Origin: Pseudomonas taiwanensis
GTDB lineage: Bacteria; Pseudomonadota; Gammaproteobacteria; Pseudomonadales; Pseudomonadaceae
Reading direction: 5' to 3'
NCBI RefSeq assembly: GCF_013393345.1
Contig: NZ_QJRF01000040.1
Span: 248,001-312,000 of the forward strand
DNA: 64,000 nt
Position 1 is the stretch's first letter. Every line of letters starts with the position of its first letter. The notes beneath the pieces are model-generated. The model saw only the letters and a program-made list of their open reading frames with translations, was not told where the DNA came from and ran no database searches. Both the position numbers and the translations under genes were made by a program. Positions 1 to 64,000 of this stretch are shown here, in pieces.

Positions 1-2
1 AC

Positions 3-491
3 CTCTGTTCCCTTGATGTGGATGCCATGGTCGTGAGGGAGACCACGCATCGCTTCAGTCGGCTGTCATTCCATCGGAACATGGTGGGACGCCGCTTGCC
101 ATTGCTGCTGACCGCCACGGGATTGGCTTACTTGGCATTCTGTCCGGAAGTGGAGCGAGAACAAATCATCGCGCTGCTGGCCAGCCGCAATGACGAAGAG
201 ACCCGCCTGGCACGCGAGCCCGTCGCACTGGACAATTTGCTGAGGAAGATTCGTCACAATGGCTATGCGGAGAACTTCATGAACTGGAATCGAGAGGAGA
301 AAATCGCCGCCATCGCCATTCCTGTGCGCCATAAGGAGCAGGTCCTGGGCTGCTTGAACGTGGTTTATGTGGCGAAGGCAATGACCATTGCGCAAGCGGT
401 CCAACGCTTTCTGCCGGCGCTTCAACGTACTGCCGTAAGCATCGAAGCGGCTATTGGCAGTAACGATCAGTTCTCGACTCGTTCCCAGTAG
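3..491 (+). CDS. IclR-family transcriptional regulator, C-terminal part (5' truncated)
   Basis: The reading frame is open back to the window edge, so the gene starts outside it and only about 162 C-terminal residues are present. They match the effector-binding half of IclR regulators: a segment reading GLAYLAFCPEVER, then an ISIP-like core (IAIPVRHKEQVLGCLNVVYV) and a C-terminal helix. This resembles MhpR-type members that control aromatic or short-chain acid catabolism, but the effector cannot be told. The N-terminal winged helix is missing only because of the window boundary. A GTG at 18 is in frame but would leave no DNA-binding domain, so it is not the true start. Confidence 0.8.
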   Translation, partial: LCSLDVDAMVVRETTHRFSRLSFHRNMVGRRLPLLLTATGLAYLAFCPEVEREQIIALLASRNDEETRLAREPVALDNLLRKIRHNGYAENFMNWNREEKIAAIAIPVRHKEQVLGCLNVVYVAKAMTIAQAVQRFLPALQRTAVSIEAAIGSNDQFSTRSQ

Positions 492-994
492 CGCCCAATC
501 AGTTGCTTTGAATTCGCCATAAACCGCGCGGGATGATCTCTATTCAGTTGCCACCGCGCCCCCTCCTCGCTCGGTTGTCCCGCTCTCGCGTAGTCTGACT
601 CTGGTTGTCTCGGTCACTCTTGTTCAATGGCAGGAGTAGTGCCGGCCTCGACGTGAATGCTCTGTGTGGACTGTCCCGAGCTGGATAGACGTAAACCGAT
701 GCCTGCCATAGCCAGACGCGGCCCAGGGTGAACGGTAGCTACCGGGCCACATGCGGACATTCAGAAACGAGAAGAAATTGGTCGCCCCGCTTCGCCTCCA
801 GTACACACCTTGAATCCGCCCACCAACATTGCCGCGCTCAACCCATGCACGTCCGGTCGACAAACAGCTCCCGAGCACTATCCCGGCTCTGCCGACTTTC
901 TCGGGCGTTTCGTTGACAACGCGCGATGCTCTCGGGCGTTACAATGGCGCCCGCGCCGATTCCTCGAATCGGGCACGCCAGGAGCCAGCTTCAG
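492..994. other. Intergenic stretch without a recognisable gene
   Basis: About 500 bases separate the IclR gene from the GNAT gene. Short open frames exist on both strands but have high-GC, arginine/serine-rich translations with no domain or ribosome site. TTGACA at 913-918 is followed by TACAAT at 940-945, but the 21-base spacing is too long for a standard sigma-70 promoter. It may still hold the promoter of the downstream gene. Confidence 0.4.
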
Positions 995-1684
995 ATGTTC
1001 ACCCTTGTATACCTGGACACATCGCCGCCCGAATCCCTGAAGAGTCAGGTTCTACAGATGGTGGTGGATTACTTCAGCGACATCAGCCCAGTGCCGCTGA
1101 CGCCCAGCAATCCGCTCTATCAGCTGTATCAGTACGTGATTGGCTACGAGGTGCACCTGTATCTGCAGGCCATGAACAACGCCTCGGAAAGCACCGCGCG
1201 GTTGATCCTGGCCCTGGATGATGAAGATCCCTCCCAGGTGCTGGGTTTTGCCCTGTACCTGCCGAGCCCGGATGATGCCGAGGCCTGCACCCTGGCCTAT
1301 ATGGCCGTCAAGGCCAGCCACCGCCGACGCGGTATTGCCCGGGCGATGTTGCAGCAGATGATTGAATATCGGCCCCACGCCGAACTGGCCTGCGCGGCGA
1401 ACAAGGTGCCGACCTTCGAGTCGATGGGATTTCAGATACTGGCAGCGCAAGGACCGCACGTGCTGCTGAACACCCGCGATCACCGCTCGGACGGCATGGT
1501 GGCGGTGCAGGATCTGGCTCCGATATTCCAATCCAAGGAAGTACGACAGATCCACGCCTACCTGGTGCAACAACACGGCAAGAAGGCCATGAGCGAGGCC
1601 GAGAACAAACGCGACCGCCTGCTCGACCAGATGGCCCATCAGGCTCAGGCATTGGTGAAAGAGCGTTTCCCTACGATCCACTGA
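995..1684 (+). CDS. GNAT-family N-acetyltransferase
   Basis: Predicted soluble acyl-CoA-dependent N-acetyltransferase of about 229 residues; the substrate is unknown. The acetyl-CoA signature lies mid-protein: LAYMAVKASHRRRGIARAML contains the R-R-x-G-I-A loop that binds the pyrophosphate of acetyl-CoA. It is followed by a short GNAT end (VPTFESMGFQIL) and a C-terminal helical extension rich in charged residues that is not part of the core fold. I chose ATG 995 because GGAG at 981-984 sits at a good distance and the upstream in-frame codons look like non-coding GC-rich sequence. The frame itself is open from 926. No partner gene is adjacent. Confidence 0.8.
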   Translation: MFTLVYLDTSPPESLKSQVLQMVVDYFSDISPVPLTPSNPLYQLYQYVIGYEVHLYLQAMNNASESTARLILALDDEDPSQVLGFALYLPSPDDAEACTLAYMAVKASHRRRGIARAMLQQMIEYRPHAELACAANKVPTFESMGFQILAAQGPHVLLNTRDHRSDGMVAVQDLAPIFQSKEVRQIHAYLVQQHGKKAMSEAENKRDRLLDQMAHQAQALVKERFPTIH

Positions 1685-1826
1685 CGACCAAAGGGACAGC
1701 TGCTTCTTTGCGTAGAGCGACCATTCTCGACAAGAAGCGGCCCGTCGAATCGCCTTCAGAGCACCACATGCCCCTGCGGGCACTGGTTAACTTGGGCGAC
1801 TCGACTCCGGGCTCAGATGCTTCCAA

Positions 1827-2324
1827 TCATTCCGCTACGGTATCGACGGCAGGGTCCTGGATGGCTTTTTTGGGTTTCGAACGGTTACGTCGTTCTTGCC
1901 CGCGGTGCCGCGAGGCTTGCTGCTTCGCATGCAGCGCCTGACTTGCCGTTACCGTGCCAGCGGCTTGGCCGTTCAGGTCCAGGCGCGGCGCGTTCTCGAC
2001 CATGCTCGCCCAATAACGCGTTCCGCGGCACCAGGTAGAGATCCCCAATTTGAGCTGTTCGCTGGTAATTCCGAGCAATTCCAGATGCTGCTCAGCATCC
2101 TTGAAAATGCCCTCCTTCAGCGGAACCTTGGGGGCCGGATTGACTGGAAACGCCAAGGGGAAGTGCTTCTGCAAGCGCCAGATCGCTTCCACTGCAGGAT
2201 CCTGCTCACGCGGCTTTGCCTGGGGAGAGGGCTTCCGTTTGGCAGGCTTGGGGCTGGCAGTCTTTTCTTGCTTTGCTTCAGCCCGCAGGCGGTCACGTAG
2301 TTCAGCTAGTTGTTCAAAACCCAT
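1827..2324 (-). CDS. proQ: ProQ/FinO-family RNA chaperone
   Basis: 165-residue RNA-binding protein of the ProQ/FinO family, whose members bind structured sRNAs and mRNA 3' ends. A basic, lysine/proline-rich linker (residues about 15-45) precedes the FinO domain (about 45-115). The domain shows the family pattern AIWRLQKHFPLAFP, then PLKEGIFKDAEQHLELLGI and the CRGTRYWASM segment that forms the RNA-binding face. A second basic tail with many Lys/Arg/Gln residues follows. The linker is N-terminal to the domain, unlike E. coli ProQ where it is C-terminal, and no Tudor-like domain is visible, so this is a short pseudomonad form. It stands alone, convergent with the upstream GNAT gene. Confidence 0.88.
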   Translation of the reverse strand: MGFEQLAELRDRLRAEAKQEKTASPKPAKRKPSPQAKPREQDPAVEAIWRLQKHFPLAFPVNPAPKVPLKEGIFKDAEQHLELLGITSEQLKLGISTWCRGTRYWASMVENAPRLDLNGQAAGTVTASQALHAKQQASRHRGQERRNRSKPKKAIQDPAVDTVAE

Positions 2325-2856
2325 TATTCAGTTCACAGCTTCATGGTTGAGTCGTGGCGCAAGGTTATCCCATGCAGCCTTGAAGGTGCACACACGTCGG
2401 TCTGAGACCAGGGATGGCTTGCGATAATTCCCGGCCTTTTTGGCAAGTCACGGCACGCAAGGCCGGAACATTCTAACGCCTGTCTGTGCACGGGAGTATT
2501 CTGAAAGCGTCCCCAAAGAGGGATGAAGGTTGTGCAGCTTCCGCGAGAAGCACCCTTGGGCACAGCCGCGTCATAGCAAATCAAAAGAAGACTGCCGCCA
2601 CGTCTCCCCTCCCCTAAAAAGACGTGGCGGGCTTTCTTGAGCGCCAATCGCTAGGCCAACTGGCAGTGGAGACGAGGAAGCTCCTGACTTGAATCCTTGA
2701 CCGCTTCGTCTGCGAGTTCCGTTTCACCCGCGACAATCCCTGATTTCGTTTTGCGAACAGGCGGTGACGGCCATTCGATAGACATAGATGTTGCGTCCTC
2801 CTGAACCCAGCCCACCGGATTACAGTCAACCGGACATCCACCCGGAGCTCGCGACC
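2325..2856. other. Intergenic region with an orphan plus-strand terminator
   Basis: About 530 bases divide divergently transcribed proQ and the lactonase gene. No credible protein gene is visible. The main feature is a strong intrinsic terminator at 2595-2637 that no plus-strand gene upstream explains, preceded by an A-rich stretch (AAATCAAAAGAAGA, about 2578-2592) that could serve as an Hfq or ProQ contact. A small RNA ending here is possible. Confidence 0.4.
2595..2637 (+). terminator. Rho-independent terminator, possible sRNA 3' end
   Basis: A perfect 10-bp stem CCGCCACGTC (2595-2604) / GACGTGGCGG (2621-2630) with a 16-base pyrimidine-rich loop is followed by GCTTTCTT. It faces the lactonase gene but lies more than 200 bases before its start, so it ends an unannotated plus-strand transcript. 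Confidence 0.7.
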
Positions 2857-4050
2857 ATGAAGAGGACCCTCGGCATGCCTGATCCGCTGCTCGCCCCCAT
2901 CGACCAGAGCGCTGGTGCCACCCCCACAGCCTGCTTCCACCTGCTGATGGGAACCTATACCCAAGGTCGCAGCGAAGGCATCTATCTCTATCGCTTCAAT
3001 GCCCAATCAGGCAGTCTTCATGGGCCCGTTGGCCTGATCCGCAGCGCGAATCCTTCTTTCATCGTCCTGAGCCGAAATCGACAGCTGTTCTTCGCCCTCA
3101 ATGAAAATGCCGGTAATGCGGATGACGGCGACGGCGGGCGTGTCAGCTCCTTCCGTTTCAATCCCCGCACGGGCGAAATGCATGAGGTGGATTCGCGGGA
3201 AACACAGGGCGACGAACCTACTTACGCCAGCATCAGTCCCGATGGACGCTATCTGTTCGTCGCCAATTACGCGTCTTTATCCGGCGGCTCATTGGCCGTG
3301 ATCCGGGCAGGTTCCAGTGGCGCGCTCGGCGCGGTAAGGCAGTGCGAGGCCTACCCCGGAAGCGGCATCAACCGGGACCGGCAAGCGACCGGCCACATGC
3401 ACTCGGCGGTGATGGAGCCTTCAGGCGAATACCTGTTCGCAGCGGACCTGGGAGCGGACAAGGTCATGGCCTACCACTACCGGCCAGACAATCCGGACCG
3501 GCCGTTGGAACCCGCCGACCCGCCCTACTTCCCTGCGCCGCCCGGTAGCGGACCCCGGCACATCGTGTTTTCCGAGGATGGCCGCTTCGCCTATCTGACG
3601 CTGGAGCTCTCAGGCGCCGTGATAAGCCTTTCGCACAGCGGAGGCAGGCTCACGGAATTGCAGACGCTCCCGCTTGCACCCGCCGGCTTCTCCGGCCAGG
3701 TGGCTGCCGGGACGCTGCATCTTTCCGAGGATGGTCGTTTCCTGCTGGTACTCAATCGTGGTGATGACAACCATCTGATCGTCTTTTCGGTAACCCCTGA
3801 CAACGGCCTTCTCACCTTCGTCGATCGCTCACCGGTGGGACGCATGGCTCGCGAGTTCGTGCTCGCACCCGGTGGGCGGTTCGTCCTGGTCGCCAATCAG
3901 GGCGACAACAGCATCGACGTATTCAGCCGCAATCCCGAATCCGGACAGTTGGGCGACAAACTGCAAAGCATCCACGTGGACACCCCAGCGTTCCTCGCCC
4001 TGGTACCGATGGACCCGGAAGTGAATGAGAGAGAAGGCTCATCCGGGTAA
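2857..4050 (+). CDS. Lactonase-family (6-phosphogluconolactonase-like) seven-bladed beta-propeller protein
   Basis: Member of the bacterial lactonase/Pgl beta-propeller family, cytoplasmic with no signal peptide; it probably hydrolyses a sugar-derived lactone, though the substrate is not certain. Propeller blades start at HLLMGTYTQGRSEGIYLYRF and repeat, with blade motifs such as SFIVLS, YASISPDGRYLFVANY, SGPRHIVFSEDGRFAYLTLE, LHLSEDGRFLLVLNRG and REFVLAPGGRFVLVANQGDNSIDVF. The conserved GPRH stretch is the family hallmark near the active site. I prefer ATG 2857 because GGAG at 2844-2847 precedes it; an in-frame ATG at 2788 has a poorer ribosome site and would add 23 residues. It is convergent with the nitroreductase. 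Confidence 0.82.
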   Translation: MKRTLGMPDPLLAPIDQSAGATPTACFHLLMGTYTQGRSEGIYLYRFNAQSGSLHGPVGLIRSANPSFIVLSRNRQLFFALNENAGNADDGDGGRVSSFRFNPRTGEMHEVDSRETQGDEPTYASISPDGRYLFVANYASLSGGSLAVIRAGSSGALGAVRQCEAYPGSGINRDRQATGHMHSAVMEPSGEYLFAADLGADKVMAYHYRPDNPDRPLEPADPPYFPAPPGSGPRHIVFSEDGRFAYLTLELSGAVISLSHSGGRLTELQTLPLAPAGFSGQVAAGTLHLSEDGRFLLVLNRGDDNHLIVFSVTPDNGLLTFVDRSPVGRMAREFVLAPGGRFVLVANQGDNSIDVFSRNPESGQLGDKLQSIHVDTPAFLALVPMDPEVNEREGSSG

Positions 4051-4073
4051 CCGGCAGATCCAGCGAGCACGAA

Positions 4074-4748
4074 TCAGGCAAAACCTCTCAGCTGGGCAAA
4101 TTCTTCCACCGGCGCGCGATCCGAGCGCAGGCTGTTGACCGGTGCCGAGCGATCCGCATGGCCCAGCGCCATGCCGCAATAGACCAGTTCGTGCTCCGGC
4201 AGCTCGAAATGCCGGTGCAGGCTCTCGCGCACCATGCCCCAGGCTTCCTGCATACAGGTCGCAAGACCGCGTTCTTCGGCCAGCAGGGCCAACGACTGCA
4301 TGAACATGCCGACATGCGCCCACTGGCCATGCCCCATGGAACGGTCGATGACGAAGAAAATGCCGACCGGTGCGCCGAAGAACTGGTAGTTGCGCGAGAG
4401 ATTGCGCAGCCGCGCAGCCTTGTCTTCACGAGGAATGCCGAGAAGCGCGTACATGTCCTCGCCCACCTTGTAGCGGCGTGAGCGGTACGGATCGCTGAGT
4501 CCTTCCGGGTAGATGGGATGATCACCCGCCTCGCCCCTTGGGTTCTTCAGCAGGGTTTCAACAGCAACTCGCTCCAGGGCGAGCTTTTCTTCCCCGCTGA
4601 CCACTATGACTTTCCATGGCTGAAGGTTGCCGCCCGACGGGGACCAGCGCGCGTCCTCGAGCAGGTCCAGCACGGTTTGCGCCTCGACCGGCTCGGCAGT
4701 GAAGGCGCGGACAGATATACGTTTTCTCAGCAATTCGGCTACCGACAT
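4074..4748 (-). CDS. Nitroreductase-family FMN oxidoreductase
   Basis: 224-residue flavoprotein of the nitroreductase superfamily, expected to be an FMN-dependent homodimer that reduces nitro compounds or quinones with NAD(P)H. The FMN phosphate site is visible as RKRISVRAF near the N terminus, followed by ARWSPSGGNLQPWKVIVV (phosphate and isoalloxazine contacts), FMQSLALLAEERGLATCMQEAWG in the core, and GMALGHAD near the C terminus. The start ATG (4748) matches the family start. It lies 58 bases downstream of an ArsR-type regulator on the same strand, so the two are probably cotranscribed and the regulator may sense the inducing compound. Confidence 0.88.
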   Translation of the reverse strand: MSVAELLRKRISVRAFTAEPVEAQTVLDLLEDARWSPSGGNLQPWKVIVVSGEEKLALERVAVETLLKNPRGEAGDHPIYPEGLSDPYRSRRYKVGEDMYALLGIPREDKAARLRNLSRNYQFFGAPVGIFFVIDRSMGHGQWAHVGMFMQSLALLAEERGLATCMQEAWGMVRESLHRHFELPEHELVYCGMALGHADRSAPVNSLRSDRAPVEEFAQLRGFA

Positions 4749-4806
4749 TGGCGTACTTCCCCAGCATGGAATGGTAAATGGTGCGTGGAATTGGATAGCC
4801 GCGGCT

Positions 4807-5505
4807 TCAGCGCCGGACGAGCGCCATGCCGAAGCTTTTCGACAGGCTGGAGGCTCCCTTGGGCGTCACGCTCAAGGCGCGGGAGTCGAGGTGACGGGTT
4901 ACCCAGCCGCGCTTGAGCATCAGGTCCAGCAACGCCGCACCCAGTGCACCGCCGACATGCGGCGTGCGTTCGCTCCAGTCCATGCACGGATAGGCCAAGC
5001 GCCTGCGCTGACGTTGCACGTCGGCCAGGTCGATTCCCAGTTGCCCGAGCCCCTGGCTGCCGGCGTCGGTGATTCGGTAATCCTTGTCATGGCTTTCGAT
5101 CCAGTTCGCCGCCAGCAACGCATCGTGCAATTGCACGGCGACTTCACCCGCACAGTGGTCATAGCAGGTGCGCGCTTGGCGCAGCACCGAGGGTGTCGAG
5201 GGACGGAAGGCCACTGCAGGCGCGCCTGCCAGCGACAGCAGGCTCTCCAGGGTCTGCGCGACCTGGCGGCTCGCCAACTGGTAGTAGCGGTGACGGCCCT
5301 GCACGTGCAGCACGACCAGCCCCTGCTCCAACAGGCGGGCGAAATGACCGCTGGCAGTGGAAGCACCTATGTCGGCGACAGCGGCCAACTCGGTCGCCGT
5401 ACGAGCATGGCCATCGAGCAGGCTGCAGAGCATGCGTGAGCGCGCCGGATCGGCAATGGCGCCGGCCAGCGCGGCAAGGTGATTGTCGGCGGTATCTGCA
5501 TCCAT
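4807..5505 (-). CDS. ArsR-family winged-helix transcriptional regulator with extended C-terminal domain
   Basis: 232-residue regulator. The ArsR winged helix occupies about residues 8-90: AGAIADPARSRMLCSLLDGHARTATELAAVADIGASTASGHFARL is the helix-turn-helix and GLVVLHVQGRHRYYQLAS is the beta-wing. The remaining 140 residues form a second domain common in long ArsR proteins (ITDAGSQGL; CMDWSERTPHVGGALGAALLD). It has conserved Cys (ARTCYDHCAGE; YPCMDWSER) and His residues that could take part in sensing, but no classic CXC metalloregulator motif in alpha-3. It is first in a likely operon with the nitroreductase. Confidence 0.88.
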   Translation of the reverse strand: MDADTADNHLAALAGAIADPARSRMLCSLLDGHARTATELAAVADIGASTASGHFARLLEQGLVVLHVQGRHRYYQLASRQVAQTLESLLSLAGAPAVAFRPSTPSVLRQARTCYDHCAGEVAVQLHDALLAANWIESHDKDYRITDAGSQGLGQLGIDLADVQRQRRRLAYPCMDWSERTPHVGGALGAALLDLMLKRGWVTRHLDSRALSVTPKGASSLSKSFGMALVRR

Positions 5506-5634
5506 GGTTCGGTGCTCCCCGAAGAGTTCAGTCTCGCCGTCATCATAATCGGGCTCGAACCCTGTGGAGAGAGTTCGCCACGTCCTAACCCTTCTTTGGC
5601 AGAAAAGTCGTGTTCGCGGCGCTCATGCGGGGAA

Positions 5635-5665
5635 TAAAAAAAAGGCCGCCTTGGGCAAGGCGGCC
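5635..5665 (-). terminator. Rho-independent terminator on the minus strand
   Basis: A stem of 9 bp (GGCCGCCTT 5644-5652 / AAGGCGGCC 5657-5665) with a 4-base loop and a run of nine A on the plus strand (5635-5643), which is a U-tract in a minus-strand transcript. The ArsR gene begins to its left, so this ends an unannotated transcript coming from the right. Confidence 0.75.
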
Positions 5666-5997
5666 ATTAAATAAAACCAAAGGATTGATGAAGTGGAGGA
5701 AGCCAACCGCAATCCTGGGGGAGACCAGAAAGCGCACTTGGCTAAAGTCTTCATCGAGGGCAAGTGTACGCATTTCTCCCTGTATCCAAAATCAAATACG
5801 TTGATAGGAACTATTGATATGGATTTATGGGATTTGATTCGTTCAATTGTTTGTCGCCCAGCCATCCGAAACTCTTGACATGCACATTTAAGTTCGGATT
5901 GATTTAGCGGAAACGTCTATTACGGCACCCGCAGCGAATCTGTCAATTATCCATAAGTATCTTCATGGTGCAGTCGAAGCGATTAACCGCGCGCAAC

Positions 5998-6026
5998 AAA
6001 AAAAGGCCACCTCCGAAGAGGTGGCC
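5998..6026 (-). terminator. Rho-independent terminator on the minus strand
   Basis: An 8-bp stem GGCCACCT (6005-6012) / AGGTGGCC (6019-6026), with a 6-base loop, is preceded on the plus strand by AAAAAAA (5998-6004), the U-tract of a minus-strand RNA. The porin gene to the right is on the plus strand, so the transcript it ends is unknown. Confidence 0.75.
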
Positions 6027-6347
6027 GAATCAGAGAGTAAGTTGATGGAACCTGGTCGATTCACGGGGAGAATCGACCATTCCCTGTTCCCTCGCGCACA
6101 GCATACCCAGCTGCAAATTTGATAAATATTAATCTCATCAATATGCGTAATTGATGATTACAGTTTTTTGATTGATGCCGCACGTGGTAGTTGTTTGCGC
6201 GCTTCGCGTCGGCAAAGCCGGCAATACAACGAGAACCAAAGGACTTTCCTATCAGCCCACCGGCAGGCCTCAGTGCTTCCCGGCGGTTGGTAGCTTCTTG
6301 AATTCCTGCCTTATCAAAACCAACAAAGACCATCAGGAGCATCCGTG

Positions 6348-7604
6348 ATGCAACTCAATCCCCTGAGCGCTCTGGCGCTGGCGGTTTCCGCCGCTCTCGC
6401 TGTTCCCGCCATGGCCAGTGAGCAATCCGAATCAAAGGGATTCGTCGAAGACGCCAGCGCAACCCTGCTGCTGCGCAACGCCTACTTCAACCGTGACTAC
6501 AAAGACCACACCAACGACGCCAAGACCTGGGGCCAGGGCTTCATCGGCACCTTCGAGTCGGGCTTCACCCAGGGCACCATCGGTTTCGGCGTCGACGCCT
6601 ATGGCCTGCTGGGCGTGAAGCTGGACAGCGGCCGTGGTCGCAACTATGCCGCTTTCTTCGACACCGATAGCGATGGCCACCCGGTGGACGATCTTTCCGA
6701 AGCGGGTGCGGCGGTGAAACTGCGTTTCTCCAACACCGTGCTCAAGTACGGCAACCAGTTCCCGTCCCTGCCGGTGCTGGCCTATGACGACAGCCGCCTG
6801 CTGCCCCAGGCCTTCACTGGCACCCTGCTGACCAGCAAGGAAATCGACGGCCTGGAGCTGAACGTCGGCCGCTTCACCGGTGACAGCCCCATGGGCGACC
6901 CGGCGCGCGACCCCAACCGCCTGAAGAGCATCGACGTGGTCGGCGGTAGCTACACCGTCACCGACGACCTGAGCGTGAGCCTCTACCACTCCGACGTGGA
7001 GGACCAGTTCAAGAAGTACTACGCCAATGTGAACTACAACATTCCGTTCACTGAGCAGCAGGCGCTGAACTTCGACTTCAACATCTACCGCACCAAGTAC
7101 GACGACGGCTCCGACGCGGCACTGGCCTTCGGTGGCGACGGTCAGGACGACAAGAACACCCTGTGGAGCCTGGCCGCCAAGTACAGCATCGGCGCCCACG
7201 CGTTCATCGTCGCCCACCAGCGCAACACCGGCGATGCCGGCTACGCCTACGACTTCGGCGACGGTGGCAGCACCATCTACGTGGCCAACTCCTACTACTC
7301 GGACTTCAACCTGGAAGACGAGCAGTCCTGGCAGGTCAGCTACGAGCTGGACTTCGGTGGCTATGGCATCCCCGGCCTGAGCTACAAGTTCGCCTATGTT
7401 CGCGGTACCGACATCGTTGCCGGTGGCGAGAACGATGGCACCGAGCGCGAGCTGTTCAACCAGTTCAAGTACGTGGTGCAGGATGGTCCAGCCAAGGACC
7501 TGTCGTTCAAGCTGCGCAACTCCATCTACCGCGCCGACAATCAGGTAGGGCCGGACCTCAACGAAGTCCGCGCGTTCATCGAATACCCCATCAGCATCCT
7601 CTGA
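6348..7604 (+). CDS. OprD-family outer-membrane porin
   Basis: 418-residue outer-membrane channel of the OprD/OccD-OccK family, used by pseudomonads for uptake of basic amino acids or small carboxylates. A signal peptide (MQLNPLSALALAVSAALAVPAMA) is followed by the family start SKGFVEDASATLLLRNAYFNRDY. Typical strands and loops follow: TWGQGFIGTFESGFTQGTIGFGVDAYGLLGVKLD, the constriction-region KYGNQFPSLPVLAYDDSRLLPQ, and the C-terminal LRNSIYRADNQVGPDLNEVRAFIEYPISIL. ATG 6348 follows AGGAG (6335-6339) at good spacing; a GTG at 6345 is in frame. The substrate class cannot be fixed by reading. It is monocistronic, with a long AT-rich leader. Confidence 0.93.
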   Translation: MQLNPLSALALAVSAALAVPAMASEQSESKGFVEDASATLLLRNAYFNRDYKDHTNDAKTWGQGFIGTFESGFTQGTIGFGVDAYGLLGVKLDSGRGRNYAAFFDTDSDGHPVDDLSEAGAAVKLRFSNTVLKYGNQFPSLPVLAYDDSRLLPQAFTGTLLTSKEIDGLELNVGRFTGDSPMGDPARDPNRLKSIDVVGGSYTVTDDLSVSLYHSDVEDQFKKYYANVNYNIPFTEQQALNFDFNIYRTKYDDGSDAALAFGGDGQDDKNTLWSLAAKYSIGAHAFIVAHQRNTGDAGYAYDFGDGGSTIYVANSYYSDFNLEDEQSWQVSYELDFGGYGIPGLSYKFAYVRGTDIVAGGENDGTERELFNQFKYVVQDGPAKDLSFKLRNSIYRADNQVGPDLNEVRAFIEYPISIL

Positions 7605-7827
7605 TGCGTCGGGTCGCGCCGGTCAGCCGGCGCGACTTCCCTCCTTCGCTTGCGTCAAAGCAGGCGCGCGCCCAACTCCCCTGCCCCATGACAGCGGCCA
7701 TCAGGGCTCGGGACGTGCGGCTCGTCGGTTGATTTTTCCCCATCCCGACTCGCTTGATCTCCATCAATCCGCCGCAGCCGATTCGGCGTAGAAAAAAGGA
7801 CAGGTTTTCACTACGGAGTACGCAGCC

Positions 7828-8394
7828 ATGTCCCAGCTACAGTGCGCGCATTCTCACGCCACCCCTGTCCGCGTCCCTGCCCAGGAGGAGCATTGGGTCG
7901 AAACCCTTGCGGACGGCAGCCACGTCCTAATCCGCCCGTTGCGTCCGGAAGATCGGGAGCGCGAAGCCGAGTTCATCCGCGACCTTTCCCCGCAAACACG
8001 CCACTTCCGCTTCCTGTGCGCGATCAAGGAAGTCAGCGACAGCCTGCTCGACCACCTGATGGAGGTCGATTACCGGCGCAAGATGGCCTACGTCGCATTA
8101 GTGCATCGGGCCGGCAAACCGGTCGAAGTCGGGATCAGTCGTTACGCCGCTTCCGATGACCCCACCCAGTGCGAGTGCGCGGTGACCATCGCCGACGCCT
8201 GGCAGGGCCTCGGCCTGGACGAGATCCTGATGCGCCATCTCATCGACACCGCTCGCGATAATGGTTTCAAGCGGATGTTCTCGATCGATACCGTGGCGAA
8301 TGTCCGTATGCAGCGTCTCTCCCGGGCACTGGGCTTCACTTGCAAACGCGACCTGCAAGATGCCTCGCAACTGATCCACAGCCTCGCGCTCTGA
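7828..8394 (+). CDS. GNAT-family N-acetyltransferase
   Basis: 188-residue protein resembling the GNAT domain found in Pat-type protein lysine acetyltransferases (compare VLIRPLRPEDREREAEFIRDLSPQTRHFRFL). The C-terminal half has ITIADAWQGLGLDEILMRHLIDTARDNGFKRM, where W-Q-G-L-G-L replaces the usual Q-x-x-G-x-G/A acetyl-CoA loop and lacks its arginine, and then SRALGFTCKRDL. It has no cyclic-nucleotide or ADP-forming synthetase domain, so it is a stand-alone catalytic module. It precedes nhaA on the same strand, but the structured leader between them argues for separate control. Confidence 0.8.
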   Translation: MSQLQCAHSHATPVRVPAQEEHWVETLADGSHVLIRPLRPEDREREAEFIRDLSPQTRHFRFLCAIKEVSDSLLDHLMEVDYRRKMAYVALVHRAGKPVEVGISRYAASDDPTQCECAVTIADAWQGLGLDEILMRHLIDTARDNGFKRMFSIDTVANVRMQRLSRALGFTCKRDLQDASQLIHSLAL

Positions 8395-8400
8395 GCGATG

Positions 8401-8520
8401 GTTTTCACGCCTTTCGGGATAGCCGGAACGTCATGCCCGGCGAAACAGGTGCTGGCCAAATTGAAAAAGGCAGGGTAGTTTACGCGCCGGGTGTCTGGCA
8501 GCGCATATGCGCCAGACAGG
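8401..8520 (+). promoter_or_regulatory. Structured 5' leader of nhaA, candidate nhaA-type (Li+/Na+) riboswitch
   Basis: The leader contains several nested inverted repeats: GCCGG (8422-8426) with CCGGC (8437-8441), and a terminal hairpin TGTCTGGC (8492-8499) / GCCAGACA (8511-8518) enclosing GCGCATATGC. Purine-rich single-stranded stretches (CGAAACAGGTG, GAAAAAGGCAGGGTAG) lie between. Position and architecture fit the nhaA RNA motifs reported upstream of NhaA-type antiporter genes as alkali-cation (Li+) riboswitches. I judge this from layout and general memory of the motif, not from a covariance search. Confidence 0.45.
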
Positions 8521-8568
8521 TTTCATGTGTTGGTCGGGCCGCCGCACAAGCTGCTGAGTATCAAGACC

Positions 8569-9918
8569 ATGAACCAAGCCCCTTCCCGAAAGGCGCTGCC
8601 GGCTGTGCAGCGCATTGCCGACAAGGCATTCTCCGCGTTCGAAAAATTCATTCACATCGAAGCCGTCAGCGGCATTGTCCTGCTGATCGCCGCCGCGGCT
8701 GCGTTGATCTGGGCCAACTCCCCTTACGCCAGCAGTTACGAGCACCTGTGGCACATGCCGCTGTCGTTCGGCATCGGTGATTTCGTCATCTCGAATTCAC
8801 TGCACTTCTGGATCAACGATGCGTTGATGACGGTGTTCTTCCTCGTCGTGGGCATGGAAATCCGCCGGGAGATCCATGAAGGCGCACTGGCCAACGTCAA
8901 GCTTGCCACCCTGCCCATAGTGGCCGCGTTCGGTGGCGTCCTCGTACCCGCCCTGCTCTACCTCACACTCAACAGCACCGATGGCCTACGCCAGGGATGG
9001 GCCGTGCCGACCGCCACGGACATCGCCTTCGCAGTCGGCGTCCTGGCGCTGGTGGGCCGCTCGGTACCAGCGTCGGTGCGCGTCTTCCTGCTGGCGTTGG
9101 CGATCATCGACGACATCGTCGCCGTGGTGATCATCGCGCTGTTCTATTCCGGTGGCCTCGATCCGCTGGGCTTCGCCATCGCCGCTGCCGGTATCCTGCT
9201 GGTGCTCGGCCTGCAACGTATCGGCATCGGTTCGGCCTACGCGTACCTGCTGCCCGGCGCGCTGCTCTGGTTCGGTCTGCTGAAGACCGGCGCCCACCCG
9301 ACGCTGGCAGGTGTGGTGCTGGGCCTGATGACGCCGGTACGCCCGGTGAAGGTCATGGACCCGCCTTTGCAGCTGGCCTCGCGCGCCATCAATGACTACG
9401 CCGAGCGCGAGCAGGCGGCCAACGGTGCCTCTGAGCTGATCGAACCGATCAAGCAACTTCGCCACGCGCAACGCGAACTCCTGCCGCCGGTAATGCGCGT
9501 GCAGATGGCCCTGCATCCCTGGGTTGCTTTCCTGATCATGCCGCTGTTCGCACTCGCCAACGCCGGAGTGAGCCTCGCGGGTGTCGACCTTGACCAGGGC
9601 GGATCGCTGGCAGTGCTTTCGGGCGTGGCGCTGGCCCTGGTGCTGGGCAAGCCCCTGGGGGTTCTGTGCAGCAGCTGGCTGATGGTGCGCATGGGCTGGT
9701 GCACCTTGCCACCGGGCATGACCTGGGCGTGGATGGGGCTGATCGGCTGCCTGGCCGGCATCGGCTTCACCATGTCTATCTTCATCGCCAACCTCGCCTT
9801 CAACCAGCCAGACCTGCTGGGCGCCGCCAAGCTGGGCGTGCTGATGGCTTCGGTCGTCGCCGGGGTGAGCGGGCTCATCTACGGCCGCGTGCTGGTGAAA
9901 CGCTCCCAGCGGAGCTGA
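8569..9918 (+). CDS. nhaA: Na+/H+ antiporter NhaA
   Basis: Inner-membrane electrogenic antiporter of about 449 residues exchanging Na+ or Li+ for H+, for pH and salt homeostasis. Family landmarks are easy to see: [27 protein letters not shown] at the first helix, [17 protein letters not shown], the [20 protein letters not shown] segment, and [23 protein letters not shown], which holds the paired Asp residues that bind the cation. Then come [31 protein letters not shown] and [16 protein letters not shown] use ATG 8569, where family homology begins; the frame is open from 8491 but that part overlaps the leader hairpin. Confidence 0.93.
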
Positions 9919-9936
9919 CTGCACTGAATCAGCGCT

Positions 9937-9959
9937 GGCCGCCAAACCGATTGGCGGCC
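9937..9959 (+). terminator. Hairpin after nhaA (weak terminator)
   Basis: A perfect 9-bp stem GGCCGCCAA (9937-9945) / TTGGCGGCC (9951-9959) with a 5-base loop lies 18 bases past the nhaA stop. There is no clear U-tract, so it may stabilise the mRNA end or depend on Rho. Confidence 0.4.
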
Positions 9960-10126
9960 GGTGCCTTGGCCGCAGTATCCACCTGCCTGAGCTACCCTGC
10001 GTAGTTGCCATCATTGCTTCGCGTGCACGGGGCCAGGCCCCTCCTCCTTCGCGCTGCGGTTGCGGACCGCGATGACGGTACAGCGAACCATCATCCTGCC
10101 GCCCAACGCCCCGAGGGAGCGACGCC

Positions 10127-10972
10127 ATGCCGAACGTTCTGTCCGCCAGCCAGGTACCCAACCAGTTCATCGAATGCAGTGGCCGTCGCCTGGCCTACCG
10201 CGTGATAGGCGATGGCATGCCCATGGTGCTGTGCCTGCGTTTCCGCGGGGTCATGGATTCCTGGGACCCGGCCTTCATCGATGATCTCGCAGCACAGGGC
10301 TTCAAGGTGCATGTGTTCGACTACAGCGGCCTGGGCCTGTCTGGCGGTACACCGACCTACGACCCGGCATCGCTGGCACGCGACACGCTCGAACTGATCA
10401 CCACATTAGGGCTGGGCAAGGTCGTACTCGGCGGCTGGTCACTCGGCGGCATCGCCGCACAGGTCGCCATGCTGCAAGCGCCGCAGCTGGTCAGCCACCT
10501 TGTGCTGCTCGGCACCACGCCGCCCGGTCAACTGGTGAAGACCGGCGAAGCCCTGTTCTACGAACTGGCGCGTCGCGAGAACGACTTCGAGGATTTCGTG
10601 CACCTGTTCTTCGAACCGACTTCGCCCACCAGCCGCGAAGCCGCGCTGCGTTCTGCCGAGCGCATCGCTGCCCGTCAGGAAGGCCGCTGCCCTGAAGTTC
10701 CCCACGAATGGGCTGGGCAGCAGCTGGGGGACGGTCCGCGCAATCCGATGTTCCCGCTGCAGCCTGCACTGGATGCACTGCGCAACACCCATACGCCCGT
10801 GCTCCATCTCGGCGGCGACCATGACATCGTGTTCCCGGTGGAGAACTGGTATGCACTGAGCCGCAGCCTGCCAACCTTGCATCTGGTCACCCTGCCCAGC
10901 ACAGGCCACGGGCCGCACCTGCAGTACCCGAGGGCCAGCGCCAGGCACATCGCTGCCTTCGTTTACGACTGA
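10127..10972 (+). CDS. Alpha/beta-fold hydrolase
   Basis: 281-residue cytoplasmic alpha/beta hydrolase. The nucleophile elbow is G-G-W-S-L-G-G (about residues 106-112), the acid is probably the Asp of HLGGDHDIVFP, and the catalytic His lies in STGHGPHLQYP. The oxyanion region LRFRGVMDSWDPAF replaces the usual HG motif, and the lid lies around residues 140-200. The nearest family is the generic alpha/beta hydrolase-1 group (esterases, haloperoxidase-like); the substrate is unknown. It is preceded by a short palindrome-rich gap after nhaA and followed by a palindromic repeat, so it is probably transcribed alone. Confidence 0.8.
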   Translation: MPNVLSASQVPNQFIECSGRRLAYRVIGDGMPMVLCLRFRGVMDSWDPAFIDDLAAQGFKVHVFDYSGLGLSGGTPTYDPASLARDTLELITTLGLGKVVLGGWSLGGIAAQVAMLQAPQLVSHLVLLGTTPPGQLVKTGEALFYELARRENDFEDFVHLFFEPTSPTSREAALRSAERIAARQEGRCPEVPHEWAGQQLGDGPRNPMFPLQPALDALRNTHTPVLHLGGDHDIVFPVENWYALSRSLPTLHLVTLPSTGHGPHLQYPRASARHIAAFVYD

Positions 10973-11021
10973 ACGGCGATATTGACGGCACGTCAGGAAT
11001 GGCTGTGTAGCTTCAGCGCCC

Positions 11022-11076
11022 GTAGGAGCTGGCTTGCCAGCGAATGACCCCGTTTCGCTAGCAAGCTAGCTCCTAC
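11022..11076. repeat. REPIN-like palindromic repeat (GGAGCTGGC variant)
   Basis: The 55-base element begins GTAGGAGCTGGC and ends GCTAGCTCCTAC, two REP half-sites facing each other. It is almost the exact reverse complement (one mismatch) of the element at 15604-15658. Confidence 0.85.
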
Positions 11077-11081
11077 AAGGC

Positions 11082-11558
11082 TCAGGAATCCGCGTCGAGG
11101 TCGAGCGGGACTTCCAGTCCCACCTTCACATTGCTCATGGATACCAGCGTTCGGAAGCGCCTGACGTTGTTGCTCTCGAAAAAGAGCTGCCGCGTCAGGT
11201 CGGTGTATTGCTCCATGCTCTTCACCGCGAGCACCAGCACGAAGTCGAACTCGCCCGCCACGTAGTAGCACTGCTGCACCTGCGGGCAGGCAAGGAAGCT
11301 GCGTTTCATCGCGTCCAGCAGGTCCAGCCGTTCGCTTTCGACCTCCACCTCCGCAATCACGGTCAACTGATGGCCCAGTTGCTGCGGGTCCACCAGGGCG
11401 ACCGTCCGGCGAATCACGCCGTCCTCGTTGAGGCGTTTGAGCCGGCGGTTGACGGCCGCTGCCGAGAGGTTGACGCGCTCTCCCAGTTCCGCCTGCGAGA
11501 GGCCGGCGTCCTGCTGGACTTCCTTGAGCAGCTTGAGATCGAAACTATCCAGAGTCAT
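11082..11558 (-). CDS. Lrp/AsnC-family transcriptional regulator
   Basis: 158-residue Lrp/AsnC regulator. The N-terminal helix-turn-helix reads LKLLKEVQQDAGLSQAELGERVNLSAAAVNRRLKRLNEDGVI. The C-terminal RAM domain (about 65-150) has VIAEVEVESERLDLLDAMKRSFLACPQVQQCYYVAGEFDFVLVLAVKSMEQY, the amino-acid binding and oligomerisation fold. The ATG at 11558 is the family start, although the frame stays open to 11921. It is divergent from an amidohydrolase/ammonia-lyase pair across a 142-base gap, and on family knowledge is likely their local amino-acid-responsive activator. Confidence 0.9.
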   Translation of the reverse strand: MTLDSFDLKLLKEVQQDAGLSQAELGERVNLSAAAVNRRLKRLNEDGVIRRTVALVDPQQLGHQLTVIAEVEVESERLDLLDAMKRSFLACPQVQQCYYVAGEFDFVLVLAVKSMEQYTDLTRQLFFESNNVRRFRTLVSMSNVKVGLEVPLDLDADS

Positions 11559-11700
11559 GGGCAGGGCTCGATTGAAAACTGATCGAATCGGAGGATTGCT
11601 GCAATAGAAATGCGCTAATGGCCCGCATTCAGAGAAAAGAGTACGCAGCGGAGCAATATTATTACGCCATTGCCTGATTTGCTTTTCCGGAGCCGGCCCG

Positions 11701-12948
11701 ATGAGACCTCTTCCCGAACTACGCCCCTTGCAGCTCGACGCTGAAACCTTGCTGACGCAGATCCGTGACCTGGGCGAGATCGGCATGGAGCCCGGCTGGG
11801 AGGGTCGCACGCGCATCGCGCTGACCGATGCCGACAAGTCCGGTCGTGACCGACTGCGCCAATGGATGGATGCGCTGGCCCTGGACGTGCGGGTAGACCG
11901 TATCGGCAACATTTTCGGCACCCTGCGTGCGGATGATGATCAGCAGGCGCCACTGATGATCGGCTCACACATCGACAGCGTCGCCGACGCCGGCGCGCTG
12001 GATGGCTGCTACGGCGTGCTCGCGGGGCTCGCTGTCGTGCGGGCGTTTCGCGAAGCCGGCACGTCACCTGCCCGCCCGATCACGGTTGCCGCCTTCACCA
12101 ATGAGGAAGGCGTGCGTTACCAGCCGGACATGATGGGCTCGCTGGTGCACGCGGGCGGACTGGACATCGATGCTGCCCTGAATACCCTGGGCACCGACGG
12201 CACCCGCCTGGGCGATGAACTGGCCCGTATCGGCTACGCCGGTGATCTCGAACCCGGCACGCTGATACCACACGAATACCTGGAGCTGCACATAGAACAG
12301 GGGCCGATCCTGGAAGCCGAAGGCATCCAGATCGGGGTGGTCGAAAACCTGCAGGGCATTTCCTGGCAGCAGGTCACCATCACGGGCAGCGCCAACCATG
12401 CCGGCACGACACCCATGCACCTGCGCCGGGACGCAGGCTGGGTAGCCAGCTCCGTTGTCAGCGCGCTACGCGAAATTGCAGTCGACGGGACGCTGGCAAC
12501 GGTCGGCTGCATGCGCTTCGAACCGAATCTGATCAACGTCATTCCGCGCAGGGCGACGTTCACCGTGGATCTGCGTCACCCCGATGAAGGCCGGTTGCAA
12601 GTGGCCGAACAGAACCTGGCCGCCTTGCTGGCGCGCCTGGCTGGTGAGGAAGGTGTCGAGGTCCATAGCGAGCAATTGGTGCGGTTCGAGCCCGTGACCT
12701 TCAATCCGGCGCTGGCTGCCGCCATCGAAGCCTCGGCTGGACGCCTTGGATTCAGCCACAGGCGCATGACCTCCGGCGCCGGCCATGATGCGCAGATGAT
12801 CGCGCGCATCGCGCCGGCGGCGATGATCTTCGTGCCCAGCCACGGCGGTATCAGCCACAACCCGCGTGAGCACACCCCTGACGACCTGCTGCTGGCCGGC
12901 GCCCAGGTGCTGCTCGATGTGGTGCAACAGCGGCTCGCCCAATCCTGA
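11701..12948 (+). CDS. M20-family Zn-dependent amidohydrolase (allantoate / N-carbamoyl-L-amino-acid hydrolase type)
   Basis: 415-residue dinuclear metal hydrolase of the allantoate amidohydrolase/ureidoglycolate/N-carbamoyl amino acid hydrolase family. Visible features are MIGSHIDSVADAGALDGCYGVLAGL (metal-ligand His and Asp), AFTNEEGVRY (catalytic Glu), LELHIEQGPILE, the dimerisation-domain GSANHAGTTPMHLRRDA, and the C-terminal metal-ligand region TSGAGHDAQMIARIAPAAMIFVPSHGGISHNPREHT. GGAG lies before ATG 11701. It is followed after 34 bases by diaminopropionate ammonia-lyase, so the pair may release and degrade an unusual amino acid. Which carbamoyl or ureido substrate it uses is unknown. 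Confidence 0.88.
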   Translation: MRPLPELRPLQLDAETLLTQIRDLGEIGMEPGWEGRTRIALTDADKSGRDRLRQWMDALALDVRVDRIGNIFGTLRADDDQQAPLMIGSHIDSVADAGALDGCYGVLAGLAVVRAFREAGTSPARPITVAAFTNEEGVRYQPDMMGSLVHAGGLDIDAALNTLGTDGTRLGDELARIGYAGDLEPGTLIPHEYLELHIEQGPILEAEGIQIGVVENLQGISWQQVTITGSANHAGTTPMHLRRDAGWVASSVVSALREIAVDGTLATVGCMRFEPNLINVIPRRATFTVDLRHPDEGRLQVAEQNLAALLARLAGEEGVEVHSEQLVRFEPVTFNPALAAAIEASAGRLGFSHRRMTSGAGHDAQMIARIAPAAMIFVPSHGGISHNPREHTPDDLLLAGAQVLLDVVQQRLAQS

Positions 12949-12982
12949 CCGCCCTTCCCCGCCTTCCTTTCCGGAGTTCACG

Positions 12983-14203
12983 ATGCTGACCGCCAACGCC
13001 AATGCGATTCGCCGCCCCTATCCAGACGACTTGCGCGCCATCATGAGTGTCGCCCAGGCCGCCGAGAGCCGCGCCTGGCTGTCCAGCTGGAGCCGCTTCG
13101 AATGCGCGATCACGCCGCTGTGGCAATTGCCTGACCTTGCCGATGACCTGGGCGTCGGCCAGGTGTTGCTCAAGGAGGAGGCCGTGCGCTCGGCGCTGGG
13201 CAGCTTCAAGGTGCTGGGCGCGCCCATTGCGCTCGTGCGCCTCATCCTTCGGCGTTTCCCCGAGTTGGGCTTGGAGCCCCGCGCCTTGCTCGCAGGCGCG
13301 CATGCAGCGGCTCTGGCCGATTTCACGGTGATCAGCGCCACCGACGGGAACCATGGCCGGGCCCTCGCGGCCGCGGCGCAAAGCGTCGGTTGCCAGTGCG
13401 TGATCGTCCTCCACGCCCACGTCAGCCGCGAACGCGAGCAGGCCATCGCGGCGTACGGCGCACGCATCATCCGCATTGACGGCAACTACGACGACTCGGT
13501 GCACGAAGCCGCCAGGCTCGCAGAGGCAAACGGCTGGACCGTGGTGTCCGACACCTCCTACGAGGGCTACACCGAAATTCCCCGTGACGTGATGCAGGGC
13601 TACGGAATCATTGCCGCGGAGGCACTGGAAGCGCTGGAGCCGACAACCACCGAATGCCCTTTCAGCCACATCTTCCTGCAGGGCGGCGTTGGCGGTCTGG
13701 CGGCTGGTATTGCCAGCTACCTCTGGGAACGTTACGGCGCCGAGCGGCCCACCATGATCGTCGTCGAACCGAGACAGGCCGACTGCCTCTATCAGAGCGC
13801 CCTGGCCGGATTGGCGACCCGGGCCAGCGGCACCGTGGACTCGGTCATGGCCGGCCTGGCGTGCGGCGAAACCTCACCCTTGGCCTGGCAGTTCCTGGAA
13901 GGCTGCATCGACCATTTCATGACAGTCGAAGACGCCGAGGCGGTGGTTGCGATGCGCCTGCTGGCCAAGGGCAGCGGAAGGGACCTGCCGCTGGTGGCTG
14001 GCGAGTCCGCAGTGGCGGGGCTTGCCGGGCTCAGGCAACTGATGGGCACGCCCCAGGCCGCTGAACTCGGGCTCGACCGCCACTCACGCGTCCTGCTGAT
14101 CAGCACTGAAGGGGCCACCGCACCAGCGCTCTATGCCGAACTGGTGGACGAGCCCGCGAGCGCGGTTCTGGCACGTCAGGAGGACTGGTTGCGGGCTCGG
14201 TGA
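12983..14203 (+). CDS. dpaL: Diaminopropionate ammonia-lyase (PLP enzyme)
   Basis: 406-residue fold-type II PLP enzyme that converts 2,3-diaminopropionate (or D-serine in homologues) to pyruvate and ammonia. The PLP lysine lies in RSALGSFKVLGAPIAL, the phosphate-side ATDGNHGRALAAAAQ segment is present, and the family-specific DTSYEGYTEIPRDVMQGYGIIAAEAL and FLQGGVGGLAAGIASYLW (glycine-rich phosphate loop) follow. The length fits the family. GGAG precedes ATG 12983; the open frame extends further upstream but overlaps the previous gene. It sits in an operon with the amidohydrolase and is probably under the divergent Lrp protein. Confidence 0.9.
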   Translation: MLTANANAIRRPYPDDLRAIMSVAQAAESRAWLSSWSRFECAITPLWQLPDLADDLGVGQVLLKEEAVRSALGSFKVLGAPIALVRLILRRFPELGLEPRALLAGAHAAALADFTVISATDGNHGRALAAAAQSVGCQCVIVLHAHVSREREQAIAAYGARIIRIDGNYDDSVHEAARLAEANGWTVVSDTSYEGYTEIPRDVMQGYGIIAAEALEALEPTTTECPFSHIFLQGGVGGLAAGIASYLWERYGAERPTMIVVEPRQADCLYQSALAGLATRASGTVDSVMAGLACGETSPLAWQFLEGCIDHFMTVEDAEAVVAMRLLAKGSGRDLPLVAGESAVAGLAGLRQLMGTPQAAELGLDRHSRVLLISTEGATAPALYAELVDEPASAVLARQEDWLRAR

Positions 14204-14212
14204 CGCCTAACC

Positions 14213-14824
14213 TCAATTGCGCCGGGCGTTGCGTTCGACCATCGCCACGATGGTTGCACGGAGTTCGTCCCGCGCCTCCTCCGGCGTGATCTCTCCGGTG
14301 ACAGCGGCATGGGACAGCGCCTCCGCTGCACCCAACATGACGCGCAGCCCGGCCGGGGCTAGGCCGTCCTTCCCCGCGAAGGGCGCCAGCGCAGTCCGAC
14401 ATTTCGCCAGGAATGCAGACTCGTACTCGCACTTGATGGACTTCAGTTCGGGCGAAGCATCCAGGGACGCAATCACGCCCGGTATCTCCCGCCCCTGCGA
14501 CAACACGCACTGGACATAGGACGAGGCGATCACCCCTGCCCTGCCCTCCAGGGTCGGCTCGCTGGCTTCCAGGGCGGCATCCATCAATACGGTCTGGCGG
14601 GTGTCGAAGTCCACGTACAGCGCTGCAAGCAACCCCGCGCGGGTCTTGAAATGGTCATAGACCACGGGCTTGGTAACACCCGCCTGCTCGGCCAACCGGC
14701 CCAGCGACAGCGCATCGGTGCCCTCCTCGCGGACCATCTGCCAAGCGACATCCAGCAACTGCCGTTGCCGCTCTTCCCGGGATAACCGACGGCGCGGGCC
14801 CGCCTCTTCATCGAGTGTTGACAT
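14213..14824 (-). CDS. TetR/AcrR-family transcriptional repressor
   Basis: 203-residue TetR protein. The DNA-binding domain spans about residues 14-62: SREERQRQLLDVAWQMVREEGTDALSLGRLAEQAGVTKPVVYDHFKTRAGLLAALY. The rest is the ligand-binding helical core, with no identifiable effector. It is transcribed away from a quinone-reductase-like gene across a 109-base gap that carries a perfect inverted repeat, the likely operator for both. It ends 10 bases past the convergent ammonia-lyase gene. Confidence 0.9.
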   Translation of the reverse strand: MSTLDEEAGPRRRLSREERQRQLLDVAWQMVREEGTDALSLGRLAEQAGVTKPVVYDHFKTRAGLLAALYVDFDTRQTVLMDAALEASEPTLEGRAGVIASSYVQCVLSQGREIPGVIASLDASPELKSIKCEYESAFLAKCRTALAPFAGKDGLAPAGLRVMLGAAEALSHAAVTGEITPEEARDELRATIVAMVERNARRN

Positions 14825-14840
14825 GGCTAACCTACCAAAC

Positions 14841-14874
14841 GTAAGTTACCAACCGTAACTTACTAAAAGTAACT
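14841..14874. promoter_or_regulatory. Probable TetR operator in the divergent promoter
   Basis: A perfect inverted repeat GTAAGTTAC (14841-14849) - N5 - GTAACTTAC (14855-14863) with a third partial half-site GTAACTT at 14869-14874. It lies just upstream of the TetR start and in front of the oxidoreductase gene, as expected for a shared operator. Confidence 0.75.
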
Positions 14875-14933
14875 TGGCGCACAGAATATCCGGCGCCAGG
14901 TCCAGCCGCAATCCAGTCACAGGAAGCCCTGCC

Positions 14934-15548
14934 ATGCACGCCCTGATTGTCGTCGCCCATCATGATCCCCGCTCGCTCACCCACAGTCTGGCCGCACAGA
15001 TTGCCGAAGGATTGAAGCTTTCCGGCCATGACGCGGAAATCGCCAACCTTGCCGCAGAGGGCTTCGATCCGAGGTTCAGCTTCGCCGACCATGCCGTCCA
15101 CCGCCACCAGGTGGCACCACCGGCCGACGTCGCCGCCGAGCAGGCACGGATCGACCGCGCCGATGCCCTGGTGCTCGCCTTCCCCGTCTACTGGTGGTCG
15201 ATGCCTGGGATGCTCAAGGGCTGGATCGATCGGGTCTTCGCCAACGGCTGGGCCTTCGAGTACAGCCAGGAAGGTGGCCTCAGGAAGAAACTGCGTCACC
15301 TCAAGGTCCATCTGATCGGTGTGGCGGGTGTCGATGCAGGTACTTTCGAACGCCACGGCTATGACAGCGCCATCAAGACACAGATCGACCACGGCATCTT
15401 CGATTACTGCGGCGCGACGGTAGTGTCCTCTTCCTTGTACTTCGAGTCGGAATCCAGCGACGTCGAGCCTTACCTGGATGCGGCTCGCGCCATCGGTGTG
15501 GACATGTTCGAGGCCGTTGCGAAGCCCGCGGCAATCGAGGCGATCTGA
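14934..15548 (+). CDS. NAD(P)H dehydrogenase (quinone) / flavodoxin-fold oxidoreductase
   Basis: 204-residue flavoprotein of the NQO1/MdaB/KefF-type flavodoxin-like fold. The N-terminal HALIVVAHHDPRSLTHSLAAQI is the FMN/FAD phosphate loop region, and ADALVLAFPVYWWSMPGMLKGWIDRVFANGWAFEY is the flavin and active-site signature. It probably performs two-electron reduction of quinones with NAD(P)H. ATG 14934 has AGGA upstream; an earlier in-frame start would overlap the operator. It is divergent from, and probably repressed by, the TetR protein. Confidence 0.88.
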   Translation: MHALIVVAHHDPRSLTHSLAAQIAEGLKLSGHDAEIANLAAEGFDPRFSFADHAVHRHQVAPPADVAAEQARIDRADALVLAFPVYWWSMPGMLKGWIDRVFANGWAFEYSQEGGLRKKLRHLKVHLIGVAGVDAGTFERHGYDSAIKTQIDHGIFDYCGATVVSSSLYFESESSDVEPYLDAARAIGVDMFEAVAKPAAIEAI

Positions 15549-15603
15549 ACGGCTATGTCCGCGTTAGCTGTTGCCAGAGATCGACCGCCGGTCCAGGAGC
15601 CTT

Positions 15604-15658
15604 GTAGGAGCTAGCTTGCTAGCGAAACGGGGCCATTCGCTGGCAAGCCAGCTCCTAC
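15604..15658. repeat. REPIN-like palindromic repeat, inverted copy of 11022-11076
   Basis: It begins GTAGGAGCTAGC and ends GCCAGCTCCTAC. Read on the other strand it matches the 11022 element at all but one of 55 bases. Confidence 0.85.
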
Positions 15659-15718
15659 GGGCAATGCAGCTACTTGCAACACTTAATGCAGACACAGCCA
15701 TCTGAACCGCCGGGCGCC

Positions 15719-16498
15719 CTAGGCGGCCGACGGCGATTTTTCTTCCAGGCATTCGGCCAGGATGGAAAGTTCGACTTCGGCTGCACTCAACTCGGCAGCT
15801 CCGGCGATTTCCCAACGATCCTTGAGCACCAGCAAATCTACATCCTGCTCAGCTCGCAGGCACCACTGGAAGTGGTCGTGCCAATCCCCCAGTGCGGACT
15901 GCACGGCCTTAAGCGCCGAGACTGCCTCCTGCCCAATGGACGATAGCCTCGGGTAGGTTTCGTGGGCGTAGCGCATGCGTTTGACCAGAAGGCGTAAGGC
16001 GTGGCGATCGAATGCCGGATCGGCCAGGGATTCGCGCAACTGTTGCAGTTGCCGTTGCAGGCGAATCCGCACGCGCTCGCGGAGATTGTCGAGTTCGCCA
16101 TTTCGCTCTGCCTCACGCATCCGTGCAGGCCAGGCATCCAGCACCACCATAAGGCGCTGCAACGTAGCGCTGCGCTCGATGACCGCGTAGTGGGATTCCA
16201 GCAGGTGCCGGCGGCGCTCGGCCTGATCCATGAAGCCTTGCCGCTGCAATTCGACGACCAGCACTTCGAGATCACGCACCGGGGTCGTTAACCGGCCGAC
16301 GTCCGCGGCGACCGCATCCAGCTCCTTCGGTATCGCCAGGCGACGCATCGGGCGCAGCAGGCTGCGCAGTTTTCGCAGATTGATCCGCAGGTCATGCAGC
16401 GCTTCTTCATCCGTGCGGCAAGCGAGTCGTGCATAAGCGTGGTGAAGTCCGACTTCCAGTCCCAGCACCTGGGCGATTACCGAATCGATGAATGACAT
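15719..16498 (-). CDS. CHAD-domain protein
   Basis: 259-residue all-helical CHAD domain protein. The conserved histidine-containing helices are visible: EALHDLRINLRKLRSLLRPMRRL near the N terminus and HALRLLVKRMRYAHETYP plus LKAVQSALGDWHDH in the C-terminal half, with many basic residues. CHAD domains bind inorganic polyphosphate and are often paired with CYTH triphosphatases; no CYTH gene is adjacent here. ATG 16498 (MSFIDSVIAQV) is chosen since the upstream extension to 16624 overlaps probable promoter sequence. It is divergent from a thioesterase. Confidence 0.88.
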   Translation of the reverse strand: MSFIDSVIAQVLGLEVGLHHAYARLACRTDEEALHDLRINLRKLRSLLRPMRRLAIPKELDAVAADVGRLTTPVRDLEVLVVELQRQGFMDQAERRRHLLESHYAVIERSATLQRLMVVLDAWPARMREAERNGELDNLRERVRIRLQRQLQQLRESLADPAFDRHALRLLVKRMRYAHETYPRLSSIGQEAVSALKAVQSALGDWHDHFQWCLRAEQDVDLLVLKDRWEIAGAAELSAAEVELSILAECLEEKSPSAA

Positions 16499-16644
16499 CC
16501 TGACTACTCTTCGCGGCAAGGTGAGGGGAGCGTAGCTGGCAAACATGAGAATGGTGTTGCAGCGGGCCGATTCGCCCCCGACATGGACAGGATCATCGGG
16601 GTTATGGCAGCGTCCTGCCGACAATGCAGCCAGGAGAGCTCGAC

Positions 16645-17061
16645 ATGAGCGACAAGAAGGAAGCGATAGCGCGATTCATCCAGGAGGAATTTCCCCAGAC
16701 CCGCGTCGTCGTCGACGCCGTATGGGGGCGCAGCGCGCGCGTGTCGCAGGAGGTCGATGAGTCCGACCTACGACCTGGCGGTACCGTTTCCGGCCCCACC
16801 CTGATGGCACTGGCCGACGTAGCCCTCTACGTTGCACTGCTGGGTGAGATCGGCATCGTTCCGCTGGCGGTCACCACCAGCCTCACCATCAACTTCCTGC
16901 GCAAGCCCGAAGCGAGCAAACGCATCATCGGCGAATGCCGACTGATGAAGGTCGGCAAGACCCTGGCGGTAGGCGAGGTCTCGCTCTTTTCGGAAGGGCT
17001 GGAGGAGCCGGTGGCCCATGTAGTCGGCACCTACTCCATTCCGCCGGCTTCGATGCGCTGA
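16645..17061 (+). CDS. PaaI-family (hotdog) thioesterase
   Basis: 138-residue single hotdog-fold protein of the PaaI thioesterase family. It shows the family signature GGTVSGPTLMALADVALYVALLGEIGIVPLAVTTSLTINFLRKP, with the central helix after the Asp-containing turn, and the C-terminal strand AHVVGTYSIPP. It should hydrolyse acyl-CoA thioesters; the acyl group is unknown. CAGGAGAG (16631-16638) precedes ATG 16645. It ends 8 bases before the convergent sigma factor gene. Confidence 0.85.
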   Translation: MSDKKEAIARFIQEEFPQTRVVVDAVWGRSARVSQEVDESDLRPGGTVSGPTLMALADVALYVALLGEIGIVPLAVTTSLTINFLRKPEASKRIIGECRLMKVGKTLAVGEVSLFSEGLEEPVAHVVGTYSIPPASMR

Positions 17062-17069
17062 AGGAGCGG

Positions 17070-17585
17070 TTACAGCACTTCGCGGCACCGCAGCATGGCG
17101 TCGCGGAGCATGTAGTTGACCAAGGTGGTGGAGACGCCCAGCGCCTCGCCGATTTCCTTCTGCTTCATGCCGTGGATGCGGTACATCTCGAACGCTCGGC
17201 GGGTGCGCTCCGGCATCTGCGCCATGACCTCGGCGATGCGTTCGAGTATCTGCTGGTCCGACACCCGCTCTTCCGGTGTACCCGCGTCGCAGATGACGGT
17301 GGCGTCGACTTCCGTCTCCACGCAGATCAGCCGTTCCTCCAGCAGGCGCCGCCGGTAGTGATCGATGGAGAGATTGCGCACGATGCGGGCCAGATACGAG
17401 CCCTTGGACCGGATGGTGTCAGGCACGCCGGGACCATCCAGCTTCATGTAGGCGTCATGCACGATGTCTTCAGCCTGGCTGCGGCAGCCGGTGATCCGTG
17501 TAGCGACCCTGATCAATCGGTCTCGCTGCTCGAAGAATACTTCGAGCAATGGGGACCCGCCCCCGGCCGCTCCTAGCTTCTGCAT
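17070..17585 (-). CDS. ECF sigma factor, FecI-like (iron-starvation type)
   Basis: 171-residue sigma-70 family ECF factor. Region 2 reads LLEVFFEQRDRLIRVATRITGCRSQAEDIVHDAYMKL with the -10 recognition segment SYLARIVRNLSIDHYRRR. Region 4 reads MPERTRRAFEMYRIHGMKQKEIGEALGVSTTLVNYMLRDAMLRC. Length and sequence fit FecI/FpvI-type factors, which serve cell-surface signalling with a FecR anti-sigma and a TonB receptor. ATG 17585 gives the normal family length, although the frame runs to 17657. A Fur-box-like element lies just upstream. Unusually, its FecR partner is divergent rather than downstream in the same operon. Confidence 0.9.
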   Translation of the reverse strand: MQKLGAAGGGSPLLEVFFEQRDRLIRVATRITGCRSQAEDIVHDAYMKLDGPGVPDTIRSKGSYLARIVRNLSIDHYRRRLLEERLICVETEVDATVICDAGTPEERVSDQQILERIAEVMAQMPERTRRAFEMYRIHGMKQKEIGEALGVSTTLVNYMLRDAMLRCREVL

Positions 17586-17638
17586 GAGACACCTGAATGA
17601 TTTGCGTTGAGTTTCGACGCCGCCGGCGAATTTATTCT

Positions 17639-17666
17639 GATTAAGAATTATTTTCAATAATCATTC
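17639..17666. promoter_or_regulatory. Fur-box-like element
   Basis: An AT-rich dyad in an otherwise GC-rich gap: AATTATT and AATAATCATT around 17646-17665 resemble overlapping GATAAT hexamers of the Fur consensus. It lies between the divergent sigma factor and FecR genes, so iron could control one or both. Confidence 0.55.
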
Positions 17667-17761
17667 ACTGCTGCATAGTGGCGCCGCCCCGGTCTGTAAT
17701 TGCCCTTCTGCGCAATTCAACGCTTCTAGTAAGCTTGCGAAAATTTTCACCTCTGATTCCG

Positions 17762-18730
17762 ATGCCAGATAGCCCATCCCCCCACGAATCGCTGCGTGCA
17801 ACAGCCGTAGACTGGTGCATCCGCCTGCATTCCGGCGAGTGCTCCGAGGCCGAGCTTCAGGCGTTCAAGCGCTGGCACGATGCCGATCCGGCACACGCGG
17901 CCGAGTACGCCAGGACGAGCAAGATCTGGCAGCTCAGCGTGAAGGTGCCACCGCTGCAGGAAGCACCGGCAATGGCACCTGCTCGGCGGCGTTCGCCGGT
18001 GCGGGTCATGGCGCGAGCAGCGGCAGTATTGCTGGTGCTCGGAGGCGCCTGGGCAGGCGGATGGTCGGTCGGCGTATTGCCCGGCAACGTTCGCTACTAC
18101 ATGGCCCAGGAAGACAGGCGGCAAATCAACCTGCCGGACCAGAGCCGCGTCGAGCTGAACCGCAGGACCAGCCTCTGGTACCTCGGCTACCGTGCACAGC
18201 GCAGCATCACGCTCACCGAAGGCGAGGCGTACTTCGATGTGCAGCGCGACGTTGGCAAACCCTTCCTGATCCGTACCGACAATGCCCAGGTCCGCGTCAC
18301 CGGTACCCACTTCAATATCTGGACCGCCCCACAGCGGACGACCGTGACCGTGACTCAAGGCACCGTGATCGCCTCGCCGCTCGCATCTGACCAGGCTTCC
18401 GAGCTCACCGCCGGCTTGCAGGCAGTATTCGTCCCGGGCCAGCCGCACCAGCTCAAACGGGTCGACCCAGCCAGCGCCGCTGCCTGGCGTAACGGCAGGC
18501 TGGTGCTCGATGACGCCAGCCTTCGCGAGGCCCTGCCGCAGATCAACCGCTACCTGGACCTGCCGCTGACGCTGGCGGATGACGGCGCCGCTGAGCTGCG
18601 CATCGGTGGCAGCTACGACACTGCGGAACTCGAGCAACTGGTATCCGCCCTCCCCCATATCCTCCCCGTCCTGGTCCGCCGCTCCGGCGACACGCTGCTC
18701 CTTTCCCACCGCCCCGTCAGCGCCCGTTGA
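17762..18730 (+). CDS. FecR-family anti-sigma / signal-transducing membrane protein
   Basis: 322-residue inner-membrane regulator. A short N-terminal cytoplasmic DUF4880-type segment (AVDWCIRLHSGECSEAELQAFKRWHDADPAHAAEYAR) contacts the sigma factor. One membrane helix (VMARAAAVLLVLGGAWAGGWSVG) follows, then the periplasmic FecR domain (INLPDQSRVELNRRTSLWY; GEAYFDVQRDVGKPFLIRTDNAQVRVTGTHFNIW) and a C-terminal STN-like contact domain (ALPQINRYLDLPLTLAD). ATG 17762 is chosen because family homology starts here. It is followed by a TonB-dependent receptor with an N-terminal signalling domain, completing a FecI-FecR-FecA-type set. Confidence 0.9.
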   Translation: MPDSPSPHESLRATAVDWCIRLHSGECSEAELQAFKRWHDADPAHAAEYARTSKIWQLSVKVPPLQEAPAMAPARRRSPVRVMARAAAVLLVLGGAWAGGWSVGVLPGNVRYYMAQEDRRQINLPDQSRVELNRRTSLWYLGYRAQRSITLTEGEAYFDVQRDVGKPFLIRTDNAQVRVTGTHFNIWTAPQRTTVTVTQGTVIASPLASDQASELTAGLQAVFVPGQPHQLKRVDPASAAAWRNGRLVLDDASLREALPQINRYLDLPLTLADDGAAELRIGGSYDTAELEQLVSALPHILPVLVRRSGDTLLLSHRPVSAR

Positions 18731-18965
18731 TTTCCGCCTAGCCAATCGGCAACCCCCTGCGAACCTGGTTTTTGCACTTTCTTCGCAAATGCCATTGAAA
18801 AAAATTCGCACTCGTCCGTCGTTGAGGGAAAGCCCCCAAAAGCGCTTCGTCATCGTGGCCGACAGGCCGGTGGCTGGCGCCGCGCCGGAGTCTTTCTTCA
18901 ATGCTTCCGCGCGACGACCAAGGCGCAGCGAACATCTGTCCAGCCCTACAAGAACCAGGAGCATC

Positions 18966-21350
18966 ATGAACAATCACCCACTGGACCACGCCAGGCATTA
19001 CCTGCACCGTTGCATCACCGGTGCAGCCGCCGGCCTCCTGCTCGCTGTGACATTGCCGGCGCAGGCCGAGCCGGTGCAGCTGAGCATTCCCGCGCAGCCC
19101 TTGTCTTCCGCCCTCGCCGCGCTGGGCAGCCAGGCGAACGTGCAGATCGTCTACAACCAGGACGTGGTCGCCGGGCTCAGGAGCAGCGGCGTGTCCGGGA
19201 CGATGGAACCTGCGGAGGCGCTGCGCCAGTTGCTGCAGGGCACGTCCATCACCTATCAGGTCAACGGCAGCCACATCATGCTTACCGCTGCCAATGACGA
19301 AGGGGCTGCGTTCGCCCTGCCGACCACCAGCATCGTCGGCCAGGCGTACAGCTCGGTCAGTCCGGATGACGGCTACGTGGCCAAGCGCGCATCCGCCGGC
19401 ACCAAGACCGATACGCCGATCATCGAAACGCCCTACTCGGTTTCCGTCGTCACCCGCGAGCAGATCGAAGCCCAGCAACCGAAGACCGTCGCCCAGGCGC
19501 TGCGCTATACACCGGGCGTCAATGCCGAGCTGGCGGGCCCGCAGTTCGTGACCGACCAACTGATGATCCGGGGCTTCCAGCAAGGCACGGGGCGCATGCT
19601 GCGTGACGGCACCCGCACCTTCCTCCCCGATTTTCTCGGTTGGGACGCCCCGGAGCCCTATGGCCTGGAACGCATCGAAGTTTTGCGCGGCGCCAGCTCG
19701 GTGCTTTATGGCGCCACCGATCCGGGCGGCCAGATCAACCTGGTGAGCAAACGCCCGACCACCGAGCCCCTGCGCGAAGTGCAATTGCAGGCCGGCAACC
19801 TCGATTACAAGCAAGGTGCATTCGACCTCGGCGACGCCCTGGATGAGGAAGGTGTCTGGAGCTATCGCCTGACCGGGCTGTTCCGCGAAGCCGATGCCCA
19901 GACCGACCACATCACCAACCGCCGCCAGTACTTGGCCCCGGCCATCAGCTACCGTCCCAGCGATGACACCGAGCTGACCTTCCTCGGCGAATACCAGAAG
20001 CAGACCGGCAACTTCGCCAACGCACTGCCCGCCTCCGGTACGGTGTTCCGTGATCCGCGCGGTCGCCTGGACCGCGATACCTACGTCGGCGACAGCGCCT
20101 TCGACTTCATGACCAACGAGAAAACCTCGGCGGGTTACGTCTTCGAGCACCGCTTCGACGAGATCTGGACCCTGCGCCAGAACGTCCGCTACAGCTATTA
20201 CCGGCAATCCAGCGCCGAGCTCGCCCTGTTCGGTCCGGCAGGTGGCGGCCAGTACTCGCGCTTTGCCGACCAGCGCAAGGGCGATGGCCGCCTGTTCACC
20301 ATGGACACGCAAGTGCAGGCCAATTTCTTCACCGGCGACCTGGACCACACCCTGCTGACCGGCGTCGACTACAACAATGGCAAGTTCGACCAGGAGCAGG
20401 CGCTCAGCTTCGTCGGGGAAACCTTCGACCCCTTCAACCCGGTGTATGGCCAGCCGTTGACCCTGTTCCCGGTTATCAACAACGACTACGAGCAGAAGCT
20501 GGCCCAGACCGGCGTCTACCTGCAGGACCAACTCAAGTTCGACAACTGGGTGTTCCTGCTGGGCGGTCGCTACGACTGGGCTACCGACCGGAACGATGGC
20601 CGCTCCCCACAAACCCAGAAGGACGAAAAATTCAGCGGTCGCGCCGGTATCGTCTACCTCTTCGAGAACGGCCTGGCCCCTTACCTGAGCTACAGCGAGT
20701 CCTTCCTCCCGGTGATGGGCTCCACCCTGAACAACTCGCAACTGGACCCGGAAACCGGCAAGCAGTACGAGCTGGGCCTGAAGTATGAGCCGCCGGGCGG
20801 AAGCAGCCTGTACACCATCGCCGTGTTCGACCTGACCAAGCAGAACGTCACCGAAACCGTGGGGCCTGACCGCATCCAGGAAGGCGAGGTGCGCTCCAAG
20901 GGCGTCGAGCTGGAAGCCAAGACGGAGATCACCCGTGGCTTCAACCTGATCGGCAGCTACACCTGGAACGACGTGGAAGTCACCGAGTCCGAAAGCGGCA
21001 TCGAGGGCAACACCCCGTTCCGCGTACCGGAGCACATGGCGTCGATCTGGGGTGACTACGTGATCCAGGGCGGTGCGCTGGAGGGCCTGCGCATCGGCGC
21101 TGGCGCGCGCTACGTAGGCAGTACCTACGGCGACCGGGAGAACAGCTTCAAGGTGGACAGCTACAGCGTCGTGGACGCCCTGATCAGCTACCAGCTGGGC
21201 AAGGTGGATGCCTCCCTCGATGGCGTGGAAGTCTCGCTGAACGCCGCCAACCTGTTCGACGAAGAATACGTGGCCGGCTGCTTCAGCGCCGTCGGTTGCC
21301 AGTACGGGCAGCAGCGCACCGTCTACGGCACCGTCACCTACAACTGGTAA
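18966..21350 (+). CDS. TonB-dependent siderophore receptor with N-terminal signalling domain
   Basis: 794-residue outer-membrane receptor. A signal peptide ends at LPAQA. An STN (secretin/TonB short N-terminal) signalling domain follows at about residues 35-105 (PAQPLSSALAALGSQANVQIVYNQDVVAG), then the plug (IETPYSVSVVTREQIEAQQPKTVAQALRYTPGV; RGFQQGTGRMLRDG; ERIEVLRGASSVLYGATDPGGQINLVSKRP), and a 22-strand barrel ending in YGTVTYNW. The plug resembles hydroxamate (ferrichrome/ferrioxamine) receptors such as FiuA or FoxA; the actual ligand is inference. AGGAGC precedes ATG 18966. The STN domain and the upstream FecR predict cell-surface signalling to the ECF sigma. Confidence 0.93.
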   Translation: MNNHPLDHARHYLHRCITGAAAGLLLAVTLPAQAEPVQLSIPAQPLSSALAALGSQANVQIVYNQDVVAGLRSSGVSGTMEPAEALRQLLQGTSITYQVNGSHIMLTAANDEGAAFALPTTSIVGQAYSSVSPDDGYVAKRASAGTKTDTPIIETPYSVSVVTREQIEAQQPKTVAQALRYTPGVNAELAGPQFVTDQLMIRGFQQGTGRMLRDGTRTFLPDFLGWDAPEPYGLERIEVLRGASSVLYGATDPGGQINLVSKRPTTEPLREVQLQAGNLDYKQGAFDLGDALDEEGVWSYRLTGLFREADAQTDHITNRRQYLAPAISYRPSDDTELTFLGEYQKQTGNFANALPASGTVFRDPRGRLDRDTYVGDSAFDFMTNEKTSAGYVFEHRFDEIWTLRQNVRYSYYRQSSAELALFGPAGGGQYSRFADQRKGDGRLFTMDTQVQANFFTGDLDHTLLTGVDYNNGKFDQEQALSFVGETFDPFNPVYGQPLTLFPVINNDYEQKLAQTGVYLQDQLKFDNWVFLLGGRYDWATDRNDGRSPQTQKDEKFSGRAGIVYLFENGLAPYLSYSESFLPVMGSTLNNSQLDPETGKQYELGLKYEPPGGSSLYTIAVFDLTKQNVTETVGPDRIQEGEVRSKGVELEAKTEITRGFNLIGSYTWNDVEVTESESGIEGNTPFRVPEHMASIWGDYVIQGGALEGLRIGAGARYVGSTYGDRENSFKVDSYSVVDALISYQLGKVDASLDGVEVSLNAANLFDEEYVAGCFSAVGCQYGQQRTVYGTVTYNW

Positions 21351-21484
21351 TGCCGGCTCCGGCGACCAAGGCTTGCAGCCTGGCCGCCGGACAAAGCGAT
21401 CCTCCATCCGGCACCCCATGGATGCTCAGGTGGCGCAGGCCCGGTACAATGCGCCCCCTGCATACGTGCCGGACCGTGATTGCC

Positions 21485-23488
21485 ATGTCTTTGCCCAAGA
21501 ACCAATTAGAACTGCTCAGCCCCGCCCGCGACGTCAATATCGCCCGCGAGGCCATTCTGCATGGCGCCGACGCCGTGTACATCGGCGGCCCAAGTTTCGG
21601 CGCCCGCCACAACGCCTGCAACGAAGTGGCGGATATCGCCAAACTGGTGGAATTCGCCCACCACTTCCATGTGCGCGTGTTCGTCACCATCAACACCATC
21701 CTCCACGACGACGAACTGGAACCGGCGCGCAAGCTGATCCACGAGCTGTACGACGCTGGCGTCGATGCGCTGATCGTGCAGGACATGGGCGTCCTCGAAC
21801 TGGACATCCCGCCCATCGAGCTGCACGCCAGCACCCAGACCGACATCCGCACCGTGGAGCGCGCAAAGTTCCTCGACCAGGCCGGGTTCTCCCAACTGGT
21901 GCTCGCCCGCGAACTGGACCTCAAGCAGATCCGTGCCATCGCCAATGAAACCGATGCTGCCATCGAGTTCTTCATCCATGGTGCCCTCTGCGTCGCCTTC
22001 TCCGGGCAGTGCAACATCTCCCACGCCCAGACCGGTCGCAGCGCCAACCGGGGCGACTGCTCCCAGGCCTGTCGCCTGCCCTACACCCTCAAGGATGACC
22101 AGGGCCGCGTAGTGGCTTTCGAGAAGCACCTGCTGTCGATGAAAGACAACAACCAGAGCGCGAACCTGAGCGCCCTGGTGGACGCCGGCGTGCGCTCGTT
22201 CAAGATCGAAGGCCGCTACAAGGATGCGAGCTACGTCAAGAACATCACCGCGTACTACCGCCAGCGCCTGGACGGCATCCTCGCCGAGCGCCCCGACCTG
22301 GCCCGCGCCTCCAGCGGCCGCACGGATCACTTCTTCGTGCCGGACCCGGACAAGACCTTCCACCGTGGCAGCACCGACTATTTCGTCACCGAACGCAAGA
22401 TCGACATCGGCGCCTTCGACACGCCGACCTTCACGGGCCTGCTGGTTGGGCAGGTGGAGAAAGTCGGCAAGCGCGACCTGATTGCCGTGACCCATGAGCC
22501 GCTGTCCAACGGTGACGGCCTCAACGTGCTGATCAAGCGCGAGGTTGTCGGCTTCCGTGCGAACATCGCCGAATTGAAAGGCGAGTTCGAGGAAGAAGGT
22601 GAAAAGCGCTGGCGCTACCGCGTCGAGCCCAACGAAATGCCCGCCGGCCTGTCGCGGCTACGCCCGAATCACCCGCTGTCCCGCAACCTGGACCACAACT
22701 GGCAACAGGCGCTGCTGAAGACTTCGGCGGAACGTCGAGTTGGCGTGAGCTGGAAAGCCAGCCTGCGCGAAGACGGCCTGGAGCTGACCGCCACCAGCGA
22801 GGAAGGCGTGAACGCCAGCGTGAGGCTGGACGGTCCGTTCGGGGCGGCGAACAAACCCGAACAGGCCCTGGAGCAACTGCATGACCTGCTGGGCCAGCTT
22901 GGCACCACCAGCTATCACGCTCAGAACATCGAATTGGATGCGCCGCAGGCGTATTTCATCCCCGCGTCCCAGCTCAAGGCCCTGCGCCGCGAAGCGATCG
23001 AAGCGCTGACCGCAGCCCGTGTAGCCGCTCACCCCCATGGCAGCCGCAAGGCCGTCAGCGTGCCGCCGCCGGTGTACCCGGAAGCCCACCTGTCGTTCCT
23101 CTTCAACGTCTACAACCAGAAGGCTCGGGACTTCTATCACCGTTACGGCGTGCAGTTGATCGATGCAGCCTACGAGGCGCACGAGGAAGCTGGCGAAGTC
23201 CCGGTGATGATCACCAAGCACTGCCTGCGGTTCTCCTTCAACCTGTGCCCGAAACAGGCCAAGGGCGTGACCGGCGTGCGCACCAAGGTGGCGCCGATGC
23301 AATTGGTCCACGGGGATGAAGTGCTGACCCTGAAGTTCGACTGCAAACCCTGCGAGATGCACGTGGTGGGCAAGATGAAGGGCCACATCCTCGACCTGCC
23401 GCAACCGGGCAGCGCGGCGAGCAATGTCGTGGGCCAGATCACCCCGGACGATCTGCTCAAGACCATCCGCCATCGCGGGCCGCACTGA
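21485..23488 (+). CDS. rlhA: U32-family peptidase-like protein, 23S rRNA C2501 hydroxylation factor
   Basis: 667-residue member of peptidase family U32 matching E. coli RlhA (YdcP), needed for 5-hydroxycytidine at 23S rRNA C2501. The N-terminal TIM-barrel-like half starts LELLSPARDVNIAREAILHGADAVYIGGPSFGAR. The U32 signature EFFIHGALCVAFSGQCNISH, with Cys residues that can hold a cofactor, is followed by GDCSQACRLPY and FKIEGRYKDASYVKNIT. The C-terminal collagenase-like part has KHCLRFSFNLCPKQ and LKFDCKPCEMHV. ATG 21485 fits the family start; TACAAT lies about 40 bases upstream. Transcribed alone. Confidence 0.9.
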   Translation: MSLPKNQLELLSPARDVNIAREAILHGADAVYIGGPSFGARHNACNEVADIAKLVEFAHHFHVRVFVTINTILHDDELEPARKLIHELYDAGVDALIVQDMGVLELDIPPIELHASTQTDIRTVERAKFLDQAGFSQLVLARELDLKQIRAIANETDAAIEFFIHGALCVAFSGQCNISHAQTGRSANRGDCSQACRLPYTLKDDQGRVVAFEKHLLSMKDNNQSANLSALVDAGVRSFKIEGRYKDASYVKNITAYYRQRLDGILAERPDLARASSGRTDHFFVPDPDKTFHRGSTDYFVTERKIDIGAFDTPTFTGLLVGQVEKVGKRDLIAVTHEPLSNGDGLNVLIKREVVGFRANIAELKGEFEEEGEKRWRYRVEPNEMPAGLSRLRPNHPLSRNLDHNWQQALLKTSAERRVGVSWKASLREDGLELTATSEEGVNASVRLDGPFGAANKPEQALEQLHDLLGQLGTTSYHAQNIELDAPQAYFIPASQLKALRREAIEALTAARVAAHPHGSRKAVSVPPPVYPEAHLSFLFNVYNQKARDFYHRYGVQLIDAAYEAHEEAGEVPVMITKHCLRFSFNLCPKQAKGVTGVRTKVAPMQLVHGDEVLTLKFDCKPCEMHVVGKMKGHILDLPQPGSAASNVVGQITPDDLLKTIRHRGPH

Positions 23489-23530
23489 GCCCAGGCGAGC
23501 AGCGCCCGCCCCCGCTAGTGGTCGCCAACC

Positions 23531-23592
23531 GGGGCACTCGCGCTGCAGTGCCCCTTCATCGGGACTGGCTCGCTGATTGCTCGGCGAGCCAG
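23531..23592. terminator. Two hairpins between convergent genes
   Basis: Hairpin 1 is GGGGCACT (23531-23538) / AGTGCCCC (23547-23554), followed by TTCATC. Hairpin 2 is CTGGCTCGC (23565-23573) / GCGAGCCAG (23584-23592). They separate rlhA from the convergent SH3-domain gene and probably end one or both transcripts. Confidence 0.5.
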
Positions 23593-23596
23593 CCGA

Positions 23597-24265
23597 TCAG
23601 ACCCACTGATCGTTACGCTTGCGCCGCACTCGCAGGAAAGTCGGCAGGATCAGCCCGGCCAGCAGTCCCGCACCGGCGATGCTGCCGCCGTAGACCATGT
23701 AGCGCATCAGCACCTGCTTGTTCTCGTCGCCCAGTTGCGCCTGCGCATCACGCAGTTCGGAGCGCGCCTGGGTCAGTTCGGCATCCAGTGCCGAGCGCGC
23801 CGCCTGCAGCTCGTCGATCAGCTTCTTGCGTGCATCCAGCGTCTCCTGCATGCCCTGAACACGGGACTTCCACGAATCGTCGATACCGGCGAGCTGCGCA
23901 CTGAGCTCCGTCACTTTCTGCTCGAGCTGCGGCAGGCGCTCGGCCTGGCCGGGCACTTCCTGCAGGTCACGGCTGGGAATCCACACACTGCTGCCGTTCT
24001 GGCCGCGAACCTGGCTGTAGTCGCCCTGGGTCGTGAGCAGCTCGACTTTCTGCCCGGAAGAGAGCGTACCCACGATGCGATATCCGTCGGTCGGGCCGCT
24101 ACGAACGTAGGTCGTCAGGCTGTCGCTCACCCAGCGCACGTTGCCGGCGGGTTCCTCCGCGTGGACCGATCCCCCGGACATCAACAGGCCACCCAGCATG
24201 AGGGCGCCGAAGGCACGGGACTGGAGCGGGGAAACACGGGCGTGGAAACGACGGAACAGGGTCAT
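23597..24265 (-). CDS. SH3-domain membrane protein (TIGR04211/YgiM-like)
   Basis: 222-residue exported, membrane-anchored protein. An N-terminal signal sequence (about 1-35, ending SVHAEE) is followed by a bacterial SH3b domain (about 40-100; WVSDSLTTYVRSGPTDGYRIVGTLSSGQKVELL, then SVWIPSRDL). A long coiled coil comes next (about 105-180, EQKVTELSAQL ... AALDAELTQARSELRDAQAQL-type heptads), then one C-terminal transmembrane helix (YGGSIAGAGLLAGLILPTFL) and a short basic tail RVRRKRNDQWV. This is the layout of the TIGR04211/YgiM group, linked to the cell envelope but of undefined role. ATG 24265 is preferred over the TTG at 24271. Confidence 0.88.
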   Translation of the reverse strand: MTLFRRFHARVSPLQSRAFGALMLGGLLMSGGSVHAEEPAGNVRWVSDSLTTYVRSGPTDGYRIVGTLSSGQKVELLTTQGDYSQVRGQNGSSVWIPSRDLQEVPGQAERLPQLEQKVTELSAQLAGIDDSWKSRVQGMQETLDARKKLIDELQAARSALDAELTQARSELRDAQAQLGDENKQVLMRYMVYGGSIAGAGLLAGLILPTFLRVRRKRNDQWV

Positions 24266-24490
24266 GGGCAATCTTCACATGGCGATGGGGACAAAACCCG
24301 GCAAACGGGCATGAAAAAAGCCGGCCAGGCAAATTGCTCCAGAACGGTAAGCGATCAGGATGGAACGGAAGGCAGCGAGTCGCCCAGGTAGCGAAAAGCC
24401 ATGCAATCCACCCAGTGGGCCGACAGCAGACAGACCGCGTACGTGTGGATTGAGTTCACTCGCGGCAAAAGTGCGGGATGGACGGTCTGC

Positions 24491-24566
24491 AATGGCACCA
24501 ACCCAGTGGGAGCGAATTCATTCGCGAAGCGGACGGCAGGTCCGCCAATCGTTGGGCTTCGCGTAG
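24491..24566. repeat. Palindrome-containing direct repeat, copy 1
   Basis: Starts AATGGCACCAACCCAGTGGG and ends GGGCTTCGCGTAG. It differs from copy 2 at only a few positions and includes GAGCGAATTCATTCGC, a pseudomonad REP core variant. Confidence 0.75.
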
Positions 24567-24670
24567 CTCAGCCACAACCTACGGCCCCACTCCGAGCGGG
24601 CTCGCAACAGCCCTCACCCCCGGCCCCTCTCCCAATGGGCGAGGGGTGATTCGCGCCGGCACCGCCCTGC

Positions 24671-24746
24671 CATGGCACCAACCCTGTGGGAGCGAATTCA
24701 TTCGCGAAGCGGGCCGCAGGTCCGCCAATCGTTGGGCTTCGCATAG
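24671..24746. repeat. Palindrome-containing direct repeat, copy 2
   Basis: Same unit as 24491-24566 in the same orientation, 180 bases downstream. Related half-units occur at 50040-50400. Confidence 0.75.
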
Positions 24747-24774
24747 ATCGGGCCTACGACTGCCCGCATTAGCC

Positions 24775-25425
24775 TCAGAGGGTGGTGATGAGGCGCTCGG
24801 AAGGCAGGCGCGATTTGGGCAGGTCGGCGTTGAAATCCGTCTCGCTGCGGTGCCCCAGGGCCACCATGACCACGCTGGTGTAACCCTGCTCGCGAAGACC
24901 CAATTCGGCATCCAGCGATTGCGCATCGAAGCCCTCCATCGGCGTGGCATCCACGCCAAGGGCCGCGGCACCGAGCAGCAGCGTGCCCAGGGCCAGATAG
25001 GCCTGCTTCTCCATCCAGTGCTGCAGGTCCTGGCGCTCGCGGTGCAGATTCACATACGTCTGCCGGGTGCGCAGTTGGCCGGCGCGGGCCTCTTCGTCAC
25101 GGAAGCGGCCGTCTTCCTGCTCCTGCTCCAGAACCTGCGACAGATGGGCATCGGTCATATCCATACGGGCGCAGATGAGGATTACGTGCGACGCGTCCAG
25201 CACCTTGGGCTGGTTGTAGGCGTAAGGCCCTTGGGTACCTTTGGCCAGGCGGGCCTTGCCTTCGTCAGTGCCGGCGACCACGAAGTGCCAGGGCTGGGAA
25301 TTGACCGACGAGGGCGCCTGCCGGAGCAGCGCCAGCAGCTCGTCGATGGTCGGCTGGGCAATGCGCCGAGCCGGGTCGTAGGCCTTGGTGGTATAGCGCT
25401 GGCTGGCAAGGGAAGCGGGATTCAT
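24775..25425 (-). CDS. nfsB: Oxygen-insensitive NAD(P)H nitroreductase NfsB-type
   Basis: 216-residue FMN enzyme close in layout to E. coli NfsB. YTTKAYDPARRI is the FMN phosphate region, APSSVNSQPWHFVVAGTDEGKARLAK the flavin-binding turn, KQAYLALGTLLLGAAALGVDATPMEGFD the core helix and active-site loop, and VALGHRSETDFNADLPKSRLP the C-terminal tail shared with NfsB. It reduces nitroaromatics and quinones by two-electron steps. ATG 25425 is the family start; the frame is open to 25539. It is unlike the nitroreductase at 4.1 kb, which belongs to another subgroup. Confidence 0.9.
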   Translation of the reverse strand: MNPASLASQRYTTKAYDPARRIAQPTIDELLALLRQAPSSVNSQPWHFVVAGTDEGKARLAKGTQGPYAYNQPKVLDASHVILICARMDMTDAHLSQVLEQEQEDGRFRDEEARAGQLRTRQTYVNLHRERQDLQHWMEKQAYLALGTLLLGAAALGVDATPMEGFDAQSLDAELGLREQGYTSVVMVALGHRSETDFNADLPKSRLPSERLITTL

Positions 25426-25562
25426 GGTTGCACTCCGGGTTTCGGTGACGGTATGGGCGCGGAGTGTGACGGGGATGTGCAGGCGCAAACAGCGGCCGGA
25501 TGGAGAAGGACTTTCAAAGGAAATACGAAAATGAATCACGCTCAGCGGTTATTTTCGTCGCG

Positions 25563-26315
25563 TCAGAACCTGTGGCTCAGCATCACGCCGCCACCGGCGT
25601 CCGGACTCGCATCGGAAAAGCCTGCCAGCGCGTAAACCTGGACCTTCCATTCGGCGTCGAGTCTTTGTGTCAGGAACAAGGTGAATTCCTGGATTTCGTC
25701 GCCATCGGAGGTCACTTTCTGTCGCCAGTCATACGCGGCGCCGACGGAAGTCGCCGGTGCCACGCGCGTTACCAGGCCCAGCGAGGCGAAGATCGGGTCG
25801 CGGAAGTCAGTGTCGGACGGATCGCCGAACTTCTTCCAACCGAGGGTGGCGAAGCCACTGAATGCACCGAAGCCCTGCGTCAGGTCCACCTGGGCCGAAA
25901 AGTCGGTCTCGCCGGTACCGAGGCAGTGATCCTCATCGGCTGTCGGCAGCTTCACCTTGCCTATCAAGTCCACCAGCAGGCTGCCGCCGTCACTGCCGTC
26001 CAGCAATGCATAGTCGGCGCTGCCCACCGTGTCGCCAAGGCCACTTTCTTCGCTGCCGCAGTCACCGGCCAAGGGTTCGCCATCCGGCCCCACGGCAGGA
26101 TTGGTGATGCGCAGATAAGGAATGGTCAGCTTGTAGATCATCGGCCCGGTTTCATATTTGCCGACCACCGGGACGTACCAGGTTTCACTGACAGTCGGCG
26201 TTCCGTACTTGCCTCGCGAGTAGTCGAGCCCCGTCGTAACCGTGAAGTCATCCGCCAGGGCCGGTGCCGCCAGGATTGCCAACAGGATCGGAGAAATAAC
26301 GCGCGTGACGGGCAT
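25563..26315 (-). CDS. Putative outer-membrane beta-barrel protein of unknown function
   Basis: 250-residue exported protein. The signal peptide (MPVTRVISPILLAILAAPALA) is clear. The mature part is rich in Gly, Asp and alternating hydrophobic residues (VTTGLDYSRGKYG; MIYKLTIPYLRI; DLIGKVKLPTADEDH; FAGFATLGWKKFG-like strands; AYDWRQKVT). It ends in SHRF, a C-terminal aromatic typical of outer-membrane barrels. Two Cys (GDCGSEE; EDHCLG) could form a disulfide in an external loop. It is last in a possible minus-strand operon with the DUF5666 and DUF6502 genes (110-base gap). Function is not recognised; transport of a secreted partner is only a guess. Confidence 0.7.
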   Translation of the reverse strand: MPVTRVISPILLAILAAPALADDFTVTTGLDYSRGKYGTPTVSETWYVPVVGKYETGPMIYKLTIPYLRITNPAVGPDGEPLAGDCGSEESGLGDTVGSADYALLDGSDGGSLLVDLIGKVKLPTADEDHCLGTGETDFSAQVDLTQGFGAFSGFATLGWKKFGDPSDTDFRDPIFASLGLVTRVAPATSVGAAYDWRQKVTSDGDEIQEFTLFLTQRLDAEWKVQVYALAGFSDASPDAGGGVMLSHRF

Positions 26316-26426
26316 GCGTACCTCATTGCGCTCAAGAGCACTCGGCGCCCCGGTCGGCCGGGGTTCCCTCCCAGATTAGCTGGCACTCCGGATTACGCCC
26401 CGGCTTTCCCGCACAGGTCAGGCCGC

Positions 26427-27941
26427 CTAATGGGGGCCGGACCGGTCCACCCGCTCCACCTCTTCCGGGCGTTCCACTGTCTCCGGACGCTCGACCTTCT
26501 CTACTTTCTCTACCTTTTCAGGCTTCTCGACCTTTTCCGGCTTCTCGACGCGCTCCACACGCTCGATCTTTTCCACGCGATCCGGCTTATCGGGACGATC
26601 CGACCGCTCGATCTTCTCGATCCGTTCAATTCGCTCGACGCGCACGCCATTCTCGAAAATCTCGATGCGTTCGCGGGTTTCCACACGGTCAGCGGACTCT
26701 CGGGTTTCTATCCGCTCCCGGCGTTCCAGCTCTCCGGATGCGGACTCCACCTCCCGCTCTATCCGTTCCCGCGTCTCGCCGGCGTCGTCGCGTCCGCTTG
26801 ATTCAGTCCTCACCCGCTCCACCGAATCATGGCTGCCACTGCCGGAATTCCCGCTTCCATGATGTTCCGACTCCGACTCCGACTCCGTCTCACCGGAACC
26901 CGATCCACTGTGCTCCGAGCCGTGGCGAATGGAGCCGGCGGGGTTGTCTCGGACGAACTCGATCCGCTCGGCCTGGATGCTCCGCCCTGCCCCGATCACC
27001 CCGGCAACGCGTACGCGCTGGTCAACCGCCAGCTCCGTCGACCGCCCACCGCTGAATGCAGTGCCATGTCCCAGTTGCACGGTGAATCCGCCCAGCTCGA
27101 CGCGATCGCCGTGCTGCCTATGCACCAGCCCTTCCACGACAACATTGCGTACGCGTCCCTCGAATGGCAGGCCCGGATCGACCCGGCTCTGGACGACATC
27201 CAGTTGCCGGCCGTTCCAGTTGCCTCGTACCAGCACCTCTGCATTGGGCGCCAGCCGCTTGTTGGTCAGGGCGAGGCCCTGCAGTTCGCCTGGCCGCTCG
27301 ATGGCGCCGATGGCGCTGGCCTGGGCGAGCTTCGGTGCCCGGTCGATCCGGCTGGCGACGACTTCACCCGTGGCGTTGCGCAGACCGCTGACGCGCACCG
27401 CATCCCCAACGCGCAGCCCTGATGTCACGCGGGCGTCGCCGGCGATGCGAACGGGCTGCCCCATCACGCGCAGCGGCGCGCTCGCCGAGGCCACCGCCGT
27501 AACCGGGCCTTCGTAGGCATGGAGGATGGCGATGTTCCGTGCCACCAGTCCTCTTGCCGTTGCATGGGCTTCCACGGCTACTACCTGGCCGATGGCCAGG
27601 TGCCCAGTACTGGCCGGCACGCCGTTTTCGCTGAGTGGCACCTTGCTGTCGTAGTGGACTTCCACGCCGTTGACGCAGATCGAGCCGAAGCCGGTGATGG
27701 TGCCCACGATGCCGGTACCCCCAATGCCGCCCTCGTCAGCGGGTGCACCGGTGCCGCCTATTCCTCCGTGATCCGCAGGCGCGATAGGCGCCCCGGTACC
27801 GCCTATGCCGCCGGTAGCCACCGCACCGGTGCCGCCCATGCCTCCCGGATCAAGGCAAACGGGTGCGGCGCTTGCGGGTAGGGCCAGCAGCGTCCCACCC
27901 AGCAGGGCCAGGGTGCACAGGAAACGTGAGGCGATGTTCAT
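26427..27941 (-). CDS. DUF5666-domain exported protein with Gly-rich N terminus and long charged C-terminal repeat tail
   Basis: 504-residue secreted or envelope protein. The signal peptide ends at PASAAP. A low-complexity segment with four G-G-x-G-G-T-G repeats (about residues 33-80) follows. Repeated OB-like DUF5666 modules come next (GTITGFGSICVNGVEVHYDSK; GHLAIGQVVAVEAH; LRVGDAVRVSGLRNATGEVVASRID; VEGLVHRQHGDRVELGGFTVQLG). From about residue 335 a hydrophilic tail runs to the end: first Ser/Glu/His-rich, then many V-E-K / I-E-R triplets with proline punctuation. Its ATG overlaps the stop of the DUF6502 gene by four bases (27938-27941), so translation is coupled. Function is unknown. Confidence 0.82.
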   Translation of the reverse strand: MNIASRFLCTLALLGGTLLALPASAAPVCLDPGGMGGTGAVATGGIGGTGAPIAPADHGGIGGTGAPADEGGIGGTGIVGTITGFGSICVNGVEVHYDSKVPLSENGVPASTGHLAIGQVVAVEAHATARGLVARNIAILHAYEGPVTAVASASAPLRVMGQPVRIAGDARVTSGLRVGDAVRVSGLRNATGEVVASRIDRAPKLAQASAIGAIERPGELQGLALTNKRLAPNAEVLVRGNWNGRQLDVVQSRVDPGLPFEGRVRNVVVEGLVHRQHGDRVELGGFTVQLGHGTAFSGGRSTELAVDQRVRVAGVIGAGRSIQAERIEFVRDNPAGSIRHGSEHSGSGSGETESESESEHHGSGNSGSGSHDSVERVRTESSGRDDAGETRERIEREVESASGELERRERIETRESADRVETRERIEIFENGVRVERIERIEKIERSDRPDKPDRVEKIERVERVEKPEKVEKPEKVEKVEKVERPETVERPEEVERVDRSGPH

Positions 27942-28792
27942 GGCTTGCGGGCTGCTTCAGACCGGGAGGCGTCGGCTGGACTGCCTTCAGTGTAGAAATA
28001 AAGGCCGATGGTGATGCGTTGCCGCGCCTCGGGCTTCGGCACGTCGCGCGCCTCCAGTTCCGCGGCCAGCTGGTTGAAACCGATCAGGACCTGCATGCCT
28101 TCGGCGCTGACCGCCTGGCGCAACTGCTCGACCGCAGACGACGAAAGACTGTCGTAGTGGACGCTGCGTTCGAAGAAGGGCTCGCCCTCCTCGGTAAGGT
28201 TGTGCACGGCCGCGCACGCATGGTCATGCAGGTTGTGGCGGAAGTACGCTGCCTTTTCATCGAACCCGCGCTGGGGAATGAAGGCCATGGTTTCCAGGTG
28301 CACGCAGTCCTGCTCGTCGATCCGAACGACGCCCAGGCGCTGCCACTCGTCCAGCACCACGCGGGCTCGGATGTCTTTGCTGACCGTCGCGACCAGCCCA
28401 TCGAAGGAGCATTCCCTCCCGCTGCTGGCGAGACGCGGTAAAGGCAAAGGGCGTCCGGGTTGCTTGCAGAACGGTGCATTGTTCAGCCAGACGCTGACCA
28501 GGTGCGCACCGAGGGAGATGTTTTCCGGCAGAGGGTTTTTCTCGTCGCCCGCGCCACTGCGCAAGCGCTTGACGTCCTTGCGATGGACGCCCGTGAGCAG
28601 GCTGATCCGGCTGTCGGTAGGGGGTTTGTCGTCCAGCCGGAATTCACGCTCGGCTACGTTGACGAAGATTTCCTTGAGCAACTCGGCGAAGCAGTTGTAG
28701 GTGACCCCTTTCCTCAGCATCAGCCTCACCAGCGGCCGCATGACGTGCTGGAGCGCCGGCAACAACGAGGGCGGGAAAGCGGGCAACTGCAT
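27938..28792 (-). CDS. DUF6502-family protein
   Basis: 284-residue soluble protein without a signal peptide. The N-terminal part PLVRLMLRKGVTYNCFAELLKEIFVNVAEREF and SRISLLTGVHRKDVKRL looks like a helix-turn-helix-type helical domain, so a DNA-binding or regulatory role is possible. A mid-region RARVVLDEWQRLGVVRIDEQDCVHLETMAF resembles a winged element. This combination is what I know as DUF6502, often next to DUF5666 proteins. It is translationally coupled to the DUF5666 gene downstream, so it may control or help produce it. No enzymatic motif is seen. Confidence 0.75.
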   Translation of the reverse strand: MQLPAFPPSLLPALQHVMRPLVRLMLRKGVTYNCFAELLKEIFVNVAEREFRLDDKPPTDSRISLLTGVHRKDVKRLRSGAGDEKNPLPENISLGAHLVSVWLNNAPFCKQPGRPLPLPRLASSGRECSFDGLVATVSKDIRARVVLDEWQRLGVVRIDEQDCVHLETMAFIPQRGFDEKAAYFRHNLHDHACAAVHNLTEEGEPFFERSVHYDSLSSSAVEQLRQAVSAEGMQVLIGFNQLAAELEARDVPKPEARQRITIGLYFYTEGSPADASRSEAARKP

Positions 28793-28992
28793 TCAAGGTG
28801 CTCCTGTCGATAGGAATACTCATATGTTGCGCGGGTAGACGTTCCCGGCAGCCTGCCCTGAACGTCACCCGCTGTTATTGACGGTGCTGACTGTGCCCCC
28901 GTTCCTTCAGGCAATCGCACCGCCTATATGGCCAGGCGGGTCACACGGGCACCGGTGCCACTCCGGGTCCCGTGCAGCCTCGGGCTGGCCGC

Positions 28993-29676
28993 TCAGACTC
29001 CGCCCCGATCGTCTCCGACGTCATGGTCAGGCCCATCATCTGCGCCTTGGCCCACGCCATGTGCTTCGCCCAGATCGTGATCGGGGCCGTCGTCCGCCCC
29101 CCGTCCCACACCGTGCGCTTCGCCGACATCGTGGTCAGCACCATCGTCTGCGCCATGTCCGACGCCATGTGCCTCACCGACGTCATGGTCCGCACCGTCA
29201 TCGGCACCATGGCCTACGCCATGGGCTTCGCCGACATCGTGATCCGCACCATCGTCGTTGCCACGACCGCTGTGCGCACTGCCCGGTCCACTATTGCCGC
29301 CGTGTCCACTGGCGGCGCCGTCGCCGCTGTGACCGGACCCACTGTGGCCACCACCACCATCACCGCCGTGGCCACTTCCACTGCCGCCTCCACTGCCACC
29401 ACCGCTCCCACCACCACTGCCGCCGCCGTGGCCACCACCACCGCTTCCGCTGCCTCCGCCGTGCCCGCCGCCATGCCCACCGCCATGCCCACCGCCGCCG
29501 CCACCGCTGCCGCCGCCACTACCGCCACCGCCGCCGCTGCCTCCGCCACCACCACCGCTGCCTCCATCTTTTGCGTAAACACTGGAGAAGCCGCCGATGT
29601 AGTCAGGGACCAGAACGGTCGAGGCCGATAGAACGCCGCCAATGGCCAGCGCCAGCAAACACTTCTTGAGCAGCAT
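28993..29676 (-). CDS. Secreted Gly/His/Asp-rich repeat protein
   Basis: 227-residue low-complexity protein. A good signal peptide (MLLKKCLLALAIGGVLSAST...SSVYAKD) is followed by a Gly/Ser block (about 38-100) with interspersed His (GHGGGHGGG). From about residue 139 an 18-residue repeat (DDGADHDVGEAHGVGHGA) occurs four and a half times with few changes. CGGAGG stands before ATG 29676, which supports this strand over the long antisense frame. The acidic-plus-His repeats suggest divalent metal (Ca, Zn or Ni) binding or an adhesive surface role; this is inference. It is first in line upstream of the DUF6502-DUF5666-barrel genes. Confidence 0.72.
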   Translation of the reverse strand: MLLKKCLLALAIGGVLSASTVLVPDYIGGFSSVYAKDGGSGGGGGGSGGGGGSGGGSGGGGGGHGGGHGGGHGGGSGSGGGGHGGGSGGGSGGGSGGGSGSGHGGDGGGGHSGSGHSGDGAASGHGGNSGPGSAHSGRGNDDGADHDVGEAHGVGHGADDGADHDVGEAHGVGHGADDGADHDVGEAHGVGRGADDGPDHDLGEAHGVGQGADDGPDHDVGDDRGGV

Positions 29677-29893
29677 GATGAACCTCCGAACGGAGTTGCG
29701 TAGTCATCTCCCTATCGAACGCAAGCATTGGAAAATGGGTTACCGCGTCCTGAAAAGCCAGTGCCCAACCCGCTCAACCCTTGCATACGAACCTTGAAGT
29801 CAATTTCAGAATTCGCATGCGTCCTGTAAGCCGGTTTGTATTTTGGTGTGGGATTTTTTCCCACGTCTTGAGGCTAGCCCCGACTGATCGAGT

Positions 29894-30255
29894 GTCAACG
29901 ACCGATCATCCGGAGCTGCACTTGTAGGAGCGAGCTTGCTCGCGAAACTCTTGAGCCCGCCCGTTCGCGAGCAAGCTCGCTCCTACATATTGGGTCCGTG
30001 CAGAACCCAGGCTTGCCGTGCAAAACCAAGCGGAGCTCAGTGCCAACGACTGAGAATCCGGAGTCGTACTTGTAGGAGCGAGCTTGCTCGCGAAGCGCTT
30101 GAGCCTGCCCGTTCGCGAGCAAGCTCGCTCCTACATATTTGGTCCGTGCAGAATCCAGGCTTGCCGTGCAAAACCAGGCGGACTTCTGCGCCAACGACTG
30201 AGAATCCGGAGTCGCACTTGTAGGAGCGAGCTTGCTCGCGAAGCTCTTGAGCACC
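29894..30255. repeat. Tandem array of a 148-base unit carrying REPIN palindromes
   Basis: The motif CTTGTAGGAGCGAGCTTGCT begins at 29921, 30069 and 30217, a constant 148-base period. Units one and two contain complete REPINs (29924-29989 and 30072-30135), then ATATTGGTCCGTGCAGAA-type and CCAACGACTGAGAATCCGGA sequence. The third keeps only the first REP half before sequence ending at the katG terminator. Confidence 0.85.
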
Positions 30256-30263
30256 CTTTGGAC

Positions 30264-30300
30264 GAAAAAAAGCCGCCGACAGGGGTGCCCTGCCGGCGGC
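30264..30300 (-). terminator. Rho-independent terminator of katG
   Basis: A GCCGCCGACAGG / CCCTGCCGGCGGC near-perfect stem (30272-30300) with A-run 30264-30271 on the plus strand, i.e. a U-tract for the minus-strand katG transcript, 52 bases past the stop codon. Confidence 0.85.
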
Positions 30301-30351
30301 GTGGGTCAGGCAAGTAATGCAGCAGGCCCATCCGGACCTGCCATTCCACCC

Positions 30352-32568
<2,217 letters not shown>

Positions 32569-32845
32569 TCATCAGCCAACCAGTCTATTCAGCTTGGAAT
32601 CCAGGCGCCGACCCAGCCAATAGGTTTTGGAAATGGCATTGATAGTAGACAAGGAATGTGAAATCGATACGGGCTCGGCCCGCCGGAACAAGGCCCGCGC
32701 CACCTGGGCAGCGGTGATATCCCATGGGATTTCAAGGGCTTCCGGGCCTTATCACAGGGAGTGCTGAACCTGTTCGGGAAGATGATGAAACGATCTTTCA
32801 GCCATAGCCGAATTCAATCGCCGGGCCGGTAAAGGCCCCCACCGA

Positions 32846-33766
32846 TCAGACCTTCCACTCCCGCTGGCACTCCATCAGGAAGTCGACGAAGGCGCGCAGG
32901 CGCAATGGAACATGGCGCCCATGGGGATACAGCAAGGTGTAAGGGCGAGAGCGACCGCCGAACTCCGGAAGCACCTCCACCAGTGAACCCTCTTCCAGGT
33001 CCCGTTCGACAATGAAGCGATAGGTCTGGAACAGCCCAGCGCCGTGCCTGGCCAGGGTCACTCCGCCCAGCACATCGTCCGAGCAACAGTAGTTGCCGTT
33101 GGCGAAGATCTCACGCTCCTTGCCGTCCTCGGTGAACAACCAGGAGATACGTCGTCCACTACTGGGCAATTCGAACTGGATGCAATCGTGCTGTTCGAGG
33201 TCGTCGAGGCTGGTGGGCGTCCCGGCGCGGGCGAGGTACTCCGGCGTGGCGATCACGACCAGTCGCGCATCTTCCAGGTGCCGGGCGATCAGCGTGGAGT
33301 CCGGCTGGGCACGCACACGGATCGCCAGGTCGTAGCCTTCCGCGACGAAATCGATGTTGCGGTTACTCAGGTGGATGTCGATCTTCACGCCGGGGTGGCG
33401 TTCGCGAAAGCGGGACAGCAGCGGCAGGATGCGGTAATGCCCGTACGTGGTGGGAATGCTGATGCGCAATTCGCCGACGGGTTCGAGCTGTTTGCCCATC
33501 ACCTCGCGCTCGGCTTCGACCAGTTGGGTCAAGGCTTGCCGGCATTGTTCGAAGTAGGCACGGCCGCCTTCCGTGAGGCGGATGCTCCGCGTGGTACGCA
33601 CGAACAGGCGCGTGCCCAGGCGCTCCTCCAGCCGCGAAATCGAGCGGCTCACGGCCGCCGGCGTAACCCCTGCCGAAAGCGCCGCAGCCGTGAAACTCCC
33701 CGCCTCCGCGGCAAGACAGAAGAGCTCGATGCTGCCCAGCTGGATGTCATCGAAATGCCGTTTCAC
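32846..33766 (-). CDS. LysR-family transcriptional regulator
   Basis: 306-residue LysR regulator. The winged helix-turn-helix (about 10-68) reads LGSIELFCLAAEAGSFTAAALSAGVTPAAVSRSISRLEERLGTRLF. The substrate-binding domain starts GELRISIPTTYGHYRILPLLSRFRERHPGVKIDIHLSNRNIDF, and DLAIRVRAQPDSTLIARHL is typical of the subgroup controlling oxidoreductase genes. It is divergent from a small tautomerase gene. A box of 21 bases in this gap (33773-33793) recurs in front of the SDR gene 2 kb away, suggesting this protein controls both. Confidence 0.92.
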   Translation of the reverse strand: MKRHFDDIQLGSIELFCLAAEAGSFTAAALSAGVTPAAVSRSISRLEERLGTRLFVRTTRSIRLTEGGRAYFEQCRQALTQLVEAEREVMGKQLEPVGELRISIPTTYGHYRILPLLSRFRERHPGVKIDIHLSNRNIDFVAEGYDLAIRVRAQPDSTLIARHLEDARLVVIATPEYLARAGTPTSLDDLEQHDCIQFELPSSGRRISWLFTEDGKEREIFANGNYCCSDDVLGGVTLARHGAGLFQTYRFIVERDLEEGSLVEVLPEFGGRSRPYTLLYPHGRHVPLRLRAFVDFLMECQREWKV

Positions 33767-33772
33767 GATTCA

Positions 33773-33837
33773 TTACACCGGGTATCAACTGAAGTATCCA
33801 AGGCTACATTTATCCGCCCATGCGGCACAAATATAGT
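33773..33837 (+). promoter_or_regulatory. Candidate LysR box and promoter of the tautomerase gene
   Basis: The box starts TTACACC and ends TATCAACTGAA (33773-33793); ATTTATC follows at the same offset as in the second copy, and a -10-like TATAGT lies at 33832-33837, 59 bases from the box start. The same arrangement occurs at 35711-35775. Confidence 0.6.
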
Positions 33838-33958
33838 GCGGGTGCTTCCGCTCAGCGAAGCCGTCCAGGCCTACCATCTGTTGGTGGCGAAACCATACCG
33901 AGGGCGCATCGTCCTGTTGCCCCGGTGTTCACTGAAGCAACTCCGTAGGAGCCAAAAC

Positions 33959-34165
33959 ATGCCATTCGTCAGCGTTCGAATCACCCGTGACGGCGTTACC
34001 CGGGAGCAGAAAGCCCAGGTCATCGCCGAAATCACCGACACCCTGCAACGCGTGCTCGGCAAGCGCCCGGACCTCACCCATATCGTCATCGAAGAAGTGG
34101 ACACCGATAACTGGGGCTACGCCGGTATCACCACCACGGAGTACCGCAAGAACCAGCCGGGATGA
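33959..34165 (+). CDS. 4-oxalocrotonate tautomerase-family protein
   Basis: 68-residue small tautomerase. Pro2, the catalytic base after removal of Met1, is present in MPFVSVRITRDGVTREQKAQVIAEITD. The rest of the fold (LTHIVIEEVDTDNWGYAGI) matches 4-OT/DmpI-like subunits, which form oligomers. Arg residues that bind carboxylates are not conserved exactly as in the classical enzyme, so the substrate is open. TAGGAGCC precedes ATG 33959. It is divergent from a LysR gene and 77 bases before the desulfhydrase-like gene. Confidence 0.85.
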   Translation: MPFVSVRITRDGVTREQKAQVIAEITDTLQRVLGKRPDLTHIVIEEVDTDNWGYAGITTTEYRKNQPG

Positions 34166-34242
34166 CCCGCCCGTGCCCTGCCCCACCCGGTATTCGCCGG
34201 GTGGGCAATCCATGACGTCGCAACACCACAGGAGCAGCCTGC

Positions 34243-35271
34243 ATGTCGAACGATCTCGGTCACCTGGATGCGGCCCTCGCACGCTACGCCAGGGTGACGC
34301 TGCTGGAAGGCGCGACGCCCATCCAGCGTCTTTCACACCTGAGCGCCCTTCCCGAGCTGAATGGTTGCAGCCTCTATGTGAAACGCGATGACCTGACGGG
34401 TCTGGGCGGTGGCGGCAACAAGCTGCGCAAGTTGGAGTTCCTGCTCGGCGAAGCGCTGGCCGAAGGTGCCGATACCCTGGTCACCTGGGGCGGCCTGCAA
34501 TCCAACCATACGCGCCTCACTGCAGCCGTCGCGGCTCGCCACGGCCTCGCCTGCGAATTGATCCTGGCCCCCTCCGCCGTGCGCACCGACGACGATTTCC
34601 GCCATGGCGGCAACCTCATTCTCGATGGCCTGTTCGGTGCGACCCTCCACCGCCTGCCGGAGGGCGCCTCGCCCGACGCCTACGCGGCCGAGCAGCAGGA
34701 CAGGCTCAGGCAACAAGGCCAAAAACCCTTCTTCATGCCCCTGGGCGGCTCCAGCCCCAGAGGCAGCCTGGGCTATACAGCCTGTGCGCTCGAAATTCTC
34801 CGCCAGGCATCGGCCCTCGACCTGGAATTCACGCAGATCATCATTCCCAATGGCAGCGGCGGCACCCACGCTGGGCTCTTGGCGGGCGTTGCGCTGACGG
34901 GTGCTTCCACGCGTATCACCGGCTACACCGTACTTGCCACCGAGGAGCAGGCGCTGGCGGCTACCGTCGACAAGACCCGCCAGGTCATGCAGCTCCTCGA
35001 TTCGTCATCCACTTTGGATGAAAGCTTGGTGAGGATCGACGGGAGCCAGCGTGGCGATGCCTACGGTGCGCCTACCGAAGCGATGCTTGAAGCCACTCGA
35101 CTGCTGGCCTCCCACGAAGGATTACTGGTCGACCCGGTTTACGGCGGCAAGGCATTCGCAGGCCTGCTGGCCGCAGCCCGACGGGGTGATTTCCCAGCGG
35201 GCAGCAACCTCCTCTTCGTCATGACCGGCGGCCTGCCGGGGATCTTCGCCTACCGCTCCGCCTACGAGTAA
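34243..35271 (+). CDS. D-cysteine desulfhydrase / ACC deaminase-family PLP enzyme
   Basis: 342-residue fold-type II PLP enzyme. The PLP lysine is in LGGGGNKLRKLEFLLGEAL, followed by the WGGLQSNHTRLTAAVAARHGL segment and the phosphate-binding PNGSGGTHAGLLAGVAL loop. YTACALEILRQ and VDPVYGGKAFAGLLAAARRGDFP are typical of D-cysteine desulfhydrase (DcyD) rather than ACC deaminase. It probably releases H2S, ammonia and pyruvate from D-cysteine or a related D-amino acid. A ribosome site (CAGGAG) lies before ATG 34243. It may be cotranscribed with the tautomerase. Confidence 0.85.
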   Translation: MSNDLGHLDAALARYARVTLLEGATPIQRLSHLSALPELNGCSLYVKRDDLTGLGGGGNKLRKLEFLLGEALAEGADTLVTWGGLQSNHTRLTAAVAARHGLACELILAPSAVRTDDDFRHGGNLILDGLFGATLHRLPEGASPDAYAAEQQDRLRQQGQKPFFMPLGGSSPRGSLGYTACALEILRQASALDLEFTQIIIPNGSGGTHAGLLAGVALTGASTRITGYTVLATEEQALAATVDKTRQVMQLLDSSSTLDESLVRIDGSQRGDAYGAPTEAMLEATRLLASHEGLLVDPVYGGKAFAGLLAAARRGDFPAGSNLLFVMTGGLPGIFAYRSAYE

Positions 35272-35346
35272 GGGATGCGGCCGGGGGAATACGCCCGGCC
35301 GATTCTCTTACATCAAGGGATTACCCTCCCCCGCACGGAACTGCCG

Positions 35347-35559
35347 TCAGCCTTGCGCGCGCTCGATCGGCGCTTCGAGCGAGTCGCTTGCCACGCCATC
35401 CCTGCCCGCCTCTGGCAATGCCTTCCGGCTGCCGAGCGGAGTCGATTGGAAGCACACGCCGCTTGAGTTGCGCTGATTCTCGGTGGCGGCATTGGTGTGC
35501 ACGGCGACACCGGCCAGGGAGAAGGCTATGGACGTCAGGAAGCTTTTCAGGGTTTTCAT
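35347..35559 (-). CDS. Small exported protein of unknown function
   Basis: 70-residue predicted secreted protein. The first 24 residues (MKTLKSFLTSIAFSLAGVAVHTNA) form a clean signal peptide with an A-x-A-like end, leaving a 46-residue mature peptide (ATENQRNSSGVCFQSTPLGS...) with a single cysteine and no membrane segment. ATG 35559 is preferred; another at 35568 is also in frame. It is divergent from the SDR gene and shares its regulatory gap. The family is not recognised, but the signal peptide makes a real gene likely. Confidence 0.6.
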   Translation of the reverse strand: MKTLKSFLTSIAFSLAGVAVHTNAATENQRNSSGVCFQSTPLGSRKALPEAGRDGVASDSLEAPIERAQG

Positions 35560-35710
35560 CGATTTCATCCCACGGAGGTCGTGGGCATCAGTCTCTACGG
35601 CGCGGATGCCCTCGATGTGTCGCACCGTGGCTACTTTGCACACCTGTGTAAGCCCCGGCCGCCCAGATACAGAAGCGTACAAATCGGCTCTCCAGCGCTC
35701 ACGATATTAG

Positions 35711-35775
35711 TTACACCACGTATCAACTGAAACAAGGCAAAGCGGATTTTTCGACTTCAAGCGCATGAATATAGT
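35711..35775 (+). promoter_or_regulatory. Second copy of the LysR-type box and promoter, in front of the SDR gene
   Basis: Box 35711-35731 differs from 33773-33793 at two of 21 positions. ATTTTTC follows at the same offset and TATAGT lies at 35770-35775, again exactly 59 bases from the box start. Confidence 0.6.
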
Positions 35776-35846
35776 CCTCCCCAACAGCGACCAACTTTCC
35801 GGACCCGCTGAAAGAAGCCCCCGACTATCTCTGCGAGGAACACACC

Positions 35847-36578
35847 ATGAGCAAGAAAACCGCAATCATCACCGGCGCATCCAGCGGCATCGGCCTGGGC
35901 CTGGCCAAAGCCTTCATCGACAACGGCTACAACGTCGTCGGTACTGCCCGGTCCAGTGAGCGCCTCGAGGAAGCCGCCGCCAGCCTGGGCAATCCGGCCA
36001 GCTTCATTGGCGTCGCCGGTGACGTTGCCGATCCGGTCACTGCACGCAACGCCTTCGCCGCGGCCATCGAAGCCTTCGGCAGCGTGGAAGTACTGGTCAA
36101 TAATGCCGGCTTCTTCCTCCCGAAACCCTTTGTCGACTACACCCCGGAAGACCTGGAAGGCCTGCTGGATACCAACCTCAAGGGCGTCGTCTACACGTCC
36201 CAGGTAGCGGCGGCGCACATGCAGCAACAAGGCGGTGGGCACATCATCAACATCTCTGCGGCGGTCGCCCTGCAGCCGAACATCAACGTACCCGCAGCCC
36301 TGCCGGTACTGATCAAGGGTGGCGTCAACCAGTTGACCCGTGCCCTGGCCCTGGAGCTGTCTCCGCACAACATCCAGGTGAACGCGGTGGCCCCCGGCAT
36401 CATCGACACCCCGATGCACGACCCGGCCGCTCGCGACTTCCTCAACAACCTCGCGCCGTCGGGCCGCGTCGGCACCGTCCAGGAAATTGCCGATGCCGTG
36501 CTGTACCTGGCCAAGGCCGACTTCACCACCGGCGTCGTCCTGGCCGTGGATGGTGGCATGAGCACCGGCAAGTGGTAA
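35847..36578 (+). CDS. SDR-family oxidoreductase lacking the catalytic Tyr
   Basis: 243-residue Rossmann-fold short-chain dehydrogenase. The cofactor motif TGASSGIGLGLA (about 9-20), NNAG (about 85-88), Asn110 and the active-site Ser137 (IINIS) are present. The usual Y-x-x-x-K reads P-V-L-I-K (residues 153-157), so the catalytic tyrosine is replaced by proline, while Lys157 remains. The C-terminal part is standard (VNAVAPGIIDTPM; ADFTTGVVLAVDGGMSTGKW). It may be a divergent subfamily with another acid/base or a non-classical activity. A terminator follows directly. Confidence 0.88.
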   Translation: MSKKTAIITGASSGIGLGLAKAFIDNGYNVVGTARSSERLEEAAASLGNPASFIGVAGDVADPVTARNAFAAAIEAFGSVEVLVNNAGFFLPKPFVDYTPEDLEGLLDTNLKGVVYTSQVAAAHMQQQGGGHIINISAAVALQPNINVPAALPVLIKGGVNQLTRALALELSPHNIQVNAVAPGIIDTPMHDPAARDFLNNLAPSGRVGTVQEIADAVLYLAKADFTTGVVLAVDGGMSTGKW

Positions 36579-36593
36579 TGGCCTGAGGGCAGG

Positions 36594-36622
36594 AAAAAGG
36601 GAGGCTTCGGCCTCCCTTTTTT
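36594..36622 (+). terminator. Rho-independent terminator of the SDR gene
   Basis: GGGAGGC (36599-36605) - TTCG - GCCTCCC (36610-36616) followed by TTTTTT, with an A-run before it. A textbook tetraloop terminator. Confidence 0.95.
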
Positions 36623-36632
36623 ATGGGGACCT

Positions 36633-36695
36633 GTAGGAGCGAGCTCGCTCGCGAAAGATTTGCGCCGGGTTGTTCGCGAGCAAGCTCGCTCCTAC
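36633..36695. repeat. REPIN palindromic repeat
   Basis: GTAGGAGCGAGC at the left and GCTCGCTCCTAC at the right, two facing REP half-sites with a 20-30 base spacer. Confidence 0.85.
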
Positions 36696-36743
36696 ACGTT
36701 CAGCGTGAGAGCCCGCAGCCGCCCCACGAAATCTCCCTACAAC

Positions 36744-37913
36744 CTACGGCTTCGCGTCCAGTTCCCCGAGAATGCGGTACGCCAGCTTCACCCGTTCTTC
36801 GTTTGGATAGTTCTTGTTGGCCAGCAGTACGATGCCGAGCTGCTTCTCAGGCACGAAGGCCACATAGGCGCCGAAGCCATTGGTCGAGCCGGTCTTGTTG
36901 ACCCAGACCGCCTGTTGCGGCGCCAGGGGCGGCGTGAGGGCCGTGACGGCATGACTTTCAAGGGCCATCTGGCTGGCATTGCCCTCCAGCAGCGTTTGCA
37001 GCGCCACCGGGTAGTCGTACTGCTCCCAGATCAGGTCCTGGGTCATGGCCCCCAGCCTGTAGTAGCCAGTGCGCGTGGCGTCTATCGCCTTCTGCAAGGC
37101 GCCATCCATTACAGCCAAGCCCAGGTTGGCTTCGACGAAATGCAGCAAGTCCTTGCTGCTGGTCTTCACGCCATAAGCTTCTGCCGCCAGCATCGCCGGG
37201 TTCACCCGTACGGGCGCGTCCTGCTTGTCATAGCCTTGGGCGTAACGCGGCATCGCACTGGTTGGCACGTCGATCCAGGTGTTGTCCATGCCGAGCTTCG
37301 GCAACAGGTCGCGCTCCATCGCCTGGGCATAGGGCACGCCCAGGCTCTTGGCGGCCACCACACCCAGCAGTCCGATGCTGGGATTGGCATAGGTGCGATA
37401 GGTGCCCGGGGCGAACTGCGGTTTCCAAGCGCGGTAGTAGTCCATCAACTGGCGTTCGTTGCGGACGTCATCGGGCAATTGCAGGGGAAAGCCGCCAGCG
37501 GTATGGGTGGCGAGATTGAGCAGCGTCACCTGGTCCATCCGGCTACCCTTGAGCGCCGGCAGGTAGTTGCTCGGGCTGTCGGTGAGCGACAACTTGCCAG
37601 TGGCTGCTGCGTAGCTGGCCAAGGTCGCGGTCAGGGTCTTGCTGATGGAGCCCACTTCGAACAGCGTGTCGCCGGTGACAGCCTCACCGGTGGCCTTCGA
37701 TGCCACGCCATAGTTGTAGAAGCGTCGCTCGCCCTGGGCGATGACGCCGATGGCCAGGCCCGGAATGCCGTACTGCTGCATCACCTGGCGAGCGGCCTGT
37801 TCGGCGCTGGCGTCGATGGCTTCCGGCGCGTCGTTCGCCATGGCCTGGCCGCCGAGCAAGGCTGCAAGGCTCATCAAGAAAATCTGTGCGCGGCACGTTC
37901 CTGTCGGGCGCAT
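36744..37913 (-). CDS. ampC: Class C beta-lactamase (AmpC/PDC-like)
   Basis: 389-residue periplasmic serine beta-lactamase hydrolysing mainly cephalosporins. A signal peptide of about 26 residues ends at GGQAMA. The three active-site motifs are intact: Ser89-Ile-Ser-Lys92 (acylated serine), Tyr175-Ala-Asn177, and Lys340-Thr-Gly342. ATG 37913 has AAGGA upstream; the longer open frame to 37991 has no ribosome site. No ampR lies next to it; the next gene upstream is a DipZ-like protein on the same strand only 122 bases away, unlike the divergent ampR-ampC arrangement of P. aeruginosa. Confidence 0.93.
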   Translation of the reverse strand: MRPTGTCRAQIFLMSLAALLGGQAMANDAPEAIDASAEQAARQVMQQYGIPGLAIGVIAQGERRFYNYGVASKATGEAVTGDTLFEVGSISKTLTATLASYAAATGKLSLTDSPSNYLPALKGSRMDQVTLLNLATHTAGGFPLQLPDDVRNERQLMDYYRAWKPQFAPGTYRTYANPSIGLLGVVAAKSLGVPYAQAMERDLLPKLGMDNTWIDVPTSAMPRYAQGYDKQDAPVRVNPAMLAAEAYGVKTSSKDLLHFVEANLGLAVMDGALQKAIDATRTGYYRLGAMTQDLIWEQYDYPVALQTLLEGNASQMALESHAVTALTPPLAPQQAVWVNKTGSTNGFGAYVAFVPEKQLGIVLLANKNYPNEERVKLAYRILGELDAKP

Positions 37914-38035
37914 CGAGCTCGTCCTTCGATCATGGATAAGGGCGGAAGAACCTACCATCTCGGGCAAGTCCCTCCAAAACACCTTTACCACCAGGTATTG
38001 CGCGGCGCCTCCTGCAGCCGCGCACCGGGATCAGA

Positions 38036-39259
38036 TCAGCTTGCGGTCTTCCCCGCTTCTGCTCGTTCCTGCAGCAGCTTCTGGATGATCGCCTCCTGGT
38101 CCTCATAGTCGCCCTCACCGATATGCAGGTGACGGACACGCCCGTTGGCATCGATGAAGTAATGCGCCGGCCAGTACTGGTTGGTGAAGGCATTCCAGAT
38201 TCGGTACTGATTGTCGACGGCCACCGGATGCTTGACGCCCAGGCGATCGATCGCCTCACGCACGTTTTCGATCTTCCGTTCGAAGGGGTATTCGGGCGTG
38301 TGCACACCGATCACCACCAGGCCCTTGTCGGCGTAGCGCGCGGCCCACTGGTTCACGTACGGCAGGCTGTTGCGGCAATTGATGCAGTCGAAGGTCCAGA
38401 AGTCCACCAGCACTACCTTGCCAAGCAGTTGTTCGTTGGTCAGCGGCGGGCCATTGAGCCACTGGGTCGCACCCTGCAGCGACGGCATCGCGCCCAGGTC
38501 TGGCAGTTGTTCGATGCTGTCGGCACGGGCGCTGCCCACCACGCTCTCCAGCATGGCTGGAACACCCTCGATCACCTTACGCTCAAGTTCGGCCGCCAGC
38601 CGGGAAGACCCCACGCCGGACAGCTGGTCAGTGGTGCCCGTGGCAATGCCGACGACCGCCAGCAACGCCACTGCACCGGCGCCGCGACGCAGCCATTCCA
38701 CCGCGCCCAGCGACAGCTTCGCCCGCTGGAACACGCCACGCCCGAGGAAGATCAGCCCGCCCATTGCCACGGCACCGCCGAGCCCATAGCTGAGCAGCAG
38801 CAGGCTGGTGGAGGCACTGGCGCCGTTGAGCATGGCACCGGACAGGATCAATCCCAGAATGGGGCCGGCACAGGGCGCCCAGAGCAGGCCGGCGGCAAAA
38901 CCCATCAGCCAGGCCGAAAGCGTTGGCGGCAGGCTGCGGGCATCACCCTGCAGGCGGTCCCCCAACCACACCCAGGGACGCGACAGCCAGGTGCCAACTC
39001 GCGAAGAAAGCAGGGCCGCCGCCGAGGCGGCCAGCAATACCAGGGCAAGATAGCGTCCCCATTGGCTGGCGTTGATCACCCATTCACTGGAAACCACGGC
39101 GAGGCTGGCGAGCACGGCAAAACCGGAGGCCAGCCCAGCCAGCGTCAGCAATGGCAACCAGGCGGGACCACCGGCACGGGAGAACAACAAGGGCAGGACA
39201 GGCAGTACACAGGGGCTGAACAGGGTCAGCACCCCGCCTAGAAATGCAACGAGCAGCAT
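38036..39259 (-). CDS. DipZ/DsbD-like membrane thiol:disulfide oxidoreductase (CcdA + thioredoxin domains)
   Basis: 407-residue inner-membrane protein. The N-terminal CcdA-like electron-carrying domain (about 1-205) has Cys17 in TLFSPCVLPVLP and Cys130 in LWAPCAGPILG, the pair that shuttles electrons through the membrane. The C-terminal periplasmic thioredoxin-like domain (about 265-395) has the redox motif Cys292-Ile-Asn-Cys295 in VDFWTFDCINCRNSLPYVNQW. It supplies reducing power to periplasmic thiols. ATG 39259 is the family start. It lies 120 bases before ampC and divergent from a two-component system, an arrangement like the Dsb/DsbRS locus of P. aeruginosa; the comparison is from memory. 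Confidence 0.88.
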   Translation of the reverse strand: MLLVAFLGGVLTLFSPCVLPVLPLLFSRAGGPAWLPLLTLAGLASGFAVLASLAVVSSEWVINASQWGRYLALVLLAASAAALLSSRVGTWLSRPWVWLGDRLQGDARSLPPTLSAWLMGFAAGLLWAPCAGPILGLILSGAMLNGASASTSLLLLSYGLGGAVAMGGLIFLGRGVFQRAKLSLGAVEWLRRGAGAVALLAVVGIATGTTDQLSGVGSSRLAAELERKVIEGVPAMLESVVGSARADSIEQLPDLGAMPSLQGATQWLNGPPLTNEQLLGKVVLVDFWTFDCINCRNSLPYVNQWAARYADKGLVVIGVHTPEYPFERKIENVREAIDRLGVKHPVAVDNQYRIWNAFTNQYWPAHYFIDANGRVRHLHIGEGDYEDQEAIIQKLLQERAEAGKTAS

Positions 39260-39495
39260 AGGCACCTCAGTGGCAGATGGGGCCCGGTACGCTCCGGGCG
39301 GGGGCGGACGCAGGGGGCATCCGCTGGGTACCCATTTCATGGCGGGGAGGTATCGCCGATGTGTCCGGTGCCGACCGGGATTGCGCTGGCAGGTATCAGC
39401 AAGGGCGGCGGATACAGTGGAATACAAAGGGTGGCGGGCAAGCGCGGGAATGCCCGATACACTGGGCGTCGAACAGCCACTAACGAGGTTATTCC

Positions 39496-40235
<740 letters not shown>

Positions 40236-40236
<1 letters not shown>

Positions 40237-41543
40237 TGGCCCTGCCCCGCTGGCCAACCACCCTGGCCGCCCGCCTGGCGCTGATCTTCCTCACCGGGCT
40301 GGTACTGGCCTACGGGATGTCCTTCGCCTCGCAGTTCTACGAGCGCTACCAGACCGGGCGCGACGTCATGCTCGGCAACCTCGAACACGACGTGAGCACT
40401 GCCGTGGCGCTGATCGACCGCTTGCCGGCAGAGGAACGTGCCACCTGGTTGTCACTGCTGGAACGGCGCAACTACCGCTATCGGCTCGATGCGGGCACTC
40501 CGGGCGAGCCCATGGACATGACCCAGCCCCACATGGCGGCCAGTTCCATTGCAGAGGCGATCGGCCAGCGATATCCGCTGCGTTTCGAAAACATTCCCGG
40601 CCCCCGGCCGCATTTCCAGGCGCACCTGACATTGAGCGACGGCCGCCCGTTGACGGTGGACGTCACGCCCGGCCCCATTCCGATGGCCCAGTGGCTGCCA
40701 GTGATGCTGATCCTGCAATTGGCGGTACTGCTTTTTTGCACCTGGCTGGCGGTGCGCATGGCGATCCGTCCGCTTACCCGCCTCGCAGAGGCCGTGGACC
40801 ATCTCGACCCGGACACGCCCGGCCCCGAACTCGACGAACGCGGTCCCCAGGAAGTCTCCTACGCGGCCCGCGCCTTCAATGCGCTGCAAGGACGCATCGG
40901 TGCGTACCTGAAAGAGCGCATGCAGTTGCTGGCCGCCATCTCCCACGACCTGCAGACCCCCATCACGCGGATGAAACTGCGTGTGGAGCAGATGGACCCC
41001 TCCCCGGAGCGCGAGAAGCTGTGGAGCGACCTGAACGAAATGCAGCATCTGGTGCGTGAAGGCGTTGCCTACGCCCGCAGCATGGACGGTGCCAGCGAAG
41101 CGCTGTGCCGGGTCGACCTCGATGCCTTCCTCGACAGCCTCGTGTGCGATTACCAGGACAGCGGCCAGGCCGTGACCCTCGCGGGCTCCAGCGGCCTGCT
41201 GCTGGAAACCCGCCCCCATGCTTTCCGCAGGGTGCTCAGCAACCTGATCGACAACGCCCTGAAGTTTGGCGGCAGCGCCGAGGTGGCCGTGCAACGAGAT
41301 GCACAGGGCAAGGTACAGGTGCTGGTGAACGACAACGGACCGGGCATTGCCGAAGAGGACCTGCAGGAGGTCTTCAAGCCGTTCTATCGCGTGGAAAGCT
41401 CGCGCAACCGCACCACCGGCGGCACCGGTCTCGGGCTGGCCATCGCCCAGCAATTGAGCCAGGCACTGGGCGCACGCCTGACTTTGGCCAACCGCGACGG
41501 CGGCGGCCTCTGTGCACGGCTGGAGCTTGGCGCTGCCGATTGA
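40236..41543 (+). CDS. Sensor histidine kinase, two-component partner
   Basis: 435-residue membrane kinase. Transmembrane helix 1 spans about 12-32, followed by a periplasmic sensor domain (about 33-150) and helix 2 (about 153-175). A HAMP linker, the DHp domain with His237 (LLAAISHDLQTPITRMKLRVEQM), and the ATPase domain (N-box NLIDNALKFGG, G1 NDNGPGIAEEDL, G2 TGGTGLGLAIAQQL) follow. The sensor loop has no Cys but has a Met/His cluster (EPMDMTQPHM), which could bind copper, or nothing. The ATG overlaps the regulator stop (TGATG); a GTG three bases earlier is also in frame. Confidence 0.92.
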
Positions 41544-41552
41544 GGTAGCAAC

Positions 41553-41629
41553 GTAGGATGGGTTGAGCCCGCGATACCCATGCTGTTTCTCGGAGCCGAT
41601 GGGTATCGCTTCGCTCAACCACATCCTAC
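41553..41629. repeat. Long imperfect inverted repeat after the kinase gene
   Basis: GTAGGATGGGTTGAGC...GATACCCAT pairs with ATGGGTATC...GCTCAACC-A-CATCCTAC around a short spacer. Starting 10 bases past the kinase stop, it is a small palindromic element that may also act as a transcript end. Confidence 0.75.
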
Positions 41630-41638
41630 GAACTGACC

Positions 41639-41702
41639 GTAGGAGCGAGCTTGCTCGCGAAAAGATCCTGCCCCGGCTGTTCGCGAGCAAGCTCGCTCCT
41701 AC
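41639..41702. repeat. REPIN palindromic repeat
   Basis: Facing GTAGGAGCGAGC / GCTCGCTCCTAC half-sites directly after the inverted repeat at 41553-41629. Confidence 0.85.
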
Positions 41703-41737
41703 ACGATCACCTTCGGCGATGAGACCGCACCGCAACG

Positions 41738-41770
41738 AAAAAAGCCCGCGCGCTCTGGGCACGCGGGCTT
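41738..41770 (-). terminator. Rho-independent terminator of ohr (and of the upstream operon)
   Basis: AAAGCCCGCG / CGCGGGCTT stem with a plus-strand AAAAAA (41738-41743), the U-tract of the minus-strand transcript, 19 bases past the ohr stop. Confidence 0.88.
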
Positions 41771-41788
41771 TGGCCTGGCCGATTTCGA

Positions 41789-42211
41789 TCAGGGAATGTC
41801 GAAGGTCACCTCGATGTTGTCGCGGGTTGCCTTGGAATACGGGCAGAGCTGGTGAGCCATTTCGACCAGACGGGCTTTGTCATCGCTCGCCAGGCCCGGC
41901 AGTTCCACCCGCAGCTTCGCCGCCAGGGCAAAGCCGCCGTCGGCGGTGTTGCCCAGGGCGATGTCGGCGACCACCGCCACATCGTCCGGCAGGCGGATTT
42001 CCAGGCTCTGGCCGGCGCGGCGCAGGGCGCCAATGAAGCAGGCCGACCAGCCGACGCCCAGCAGTTGCTCCGGATTGGTTCCCGGTCGGCCCGAGTTAGG
42101 TGGACTCAGGCGCACGTTCAGCTCGCCGTCGGAGGATTCGCCACGACCATCGCGGCCACCGGTGGTGCGTGTCTGGGCGGTGTAGAGGGTGCTTTGCAGG
42201 ATTGCGGTCAT
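41789..42211 (-). CDS. ohr: Organic hydroperoxide resistance protein (Ohr/OsmC family)
   Basis: 140-residue thiol peroxidase of the Ohr branch. The two active-site cysteines are Cys58 (GVGWSACFIGAL) and Cys123 (AHQLCPYSKATRDN); Arg20 and the Glu in NPEQLL complete the usual network. It reduces organic hydroperoxides using lipoylated partners. ATG 42211 is preferred to the TTG three bases upstream. No ohrR regulator is adjacent. It is the last gene after bufA-bufB-bufC on the same strand, 60 bases behind bufC, with a GC-rich hairpin between them that may or may not separate the transcripts. Confidence 0.93.
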   Translation of the reverse strand: MTAILQSTLYTAQTRTTGGRDGRGESSDGELNVRLSPPNSGRPGTNPEQLLGVGWSACFIGALRRAGQSLEIRLPDDVAVVADIALGNTADGGFALAAKLRVELPGLASDDKARLVEMAHQLCPYSKATRDNIEVTFDIP

Positions 42212-42241
42212 CAATGTGTTTCCTGGCTACAGGGAAGGAAG

Positions 42242-42259
42242 TGCCGGCGGGCGCCGGCA
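42242..42259 (-). terminator. Hairpin between bufC and ohr
   Basis: TGCCGGC (42242-42248) - GGGC - GCCGGCA (42253-42259). On the minus strand it is followed by CTTCCTTCC, a poor U-tract, so partial termination or processing is possible. Confidence 0.4.
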
Positions 42260-42271
42260 TTTGTCTGCGCC

Positions 42272-43018
42272 TCAGATACGGGTGCCGAGCACCACGCCCT
42301 GGGCGCGCAGGTTTTCCAGCAGGGCCAGGCCTTGCGGCAGCAGGTCCTCGCTGTGCACGCCTATGGCTTCGGCCAGGGCGTGGAGATGTTCATGGCCGGA
42401 GCAGTCACGTTCCTGCAGGGACATGAGCAGCGCATGAGCAAGCGGTGCCAGGCGCGAGAAGTGGATGTTCTTGTCGACACCGCGCCGTGCCAGCACCAGG
42501 GTCGGTTGATCGGGCACGTCGTTCGGCAAGAAGTCGGGACCGATCTCGCTCACCGGCCACTGATAGGCCAGCGGCCAGGCCAGGCTGGACAACAGGGGAA
42601 TGCCGTCGAGCAGGTTGCCCTCGGGATCATGGGCCTGTTCCTCGCTGTCGCTGAGGAGCAGCGCAGCTTCCACCCACTCGTAATGGGCCAGTTCCGCCAA
42701 CCAGGCCGGCAGCTCGAGCGTGTCGGCGCCGCCCTCTTCCAGATAGCGGACGAACTCCCCGGAGATTTCAGTGAACAGCGGCGTCTGGCAGCGGTAATCG
42801 GCAAAGAAAGCCTCGATCAGGACCTGCCAGCGCTGCGCACCGAGGCTGGCGCGGATGACCGGGAAGCAGCCCGCAAGCAACGACTCCACATTGCCGAAGA
42901 ACAACCGGCGGTACACCGCCAGGCGGCGCGGTTCGATACCGGGAGGCGGCGCGTTGTTCTGTGGGTCGCGCACATGGCGCGCCATGCTCATCAGCTGTTC
43001 ATGCAGGACTTCATGCAC
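42272..43018 (-). CDS. bufC: DUF2063-family partner protein of the MNIO enzyme (BufC-like)
   Basis: About 248 residues of the DUF2063 family, which works with DUF692/MNIO enzymes as the RiPP recognition and partner subunit. The N-terminal helical domain reads [44 protein letters not shown], a family hallmark, followed by [12 protein letters not shown] and [18 protein letters not shown]. The second half binds the precursor in known pairs. I take the GTG at 43018 as start, overlapping the end of bufB by eight bases; an ATG at 42991 is possible. The overlap implies coupled translation. Confidence 0.85.
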
Positions 43019-43859
43019 GGCGCACCTCCGGCCACAGCATGGCTGCCTGCTGGCGCGCGCGAATCTGTTCGACCTCACCCAGCAGCTCCGTCAGCGGCGG
43101 GAAGTTGAAATCGCGTTCCAGCAGCGTCGGTAGCGCACCGAAGCGCTGGTAGGCCTGTTCCAGTAGCGACCAGACGTCGCCCTTCACCGTGGCTCCATGG
43201 GTGTCGATCTTCAGGTCCGGCGCTTCGTCGTAGTGACCCGCCACGTGCAGGTAGACGACCCGCTCCGCCGGCAGAGCAGCCATGTACTCGCTGGCGTCGT
43301 AGCCGTGGTTGATCGAGTTGACGTAGAGGTTGTTGACGTCCAACAGCAAGTCGCAGTCGGCCTCCTCCAGCACCGCACGCAGGAAATCGATCTCCTGCAG
43401 GGCCTGGTAGGGCGCGGCGTAGTAGGAAATGTTCTCCACGGCGATGCGTCGTTCCAGGGCGTCCTGGGTCTGGCGGATGCGCGCGGCGACATGGCGTACC
43501 GACTCGTCGGTAAAAGGCAGCGGCAGCAGGTCGTAGAGCTGGCCATCGTCCGAGCAGTAACTCAGGTGCTCACTGAAGAACGCGACCTTGTGTCCGTCGA
43601 GGAACTCGCGGATGCGCCGCAGCAGCTCACGATCCAGTGGTGCCGGGCCGCCGAGGGATAGCGAGAGGCCATGGCAAGCCAGCGGGAAGCGATCGGACAG
43701 GCGCGCCAGGGCGTCTCCGTGGTGTCCACCGACATTGATCCAGTTGTCCGGGGTGCACTCGAGGAAATCCACGGCACCGGCATCCATCGCCAGTAGCTCG
43801 GGCAGCAAGGCACGGCGCAAGCCAAGGCCGGCACCCTGGGGGAAGGCAGCAGCGTTCAT
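43011..43859 (-). CDS. bufB: MNIO (DUF692) multinuclear iron oxidative enzyme, BufB-like
   Basis: 282-residue TIM-barrel enzyme of the DUF692/UPF0276 family, now known as multinuclear non-haem iron-dependent oxidases that modify Cys in precursor peptides. The conserved metal-binding stretches are all present: FLECTPDNW (Glu34), [11 protein letters not shown] (His63), FFSEHLSY (Glu97, His98), AVENISYY (Glu142), [18 protein letters not shown] (Asp174, Asn176), YLHVAGH (His205, His209), DTHG (Asp219, His221) and LLERDFN (Glu248). It follows the EGKCG precursor gene and overlaps bufC, so its substrate is most likely that precursor. Bufferin-type products contain oxidised Cys heterocycles and bind copper. 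Confidence 0.92.
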
Positions 43860-43883
43860 GGGTGTTCTCCCGAAGGTGAGGAA

Positions 43884-43910
43884 CCTCCCCGGCGGAAGGC
43901 ACCGGGGAGG
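43884..43910 (-). terminator. Attenuator-like hairpin between precursor and enzyme genes
   Basis: A perfect 9-bp stem CCTCCCCGG (43884-43892) / CCGGGGAGG (43902-43910) lies in the 69-base gap between bufA and bufB. On the minus strand it is followed by TTCCTC. It could stop part of the transcription or protect the short precursor mRNA, giving more precursor than enzyme. Confidence 0.55.
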
Positions 43911-43928
43911 TGGATCAAGATGCGAGGA

Positions 43929-44447
43929 TCAGTTCTTGGCCTGGCTCATCTTGGAAAACAGCTCGGTGGGGACTTTCTTGCCGTTGGACAGGTACTGGTT
44001 GCTGCGGAACTTGTAGACCTCGCCCTCGGACAGGAAACCGTCCTTGTTGGTGTCCATCGCAATGAACTCCGCTTCGCCCTTCGGTGCCACGGTCAGGAGT
44101 TCCTTGCGGGATACCAGGCCGTCGTCATCGGTATCGGTGCGCGCGAAGGAGGCATCGCCGCACTTGCCTTCGCCACATTTGCCTTCGGCCGCCTTGGTGT
44201 TGCTTGCTTCGGCGGCACCGCACTTGCCTTCACCACACTTTCCTTCGGCGGCCTTGGAACCGCTGGCTTCCGCCGCACCACATTTGCCTTCGCCACACTT
44301 GCCTTCAGCGGCCTTGTCGGCAGCGGCGAGCATGTAGCCCTGGGGCAGAGCCTCAACGGCGAAGGCCGAGGTCATGTGCATGCCGCCGGCCAGAGCGACA
44401 GCGATCAGGCCAATGCGGGTCTTGTTCGAGAACTGGGGGCGGGACAT
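43929..44447 (-). CDS. bufA: Bufferin-type RiPP precursor with six EGKCG motifs and two EF-hands
   Basis: 172-residue exported precursor. The signal peptide is about residues 1-30 (ending TSAFA). Residues 45-104 are three 20-residue repeats, each holding EGKCGEGKCG, so there are six Cys (51, 56, 71, 76, 91, 96) in the motif recognised by MNIO enzymes. Two canonical EF-hand loops follow: Asp105-Glu116 (DTDDDGLVSRKE) and Asp132-Glu143 (DTNKDGFLSEGE). GGAG precedes ATG 44447. Related EGKCG proteins (bufferins, HvfA) are modified at Cys and bind copper in the periplasm. The joined EF-hand pair suggests added Ca2+ binding or a scaffold role. No other Cys is present in the protein. Confidence 0.9.
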   Translation of the reverse strand: MSRPQFSNKTRIGLIAVALAGGMHMTSAFAVEALPQGYMLAAADKAAEGKCGEGKCGAAEASGSKAAEGKCGEGKCGAAEASNTKAAEGKCGEGKCGDASFARTDTDDDGLVSRKELLTVAPKGEAEFIAMDTNKDGFLSEGEVYKFRSNQYLSNGKKVPTELFSKMSQAKN

Positions 44448-44792
44448 GGCGTTTCTCCGGATACGTTGCGCGACCAAGGCGCGCTGGGCTTGCCACAAGG
44501 GCTATTGGGACCCTGGAGCGAGGCGCCTGGGCTGGCCTCGTTCGGGTGTGGCCATTTCGCCTCAGCCGTGTATCCGTGACGTATCTGGAGGGAAAAGCAT
44601 TTGTAAGCGACTCGATGAAGATCGGGGCCTGGATACATTGGGATACGTCCTGCACCTACCCGCGCGTCAACGGGGATTTCACGGCACCCGTTGCAGGTCA
44701 TTCCAGCCCTTGCCCGAGCATTCGCCCTGACCTATTGACATTAAAGTTAACTTTAAACTTAGGATTCTGGCTCCGCAGAAGAGGAGCTACCG
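44448..44792. other. Divergent promoter region of bufA and the OYE gene
   Basis: This 345-base gap holds the MerR-type OYE promoter near its right end (44735-44765) and four copies of GGATAC/GTATCC (44459-44464, 44570-44575, 44631-44636, 44641-44646) on the bufA side. The repeated hexamer may be a binding site for the bufA regulator. No small gene is credible here. Confidence 0.5.
44735..44765 (+). promoter_or_regulatory. MerR-family-type promoter with palindromic 19-base spacer
   Basis: TTGACA (44735-44740) and TAGGAT (44760-44765) are separated by 19 bases, longer than the sigma-70 optimum. The spacer contains the perfect palindrome TTAAAGTTAACTTTAA (44741-44756). This is the layout of MerR-family activated promoters (SoxR, NmlR/AdhR type), 28 bases before the OYE start. 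Confidence 0.7.
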
Positions 44793-46022
44793 ATGAGCCT
44801 GTTCGAACCACTTGCACTGCCCAATGGCGCCCGGATACCCAACCGCCTGGCCAAGGCGGCCATGGAAGAAAACATGGCCGACGATAACCATGCGCCGTCC
44901 GCAGAGCTGCTGCGCCTCTACCAGCATTGGGCCGATGGTGGTGCCGGCCTGATCATCACCGGCAATGTGATGGTGGATGGCCGCGCCATGACCGGCCCCG
45001 GTGGCGTGGTGCTGGAAACGGACAGCCACCTCGAGCGCTTCCGGTGCTGGGCTGAGGTCGCCCGCTCGCGTGGTGCCCAGGTCTGGATGCAGATCAACCA
45101 TCCGGGTCGACAGACACCGGCCGCCCTGGGCCAGCCGACCCTGGCACCCTCCGCCGTGCCGCTGGACCTGGGCAAGTTCTCCAACCAGTTCCGTGTGCCC
45201 CGCGAAATGTCCGAAGCGGATATCAAGGACGTGCGCAGTCGCTTCGTCACTGCCGCGCAACTGGCCGAACGCAGCGGATTCAACGGCGTACAGATTCACG
45301 CCGCGCATGGCTACCTGCTGAGCCAGTTCCTCTCGCCGATCAGCAACAAGCGCCAGGATCGCTGGGGCGGTTCCATCGAGAATCGCGCACGCCTGCTCAT
45401 CGACATCGTCCAGGGCGTACGTGACGCGGTGTCGCCGGGGTTCGTGGTGTCGGTGAAACTGAACTCGGCGGACTTCCAGCGCGGCGGCTTCAGCCCGGAG
45501 GATGCGCGCAGTGTGGTCGCCATGCTCAACGAGCATCGGGTGGACCTGGTCGAGCTATCCGGTGGCAGCTATGAAGCCCCGGCCATGCAAGGCCAGGCTC
45601 GCGATGGCCGCACCCTCGCCCGCGAGGCCTACTTCCTCGAATTCGCTGAAAGCATCGCAGCCATTGCGCGGATGCCTTTGATGGTCACCGGCGGTATCCG
45701 GCGGCGCGCCGTGGCGGAGAAAGTCATCCAGAGCGGGATCGCCCTGGCCGGAATGGCCACGGCGCTGTCCATCAATCCGAATCTGCCGCGGGAGTGGTCG
45801 AACGGTGGCGACAGCGCCCCTGCCCTGCGCCCCATCACCTGGAAGAACAAGACCCTCGGCGCCATGGCCAACATGGCGGTGGTGAAGTACCAGTTGCAAC
45901 GGTTGAGCAAGGGGCGCGCTACGCGACCGAATGTTTCGCCGCTGCTCGCCCTGCTGGGGCAGCAGGTTTCGACCTCGACCCGGACGCGGCGCTACCGCCG
46001 CTGGATCGCCGGGCGGAACTGA
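44793..46022 (+). CDS. NADH:flavin oxidoreductase, Old Yellow Enzyme family
   Basis: 409-residue FMN enzyme of the OYE superfamily, in the longer NADH:flavin oxidoreductase group. Visible features are LFEPLALPNGARIPNRLAKAAMEENMA (flavin-domain start), QINHPGRQTP, and the substrate/FMN segment GVQIHAAHGYLLSQFLSP with the paired His region of the active site. The family block NKRQDRWGGSIENRARLL, VKLNSADF, and GGIRRRAVAEKVI with the phosphate-binding loop follow. It reduces activated C=C bonds or nitro/quinone substrates. GAGGAG precedes ATG 44793. The MerR-type promoter suggests induction by electrophilic, aldehyde or redox stress; no merR gene is adjacent. Confidence 0.92.
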   Translation: MSLFEPLALPNGARIPNRLAKAAMEENMADDNHAPSAELLRLYQHWADGGAGLIITGNVMVDGRAMTGPGGVVLETDSHLERFRCWAEVARSRGAQVWMQINHPGRQTPAALGQPTLAPSAVPLDLGKFSNQFRVPREMSEADIKDVRSRFVTAAQLAERSGFNGVQIHAAHGYLLSQFLSPISNKRQDRWGGSIENRARLLIDIVQGVRDAVSPGFVVSVKLNSADFQRGGFSPEDARSVVAMLNEHRVDLVELSGGSYEAPAMQGQARDGRTLAREAYFLEFAESIAAIARMPLMVTGGIRRRAVAEKVIQSGIALAGMATALSINPNLPREWSNGGDSAPALRPITWKNKTLGAMANMAVVKYQLQRLSKGRATRPNVSPLLALLGQQVSTSTRTRRYRRWIAGRN

Positions 46023-46067
46023 CGGCGTGCACGGGCCATGGGCGATCTCATGGCCCGTGCCACACCC

Positions 46068-46502
46068 TCAGACGGCAGCCTTGGCTTCCGCCAGATAGGC
46101 GCCCAGACGTCGTCCCATTTCTGCGCCGAGGGCCTGCAGGCCGCTCATGGGGCGAACCATCACCTCGAAATCGACGATCTTGCCCTGCTCGTCGAAGTGG
46201 ATCATGTCGATACCCTTCAGCTCGCGGCCATCGACGTGTGCGCTGAACTCCAGCACGACACCAAGGCCATCGGCGGTCGCCAGCTGGCGGTGATAGGTGA
46301 AATCGTTGAACACCTTGAGCACGGTATTGAGGATGGTCGAGACCACCATTGGCCCCGGATAAGGGGTGTGCGCCATGGGCGAGCGGAACACCACATTCGG
46401 CGCCAGCAATTCCGGCAGCGCGGAAAGATCCTGCTGCTCGACCATCTCGTGCCAGCGTTGCAGCGAGGCAGCGGCCTGGGGTTGCAGGTTCAGTTCGGAC
46501 AT
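46068..46502 (-). CDS. SnoaL-like/NTF2-fold protein
   Basis: 144-residue single-domain protein of the SnoaL/NTF2-like cone fold, cytoplasmic. An early helix pair (LQRWHEMVEQQDLSALPELLAPNVVFRSPMAHTPYPG) is followed by strands (FTYHRQLATADGLGVVLEFSAHVDGRELKGIDMIHFDEQGKIVDFEVMVRP). His/Asp residues could form a small ligand pocket, but the activity is unknown. ATG 46502 is chosen since homology to this fold begins there, although the frame is open to 46607. Confidence 0.8.
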   Translation of the reverse strand: MSELNLQPQAAASLQRWHEMVEQQDLSALPELLAPNVVFRSPMAHTPYPGPMVVSTILNTVLKVFNDFTYHRQLATADGLGVVLEFSAHVDGRELKGIDMIHFDEQGKIVDFEVMVRPMSGLQALGAEMGRRLGAYLAEAKAAV

Positions 46503-46658
46503 CGTCACTTCCTCTCGATTTGTTCTTCTGGAAGCCCGACAGGCACGCATCGGCGCAGCACTGTCGGGGGCTGGAAGGACGATACGACCCGGAAATACCC
46601 GGCTCAATGATCGAAAATGACAGCTTTATGATCCGGCCGTACAACTTGCAACGCGCCC

Positions 46659-47159
46659 TCAGTGAGTCGTTCGCGTCACCCGGTAATTCAGCAACTGCGG
46701 ATCATCATCCAGGGCGATCTCGTGCACCGGCCGCTCAAGCTCGGCCAACACGGTGCGCCAGAACGCCAGGGCGATTTCGTCCTGCGGGTAGAAACGCACC
46801 AGCCAGTCGTTGGTTCCGCTGGTCAGCACCTGCGTGGCCACGGCGCGGCCAACACCCTGGCGCCGGTACTTCTTGAGGATGAACAGGTCCGCCAGCTCGA
46901 GGGCATCGATCCCGCGCAGTTCGCTTCGCTCGATCAGCAGGAACCCGGCGATGAACCCGTCCACCAGGATCAGGTGCGCGCTCCAGAGCGCTTCCTGCCA
47001 GTAGCGCGCCAGATGCTCGTCATGGATGTAGAAGCGACCGTCGACTTCAACGTCTTCCTGTTCCCAGTCCGAGGACTCGTAGGCGTAGAACTGATACAGG
47101 TTGCGGATCAGCTCCATGTGCTCGGGGCCGGTTTCGACCAGTTCGATGGCGCCGGTCAT
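46659..47159 (-). CDS. GNAT-family N-acetyltransferase
   Basis: 166-residue acetyltransferase. The acetyl-CoA motif is LADLFILKKYRRQGVGRAVATQVL, containing R-R-x-G-V-G. The earlier strands ARYWQEALWSAHLILVDGFIAGFLLI and the tail WLVRFYPQDEIALAFWRTVLAEL are typical of the fold. The acceptor substrate is unknown. It is divergent from nothing obvious and followed by a short gap to the NTF2-like gene; a REPIN lies upstream. Confidence 0.85.
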   Translation of the reverse strand: MTGAIELVETGPEHMELIRNLYQFYAYESSDWEQEDVEVDGRFYIHDEHLARYWQEALWSAHLILVDGFIAGFLLIERSELRGIDALELADLFILKKYRRQGVGRAVATQVLTSGTNDWLVRFYPQDEIALAFWRTVLAELERPVHEIALDDDPQLLNYRVTRTTH

Positions 47160-47276
47160 GGGCGCTCACCGTGGCAGGGTTTCGGATGCGAAAGGAAGGA
47201 TTGAATCGACGGCATGGACATCTCGGTGCAAGGAAATACGCGGCGCATATTCTTGCAGAAGCCGAGGCGCATTTGT

Positions 47277-47340
47277 GTAGGAGCGAGCTTGCTCGCGAAA
47301 GATCGTGCTCGGGACCCTTCGCGAGCAAGCTCGCTCCTAC
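47277..47340. repeat. REPIN palindromic repeat
   Basis: GTAGGAGCGAGC...GCTCGCTCCTAC pair between the GNAT and cupin genes, same family as at 36633 and 41639. Confidence 0.85.
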
Positions 47341-47375
47341 AAATGCAGCGGCATCACGGACAAGTGCCGCCCCGC

Positions 47376-47792
47376 TTACTCCTCCAACTTCAGCAACGGT
47401 TTACCTTTCTGCACGATGTAGGTCGCCAGCTCCGATGCCTTGTCCTTGCCGACGTTCGTCGCGACATGGGGGGTGCCCGCGGGGATGAACAGGGACTCAC
47501 CCGCCTTGAGGATGACGTTTGGACGCCCTTCCAGTTGGTACTCGAAGGTGCCTGAAATCACGTAGGCGACTTCCGCGCCCGGGTGGGAATGCCGGGGTGA
47601 CACGACGCCCGGTTCGAAGTCCACGCGCACCTGGATGGCTTCGTAGCCGGGTACTTCCAGGTCATGCCGGGTGAGGTCCGTGCGGTGGATGCCGTTCTGC
47701 CAACTGGCCTGGGGCTTTTCCTCATGTGCCTGGGCAAGACCGGTGATCGCCAGCAGTGCCGCAGCGACGGTGAGGGTTCGTAGGTTCAACAT
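47376..47792 (-). CDS. Exported cupin-domain protein
   Basis: 138-residue periplasmic cupin. The signal peptide (MLNLRTLTVAAALLAITGLAQA) precedes a single cupin barrel with the metal-binding motifs PRHSHPGAEVAYVISGTFEYQLEG (two His and one Glu) and AGESLFIPAGTPHVATN (His). It probably binds Fe, Mn or Ni; the substrate is unknown. A divergent or upstream AraC gene lies 135 bases away on the same strand and may regulate it. Confidence 0.85.
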   Translation of the reverse strand: MLNLRTLTVAAALLAITGLAQAHEEKPQASWQNGIHRTDLTRHDLEVPGYEAIQVRVDFEPGVVSPRHSHPGAEVAYVISGTFEYQLEGRPNVILKAGESLFIPAGTPHVATNVGKDKASELATYIVQKGKPLLKLEE

Positions 47793-47927
47793 GGCAGGTG
47801 CCTCCGGGTGAAAGATTGGGTGGCTTCACCCTATCCACGGCATCTGCCGACGTTGTGTCGGGACTCGGCGGCTTCTGAAAGCGCACGTATATGGCAGCGT
47901 GACGGACACACGAATATACAAAGTGGC

Positions 47928-48749
47928 TTACTCCAGCCGCTGTACCCACTCCCTCGGGCTGGCGCCCACCTTGCGGCGGAAGGCCCTGGCCAGGGCGGAT
48001 GGGCTTTCGTAGCCCACCTCGTCGGCGATCAGCGCAATCGGCCGACCTTCCCGCAGACGCTTCTGCGCAAGGCTCACGCGCCAGCTCACCAGGTAATCCG
48101 CCGGCGTGATGCCCACCACCTCGCGGAACTGCGCGGCGAAGCTGGCGCGGGACATGTTGGCGGCCAGGGCGAGATCGGCCACTGACCAGGGTTTCGCGGG
48201 GTCCTCGTGCATCAGGGTCATCGCCTTGGCCAGACGCGGGTTCGCCAACCCTGCCAACATGCCGCCGGACAGTTGGTTGCTGTCCATCAGATGGCGCAGG
48301 AGCTGGATGACCATGAGTTCGAAGAGGCGATCGAGGACGGCTTCGCGCCCGCATTCGTCGCCGAAGGCCTCGCTGAACAGCCAATCGATGATGCCGGCAA
48401 CGCTCGGCACGGAAGACAGGGGCAGCAGCAGGTAATCCGGAAGTGCCCGCGATAACGGGTTGTCGACGCCGCCGTCGAACTCGAGGGTGGCGCACACCAG
48501 CTCAGCGCCGTCCTCGTCGCTGGCGCTCATGCGGTGGGCCAGGGGTCGTCCCATCAACCAGAGGCTCGGCGCATCGACCACAATTCCCTCGCCATGGCTC
48601 GAAGCCAGCGTCACACGTCCTGCGCGCAGCAGGTGCAGATACCCGCGAGGGACATCGCCGGGGTAGGCGGCCACGCCGCAGAAGCCGCCGCTGAAGAAGG
48701 TCGAGGCATGCAGGCTGAAATTGCTCAGCAAGGACGACAGTCGATCCAC
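47928..48749 (-). CDS. AraC-family transcriptional regulator
   Basis: About 273 residues. The N-terminal cupin-like sensing domain (about 5-150) holds SLWLMGRPLAHRM and ELVCATLEFDGG. The C-terminal pair of helix-turn-helix motifs reads KPWSVADLALAANMSRASFAAQFREVVGITPADYLVSWRVSLAQKRL and IALIADEVGYESPSALARAFRRKVGASPREWV. I take the GTG at 48749 (VDRLSSLLS) as start, as members of this subgroup usually begin with this DRLS phrase. An in-frame ATG at 48815 exists but the added residues look non-coding. Possible regulator of the cupin gene downstream. Confidence 0.88.
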   Translation of the reverse strand: MDRLSSLLSNFSLHASTFFSGGFCGVAAYPGDVPRGYLHLLRAGRVTLASSHGEGIVVDAPSLWLMGRPLAHRMSASDEDGAELVCATLEFDGGVDNPLSRALPDYLLLPLSSVPSVAGIIDWLFSEAFGDECGREAVLDRLFELMVIQLLRHLMDSNQLSGGMLAGLANPRLAKAMTLMHEDPAKPWSVADLALAANMSRASFAAQFREVVGITPADYLVSWRVSLAQKRLREGRPIALIADEVGYESPSALARAFRRKVGASPREWVQRLE

Positions 48750-48843
48750 GTGTCTCACCCTGGGACTCAGACGAGCTGGAGCTTTGCTGAGATGACAAGG
48801 GCGTGGCTCATTCAACTCATCCGCGCCCTTGCTCGTGTTGCCG

Positions 48844-49185
48844 TCAGCCCAACTGATCGATCATCACCGTGTTGGTGTACACCAGGCTGCCATCGCTTTC
48901 GCGGTGACCTACCAGGTGGAACAGCCCACGTTCATCGTCCTTGCTGAGAAAGACGCGGAACTGCAGGTCCGAAAGCGAACCGCACTCGCTGGGCGTGACC
49001 AGCTCCATGTGCGCCATGTCGGCATCGATCATCATGTCCGGCTCATGGGTTTGCTGCAGGTGCTCTTCCGCTTCCTCGAGTAGCAGATGATCGGCATTGT
49101 TTAGGTGGAAGTGCAGATCCCCCATCGGAACGGACTTCTCCGCGCCCTGGGGTTTGCACCAGCTCTTGATGGTCAATGTATTCAT
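48844..49185 (-). CDS. Conserved-looking hypothetical protein
   Basis: 113-residue cytoplasmic protein without signal peptide or membrane segment. It is acidic and His/Met-rich in the middle (HFHLNNADHLLLEEAEEHLQQTHEPDMMIDADMAHMELV), then a strand-rich C-terminal half (LQFRVFLSKDDERGLFHLVGHRESDGSLVYTNTVMIDQLG). GGGTTGC lies before the ATG at 49185. I do not recognise the family; codon use and clean start suggest a real gene. It sits between the AraC gene and a divergent two-helix membrane protein. Confidence 0.65.
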   Translation of the reverse strand: MNTLTIKSWCKPQGAEKSVPMGDLHFHLNNADHLLLEEAEEHLQQTHEPDMMIDADMAHMELVTPSECGSLSDLQFRVFLSKDDERGLFHLVGHRESDGSLVYTNTVMIDQLG

Positions 49186-49448
49186 CTAGCAACCCTCCTG
49201 ACTCGTGCGTTGCCACGCCAGCTGTTCAATCAGCAGTTTAGACAAGGACCACCATCTGGACGGGCAAGTCATCGGCCAAGGCCGCGTGCATCAAGGGCTA
49301 CAGGCCTTCGACAAGAATCCCGGATGCTATAATTTTCCAGTGAAAGAACCCTGGATTTTCAGCCAGGGCTCGAGGATAACCATCGGGAATAACGCCATCG
49401 ATTGCGGGAGGCGAACGACCACTTCGAACCAGTATCCGGAGGTGAGTC

Positions 49449-50003
49449 ATGAATAGGCACTACTACATCAGCAACAACCTCGATGACCTGGAAACCCTCG
49501 AGTCCGAACTCGAGGCCAATGGCATCAATACCGAGCAGATCCATGTCCTGAGCGACAAGGACGCCGACGTCGAACAGCACCATCTCCATGATGTGAATTC
49601 CTTCATGAAGCAGGATGTCGTCCACTCCGGCGAGATTGGCGCGCTGATCGGCGTACCACTGGCCGCGCTGGTGCTCCTGGGCGCCTGGCTGGCGGGCTGG
49701 ACCGACACACCGGCAGGATGGGTACCCTTCGTTTTCCTTGCGGTGGTCATCTTGGGCTTCTGCATCTGGGAAGGCGGCTTCTTCGGCATCCAGGTACCCA
49801 ATGCACACTTCCGCAACCTGAAGGAGAAGGTCAAGGAAGGCGAGCACATCTTCTTCGTGGATGTGGACCCGGATCAGGAATCCGTGCTCGACCGGGTCAT
49901 CAATCACCACCCGCAGCTCCGGCTCGCCGGCACCGGCTCCGCCTCGCCGCACTGGATCGTTTCCTGGCTGCATCGGTGGCATCAGTTCAAGCGGACCATC
50001 TAG
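49449..50003 (+). CDS. Two-helix inner-membrane protein of unknown function
   Basis: 184-residue protein. The N-terminal soluble domain (about 1-60; HYYISNNLDDLETLESELEANGINTEQIHVLSDKDADVEQHHLH) resembles the small alpha/beta domain of YflT/GsiB-like stress proteins. Two transmembrane helices follow (about 62-85, IGALIGVPLAALVLLGAWLAGW, and about 92-115, VPFVFLAVVILGFCIWEGGFFG). The second soluble part, EHIFFVDVDPDQESVLDRVINHHPQL, looks like a copy of the first. GGAGG stands before ATG 49449. A role in stress or osmotic sensing is only a guess. Confidence 0.75.
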   Translation: MNRHYYISNNLDDLETLESELEANGINTEQIHVLSDKDADVEQHHLHDVNSFMKQDVVHSGEIGALIGVPLAALVLLGAWLAGWTDTPAGWVPFVFLAVVILGFCIWEGGFFGIQVPNAHFRNLKEKVKEGEHIFFVDVDPDQESVLDRVINHHPQLRLAGTGSASPHWIVSWLHRWHQFKRTI

Positions 50004-50418
50004 GCCCTGGGAGAGGGATTCCCCTACGCAGCCTCTGTAGGAGCGAATTCATTCGCGAAATGACGAGGCACGGAGCCAGCCGATAGCAGCCCTCACCCCA
50101 ACCCTCTCCCAGAGGGAGAGGGGGCTGCCCGTGCCCGGGTTCGGTCCTGTGGGGGCGATTTCAATCGCCAAGCAGGACGCAGTCCTGCCGTAGGTTGGTC
50201 CGAGGAACGAGGCCCAACATTGCGGTACCGCGTGTGTGGTTACGACGCTTGGTGGATGAAAAAAGCGTCATCCACCCTACGGGCCAGCTTCGCTGGCCAA
50301 TCGCAAATGAATTCGCTCCCACAAATGGATCGGCGCAGTCCTGTAGGGGCGAATTCATTCGCCAAGCAGGACGCAGTCCTGCCGCGAATCGTTGGGTTTC
50401 GATTCGCTCTACCGCAAC
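50004..50418. other. Intergenic repeat cluster
   Basis: About 415 bases rich in short palindromic elements: GTAGGAGCGAATTCATTCGC near 50037, CCCTCTCCCAGAGGGAGAGGG near 50103-50124, GGGGCGATTTCAATCGCC near 50152-50170, GGCCAGCTTCGCTGGCC near 50281-50298 and GGGGCGAATTCATTCGCC near 50344-50362. No gene is credible. Several are variants of the 24.5 kb repeat family, with the companion phrase AAGCAGGACGCAGTCCTGCCG twice. Confidence 0.6.
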
Positions 50419-50736
50419 CTACTGCCCCAGGAACGTTCCACGTGTGAAGAGCACGTAATCCGCCTCGGCGGCCATCAGCCCCACCAGCACCAGCAGGCAC
50501 AGCGGCGGCACCAGGATGGCGTAGACCAGTGCCAGGCGCTCCCATGCCATGTGCATGAAGATCGAGACGATCAGACCTGCCTTCAACAGCATCAGGATGA
50601 TGATCATCGACCAGCGGAAATACCCGGTGAAGTGGAAGTAGTCCACCAGGTAGGACAGGGTACTGAGGATGAACAGCAGCCCCCAGATCTTCAGGTACAG
50701 GCTGATCGGATGTTGTTGACCCTGTGCGTGCGCCAT
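50419..50736 (-). CDS. Cytochrome c oxidase subunit IV-family protein
   Basis: 105-residue membrane protein with three hydrophobic helices (about 15-33, 42-63 and 70-90), including SMIIILMLLKAGLIVSIFMHMAWERLALVYAILVPPLCLLVLV, the pattern of bacterial subunit IV (CtaF/CoxD-like). It is the last gene of the oxidase operon, 17 bases after the subunit III gene, and helps stabilise subunit III or the oxidase complex. Confidence 0.85.
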   Translation of the reverse strand: MAHAQGQQHPISLYLKIWGLLFILSTLSYLVDYFHFTGYFRWSMIIILMLLKAGLIVSIFMHMAWERLALVYAILVPPLCLLVLVGLMAAEADYVLFTRGTFLGQ

Positions 50737-50753
50737 CTGATTTCTCCCCTGCT

Positions 50754-51431
50754 CTACCACAGGTAGAAGAACGCGAAGATGAAGACCCAGACCAGGTCCA
50801 CGAAGTGCCAATACAGCCCGGCGATTTCGACGATCTGGTAGTTCCCGCGTTGCTCGTAGTCCCCACGCAGCACCTTGAAGGCCACGGTGCAGAGATAGAT
50901 CACGCCCACCGACACGTGCAGTCCGTGGAAGCCGGTGATCATGAAGAAGCAGGCGCCGAATTGCGCCGCACCCATGGGGTTGCCCCAGGGCCGCACGCCT
51001 TCGGAAATGAGCTTGCTCCATTCGAATGCCTGCATGCCGACGAAGGTGGCGCCACAGGTTGCGGTGGCCAGCATCAGGGCTGCGCAGCGTACCCGTTCGC
51101 GGCGATAGGCGAAGTTCACCGCCATGGCCATGGTGCCGCTGCTGCTGATCAGCACGAAGGTCATGATGGCGATGAGGATCAGGGGAATGCTCGCGCCGCC
51201 GATGGTCAGGGCGAAGACTTCGCTCGGATTGGGCCAGGTGGCGGTGGTGCTGATGCGCACCGACATGTATCCAGTGAGGAAGCAGGTGAAGATGAAGGTG
51301 TCGCTGAGCAGGAAGATCCACATCATCGCCTTGCCCCAGGGCACCTGCTTGAAGGCATCGCGATCCGAGGACCAATCGCTGGCTATGGTGCGCCAGGTGC
51401 TGGGGGCCGCATTTTCCCGTGTAGTCGCCAT
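50754..51431 (-). CDS. Haem-copper oxidase subunit III (CtaE/CyoC type)
   Basis: 225-residue membrane protein with five or more predicted helices. Family features are GKAMMWIFLLSDTFIFTCFLTGYM, the Glu-containing MQAFEWSKLISEGVRPWGNPMGAAQFGACFFMITGFHGLHVSVGVIYLC and AGLYWHFVDLVWVFIFAFFYLW. It helps proton and oxygen access to subunit I. It is separated by only a few bases from a second, more distant subunit III-like gene upstream in the operon. Confidence 0.92.
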   Translation of the reverse strand: MATTRENAAPSTWRTIASDWSSDRDAFKQVPWGKAMMWIFLLSDTFIFTCFLTGYMSVRISTTATWPNPSEVFALTIGGASIPLILIAIMTFVLISSSGTMAMAVNFAYRRERVRCAALMLATATCGATFVGMQAFEWSKLISEGVRPWGNPMGAAQFGACFFMITGFHGLHVSVGVIYLCTVAFKVLRGDYEQRGNYQIVEIAGLYWHFVDLVWVFIFAFFYLW

Positions 51432-51435
51432 GGCC

Positions 51436-52125
51436 TCACCTCAGCCCGCAGAAGGCCGCGATGGCCTGGTAGGTTTCCGGGGTGCTGGTGAGCAGCGCGA
51501 AAAGCACCAGCCACAGCCCCAGCAGGTAGTGCCAGTAGAACGCACACAACGCCATGCCGGTCCGTAGCCGTTCGCTCGGGGCGGGGCGCAACATGCGTAG
51601 CCCGACCATCGCCCAGGCCACTAAGCCACCGGCCAGGTGCACCCCATGCAGGCCGGTCAGCAGATAGAAGAAGCTGTTGGCCGGATTGCCTGAAACGAAG
51701 TACCCAAAGGCGGCGAATTGTTGCCAGACCCAGAGTTGGCCCGCCAGGAATGCCACGGCAAAGGCACCGCCGAGGAGGAACGCCAGACCCGCGGTGCTCG
51801 CCTGGTTGCGTTCCCCAGCGACCTTGGCCCATTGCAGACAGCCGCTGCCGAGTGCCAGCAGCGCTGTATTCACCCAGAGCATCCACGGATGGGCCAACGG
51901 TGCCAACGGATCGGTCAGCGGACGCCAGTCCGAAACCTGGGAGCGGATGATGAAGGCCAGCAGGAACAGCAGAAACAGCGCCGTCACCACGCCCAGGAAC
52001 ACCGCCAGGCCGACTTTCGCGGTGCGGTAGCGTTGCTGTATCGACGCCTCGGGGCCATGGGCGTCGCCCGGACTCCAACCACCGGGCTCGGCACCGCCTG
52101 CGTGTTTCCAGAGTTGCGTGCTCAT
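51436..52125 (-). CDS. Second cytochrome c oxidase subunit III-like protein
   Basis: 229-residue membrane protein with five hydrophobic segments. It shares the subunit III core at PANSFFYLLTGLHGVHLAGGLVAWAMVGLRML and LCAFYWHYLLGLWLVLFALL, but is diverged from the next gene and has a polar N-terminal tail (HAGGAEPGGWSPGDAHGPEAS). Its start overlaps the stop of the subunit I gene by four bases (52122-52125), so translation is coupled. Two subunit III-like genes in one operon are seen in some caa3-type clusters. Confidence 0.88.
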   Translation of the reverse strand: MSTQLWKHAGGAEPGGWSPGDAHGPEASIQQRYRTAKVGLAVFLGVVTALFLLFLLAFIIRSQVSDWRPLTDPLAPLAHPWMLWVNTALLALGSGCLQWAKVAGERNQASTAGLAFLLGGAFAVAFLAGQLWVWQQFAAFGYFVSGNPANSFFYLLTGLHGVHLAGGLVAWAMVGLRMLRPAPSERLRTGMALCAFYWHYLLGLWLVLFALLTSTPETYQAIAAFCGLR

Positions 52126-53897
52126 GGCCGTTTCTCCACGGGCGCCGGCTTGCCTTGCGCCTCTCGCATGCGCTGCAGTTCTTCCTCCGAGACGGTCTGC
52201 GGCACGAAGTCCTGCTCGATGCCCGGCACGCTGTAGTCATAGGCCCAGCGGTGCACCACCGGCAGTTTCTCCCGCCAGTTGCCATGCACCGGAGGCGTGT
52301 CCGGTGTCTGCCATTCGAGGCTGGCAGCCTTCCACGGGTTGCCGCCGGCGGGTCGTCCCTTGAAGGTGCTCCAAGCCAGGTTGAACAGGAACAGCAGTTG
52401 CGATGTGCCCACGATGAGCGCGGCGACAGTGATGAAGGCATTCAGGTCCTGGGCGGACTGCGGGATGAAGGCGTAGTCCGGGTAGGCGTAGTAACGCCGC
52501 GGCATCCCCAGGAAGCCCAGGTAGTGCATGGGGAAGAAAATGGCGTAGGTGCCGAGGAAAGTGATCCAGAAGTGCAGCTTGCCAAGCGTGTCGTTCAGCA
52601 TCCTGCCGGTGATCTTCGGGAACCAGTGATAGATGGAACCGAAGACGACCAGCACTGGCGCCACGCCCATCACCATGTGGAAGTGCGCCACCACGAAGTA
52701 GGTGTCCGACAGCGGGATGTCGACGATCACGTTGCCGAGGAAGAGCCCGGTCAGGCCGCCCACCAGGAAGGTCACGATGAACGCCAGGGCGAAGAGCATC
52801 GGCACGGTCAGGTGGATGTCGCCATGCCAGAGCGTCAGCGTCCAGTTGTAGACCTTGAGGGCGGTAGGTACGGCGATGACCAGGGTGGTGACAGCGAAGA
52901 AGAAGCCGAAATACGGGTTCATCCCGCTGACGTACATGTGGTGCGCCCAGACCACGAAGCTCAGCACGCCGATGGCGATGATGGCCCAGACCATCATCCG
53001 GTAGCCGAAGATATTCTTCCGCGCATGGGTGCTGATCAGGTCGGAAACCAGGCCGAAGGCCGGCAGCGCGACGATATACACCTCGGGGTGGCCGAAGAAC
53101 CAGAACAGGTGCTGGAAGAGGATCGGGCTTCCACCCTGGTGATCCAGTTGCTGGCCCATGGAGATCACCGCCGGCATGAAGAAGCTGGTGCCCAGCAAGC
53201 GGTCGAAGAGCATCATCACCGCGCTGACGAACAGTGCCGGGAAGGCCAGCAGCGCGAGGATCGAGGCCATGAAGATGCCCCACACCGTGAGCGGCATGCG
53301 AAACAGCGTCATGCCGTGGGTACGTGCCTGCAGCACCGTGGTCACGTAGTTCAGGCCGCCCATGGTGGCGGCGACGATGAAGATCGCCAGGGACACCAGC
53401 ATCAGCACGATGCCCCACTCCATGCCCGGCGTGCCTCCGGTGATCGCCTGCGGTGGATAGAGCGTCCAGCCCGCCCCGGTGGGGCCGCCCGGGACGAAGA
53501 AGCTGGCCAGCAGCACCAGCACTGCCAGCAGATAGAACCAGAAACTGAGCATGTTGACGTACGGGAAGACCATGTCCCGCGCGCCGACCATCAGCGGGAT
53601 CAGGTAGTTGCCGAAACCACCAAGGAACAGCGCCGTCAGCAGGTAGATCACCATGATCATTCCGTGCATGGTCATCGCCTGGTAATAGGCGCTCGGGTCC
53701 ATGAATTCCAGGCTGCCGGGGAAGCCGATCTGCATGCGCATCAGCCCGGACAACACCAGCGCGACCACGCCGACGAAAATCGCGGTCAGGGAGTACTGGA
53801 CGGCAATGACCTTATGGTCCTGGCTCCAGATGTAGCGGAAAAAGAAGCTGCTGGGTTCGTGCAGCACATCAGCTTCGGCATGTTCGACGTAAGCCAT
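52122..53897 (-). CDS. ctaD: Cytochrome c oxidase subunit I (haem-copper oxidase)
   Basis: 591-residue, 12-helix catalytic subunit with low-spin and high-spin haem and CuB. Ligand-bearing stretches are visible: MTMHGMIMVIYLLTALFLGGFGNYLIPLMVGARD (low-spin haem His), FWFFGHPEVYIVALPAFG (CuB His and the cross-linked Tyr), VWAHHMYVSGM (two CuB His), and YFVVAHFHMVMGVAPVLVVFGSIYHWFPKITG (haem ligands). The E-V-Y motif and this pattern place it in the A-type oxidase group with proton channels. It follows subunit II after 38 bases. Confidence 0.95.
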   Translation of the reverse strand: MAYVEHAEADVLHEPSSFFFRYIWSQDHKVIAVQYSLTAIFVGVVALVLSGLMRMQIGFPGSLEFMDPSAYYQAMTMHGMIMVIYLLTALFLGGFGNYLIPLMVGARDMVFPYVNMLSFWFYLLAVLVLLASFFVPGGPTGAGWTLYPPQAITGGTPGMEWGIVLMLVSLAIFIVAATMGGLNYVTTVLQARTHGMTLFRMPLTVWGIFMASILALLAFPALFVSAVMMLFDRLLGTSFFMPAVISMGQQLDHQGGSPILFQHLFWFFGHPEVYIVALPAFGLVSDLISTHARKNIFGYRMMVWAIIAIGVLSFVVWAHHMYVSGMNPYFGFFFAVTTLVIAVPTALKVYNWTLTLWHGDIHLTVPMLFALAFIVTFLVGGLTGLFLGNVIVDIPLSDTYFVVAHFHMVMGVAPVLVVFGSIYHWFPKITGRMLNDTLGKLHFWITFLGTYAIFFPMHYLGFLGMPRRYYAYPDYAFIPQSAQDLNAFITVAALIVGTSQLLFLFNLAWSTFKGRPAGGNPWKAASLEWQTPDTPPVHGNWREKLPVVHRWAYDYSVPGIEQDFVPQTVSEEELQRMREAQGKPAPVEKRP

Positions 53898-53935
53898 CGG
53901 ATCTCCTCCGGTAACGAGTCGGAGTCCTTCTGGAG

Positions 53936-55399
53936 CTACGGCGCCTGTTCCTGCCTTGCGGCGTCGGGATTCGCCCTGGACTTGATGAAGGCGATCACTG
54001 CATTCAGTTCCTGGTCGCTGAGCTTGAAGACCGGCATGACCGGCGCGTAGCCCTTGACCAGTGAAGCTTCAGGTTTGAGCACGGACTCCCTGAGATAAGC
54101 GTCGTCCGCCTTCACCTTGCGGTCGTCGGCAAGCGTCTGCTCCTTGCCGTACAGACCCTGCCATGTGGGGCCTATGCCCTTGCTGCCGTCGAGGCTGTGA
54201 CAGGCCAGGCAACCGAGCGACTGGGCCACTTGCTGCCCCTGTTCGGCGGTATCGCCACCCTCGCCTGTAGCACCAGCTTCGCCCTGCTCTTTCTGTCCGG
54301 CCGCGCTCAATGACTTGATGAAGGCCACCAGGGCGGCCAGCTCATCCTGGCTGAAAGTATAGGGCACCATCACCGGCGGAAAGCCCTGCACCAGGCGGGC
54401 CTTGGGATCGAGAATGGACTCCTTCAGATACGCCTCGTCCACCTTCACGCTGCTGCCATCCGCCAGCTTTTCATCACGGCCGTAGAGCTCCTTCCACCCC
54501 GGCCCCAGGCTCGCACTGCCGTCCTGGCTGTGACAGGCGCGGCAGCCGTGGGTTTCCGCCAGCTGGCGACCGGTCTCGAGCAGATTGTCCTGGCTGGGTT
54601 TGCTGGCAGCGGCCAGGGTATCGGCAAAGGTCGGCTGGCCCGCTAGCCATTGCTGGAAGATGTCGGGCGGCTCGACCAGCAGCATCCCGCGCATATTGAA
54701 ATGCCCGACGCCGCAGAACTCCGCACAGAGGATTTCGTACTTGCCGAGTACCGTCGGGGTGAACCAGAAGTGCGACACCATCCCCGGGACCATGTCCATC
54801 TTTCCGCGTATCTGCGGGATGTAGAAGTTGTGCAGTACATCCTTCGAGCGCAGCAGCACCTTCACCGGGCGGTCCAGCGGCAGGCGCACCTCGTTGTTCC
54901 TGATCAGCACATCGTCCTGGCCGTTGGGGTCCTTCGGGTCCAGACCCAGCGGATTGCCCGCGTCGACCCACTTCACATCGGCACGGCCGAGCTGGCCGTC
55001 CTTTCCGGGAAAGCGATAGGCCCACTGCCACTGCTGGGCGACCACTTCCAGCGGATAGGCATCCTTGGGCACCTGGACGAAATCGCTGTAGACCACCAGA
55101 CCCGGCGCCAGCATGCCGATGATGCCAATCGAGGTGGCGACGATGAGCCACCACTCCAGCTTGTGGCTCTCCGGCTCGTACTTGGCGCGGCGACCCTCGC
55201 GATGACGAAAACGGATGATGGCCACCGCCATGAAGCCGACGATGGCGATGAAGAACACACCGGAGATGATCAACGTGATGAGCAGCGTGGTGTCGATGGA
55301 GCCCCAGTTGGAAGCAGCCGGGGTCAGGTGCCAGGGCGCCAGGAGATGGAACAGCACGGACGCGACAACGATGATGATCAGGATGATTGCTATCGCCAT
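53936..55399 (-). CDS. ctaC: Cytochrome c oxidase subunit II with two fused cytochrome c domains
   Basis: 487-residue CuA subunit of a caa3-type oxidase. Three hydrophobic segments are seen: about 2-22 (signal or anchor), 36-62 and 84-105. The CuA domain has ligands His190, Cys225, Cys229, His233 and Met236 (VLHNFYIPQIRGKMDMVPG; EILCAEFCGVGHFNMRG). Two cytochrome c domains follow, with C-R-A-C-H (286-290) and C-L-A-C-H (397-401), each with a later Met ligand region (PPVMVPYTFS; APVMPVFKLS). The two domains are near-repeats, suggesting duplication; most caa3 subunits carry one. ATG 55399 is chosen; a longer frame to 55432 exists. Confidence 0.93.
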   Translation of the reverse strand: MAIAIILIIIVVASVLFHLLAPWHLTPAASNWGSIDTTLLITLIISGVFFIAIVGFMAVAIIRFRHREGRRAKYEPESHKLEWWLIVATSIGIIGMLAPGLVVYSDFVQVPKDAYPLEVVAQQWQWAYRFPGKDGQLGRADVKWVDAGNPLGLDPKDPNGQDDVLIRNNEVRLPLDRPVKVLLRSKDVLHNFYIPQIRGKMDMVPGMVSHFWFTPTVLGKYEILCAEFCGVGHFNMRGMLLVEPPDIFQQWLAGQPTFADTLAAASKPSQDNLLETGRQLAETHGCRACHSQDGSASLGPGWKELYGRDEKLADGSSVKVDEAYLKESILDPKARLVQGFPPVMVPYTFSQDELAALVAFIKSLSAAGQKEQGEAGATGEGGDTAEQGQQVAQSLGCLACHSLDGSKGIGPTWQGLYGKEQTLADDRKVKADDAYLRESVLKPEASLVKGYAPVMPVFKLSDQELNAVIAFIKSRANPDAARQEQAP

Positions 55400-55694
55400 G
55401 TGCCCGTCGCCTCGTTCCTGATGCTCGCGCACGTTGGCTGTGTGCGACGGTCATCGGTGCAGCAAATCGCTTTCCGGCTCCCGGTATGGCCGGAAGCTCG
55501 GCCTCTGTTCCCCCAGTGGCTGATTTCGTCGGAAGTATAGTCGCTGGCGGCGGGCTGCCCGGTCCGCTGCACACACTGCTTCAAGGCGGCATGGGATTAC
55601 ACTTCGGCAACGATGGAATGGGTGCGCTGAACCCATGGCCTTCATCCATCGGAAGACCGTTCATACCTTTTTCAGAAAAGAGGCTTGCTCGTGG

Positions 55695-55708
55695 AGAACG
55701 ATCGTTCT
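55695..55708. promoter_or_regulatory. Palindrome before the TetR start, probable autoregulatory operator
   Basis: The 14-base perfect palindrome AGAACGATCGTTCT lies 12 bases upstream of ATG 55721, overlapping the likely promoter/leader of the TetR gene. Confidence 0.5.
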
Positions 55709-55720
55709 ACCATCTTTCAC

Positions 55721-56284
55721 ATGGACAGCAAATCAACTACCGATGTCAGAGATAAACTTCTCGAAACCGCCGAAGACCTGATTTACAGGAACGGTATCAA
55801 TGCCACTGGCATGGACCTTCTGGTCAAGACTTCCGGAGTTTCGCGAAAGAGTATCTATAAATACTTCGGAACCAAGGACGAATTGGTAGCAGAGGTATTG
55901 AGACAGCGCGACGAGCGCTGGATGAACTGGTTCAGAAACGAAGTCGAAAAGGTCGAAACGCCCGAAGCACAGTTGCTGCAGATGTTCAGCGTGCTCAAGG
56001 GCTGGTTCGAGTCGGATGGCTTCAGGGGCTGCGCCTTCATCAATACCGCAGGTGAAACGGGTGACCCTCAGGACCCCGTTCGCCAGGTTGCCAAGGAGCA
56101 CAAAGAAAAGTTGCTCGATTTCGTTCTCGGGATTTGCCAGCAATATGGAGCCGTCGATGCGGACGCCCTGGCCAGGCAGTTATTAGTCCTGATCGACGGA
56201 GCCATTACCGTTGCCCATGTACTCGGTGATAACAACTCGGCAGATACTGCGCGGCAAGTAGCGCAAACACTGTTGGGTAAATAG
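55721..56284 (+). CDS. TetR/AcrR-family transcriptional regulator
   Basis: 187-residue repressor. The helix-turn-helix (about 8-55) reads VRDKLLETAEDLIYRNGINATGMDLLVKTSGVSRKSIYKYFGTKDELVAEVL. The ligand domain includes FRGCAFINTAGETGDPQDPVRQVAKEHKEKLLDFVLGICQQYG, a phrase shared by a common pseudomonad subgroup. Base composition is somewhat lower in GC than the neighbours. ATG 55721 is chosen so that the palindrome at 55695-55708 lies outside the gene; the frame is open from 55685. The DUF1348 gene begins 59 bases downstream on the same strand, so it may be its target and co-transcribed. Confidence 0.85.
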   Translation: MDSKSTTDVRDKLLETAEDLIYRNGINATGMDLLVKTSGVSRKSIYKYFGTKDELVAEVLRQRDERWMNWFRNEVEKVETPEAQLLQMFSVLKGWFESDGFRGCAFINTAGETGDPQDPVRQVAKEHKEKLLDFVLGICQQYGAVDADALARQLLVLIDGAITVAHVLGDNNSADTARQVAQTLLGK

Positions 56285-56343
56285 GAAGTTATCGAGCGGG
56301 CAACTTCAAACTTTGAACCTTCTATTTGTATTGGAGACTATCC

Positions 56344-56823
56344 ATGTCCTCTAACGCTGAAGTTCGTCCGCCGCTTCCCCCTTTCACCCGTGATTCGGCC
56401 ATCCTGAAAGTGCGCCTGGCCGAGGATGGCTGGAACAGCCGCGATCCGGAGAAGGTCTCCCTCGCCTATACCCTGGATACCAAGTGGCGCAACCGCGCGG
56501 AGTTCGCCTTCAACCGCGCCGACGCCAAGGCCTTCCTCACCCGCAAGTGGGTCAAGGAACACGAGTACCGGCTGATCAAGGAACTCTGGGCCCACTCCGA
56601 CACCCGCATCGCCGTGCGCTATGCCTACGAGTGGCATGACGACTCGGGCAACTGGTTCCGCTCCTACGGCAACGAGAACTGGGAGTTCGACGAGAACGGC
56701 CTGATGTTCAACCGCTACGCCTGCATCAACGACCTGCCCATCAAGGAAACCGAGCGCAAATTCCGCTGGCCCCTGGGCCGTCGCCCTGACGACCATCCGG
56801 GCCTGTCCGAACTCGGTCTCTGA
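56344..56823 (+). CDS. DUF1348-family (NTF2-like fold) protein
   Basis: 159-residue NTF2-like protein of the DUF1348 family, cytoplasmic. Nearly the whole chain is family sequence: [97 protein letters not shown] residues with conserved Trp, Arg and Glu. The reaction is not known. The start ([14 protein letters not shown]) follows GGAGAC at 56331-56336. Upstream TetR on the same strand suggests inducible expression. Confidence 0.9.
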
Positions 56824-57019
56824 TCTCACCACTACTGACGCGGCGCCCCTCCGGTGCCGCGTCTCATCATCGATGCCATCTATGCGTGGCACGCAGGACT
56901 CAGCGTTTTCTCGTACGCCTCATAAATGGCGTCGATGACCCGGTCATCAATAGCGATTGGACGTAACGCCCGCCGCAGCCTTAGCTTTCGCTTCTCGAAC
57001 AGCCCGGCGTCCCTATCCG

Positions 57020-57919
57020 ATGATCGTCCGCCCCAAACCCAACCTGCTGATAATCCTCACCGCGCTGAAGGGCTCCATCGCGCGGCACATTGCCCTGCGC
57101 ACATTGCTGATCACCCTGCTCGCCTGCCTCATCGTGGTCGTCGAGCGCCTGCATCCGGGCTGGTTCACCCGCATCAATGCCATGCCCTTCACACTGCTCG
57201 GGCTGTCGTTGTCGATCTTCCTGAGCTTTCGCAACAACGCCTGCTACGACCGTTGGTGGGAAGGCCGCAAGGCCTGGGGTCAGATCATCATCGAAGTCCG
57301 CTCCTTCGTCCGCCAGAGCGTGGCGATCAGTGATGCGGCCCTGCGCGAGACCGTGCTGCGCGAGTTGTGCGGATTTGCCCACGCGCTCAATGCACGACTG
57401 CGCGGTGAAGATGAACAGGCTGCGGCGCGTCCCTGGCTCAGCGAGGAGCCAAGCGCCTATGGGCTCAACACCAGCGACGGCATCCTGCGGAAGATCGGCG
57501 GCCAATGCGCGCGGCTGGCCAGCCAGGGCGAGCTCAATGAGTGGCGCTACACCCTGCTGGAAACGCGCCTGTCCGGCCTCAGCTCCGCTCAGGCCACCTG
57601 CGAACGGATCAAGACCACGCCGCTGCCCTTCCCCTATACCCTGCTGCTCCACCGCACCAGCTACATCTTCTGCCTGCTGCTGCCCTTCGCCATGGCCGGA
57701 ACCCTGGGCTGGCTGACGCCGATCATCACCATCATCGTCGCCTACACCTTCTTCGGCCTGGATGCCATCGGCGACCAGCTCGAAGACCCGTTCGGACGGG
57801 ACGAGAACGACCTCGCCACGGACTCGATGGTGCGCGCCCTGGAGCGGGAAATCCTCGATGCGCTAGGCCAGCGCGACCTGCCGCCGCCGCTGGAGCCCGT
57901 CGATTACGTGTTGACCTGA
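57020..57919 (+). CDS. Bestrophin-family anion channel/RFP-TM protein
   Basis: 299-residue inner-membrane protein of the bacterial bestrophin (YneE/UPF0187) family, which forms pentameric ion channels. Helical segments include LRTLLITLLACLIVVVERL, the pore-region FTLLGLSLSIFLSFRNNACYDRWWEGRKAWGQIIIEVRSFVRQ (RNNACYDRWWE is a hallmark), YTLLLHRTSYIFCLLLPFAMAGTLGWLTPIITIIVAYTFFGLDAIGDQLEDPFGRDENDL, and a C-terminal region carrying the Asp-rich DQLEDPFG gate motif. ATG 57020 is used, since the earlier frame is Ala/Ser-rich and overlaps the promoter gap. Confidence 0.92.
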   Translation: MIVRPKPNLLIILTALKGSIARHIALRTLLITLLACLIVVVERLHPGWFTRINAMPFTLLGLSLSIFLSFRNNACYDRWWEGRKAWGQIIIEVRSFVRQSVAISDAALRETVLRELCGFAHALNARLRGEDEQAAARPWLSEEPSAYGLNTSDGILRKIGGQCARLASQGELNEWRYTLLETRLSGLSSAQATCERIKTTPLPFPYTLLLHRTSYIFCLLLPFAMAGTLGWLTPIITIIVAYTFFGLDAIGDQLEDPFGRDENDLATDSMVRALEREILDALGQRDLPPPLEPVDYVLT

Positions 57920-58012
57920 GCCCGGTATCCGATGGCCGGTGACGGCTACACAGGCAACCGATCCATGGCTGGCTAGTCTTGGCAGACGTCCCTGCATGCG
58001 AGGAGTCCGCTC

Positions 58013-58702
58013 ATGGCCAACCTTCCCAATATCCTGCTGGTCCACGGTGCCTGGGGTGATGCCTCGCACTGGCGTGAACTGATTCCGCTGCTGCTGGATG
58101 CCGGGTACCCGGTCAGGGCCGTGCAGAATCCGCTAACGTCCCTGGCCGACGACGTGGCGCGCACCCGCAAGCTGGCCGAATCCCTCGGCGGACCGACGCT
58201 GCTGGTGGGACATTCCTACGGCGGAGCGGTGATCTCGGGGGCTGGACACGCGGCCAACGTGGTCGGCCTGGTATTCGTCGCCGCCTTCGCGCCAGATGAG
58301 GGGGACAGCCTGGGTGGCATCTTCGCCCGCGCCGAACCGCCCCAAGGTGCCGGTGGTATCCGTCCCGATCCGGAGGGTTTCCTCTGGTTGGCGGGCGACA
58401 GCTTCCACGCCAATTTCTGCGCCGACCTGCCCGAGCGAGACGCCCAGGTCATGGCGGTCACCCAGAAACCCATTGCCGCGCGTTGTTTCGAAGACAAGGC
58501 TGGAGCGCCGGCCTGGCGCGACAAGCCCAGTTGGTATCAGGTGTCATCGGGTGACCACATGATCCCGCCGGCCACTCAGGCCTGGATGGCCGAGCGCATC
58601 CAGGCCAGGAAGACCATCACCCTGGATGCCAGCCATGCGTCGCTGGCATCGCGTCCCAGGGAAATATTCGCGTTGATCGAGGAAGCGGTGAAATCGCTGT
58701 AG
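58013..58702 (+). CDS. Alpha/beta-fold hydrolase (esterase-like)
   Basis: 229-residue hydrolase similar to plant-type salicylate/hydroxynitrile lyase-fold esterases. The oxyanion motif is LVHGAWGDASHW, the nucleophile is Ser in LLVGHSYGGAVISG, and the His is probably that of DASHASLASRP; the acid is less clear. Cytoplasmic, no signal. It is followed, eight bases past its stop, by a convergent lipase-like gene. The substrate is unknown. Confidence 0.85.
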   Translation: MANLPNILLVHGAWGDASHWRELIPLLLDAGYPVRAVQNPLTSLADDVARTRKLAESLGGPTLLVGHSYGGAVISGAGHAANVVGLVFVAAFAPDEGDSLGGIFARAEPPQGAGGIRPDPEGFLWLAGDSFHANFCADLPERDAQVMAVTQKPIAARCFEDKAGAPAWRDKPSWYQVSSGDHMIPPATQAWMAERIQARKTITLDASHASLASRPREIFALIEEAVKSL

Positions 58703-58709
58703 CCGCGTT

Positions 58710-59510
58710 TCACCCCTTCATCGGCGCATTCGGATTGTCGATCGCATAGAGGTAACAGTCCGCCATGCTGTGATCACCGGCAAAGCTGCTGTAGCTGGCG
58801 GTGAAGGTCACCGCCTGGCCCAGGTGCTGGTAGACCCAGGAATCGGTCACGCCCGGCGGGACCTCGGGTACCAGGTCGCTGTCGTTGACGACACGGTACG
58901 TGGGGATGTTCAGGCCGTTGTAATAGGCGGCGAAGTTGGGGTCGACCACGCGCGGGCTGGCGAAGTTGTAATGCTGCAGCGGCTGGTCCGGCCATTGGGT
59001 ATGCAGGTCGAGCACCGCCAGGCTGGACAGTGCGCTGCCCAGGCTGTGGCCGCAGACCCAGAGGTCACCACCCGGCTGCAGGACATCCAGTGCTTGCAGT
59101 GCCTGGTCGCGCAGGGAGGTGTAGAGCTTCAGGAAGCCCGCGTGGACCTGGCCTATACCCGACTGCCAGGGGTACGCAACCTGCTTCGCCTCCAGATCAT
59201 CCACCCAGTCCTGCGCCGACTCGGTCCCGCGAAACACCAGGTACACCGCACCGCTGGGGTCGCTCGCGGCAAAGCCGAAGGGCTCAGACTCATTGATGTA
59301 CTTCAGCTCGCTGAGGATGCTCCAGACCGGCGCGGAAAAGCTCCACCCGCTCATGCTCGGCGCCTGCCAGTTGAAGTCAGAAGGCTTGCGCGGTTTGTCC
59401 TGCTGCAACCATTGCTCGTACTGGTCGTAGGCTGCTTCCACCAGGTTGGCGCATTGCAGCGCCTGGGCCAGGGAAAACGCCGAGGGGAAATACATGGGAA
59501 GACTGGGCAT
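58710..59510 (-). CDS. Class 3 lipase-family protein
   Basis: 266-residue lipase_3 family protein without an obvious signal peptide. The nucleophile elbow is G-H-S-L-G (VCGHSLGSALSSLAVLDL), preceded by VYLVFRGTESAQDWVDDL (oxyanion side) and followed by FASPRVVDPNFAAYYN and VVNDSDLVPEVPP (acid Asp). The catalytic His is likely in SFAGDHSMADCYLYA. It may be cytoplasmic or exported by another route. It is convergent with the small esterase. Confidence 0.88.
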   Translation of the reverse strand: MPSLPMYFPSAFSLAQALQCANLVEAAYDQYEQWLQQDKPRKPSDFNWQAPSMSGWSFSAPVWSILSELKYINESEPFGFAASDPSGAVYLVFRGTESAQDWVDDLEAKQVAYPWQSGIGQVHAGFLKLYTSLRDQALQALDVLQPGGDLWVCGHSLGSALSSLAVLDLHTQWPDQPLQHYNFASPRVVDPNFAAYYNGLNIPTYRVVNDSDLVPEVPPGVTDSWVYQHLGQAVTFTASYSSFAGDHSMADCYLYAIDNPNAPMKG

Positions 59511-59667
59511 GCTGGCCTCCTTGCCGATGAGATGTGGGGTTCCACTCTAGCCCAAGCCCGGCTTGCGTACAGTGGGTCGGTCCGCTTTTCCGTTTGATTG
59601 CCTGAGGCGTCTTTACTCCTGTGTAAATCCCAATAAGCTCGCTTGAGCTATTGAGCAGGATTCACCA

Positions 59668-60564
59668 ATGAAACCCGTCTCCGCCGCGGACCTGAATATC
59701 TTTCTAAGCATCGCCGCCCACCTCAGCTTCAGCCGTGCAGCTGTCGAACTCGGGCTTTCCCCTTCAGCCCTCAGCCACGCCCTGCGCGCCCTGGAAGAGC
59801 GGCTGGGGGTGCGCCTGTTCAACCGCACCACCCGCAGCGTCGCCCTCACCGAGGCCGGCGAACGCCTGTACGCCCGCATCAAACCGGCCTTCCGCGATAT
59901 CGACGACGCCCTGGAGGACCTCAACCAGTTCCGCGACACGCCGTCCGGTACCCTGCGCATCAGTGCCGGCCGCGCTGCTGCGCAACTGGTACTGCTGCCG
60001 CTGGCGAGTCGTTTTCTGGCGGCGTACCCGGATGTGACCCTGGAAGTCTCCGCCGATGATGCGCTGGTGGATGTGGTCTCCGCCGGCTACGACGCGGGCG
60101 TGCGCTTCGGCGAGCGGCTGGAGGCCGATATGGTGTCCCTGCCCATCGGGCCCTACATGCGTTCGGTGGTGGTGGCGTCACCGGACTTCTTCGAACACCA
60201 TCCCGTGCCACGCAAACCCGAGGACCTCCACGGTCTGCCCTGCATCCGCCATCGATTTCCCAGCGGCAACTTCTACCGCTGGGAGTTCGAGCGCGGCGCC
60301 ATGCAACTGGAGATCGAAGTGGACGGCCCCCTCACCCTCGGCGACGTCGGTCTGATGGTCGGCCCGGCGTTGCAAGGCGTTGGGCTGGCTTACGTGTTCG
60401 AAGAGATGGTGGCCGAGTACATCGCTGAAGGACGTCTCGTGCAGGTACTGGAAGACTGGTGCCCCTACTACTCCGGCCTGCACCTCTATTACCCCAGCCG
60501 GCGCCAGGTACCGGCGGTGCTCAAGGCCTTCATCGAGTTCGCGCGGGCGGCGCGGCAATCCTGA
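59668..60564 (+). CDS. LysR-family transcriptional regulator
   Basis: 298-residue LysR regulator. The winged helix-turn-helix reads LNIFLSIAAHLSFSRAAVELGLSPSALSHALRALEERLGVRLFNRTTRSVALTEAGERL. The effector domain (about 90-295) includes GTLRISAGRAAAQLVLLPLASRFLAAYPDVTLEVSADDALVDVVSAGYDAGVRFGE. It belongs to the group often controlling oxidoreductases, and is transcribed toward the convergent MHS transporter. A terminator follows at 60581. Its target is not obvious. Confidence 0.92.
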   Translation: MKPVSAADLNIFLSIAAHLSFSRAAVELGLSPSALSHALRALEERLGVRLFNRTTRSVALTEAGERLYARIKPAFRDIDDALEDLNQFRDTPSGTLRISAGRAAAQLVLLPLASRFLAAYPDVTLEVSADDALVDVVSAGYDAGVRFGERLEADMVSLPIGPYMRSVVVASPDFFEHHPVPRKPEDLHGLPCIRHRFPSGNFYRWEFERGAMQLEIEVDGPLTLGDVGLMVGPALQGVGLAYVFEEMVAEYIAEGRLVQVLEDWCPYYSGLHLYYPSRRQVPAVLKAFIEFARAARQS

Positions 60565-60580
60565 TGGTGCGAAACAGAGA

Positions 60581-60606
60581 GGCCGAGCCCGGAGGCTCGG
60601 CCTTCT
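60581..60606 (+). terminator. Rho-independent-type terminator after the LysR gene
   Basis: GGCCGAGCC (60581-60589) - CGGA - GGCTCGGCC (60594-60602) followed by TTCT. A perfect 9-bp stem, 16 bases past the LysR stop. Confidence 0.8.
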
Positions 60607-60622
60607 GCAAATCGATCAGTCC

Positions 60623-60707
60623 GTAGGGTGGAAATCGCTTTTCATTTCCACCATTCGATCCCACCCCAGCCACCGATGGTGGACCGGTGAAACGTGGTCC
60701 ACCCTAC
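60623..60707. repeat. Long palindromic repeat (GTAGGGTGGA...TCCACCCTAC family)
   Basis: Outer arms GTAGGGTGG and CCACCCTAC with inner mini-hairpins (GGAAATCG/TTTCC; CCACC/GGTGG) between the LysR and transporter genes. The same family recurs at 63888-63972. Confidence 0.8.
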
Positions 60708-60729
60708 ACGGCTACATGACATCCGCCGA

Positions 60730-62073
60730 TCAGCGCAACGGCTGGCCCTTCATTTCCGGCATGCGGATGTAGACCACCAGGCTCACCAGGCTCACCGCCA
60801 CCAGGTAGATCCAGAACAGATGTCCGTAACCGGCGCCCGAGATGGCGGTCATGATGTACGGCGAGGTGCCGCCGAACAGGGTGACCGACAATGCATAGGG
60901 CAAGGCGATGCCGGTGACCCGCACCTCAGCCGGGAACTGCTCGGCCATGGTCACGGCCGAGGCGGCGCCGAAGCCGGTCATGATCACCATGGAGACAGTC
61001 TGCAGCAGGGCCACTTCCGCCAGGCTGATGCCCTGGTACAGCAGGCCGAAACTCGGCCAGGCCCAGAGGATCGACGCGGCGGCGAAGGCGATCAGCATCG
61101 GCCGGCGACCAATGCGGTCAGCCAGCATCCCGGCCAGCGGCAGCAACAGCAGCGACACACCCACGGCGAAGACCCCGGCCAGCAGCGTTTCGCGGATCGG
61201 CATGCCGGTCACCAGATGAACCTGCGAGGGGTAGCTCACCATCCACACGTAATTGAGCAGGTTGCCCGCCATGGCCACGCCGATCACTCGCAGCACGTCC
61301 TTGCGGTGCTTGGTGAAGATGTCGCGGATCGGACGTTTCTCGACCGCCGCCTTCGCCACGCGGGACTTGAATACCTCTGTCTCCTTCACCGACAGACGAA
61401 TCCAGAGGGTCAGCACGCCCATCAGCGCAGCGATGACGAACGCCACGCGCCAACCCCAGTCTTCCAGGGCCGTATCACTGCCCACCGAAGCCAGCACCAC
61501 GCCGAGCAGGAAGGACACCAGGGTGCCGGCGTTGATTGCGAACCACTGCCAGGAGCCAGCGAAGGCGCGACGATTGGAGGGCGCGGACTCGATCAGGAAG
61601 GCCGACGCGGAACCGAACTCACCACCGGCGGAGAAGCCCTGGGTCAGGCGCGCCAGAATCAGGATGATCGGTGCCGCGATGCCGATGCTTTCGTAGTTGG
61701 GGCAGAGGCCGATCACCAGCGAGGCCACCGACATCAGCAAGATCGACAGGGTCAGGCCCTTCTTGCGGCCGTAGCGGTCGGCGAACACGCCGAGCACCGC
61801 GCCGCCGATGGGCCGCATGAGGAAACCGACGGCGAATACGGCCAGCACCGAGAGCAGCGCGGTCAGGCTGTTGCCCGCCGGGAAGAACTGCTTGGCGAGG
61901 ATGGACGAGAAGGTGGCGTAGATCACCCAGTCGGTGTACTCGACTATGGTGCCCAGCGTGGCGGCCACGATGGCCTTCTTCTCGGTGCGCGTCAGTTTGT
62001 GGCCTTCGGCGGCCGTGGCGGCTGGGCTGATATCCGGCATGAGACCACCAATCGCACTATTGTCGTTATGCAT
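60730..62073 (-). CDS. MFS transporter, metabolite:H+ symporter (MHS) family
   Basis: 447-residue 12-helix major-facilitator transporter of the MHS group (KgtP, ShiA, ProP type). TLGTIVEYTDWVIYATFSSILAKQFFP at helix 1, GRPIGGAVLGVFADRYGRKKGLTLSI-type loop 2-3 (MRPIGGAVLGVFADRYGRKKGL), RLTQGFSAGGEFGSASAFLIE and LLPLAGMLADRIGRRPML between helices 8 and 9 are family hallmarks. It moves an organic acid or related compound with protons. It is divergent from the aldehyde dehydrogenase across 318 bases, so both may serve one catabolic route. Confidence 0.92.
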   Translation of the reverse strand: MHNDNSAIGGLMPDISPAATAAEGHKLTRTEKKAIVAATLGTIVEYTDWVIYATFSSILAKQFFPAGNSLTALLSVLAVFAVGFLMRPIGGAVLGVFADRYGRKKGLTLSILLMSVASLVIGLCPNYESIGIAAPIILILARLTQGFSAGGEFGSASAFLIESAPSNRRAFAGSWQWFAINAGTLVSFLLGVVLASVGSDTALEDWGWRVAFVIAALMGVLTLWIRLSVKETEVFKSRVAKAAVEKRPIRDIFTKHRKDVLRVIGVAMAGNLLNYVWMVSYPSQVHLVTGMPIRETLLAGVFAVGVSLLLLPLAGMLADRIGRRPMLIAFAAASILWAWPSFGLLYQGISLAEVALLQTVSMVIMTGFGAASAVTMAEQFPAEVRVTGIALPYALSVTLFGGTSPYIMTAISGAGYGHLFWIYLVAVSLVSLVVYIRMPEMKGQPLR

Positions 62074-62391
62074 TGCATCGCTCCCGTGAGCACACTTTTT
62101 GTTGTTGATCGCCCGAAGGCGTTCTCTTCTGGTTAGCGAGCAAGATGCAGCGCCACGAAGGGCCGGTGAAGCGAGATTTCCGCGCTGTTCGCTTGAGTTA
62201 AACGCAAGCTACAGCGCAGGGGCGGCGCCCGGTGCAGGCCAGGTGACGCTTGATATTTTTTCAAACCACGGAAGCTGAAAACTCCTTTGAAGGCACAGCG
62301 CCGAATGCCCAACCTGCCCCCAACGCCCGAGTCGACAAACAAGAACTGCACCCACTCATGATCCGGGCCTTGAACTGAGGAGACTCGAAGC
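62074..62391. other. Divergent promoter region of the MHS transporter and aldehyde dehydrogenase
   Basis: 318 bases without a credible gene. It includes a GC-rich segment around 62215-62235 and an AT-rich phrase TTGATATTTTTTCAAA near 62249 that could be promoter or operator sequence (TTGA-N-TCAA dyad). No clear -35/-10 pair is visible to me. Confidence 0.4.
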
Positions 62392-63828
62392 ATGTTCCTG
62401 AAAGTTGAGAGCTACATCGGTGGACGCTGCCTGGCGCCGGCTGGTGGTCGCTACGTCGACAAATTCGACCCGCGCACCAGCGAGAAGCTGGGCGAAGTCG
62501 CCAACAGCGGCCCCGAGGACGTGGAGCTCGCCATCCAGTCCGCCCAGGACGCGCTGCCCGCCTGGCGTGACATGCGCCCTTCCGAACGTGGCCGCATCCT
62601 GATCGAGCTGGCGCGCATCGTGCGCCGTAGCGAAGACCGCCTGGGCAAGCTGGAGAGCGCCGAGACCGGCAAGCCCGGCCGCGAGATGGCCACGCTCATG
62701 GACCTCACCGCGCAGTACTTTGAGTTCTATGCCGGGCTGGTCAACGCCATGGACGGGGAAGTGATCAACCAGGGCCCGAACTACCACGTCTACACCCGCC
62801 GCGACCCATTCGGCGTGATCGGCGCCATCCTGCCCTGGAACGCCCCGCTGCATCAGGCCGCGCGGGCTATCGCCCCGGCCCTGGCCACCGGCAACACCGT
62901 GGTCGCCAAGCCTTCCGAGCACACCTCCGCATCGCTGGTGGAACTGGCGCGCATTGCCGTGGAAGAAGCCGGCCTGCCTGCCGGCGTGTTCAACGTGATC
63001 GTCGGCAAGGGCAGCGTCATCGGCCCGGTGATGGCCCGCCACCCGCTGATGCGCAAGATCTCCTTCACCGGCGGCATCACGGCGGGCCAGGAGCTGGGCC
63101 GCATCGCCGCCGAACGCATCCTGCCGTTGACCCTGGAACTGGGTGGCAAGTCGGCCAATATCGTCTTCGACGACGCCGACCTCGACGCCGCCGCCAAGGG
63201 CGCCACCACCGCCTTCACCTGGAACAGCGGCCAATGGTGCTGCGCCGGCACCCGCCTGCTGGTGCAGAAAAACGTCCATGACCGCTTCGTCGAGAAGCTG
63301 GTGAGCGAAGTCGCCGCCCTGCGTGTAGGCCCGGACTTCGACTCCACCTCCGGGCCCATCACCACGAAAGCACAGTTCGAGAAGATCCAGAGCTACTTCG
63401 AGATCGCCGCGCGCGAGGGCCTGAAACCGGCCATCGGCGGCAAGGTGGCCAGCGGCGAAAACCTGGGCAAGGGCTGGTACATCGAGCCCACCGTCTACAC
63501 CGGCGTGACCAACGACATGACCCTGGCCCGGGAAGAAATCTTCGGCCCCATCCTCTGCGTCATTCCCTTCAAGGACGAGGCCGATGCCCTGCGTATCGCC
63601 AATGACAGCGAGTTCGGCCTGGGCGCCGGCATCTGGAGCCGCGACATCGGCCGCGTGCATCGCATGGCCGCAGGCCTGGAGGCCGGGCGCATCGTCGTCA
63701 ACGAGTACAGCGGCGGCTTCGTCCAGACTCCGTGCGGCGGCTTCAAGCAAAGCGGCTATGGCCGCGAGCAAGGCATCGACGCCCTTTCCCACTACACCCA
63801 GTTGAAGTCGGTGATCATCCGGCTCTGA
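62392..63828 (+). CDS. Aldehyde dehydrogenase family protein
   Basis: 478-residue NAD(P)+-dependent aldehyde dehydrogenase. Substrate-channel and cofactor motifs are in place: GVIGAILPWNAPLHQAARAIAPALATGNTVVAKPSE, SFTGGITAGQEL, the general base Glu249 in TLELGGKSANIVF, and the nucleophile Cys283 in NSGQWCCAGTRLLV. EEIFGPILCVIPF and the C-terminal GGFKQSGYGREQG oligomerisation part are standard. The range is broad; the partner transporter hints at an organic acid or aromatic aldehyde route. GAGGAG precedes ATG 62392. A terminator follows. Confidence 0.94.
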   Translation: MFLKVESYIGGRCLAPAGGRYVDKFDPRTSEKLGEVANSGPEDVELAIQSAQDALPAWRDMRPSERGRILIELARIVRRSEDRLGKLESAETGKPGREMATLMDLTAQYFEFYAGLVNAMDGEVINQGPNYHVYTRRDPFGVIGAILPWNAPLHQAARAIAPALATGNTVVAKPSEHTSASLVELARIAVEEAGLPAGVFNVIVGKGSVIGPVMARHPLMRKISFTGGITAGQELGRIAAERILPLTLELGGKSANIVFDDADLDAAAKGATTAFTWNSGQWCCAGTRLLVQKNVHDRFVEKLVSEVAALRVGPDFDSTSGPITTKAQFEKIQSYFEIAAREGLKPAIGGKVASGENLGKGWYIEPTVYTGVTNDMTLAREEIFGPILCVIPFKDEADALRIANDSEFGLGAGIWSRDIGRVHRMAAGLEAGRIVVNEYSGGFVQTPCGGFKQSGYGREQGIDALSHYTQLKSVIIRL

Positions 63829-63847
63829 AGTCAACCCTGTTCAGAAC

Positions 63848-63875
63848 AAACCCCGCATCACGCGGGGTTTTGTTT
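63848..63875 (+). terminator. Rho-independent terminator of the aldehyde dehydrogenase gene
   Basis: CCCCGC (63851-63856) / GCGGGG (63862-63867) with AAA before and TTTTGTTT after, 20 bases past the stop codon. Confidence 0.9.
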
Positions 63876-63887
63876 ATCGATGCTTTT

Positions 63888-63972
63888 GTAGGGTGGATGA
63901 CGCTCCTTTCATCCACCAGCGGTGCCCGGCTCACCCGTGAATGGTGGAAGTGAAGAGCGGCTTCCACCCTAC
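63888..63972. repeat. Palindromic repeat (GTAGGGTGGA family)
   Basis: Starts GTAGGGTGGATGA and ends TTCCACCCTAC with inner dyads, the same type as 60623-60707. It lies past the terminator near the window end. Confidence 0.75.
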
Positions 63973-64000
63973 ATAAATTTCAACTCCGGCCTCGTGCGGG

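Follow-up and report, generated by a model that had tools for sequence, protein, structure and literature searches.

The minus-strand genes at positions 41789 to 44447 of the window (the whole stretch of 64,000 nucleotides of Pseudomonas taiwanensis DNA analyzed here) form an efhP-type operon, whose precursor combines six EGKCG motifs with two EF-hand loops. Its HvfB/HvfC enzymes would make six 5-thiooxazoles that likely bind copper, and the adjacent BfmRS-like two-component system is predicted to switch on its transcription; taken as a whole, we regard this reading as probable. The operon is an efhP operon, not a new architecture, and the profile matches assign it to the HvfABC (oxazolin/captophorin) type and not to bufferin proper. 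The genes run in the order precursor, HvfB-type MNIO, HvfC-type partner and ohr, and the features are as follows:

43929..44447, minus strand: efhP-type precursor from the ORF calls, 172 aa, six EGKCG and two EF-hands (KCGExKCG domain model NF050137, 74 bits, cut-off 19.5; PF13202, 29.4, cut-off 25.9)
44358..44447, minus strand: signal-peptide-like stretch, residues 1-30, ...SAFA/VE, read by eye from the sequence
44157..44306, minus strand: EGKCG block at residues 48-97, in which each of three 20-residue units carries two EGKCG; the predicted MNIO substrate
44100..44135, minus strand: EF-hand loop 1, DTDDDGLVSRKE (domain match and structure model)
44019..44054, minus strand: EF-hand loop 2, DTNKDGFLSEGE (domain match and structure model)
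43011..43859, minus strand: HvfB-type MNIO (NF003818, 424.9 bits, cut-off 360; PF05114, 343 bits; PDB 3bww, E 8e-81)
42272..43018, minus strand: HvfC-type partner, DUF2063 plus NGO1945_C, GTG start at 43018 (NF050145, 279.3 bits, cut-off 142; PF09836, PF22106)
41789..42211, minus strand: tail gene ohr (organic hydroperoxide reductase family), separated from hvfC by 60 bp (TIGR03561, 145 bits, cut-off 88.85)
40233..41543, plus strand: BfmS-like sensor kinase (PF02518 above cut-off; PF00512 and PF00672 matched below cut-off)
39496..40236, plus strand: BfmR-like response regulator (PF00072 and PF00486; residue 55 is Asp, matching the published D55 of BfmR)
38036..39259, minus strand: DsbD/TlpA-like thiol oxidoreductase, divergent from bfmR (PF08534, PF00578)
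44632..44647, plus strand: BfmR-box-like direct repeat, GATACATTGGGATACG, 185-200 bp upstream of efhP
44569..44585, minus strand: second conserved element, GATACG-N5-GATACA, nearer the efhP start (leader alignment, 20 sequences)
39411..39426, plus strand: BfmR-box-like site upstream of bfmR, GATACAGTGGAATACA

Within the precursor, the 60-bp units of the EGKCG block form a tandem repeat of 2.7 copies (score 220, tandem-repeat search), and the six EGKCG copies differ at synonymous positions only, as expected of a motif under selection rather than of a chance run. The Pfam profile search placed the EF-hands at residues 101-119 and 128-143; both loops read as canonical and are likely to bind Ca2+. 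In the structure model, residues 1-95 are disordered (pLDDT below 50 except at residue 91), and the EF-hand pair at residues 101-170 reaches block-mean pLDDT values of 72-91. A structure search with the precursor gave weak EF-hand matches only, to 8fns and lanmodulin (6mi5), at E of about 1e-3. EF-hand loops of lanmodulin carry proline, and the loops of the precursor are without a proline of this type. A SignalP result has been published for PAO1 EfhP (PMC9132961). The first-pass annotation considered the precursor unusual, which is not supported: 785 homologous proteins were found at E<=1e-3, and pattern matching finds two or more EGKCG-type motifs and one or more EF-hand loops in every one of the best 120. 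A riboswitch in the efhP leader is not supported: an Rfam scan of 39000-46000 gave no match.

The MNIO retains DVNN (residues 174-177) and DTHG (residues 219-222), and the start of the HvfC-type partner overlaps its stop by 8 bp. Much of the first-pass annotation was borne out: the signal-like precursor with six EGKCG, its triplicated block fused to two EF-hands, the intact DUF692/MNIO gene with an overlapping DUF2063 partner, ohr in tail position and the thiol-oxidoreductase/two-component neighbor were all found, the two-component pair being BfmRS-like. Its assignment to the bufferin type had to be given up, as the MNIO scored 273.2 bits against the BufB equivalog model NF050167 (cut-off 310) and the Pfam profile search found no DUF2282 (PF10048) in the precursor; bufferin proper is thereby ruled out. 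The profile comparison with known MNIO clusters that it had suggested thus succeeded with the HvfB, HvfC and EGKCG-domain models and failed with BufB and DUF2282. With the HvfA equivalog model NF050188 the precursor reached 57 bits, below the cut-off of 95, so it is predicted to be HvfA-like in action and is not classed as HvfA itself. A separate bufferin cluster, whose precursor matches DUF2282, exists in the same genome; the genes beside it read by eye like SCO and a multicopper oxidase. The reported lack of a DoxX-type fourth gene stands for the operon, within which none was found, but not for the genome, since a DoxX orthologue with 80% identity to the DoxX adjoining the operon in relatives lies about 158 kb away on the same contig, which rules out loss from the genome. 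This distant doxX has a 2-mismatch BfmR-like box at -113, and boxes with 0-3 mismatches precede doxX in 11/13 sister loci, 9 of them at -115 to -122 (weak sites, raw counts).

EfhP (PA4107), PA4106 (DUF692) and PA4105 (DUF2063) of P. aeruginosa likewise comprise a precursor with EGKCG and two EF-hands, with an MNIO and a DUF2063 gene after it (PMC4053335, PMC8025907, PMC4148453, PMC11559002). Comparison with PAO1 by gene position matched the BfmRS-like pair adjoining the operon here with bfmRS (PA4101-4102), which lies near PA4107-4105 (PMC8025907, PMC4148453). The two loci differ in that PAO1 EfhP is reported with four EGKCG and the precursor here has six in its three units, in the ohr tail gene, which unlike PAO1 is a feature of the operon here, and in PA4103-4104, which by locus tags stand between the efhP operon and bfmRS in PAO1. 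Chimaeras of Buf_EGKC and EF-hand domains, the EfhP family, were described in 2025 (PMC12452194), likewise with an EGKCG domain and two EF-hand_5, MNIO-linked and with the EGKCG part modelled unstructured; that paper mentions neither ohr nor BfmR. They were described without 17-residue repeats; the precursor here has no repeat of that length but a triplicated 20-residue unit, and in this it departs from the repeat-free description. As multi-unit EGKCG members are common among relatives, that description looks too narrow. Captophorins, fontiphorin among them, and the HvfABC oxazolin of H. influenzae are related through the HvfB and HvfC models and the same six EGKCG cysteines in the core. According to PMC13419390, the HvfA core consists of three AEGKCGEGKCG motifs bearing six 5-thiooxazoles; HvfA is described there without EF-hands and, unlike the operon here, the hvf operon holds a DoxX-like HvfX. 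Bufferin clusters (DUF2282 precursor, BufB, BufC, DoxX) share an MNIO and a DUF2063-type partner acting on an exported Cys-rich precursor.

Homologues of the BfmRS-like proteins carry generic names only, and the solved structures matching the pair are CpxA/EnvZ-type kinases and BaeR/RegX3-type regulators. The thiol oxidoreductase gene often adjoins bfmR in relatives. A putative ferric-reductase-like neighbor, searched as a fragment from locus L041, had no Pfam match; this label derives from the published annotation of PA4103 and from position. In PAO1, BfmR is published as a direct activator of efhP: the efhP promoter ranks in the top three of its ChIP-seq peaks, no gene is more strongly activated by BfmR than efhP (printed "11, 268-fold"), and an EMSA of BfmR on the PA4107 promoter was reported (PMC8025907, PMC4148453).

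The GATACA-N4-GATACA box, allowing at most one mismatch within 450 bp upstream, was present in 65/71 EF-hand loci (a set that leaves out the window itself and L078 and L097-L099, which have no EF-hands), in one orientation throughout, versus 0/3800 mononucleotide-shuffled upstream regions. Random windows gave 92/1500, a number that includes true sites and is hence not a clean null. In the whole genome the box occurs 4 times and the reversed pattern 3 times; the motif in its published form, TACAA-N3-GATACA, matched 4 times in the window at up to two mismatches (3.36 expected). Numbers of sites thus do not set the box above chance, and the case for it rests on position and conservation. Four of the six loci without the box are MNIO-linked (L034, L094-L096). 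The box is kept in front of efhP even without a linked MNIO, namely in 23/25 unlinked loci, the exceptions being the genome's own paralogue (L024) and L084, where the upstream sequence ends at 117 bp.

An MNIO gene lies directly downstream of efhP in 46/71 EF-hand loci (44 intact, 2 fragments) and not in the other 25, among which L053, with an MNIO 2.4 kb upstream, is counted as unlinked. Across 298 Pseudomonadaceae genomes, with relatedness ignored and the best 11 or best 9 candidates per genome scored, a BfmR orthologue was found in 66/67 efhP genomes versus 22/231 others. The sole efhP genome without one is G010, whose MNIO gene bears an internal deletion and whose precursor has EGKRG-degraded motifs. 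Among 20 genomes with an unlinked efhP, 14 have an MNIO-HvfC pair next to bfmRS, a count biased by the choice of the BfmR copy near the MNIO in G205, G225, G237 and G260; eight of the 20 have two BfmR homologues, one examined in each, and without all eight the count is 8/12. In L214 and L232 a contig end is near bfmRS. Of the 22 genomes that have bfmRS and lack efhP, 20 were examined (all except G295 and G296), and none showed such a pair beside bfmRS. The unlinked precursors are therefore disfavored as dead relics, given 23/25 with the box and 14/20 genomes with a bfmRS-linked MNIO. Eight of the 14 MNIO genes that adjoin bfmRS lack a box within 250 bp. Beside these 14 genes we found no EGKCG-type ORF with at least two motifs, and no small Cys-bearing ORF common to the loci; two small ORFs in L197 (58-60 aa) have 4-5 Cys, and one in L213 is signal-like and has one Cys. 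A small unannotated precursor may lie upstream of the bfmRS-linked MNIO genes.

Extrapolating from PAO1, BfmS would activate BfmR, which would bind the box before efhP and the box before bfmR. By analogy with characterized HvfABC, HvfB and HvfC would then modify the EGKCG block in the cytoplasm, with the signal-like N-terminus as leader. The product would be exported to the periplasm and hold Cu(I), and its EF-hands would bind Ca2+ and may tune or localize it. Ohr, on the same predicted transcript, would remove organic hydroperoxides formed from lipids by redox-active copper. Copper buffering by the EfhP-type product is plausible by family; since the genome already has a bufferin cluster, it may not be the main job of the efhP operon. 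Rather than copper, the EfhP phenotypes reported in PMC11559002 have to do with Ca2+, iron uptake and virulence, and Fe sensing is proposed there.

Another reading is that the product is a copper buffer and nothing more, comparable to oxazolin or bufferin, with EF-hands that only stabilize or anchor the protein and no regulatory role for Ca2+. This would agree with the EF-hand-free HvfA of the same core (PMC13419390) and with the EF-hand-less EGKCG precursors that adjoin MNIO and HvfC in L078, L097, L098 and L099. We consider it rather unlikely, because the EGKCG count falls to two in 14/25 unlinked loci while the EF-hand pair is retained, so that it is the EF-hands that seem to be constant, and because PAO1 EfhP is published to bind Ca2+ (Kd 13.7 μM) with a structural change (PMC9132961). 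That protein was produced in E. coli without its signal peptide, which, together with the dual Ca/Fe sensing proposed by the EfhP authors (PMC11559002) and the 25 loci without a downstream MNIO, could also speak for a Ca2+ (perhaps Fe) sensor using unmodified cysteines, with the MNIO incidental or acting elsewhere. The MNIO directly after efhP in 46 loci, the 14/20 versus 0/20 distribution of bfmRS-linked MNIO genes and the amino acid identity of the six EGKCG copies argue against such a sensor, making it improbable. Hardly probable at all is a peroxide-defense peptide whose thiooxazoles act with Ohr mainly against organic hydroperoxides or other oxidants, metal binding being secondary: ohr is the tail gene in 28/46 MNIO-linked loci, follows efhP without MNIO and HvfC in L063 and also occurs in the Lysobacter loci L144 and L151, but 18/46 linked loci have no ohr, and three more genes of the genome pass the Ohr-family cut-off.

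Work on EfhP since 2014 has treated it as a calcium-binding protein, BfmRS has been investigated for its control of biofilms and virulence, and MNIO peptides for copper binding; in the literature searched, no paper contained BfmR together with MNIO or with DUF692. Added here are the BfmRS-like neighbor with its recurrent box, the efhP-BfmR co-occurrence, the in-trans MNIO-HvfC pair beside bfmRS, the recurrent ohr tail and the triplicated 20-residue block. Returning to the efhP-type copper RiPP, we tentatively suggest, as a possibility with the odds against it, that BfmRS is at root a metal-peptide switch whose oldest and strongest output is the Ca2+-tuned EfhP, with a maturase that can sit in trans and the BfmR box as the genome-wide link. 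The phenotypes assigned to EfhP as a sensor (Ca2+, iron, virulence) would then be consequences of a thiooxazole metallophore, of which the purified form was presumably unmodified. A box recurring before most efhP relatives would tie BfmR to metal control. If true, the link between BfmR and MNIO would account for efhP being the gene that BfmR activates most in PAO1 and would give a reason for some "orphan" precursors without a neighboring maturase.

In the window, the precursor gene is followed on the minus strand by an HvfB-type MNIO gene, its DUF2063 partner and ohr:

43929-44447, minus strand: efhP-type precursor, from ORF reading; matches the NF050137 and EF-hand_5 models
43011-43859, minus strand: MNIO; matches the HvfB-family model
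42272-43018, minus strand: DUF2063 partner, begins with GTG and overlaps the MNIO stop by 8 bp; matches the HvfC-family model
41789-42211, minus strand: ohr, 60 bp after hvfC; matches the Ohr model

The first-pass annotation had classed this operon as bufferin-type and its precursor as unusual. The first label was revised, as the MNIO matched the HvfB-family model and not the bufferin maturase model; the precursor did not match the HvfA equivalog model in profile comparison. A bufferin cluster with DUF2282, BufB, BufC and DoxX does exist in the same genome (L001, contig C44), adjoining genes that resemble SCO and a multicopper oxidase by eye. Nor was the label of an unusual precursor supported, its family being large (785 proteins at E<=1e-3), with 2 to 8 EGKCG-type motifs among the 120 family matches listed. 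The PAO1 member is EfhP (PA4107), for which an operon with PA4106 (DUF692) and PA4105 (DUF2063) was suggested (PMC4053335) and four EGKCG motifs were noted in 2024 (PMC11559002), and which was named among chimaeras of EGKCG and EF-hand segments already described (PMC12452194). PMC12452194 calls these chimaeras devoid of 17-residue repeats, whereas the window precursor carries three 20-residue units, each with two EGKCG motifs, plus two EF-hand loops. Its EGKCG block is a 60-bp tandem repeat at the DNA level, and the six EGKCG copies differ by synonymous changes only. Multi-unit members are common among its relatives, and the homologue P0005 (152 aa) differs from the window protein (172 aa) by one unit, with 98% identity over the aligned part. 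Read by eye, the N-terminus is signal-like and ends in SAFA before VE. In a structure model built from 14 sequences (mean pLDDT 57), residues 1-95 were predicted to be disordered (pLDDT <50 except residue 91), and the EF-hand pair was better modelled (block means 72-91).

Several variants were seen in the family. At L046 (G261), phenylalanine takes the place of two cysteines in the EGKCG block, giving two EGKFG motifs, and an MNIO homologue is retained downstream; at L094, L095 and L096 EGKCG motifs flank the EF-hand pair on both sides, with a linked MNIO and a weak or absent box. A contig filed as Bacillus subtilis (L183) codes for an EGKCG precursor and MNIO (65%), HvfC and DoxX homologues; this record is probably mislabelled or contaminated.

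A response regulator and a kinase (39496-41543) lie in the position matching BfmRS. By locus tag, PA4103-4104 separate bfmRS (PA4101-4102) from the efhP operon (PA4107-4105) in PAO1. In that strain EMSA showed binding of BfmR to the efhP promoter, this promoter is among the top three BfmR ChIP-seq peaks, and efhP is the most BfmR-activated gene (PMC8025907, PMC4148453). Residue 55 of the window regulator is Asp, matching published BfmR, and the putative naming of the pair rests on synteny, Asp55 and boxes. The box, a GATACA-N4-GATACA direct repeat, was read out of the published motif TACAA-N3-GATACA. With <=1 mismatch, it occurred at two window sites only, 44632 (upstream of efhP) and 39411 (upstream of bfmR). 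Since this number by itself is not above chance, the case for the box comes from its conservation: it was found <=450 bp upstream in 65/71 EF-hand loci of the family sample, in a single orientation throughout, and in 0/3800 mononucleotide-shuffled controls. The loci without it were L024, L034, L084 (only 117 bp of upstream sequence) and L094-L096. Boxes recur upstream of bfmR, often paired. Weaker ones (0-3 mismatches, scored without a chance control) precede the adjacent doxX gene in 11 of the 13 loci examined. Ahead of the divergent flavin oxidoreductase gene (44793-46022), a palindrome at 44735-44765 is flanked by -35- and -10-like hexamers with a spacing of 19 bp; we take it to be of the type used by MerR-family regulators.

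Co-inheritance was surveyed in 298 Pseudomonadaceae genomes, with BfmR orthologues called at a best E below 1e-120. The EF-hand precursor was present in 67 genomes and BfmR in 88: both in 66, BfmR only in 22, the precursor only in 1 and neither in 209 (raw counts, kinship ignored). The single exception (G010, locus L030) has an MNIO gene with an internal deletion removing the part for residues 62-235 and a precursor in which one EGKCG pair is replaced by EGKRG, with the box upstream of efhP still present; it is a natural near-knockout. The window's genome (6.7 Mb) shares its genus with P. resinovorans DSM 21078 and G005, and BfmR was also absent from all four same-genus genomes lacking efhP.

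The MNIO gene directly follows efhP in 46/71 loci (44 intact, 2 fragments), and the other 25 are unlinked, 14 of them with just two EGKCG motifs. A second EfhP-like protein of the window's genome (L024, contig C42; 148 aa, EGQCG variant) had no MNIO within the 12 kb examined and no upstream box at <=2 mismatches. Taking one bfmRS locus per genome, MNIO-HvfC adjoined bfmRS in 14 of 20 genomes with unlinked efhP (8/12 once genomes with two BfmR homologues were excluded), without an EGKCG-repeat precursor there. These MNIO genes may have their own unannotated precursor upstream; the small cysteine-bearing ORFs there vary from locus to locus, and no candidate among them was common to the loci. The simplest reading of these arrangements is that the distant EfhP would be the substrate of the bfmRS-linked MNIO, with the box as the link between them. 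A box lay <=250 bp from the MNIO in 6 of the 14 loci, and MNIO adjoined bfmRS in 0/20 examined genomes with BfmR and no efhP (22 such genomes).

Downstream of hvfC, ohr was found in 28/46 linked loci, in 11/14 same-genus loci and in two Lysobacter records; at L063 (G255) it lies 104 bp after efhP, with MNIO and HvfC absent from the locus. Three further Ohr-family genes above the cut-off occur in the window's genome. In 10/14 same-genus loci, DoxX is encoded in the interval from bfmS to the operon; in the window's genome it lies about 158 kb from the operon. The gap where doxX sits in sister species holds a REP-like inverted repeat (41639-41704), whose 23-base arm occurs five times per strand within the window.

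HvfBC and FonBC form 5-thiooxazoles on EGKCG, and such products bind copper (PMC13419390, PMC13097082). Ca2+ binding was reported for PAO1 EfhP made in E. coli from the gene lacking its signal peptide (PMC9132961), so this protein was presumably unmodified. Our literature search, with most subscription journals outside it, found no paper naming BfmR together with MNIO or DUF692, and the link between BfmR and MNIO chemistry thus appears not to have been drawn before in the literature searched. Gene order, motif conservation, box conservation and co-occurrence were established by sequence comparison. The window operon would combine thiooxazole formation, copper binding, Ca2+ binding and BfmR control; Ca2+ would modulate metal binding by the EfhP-type product, and Ohr would deal with lipid peroxides driven by copper.
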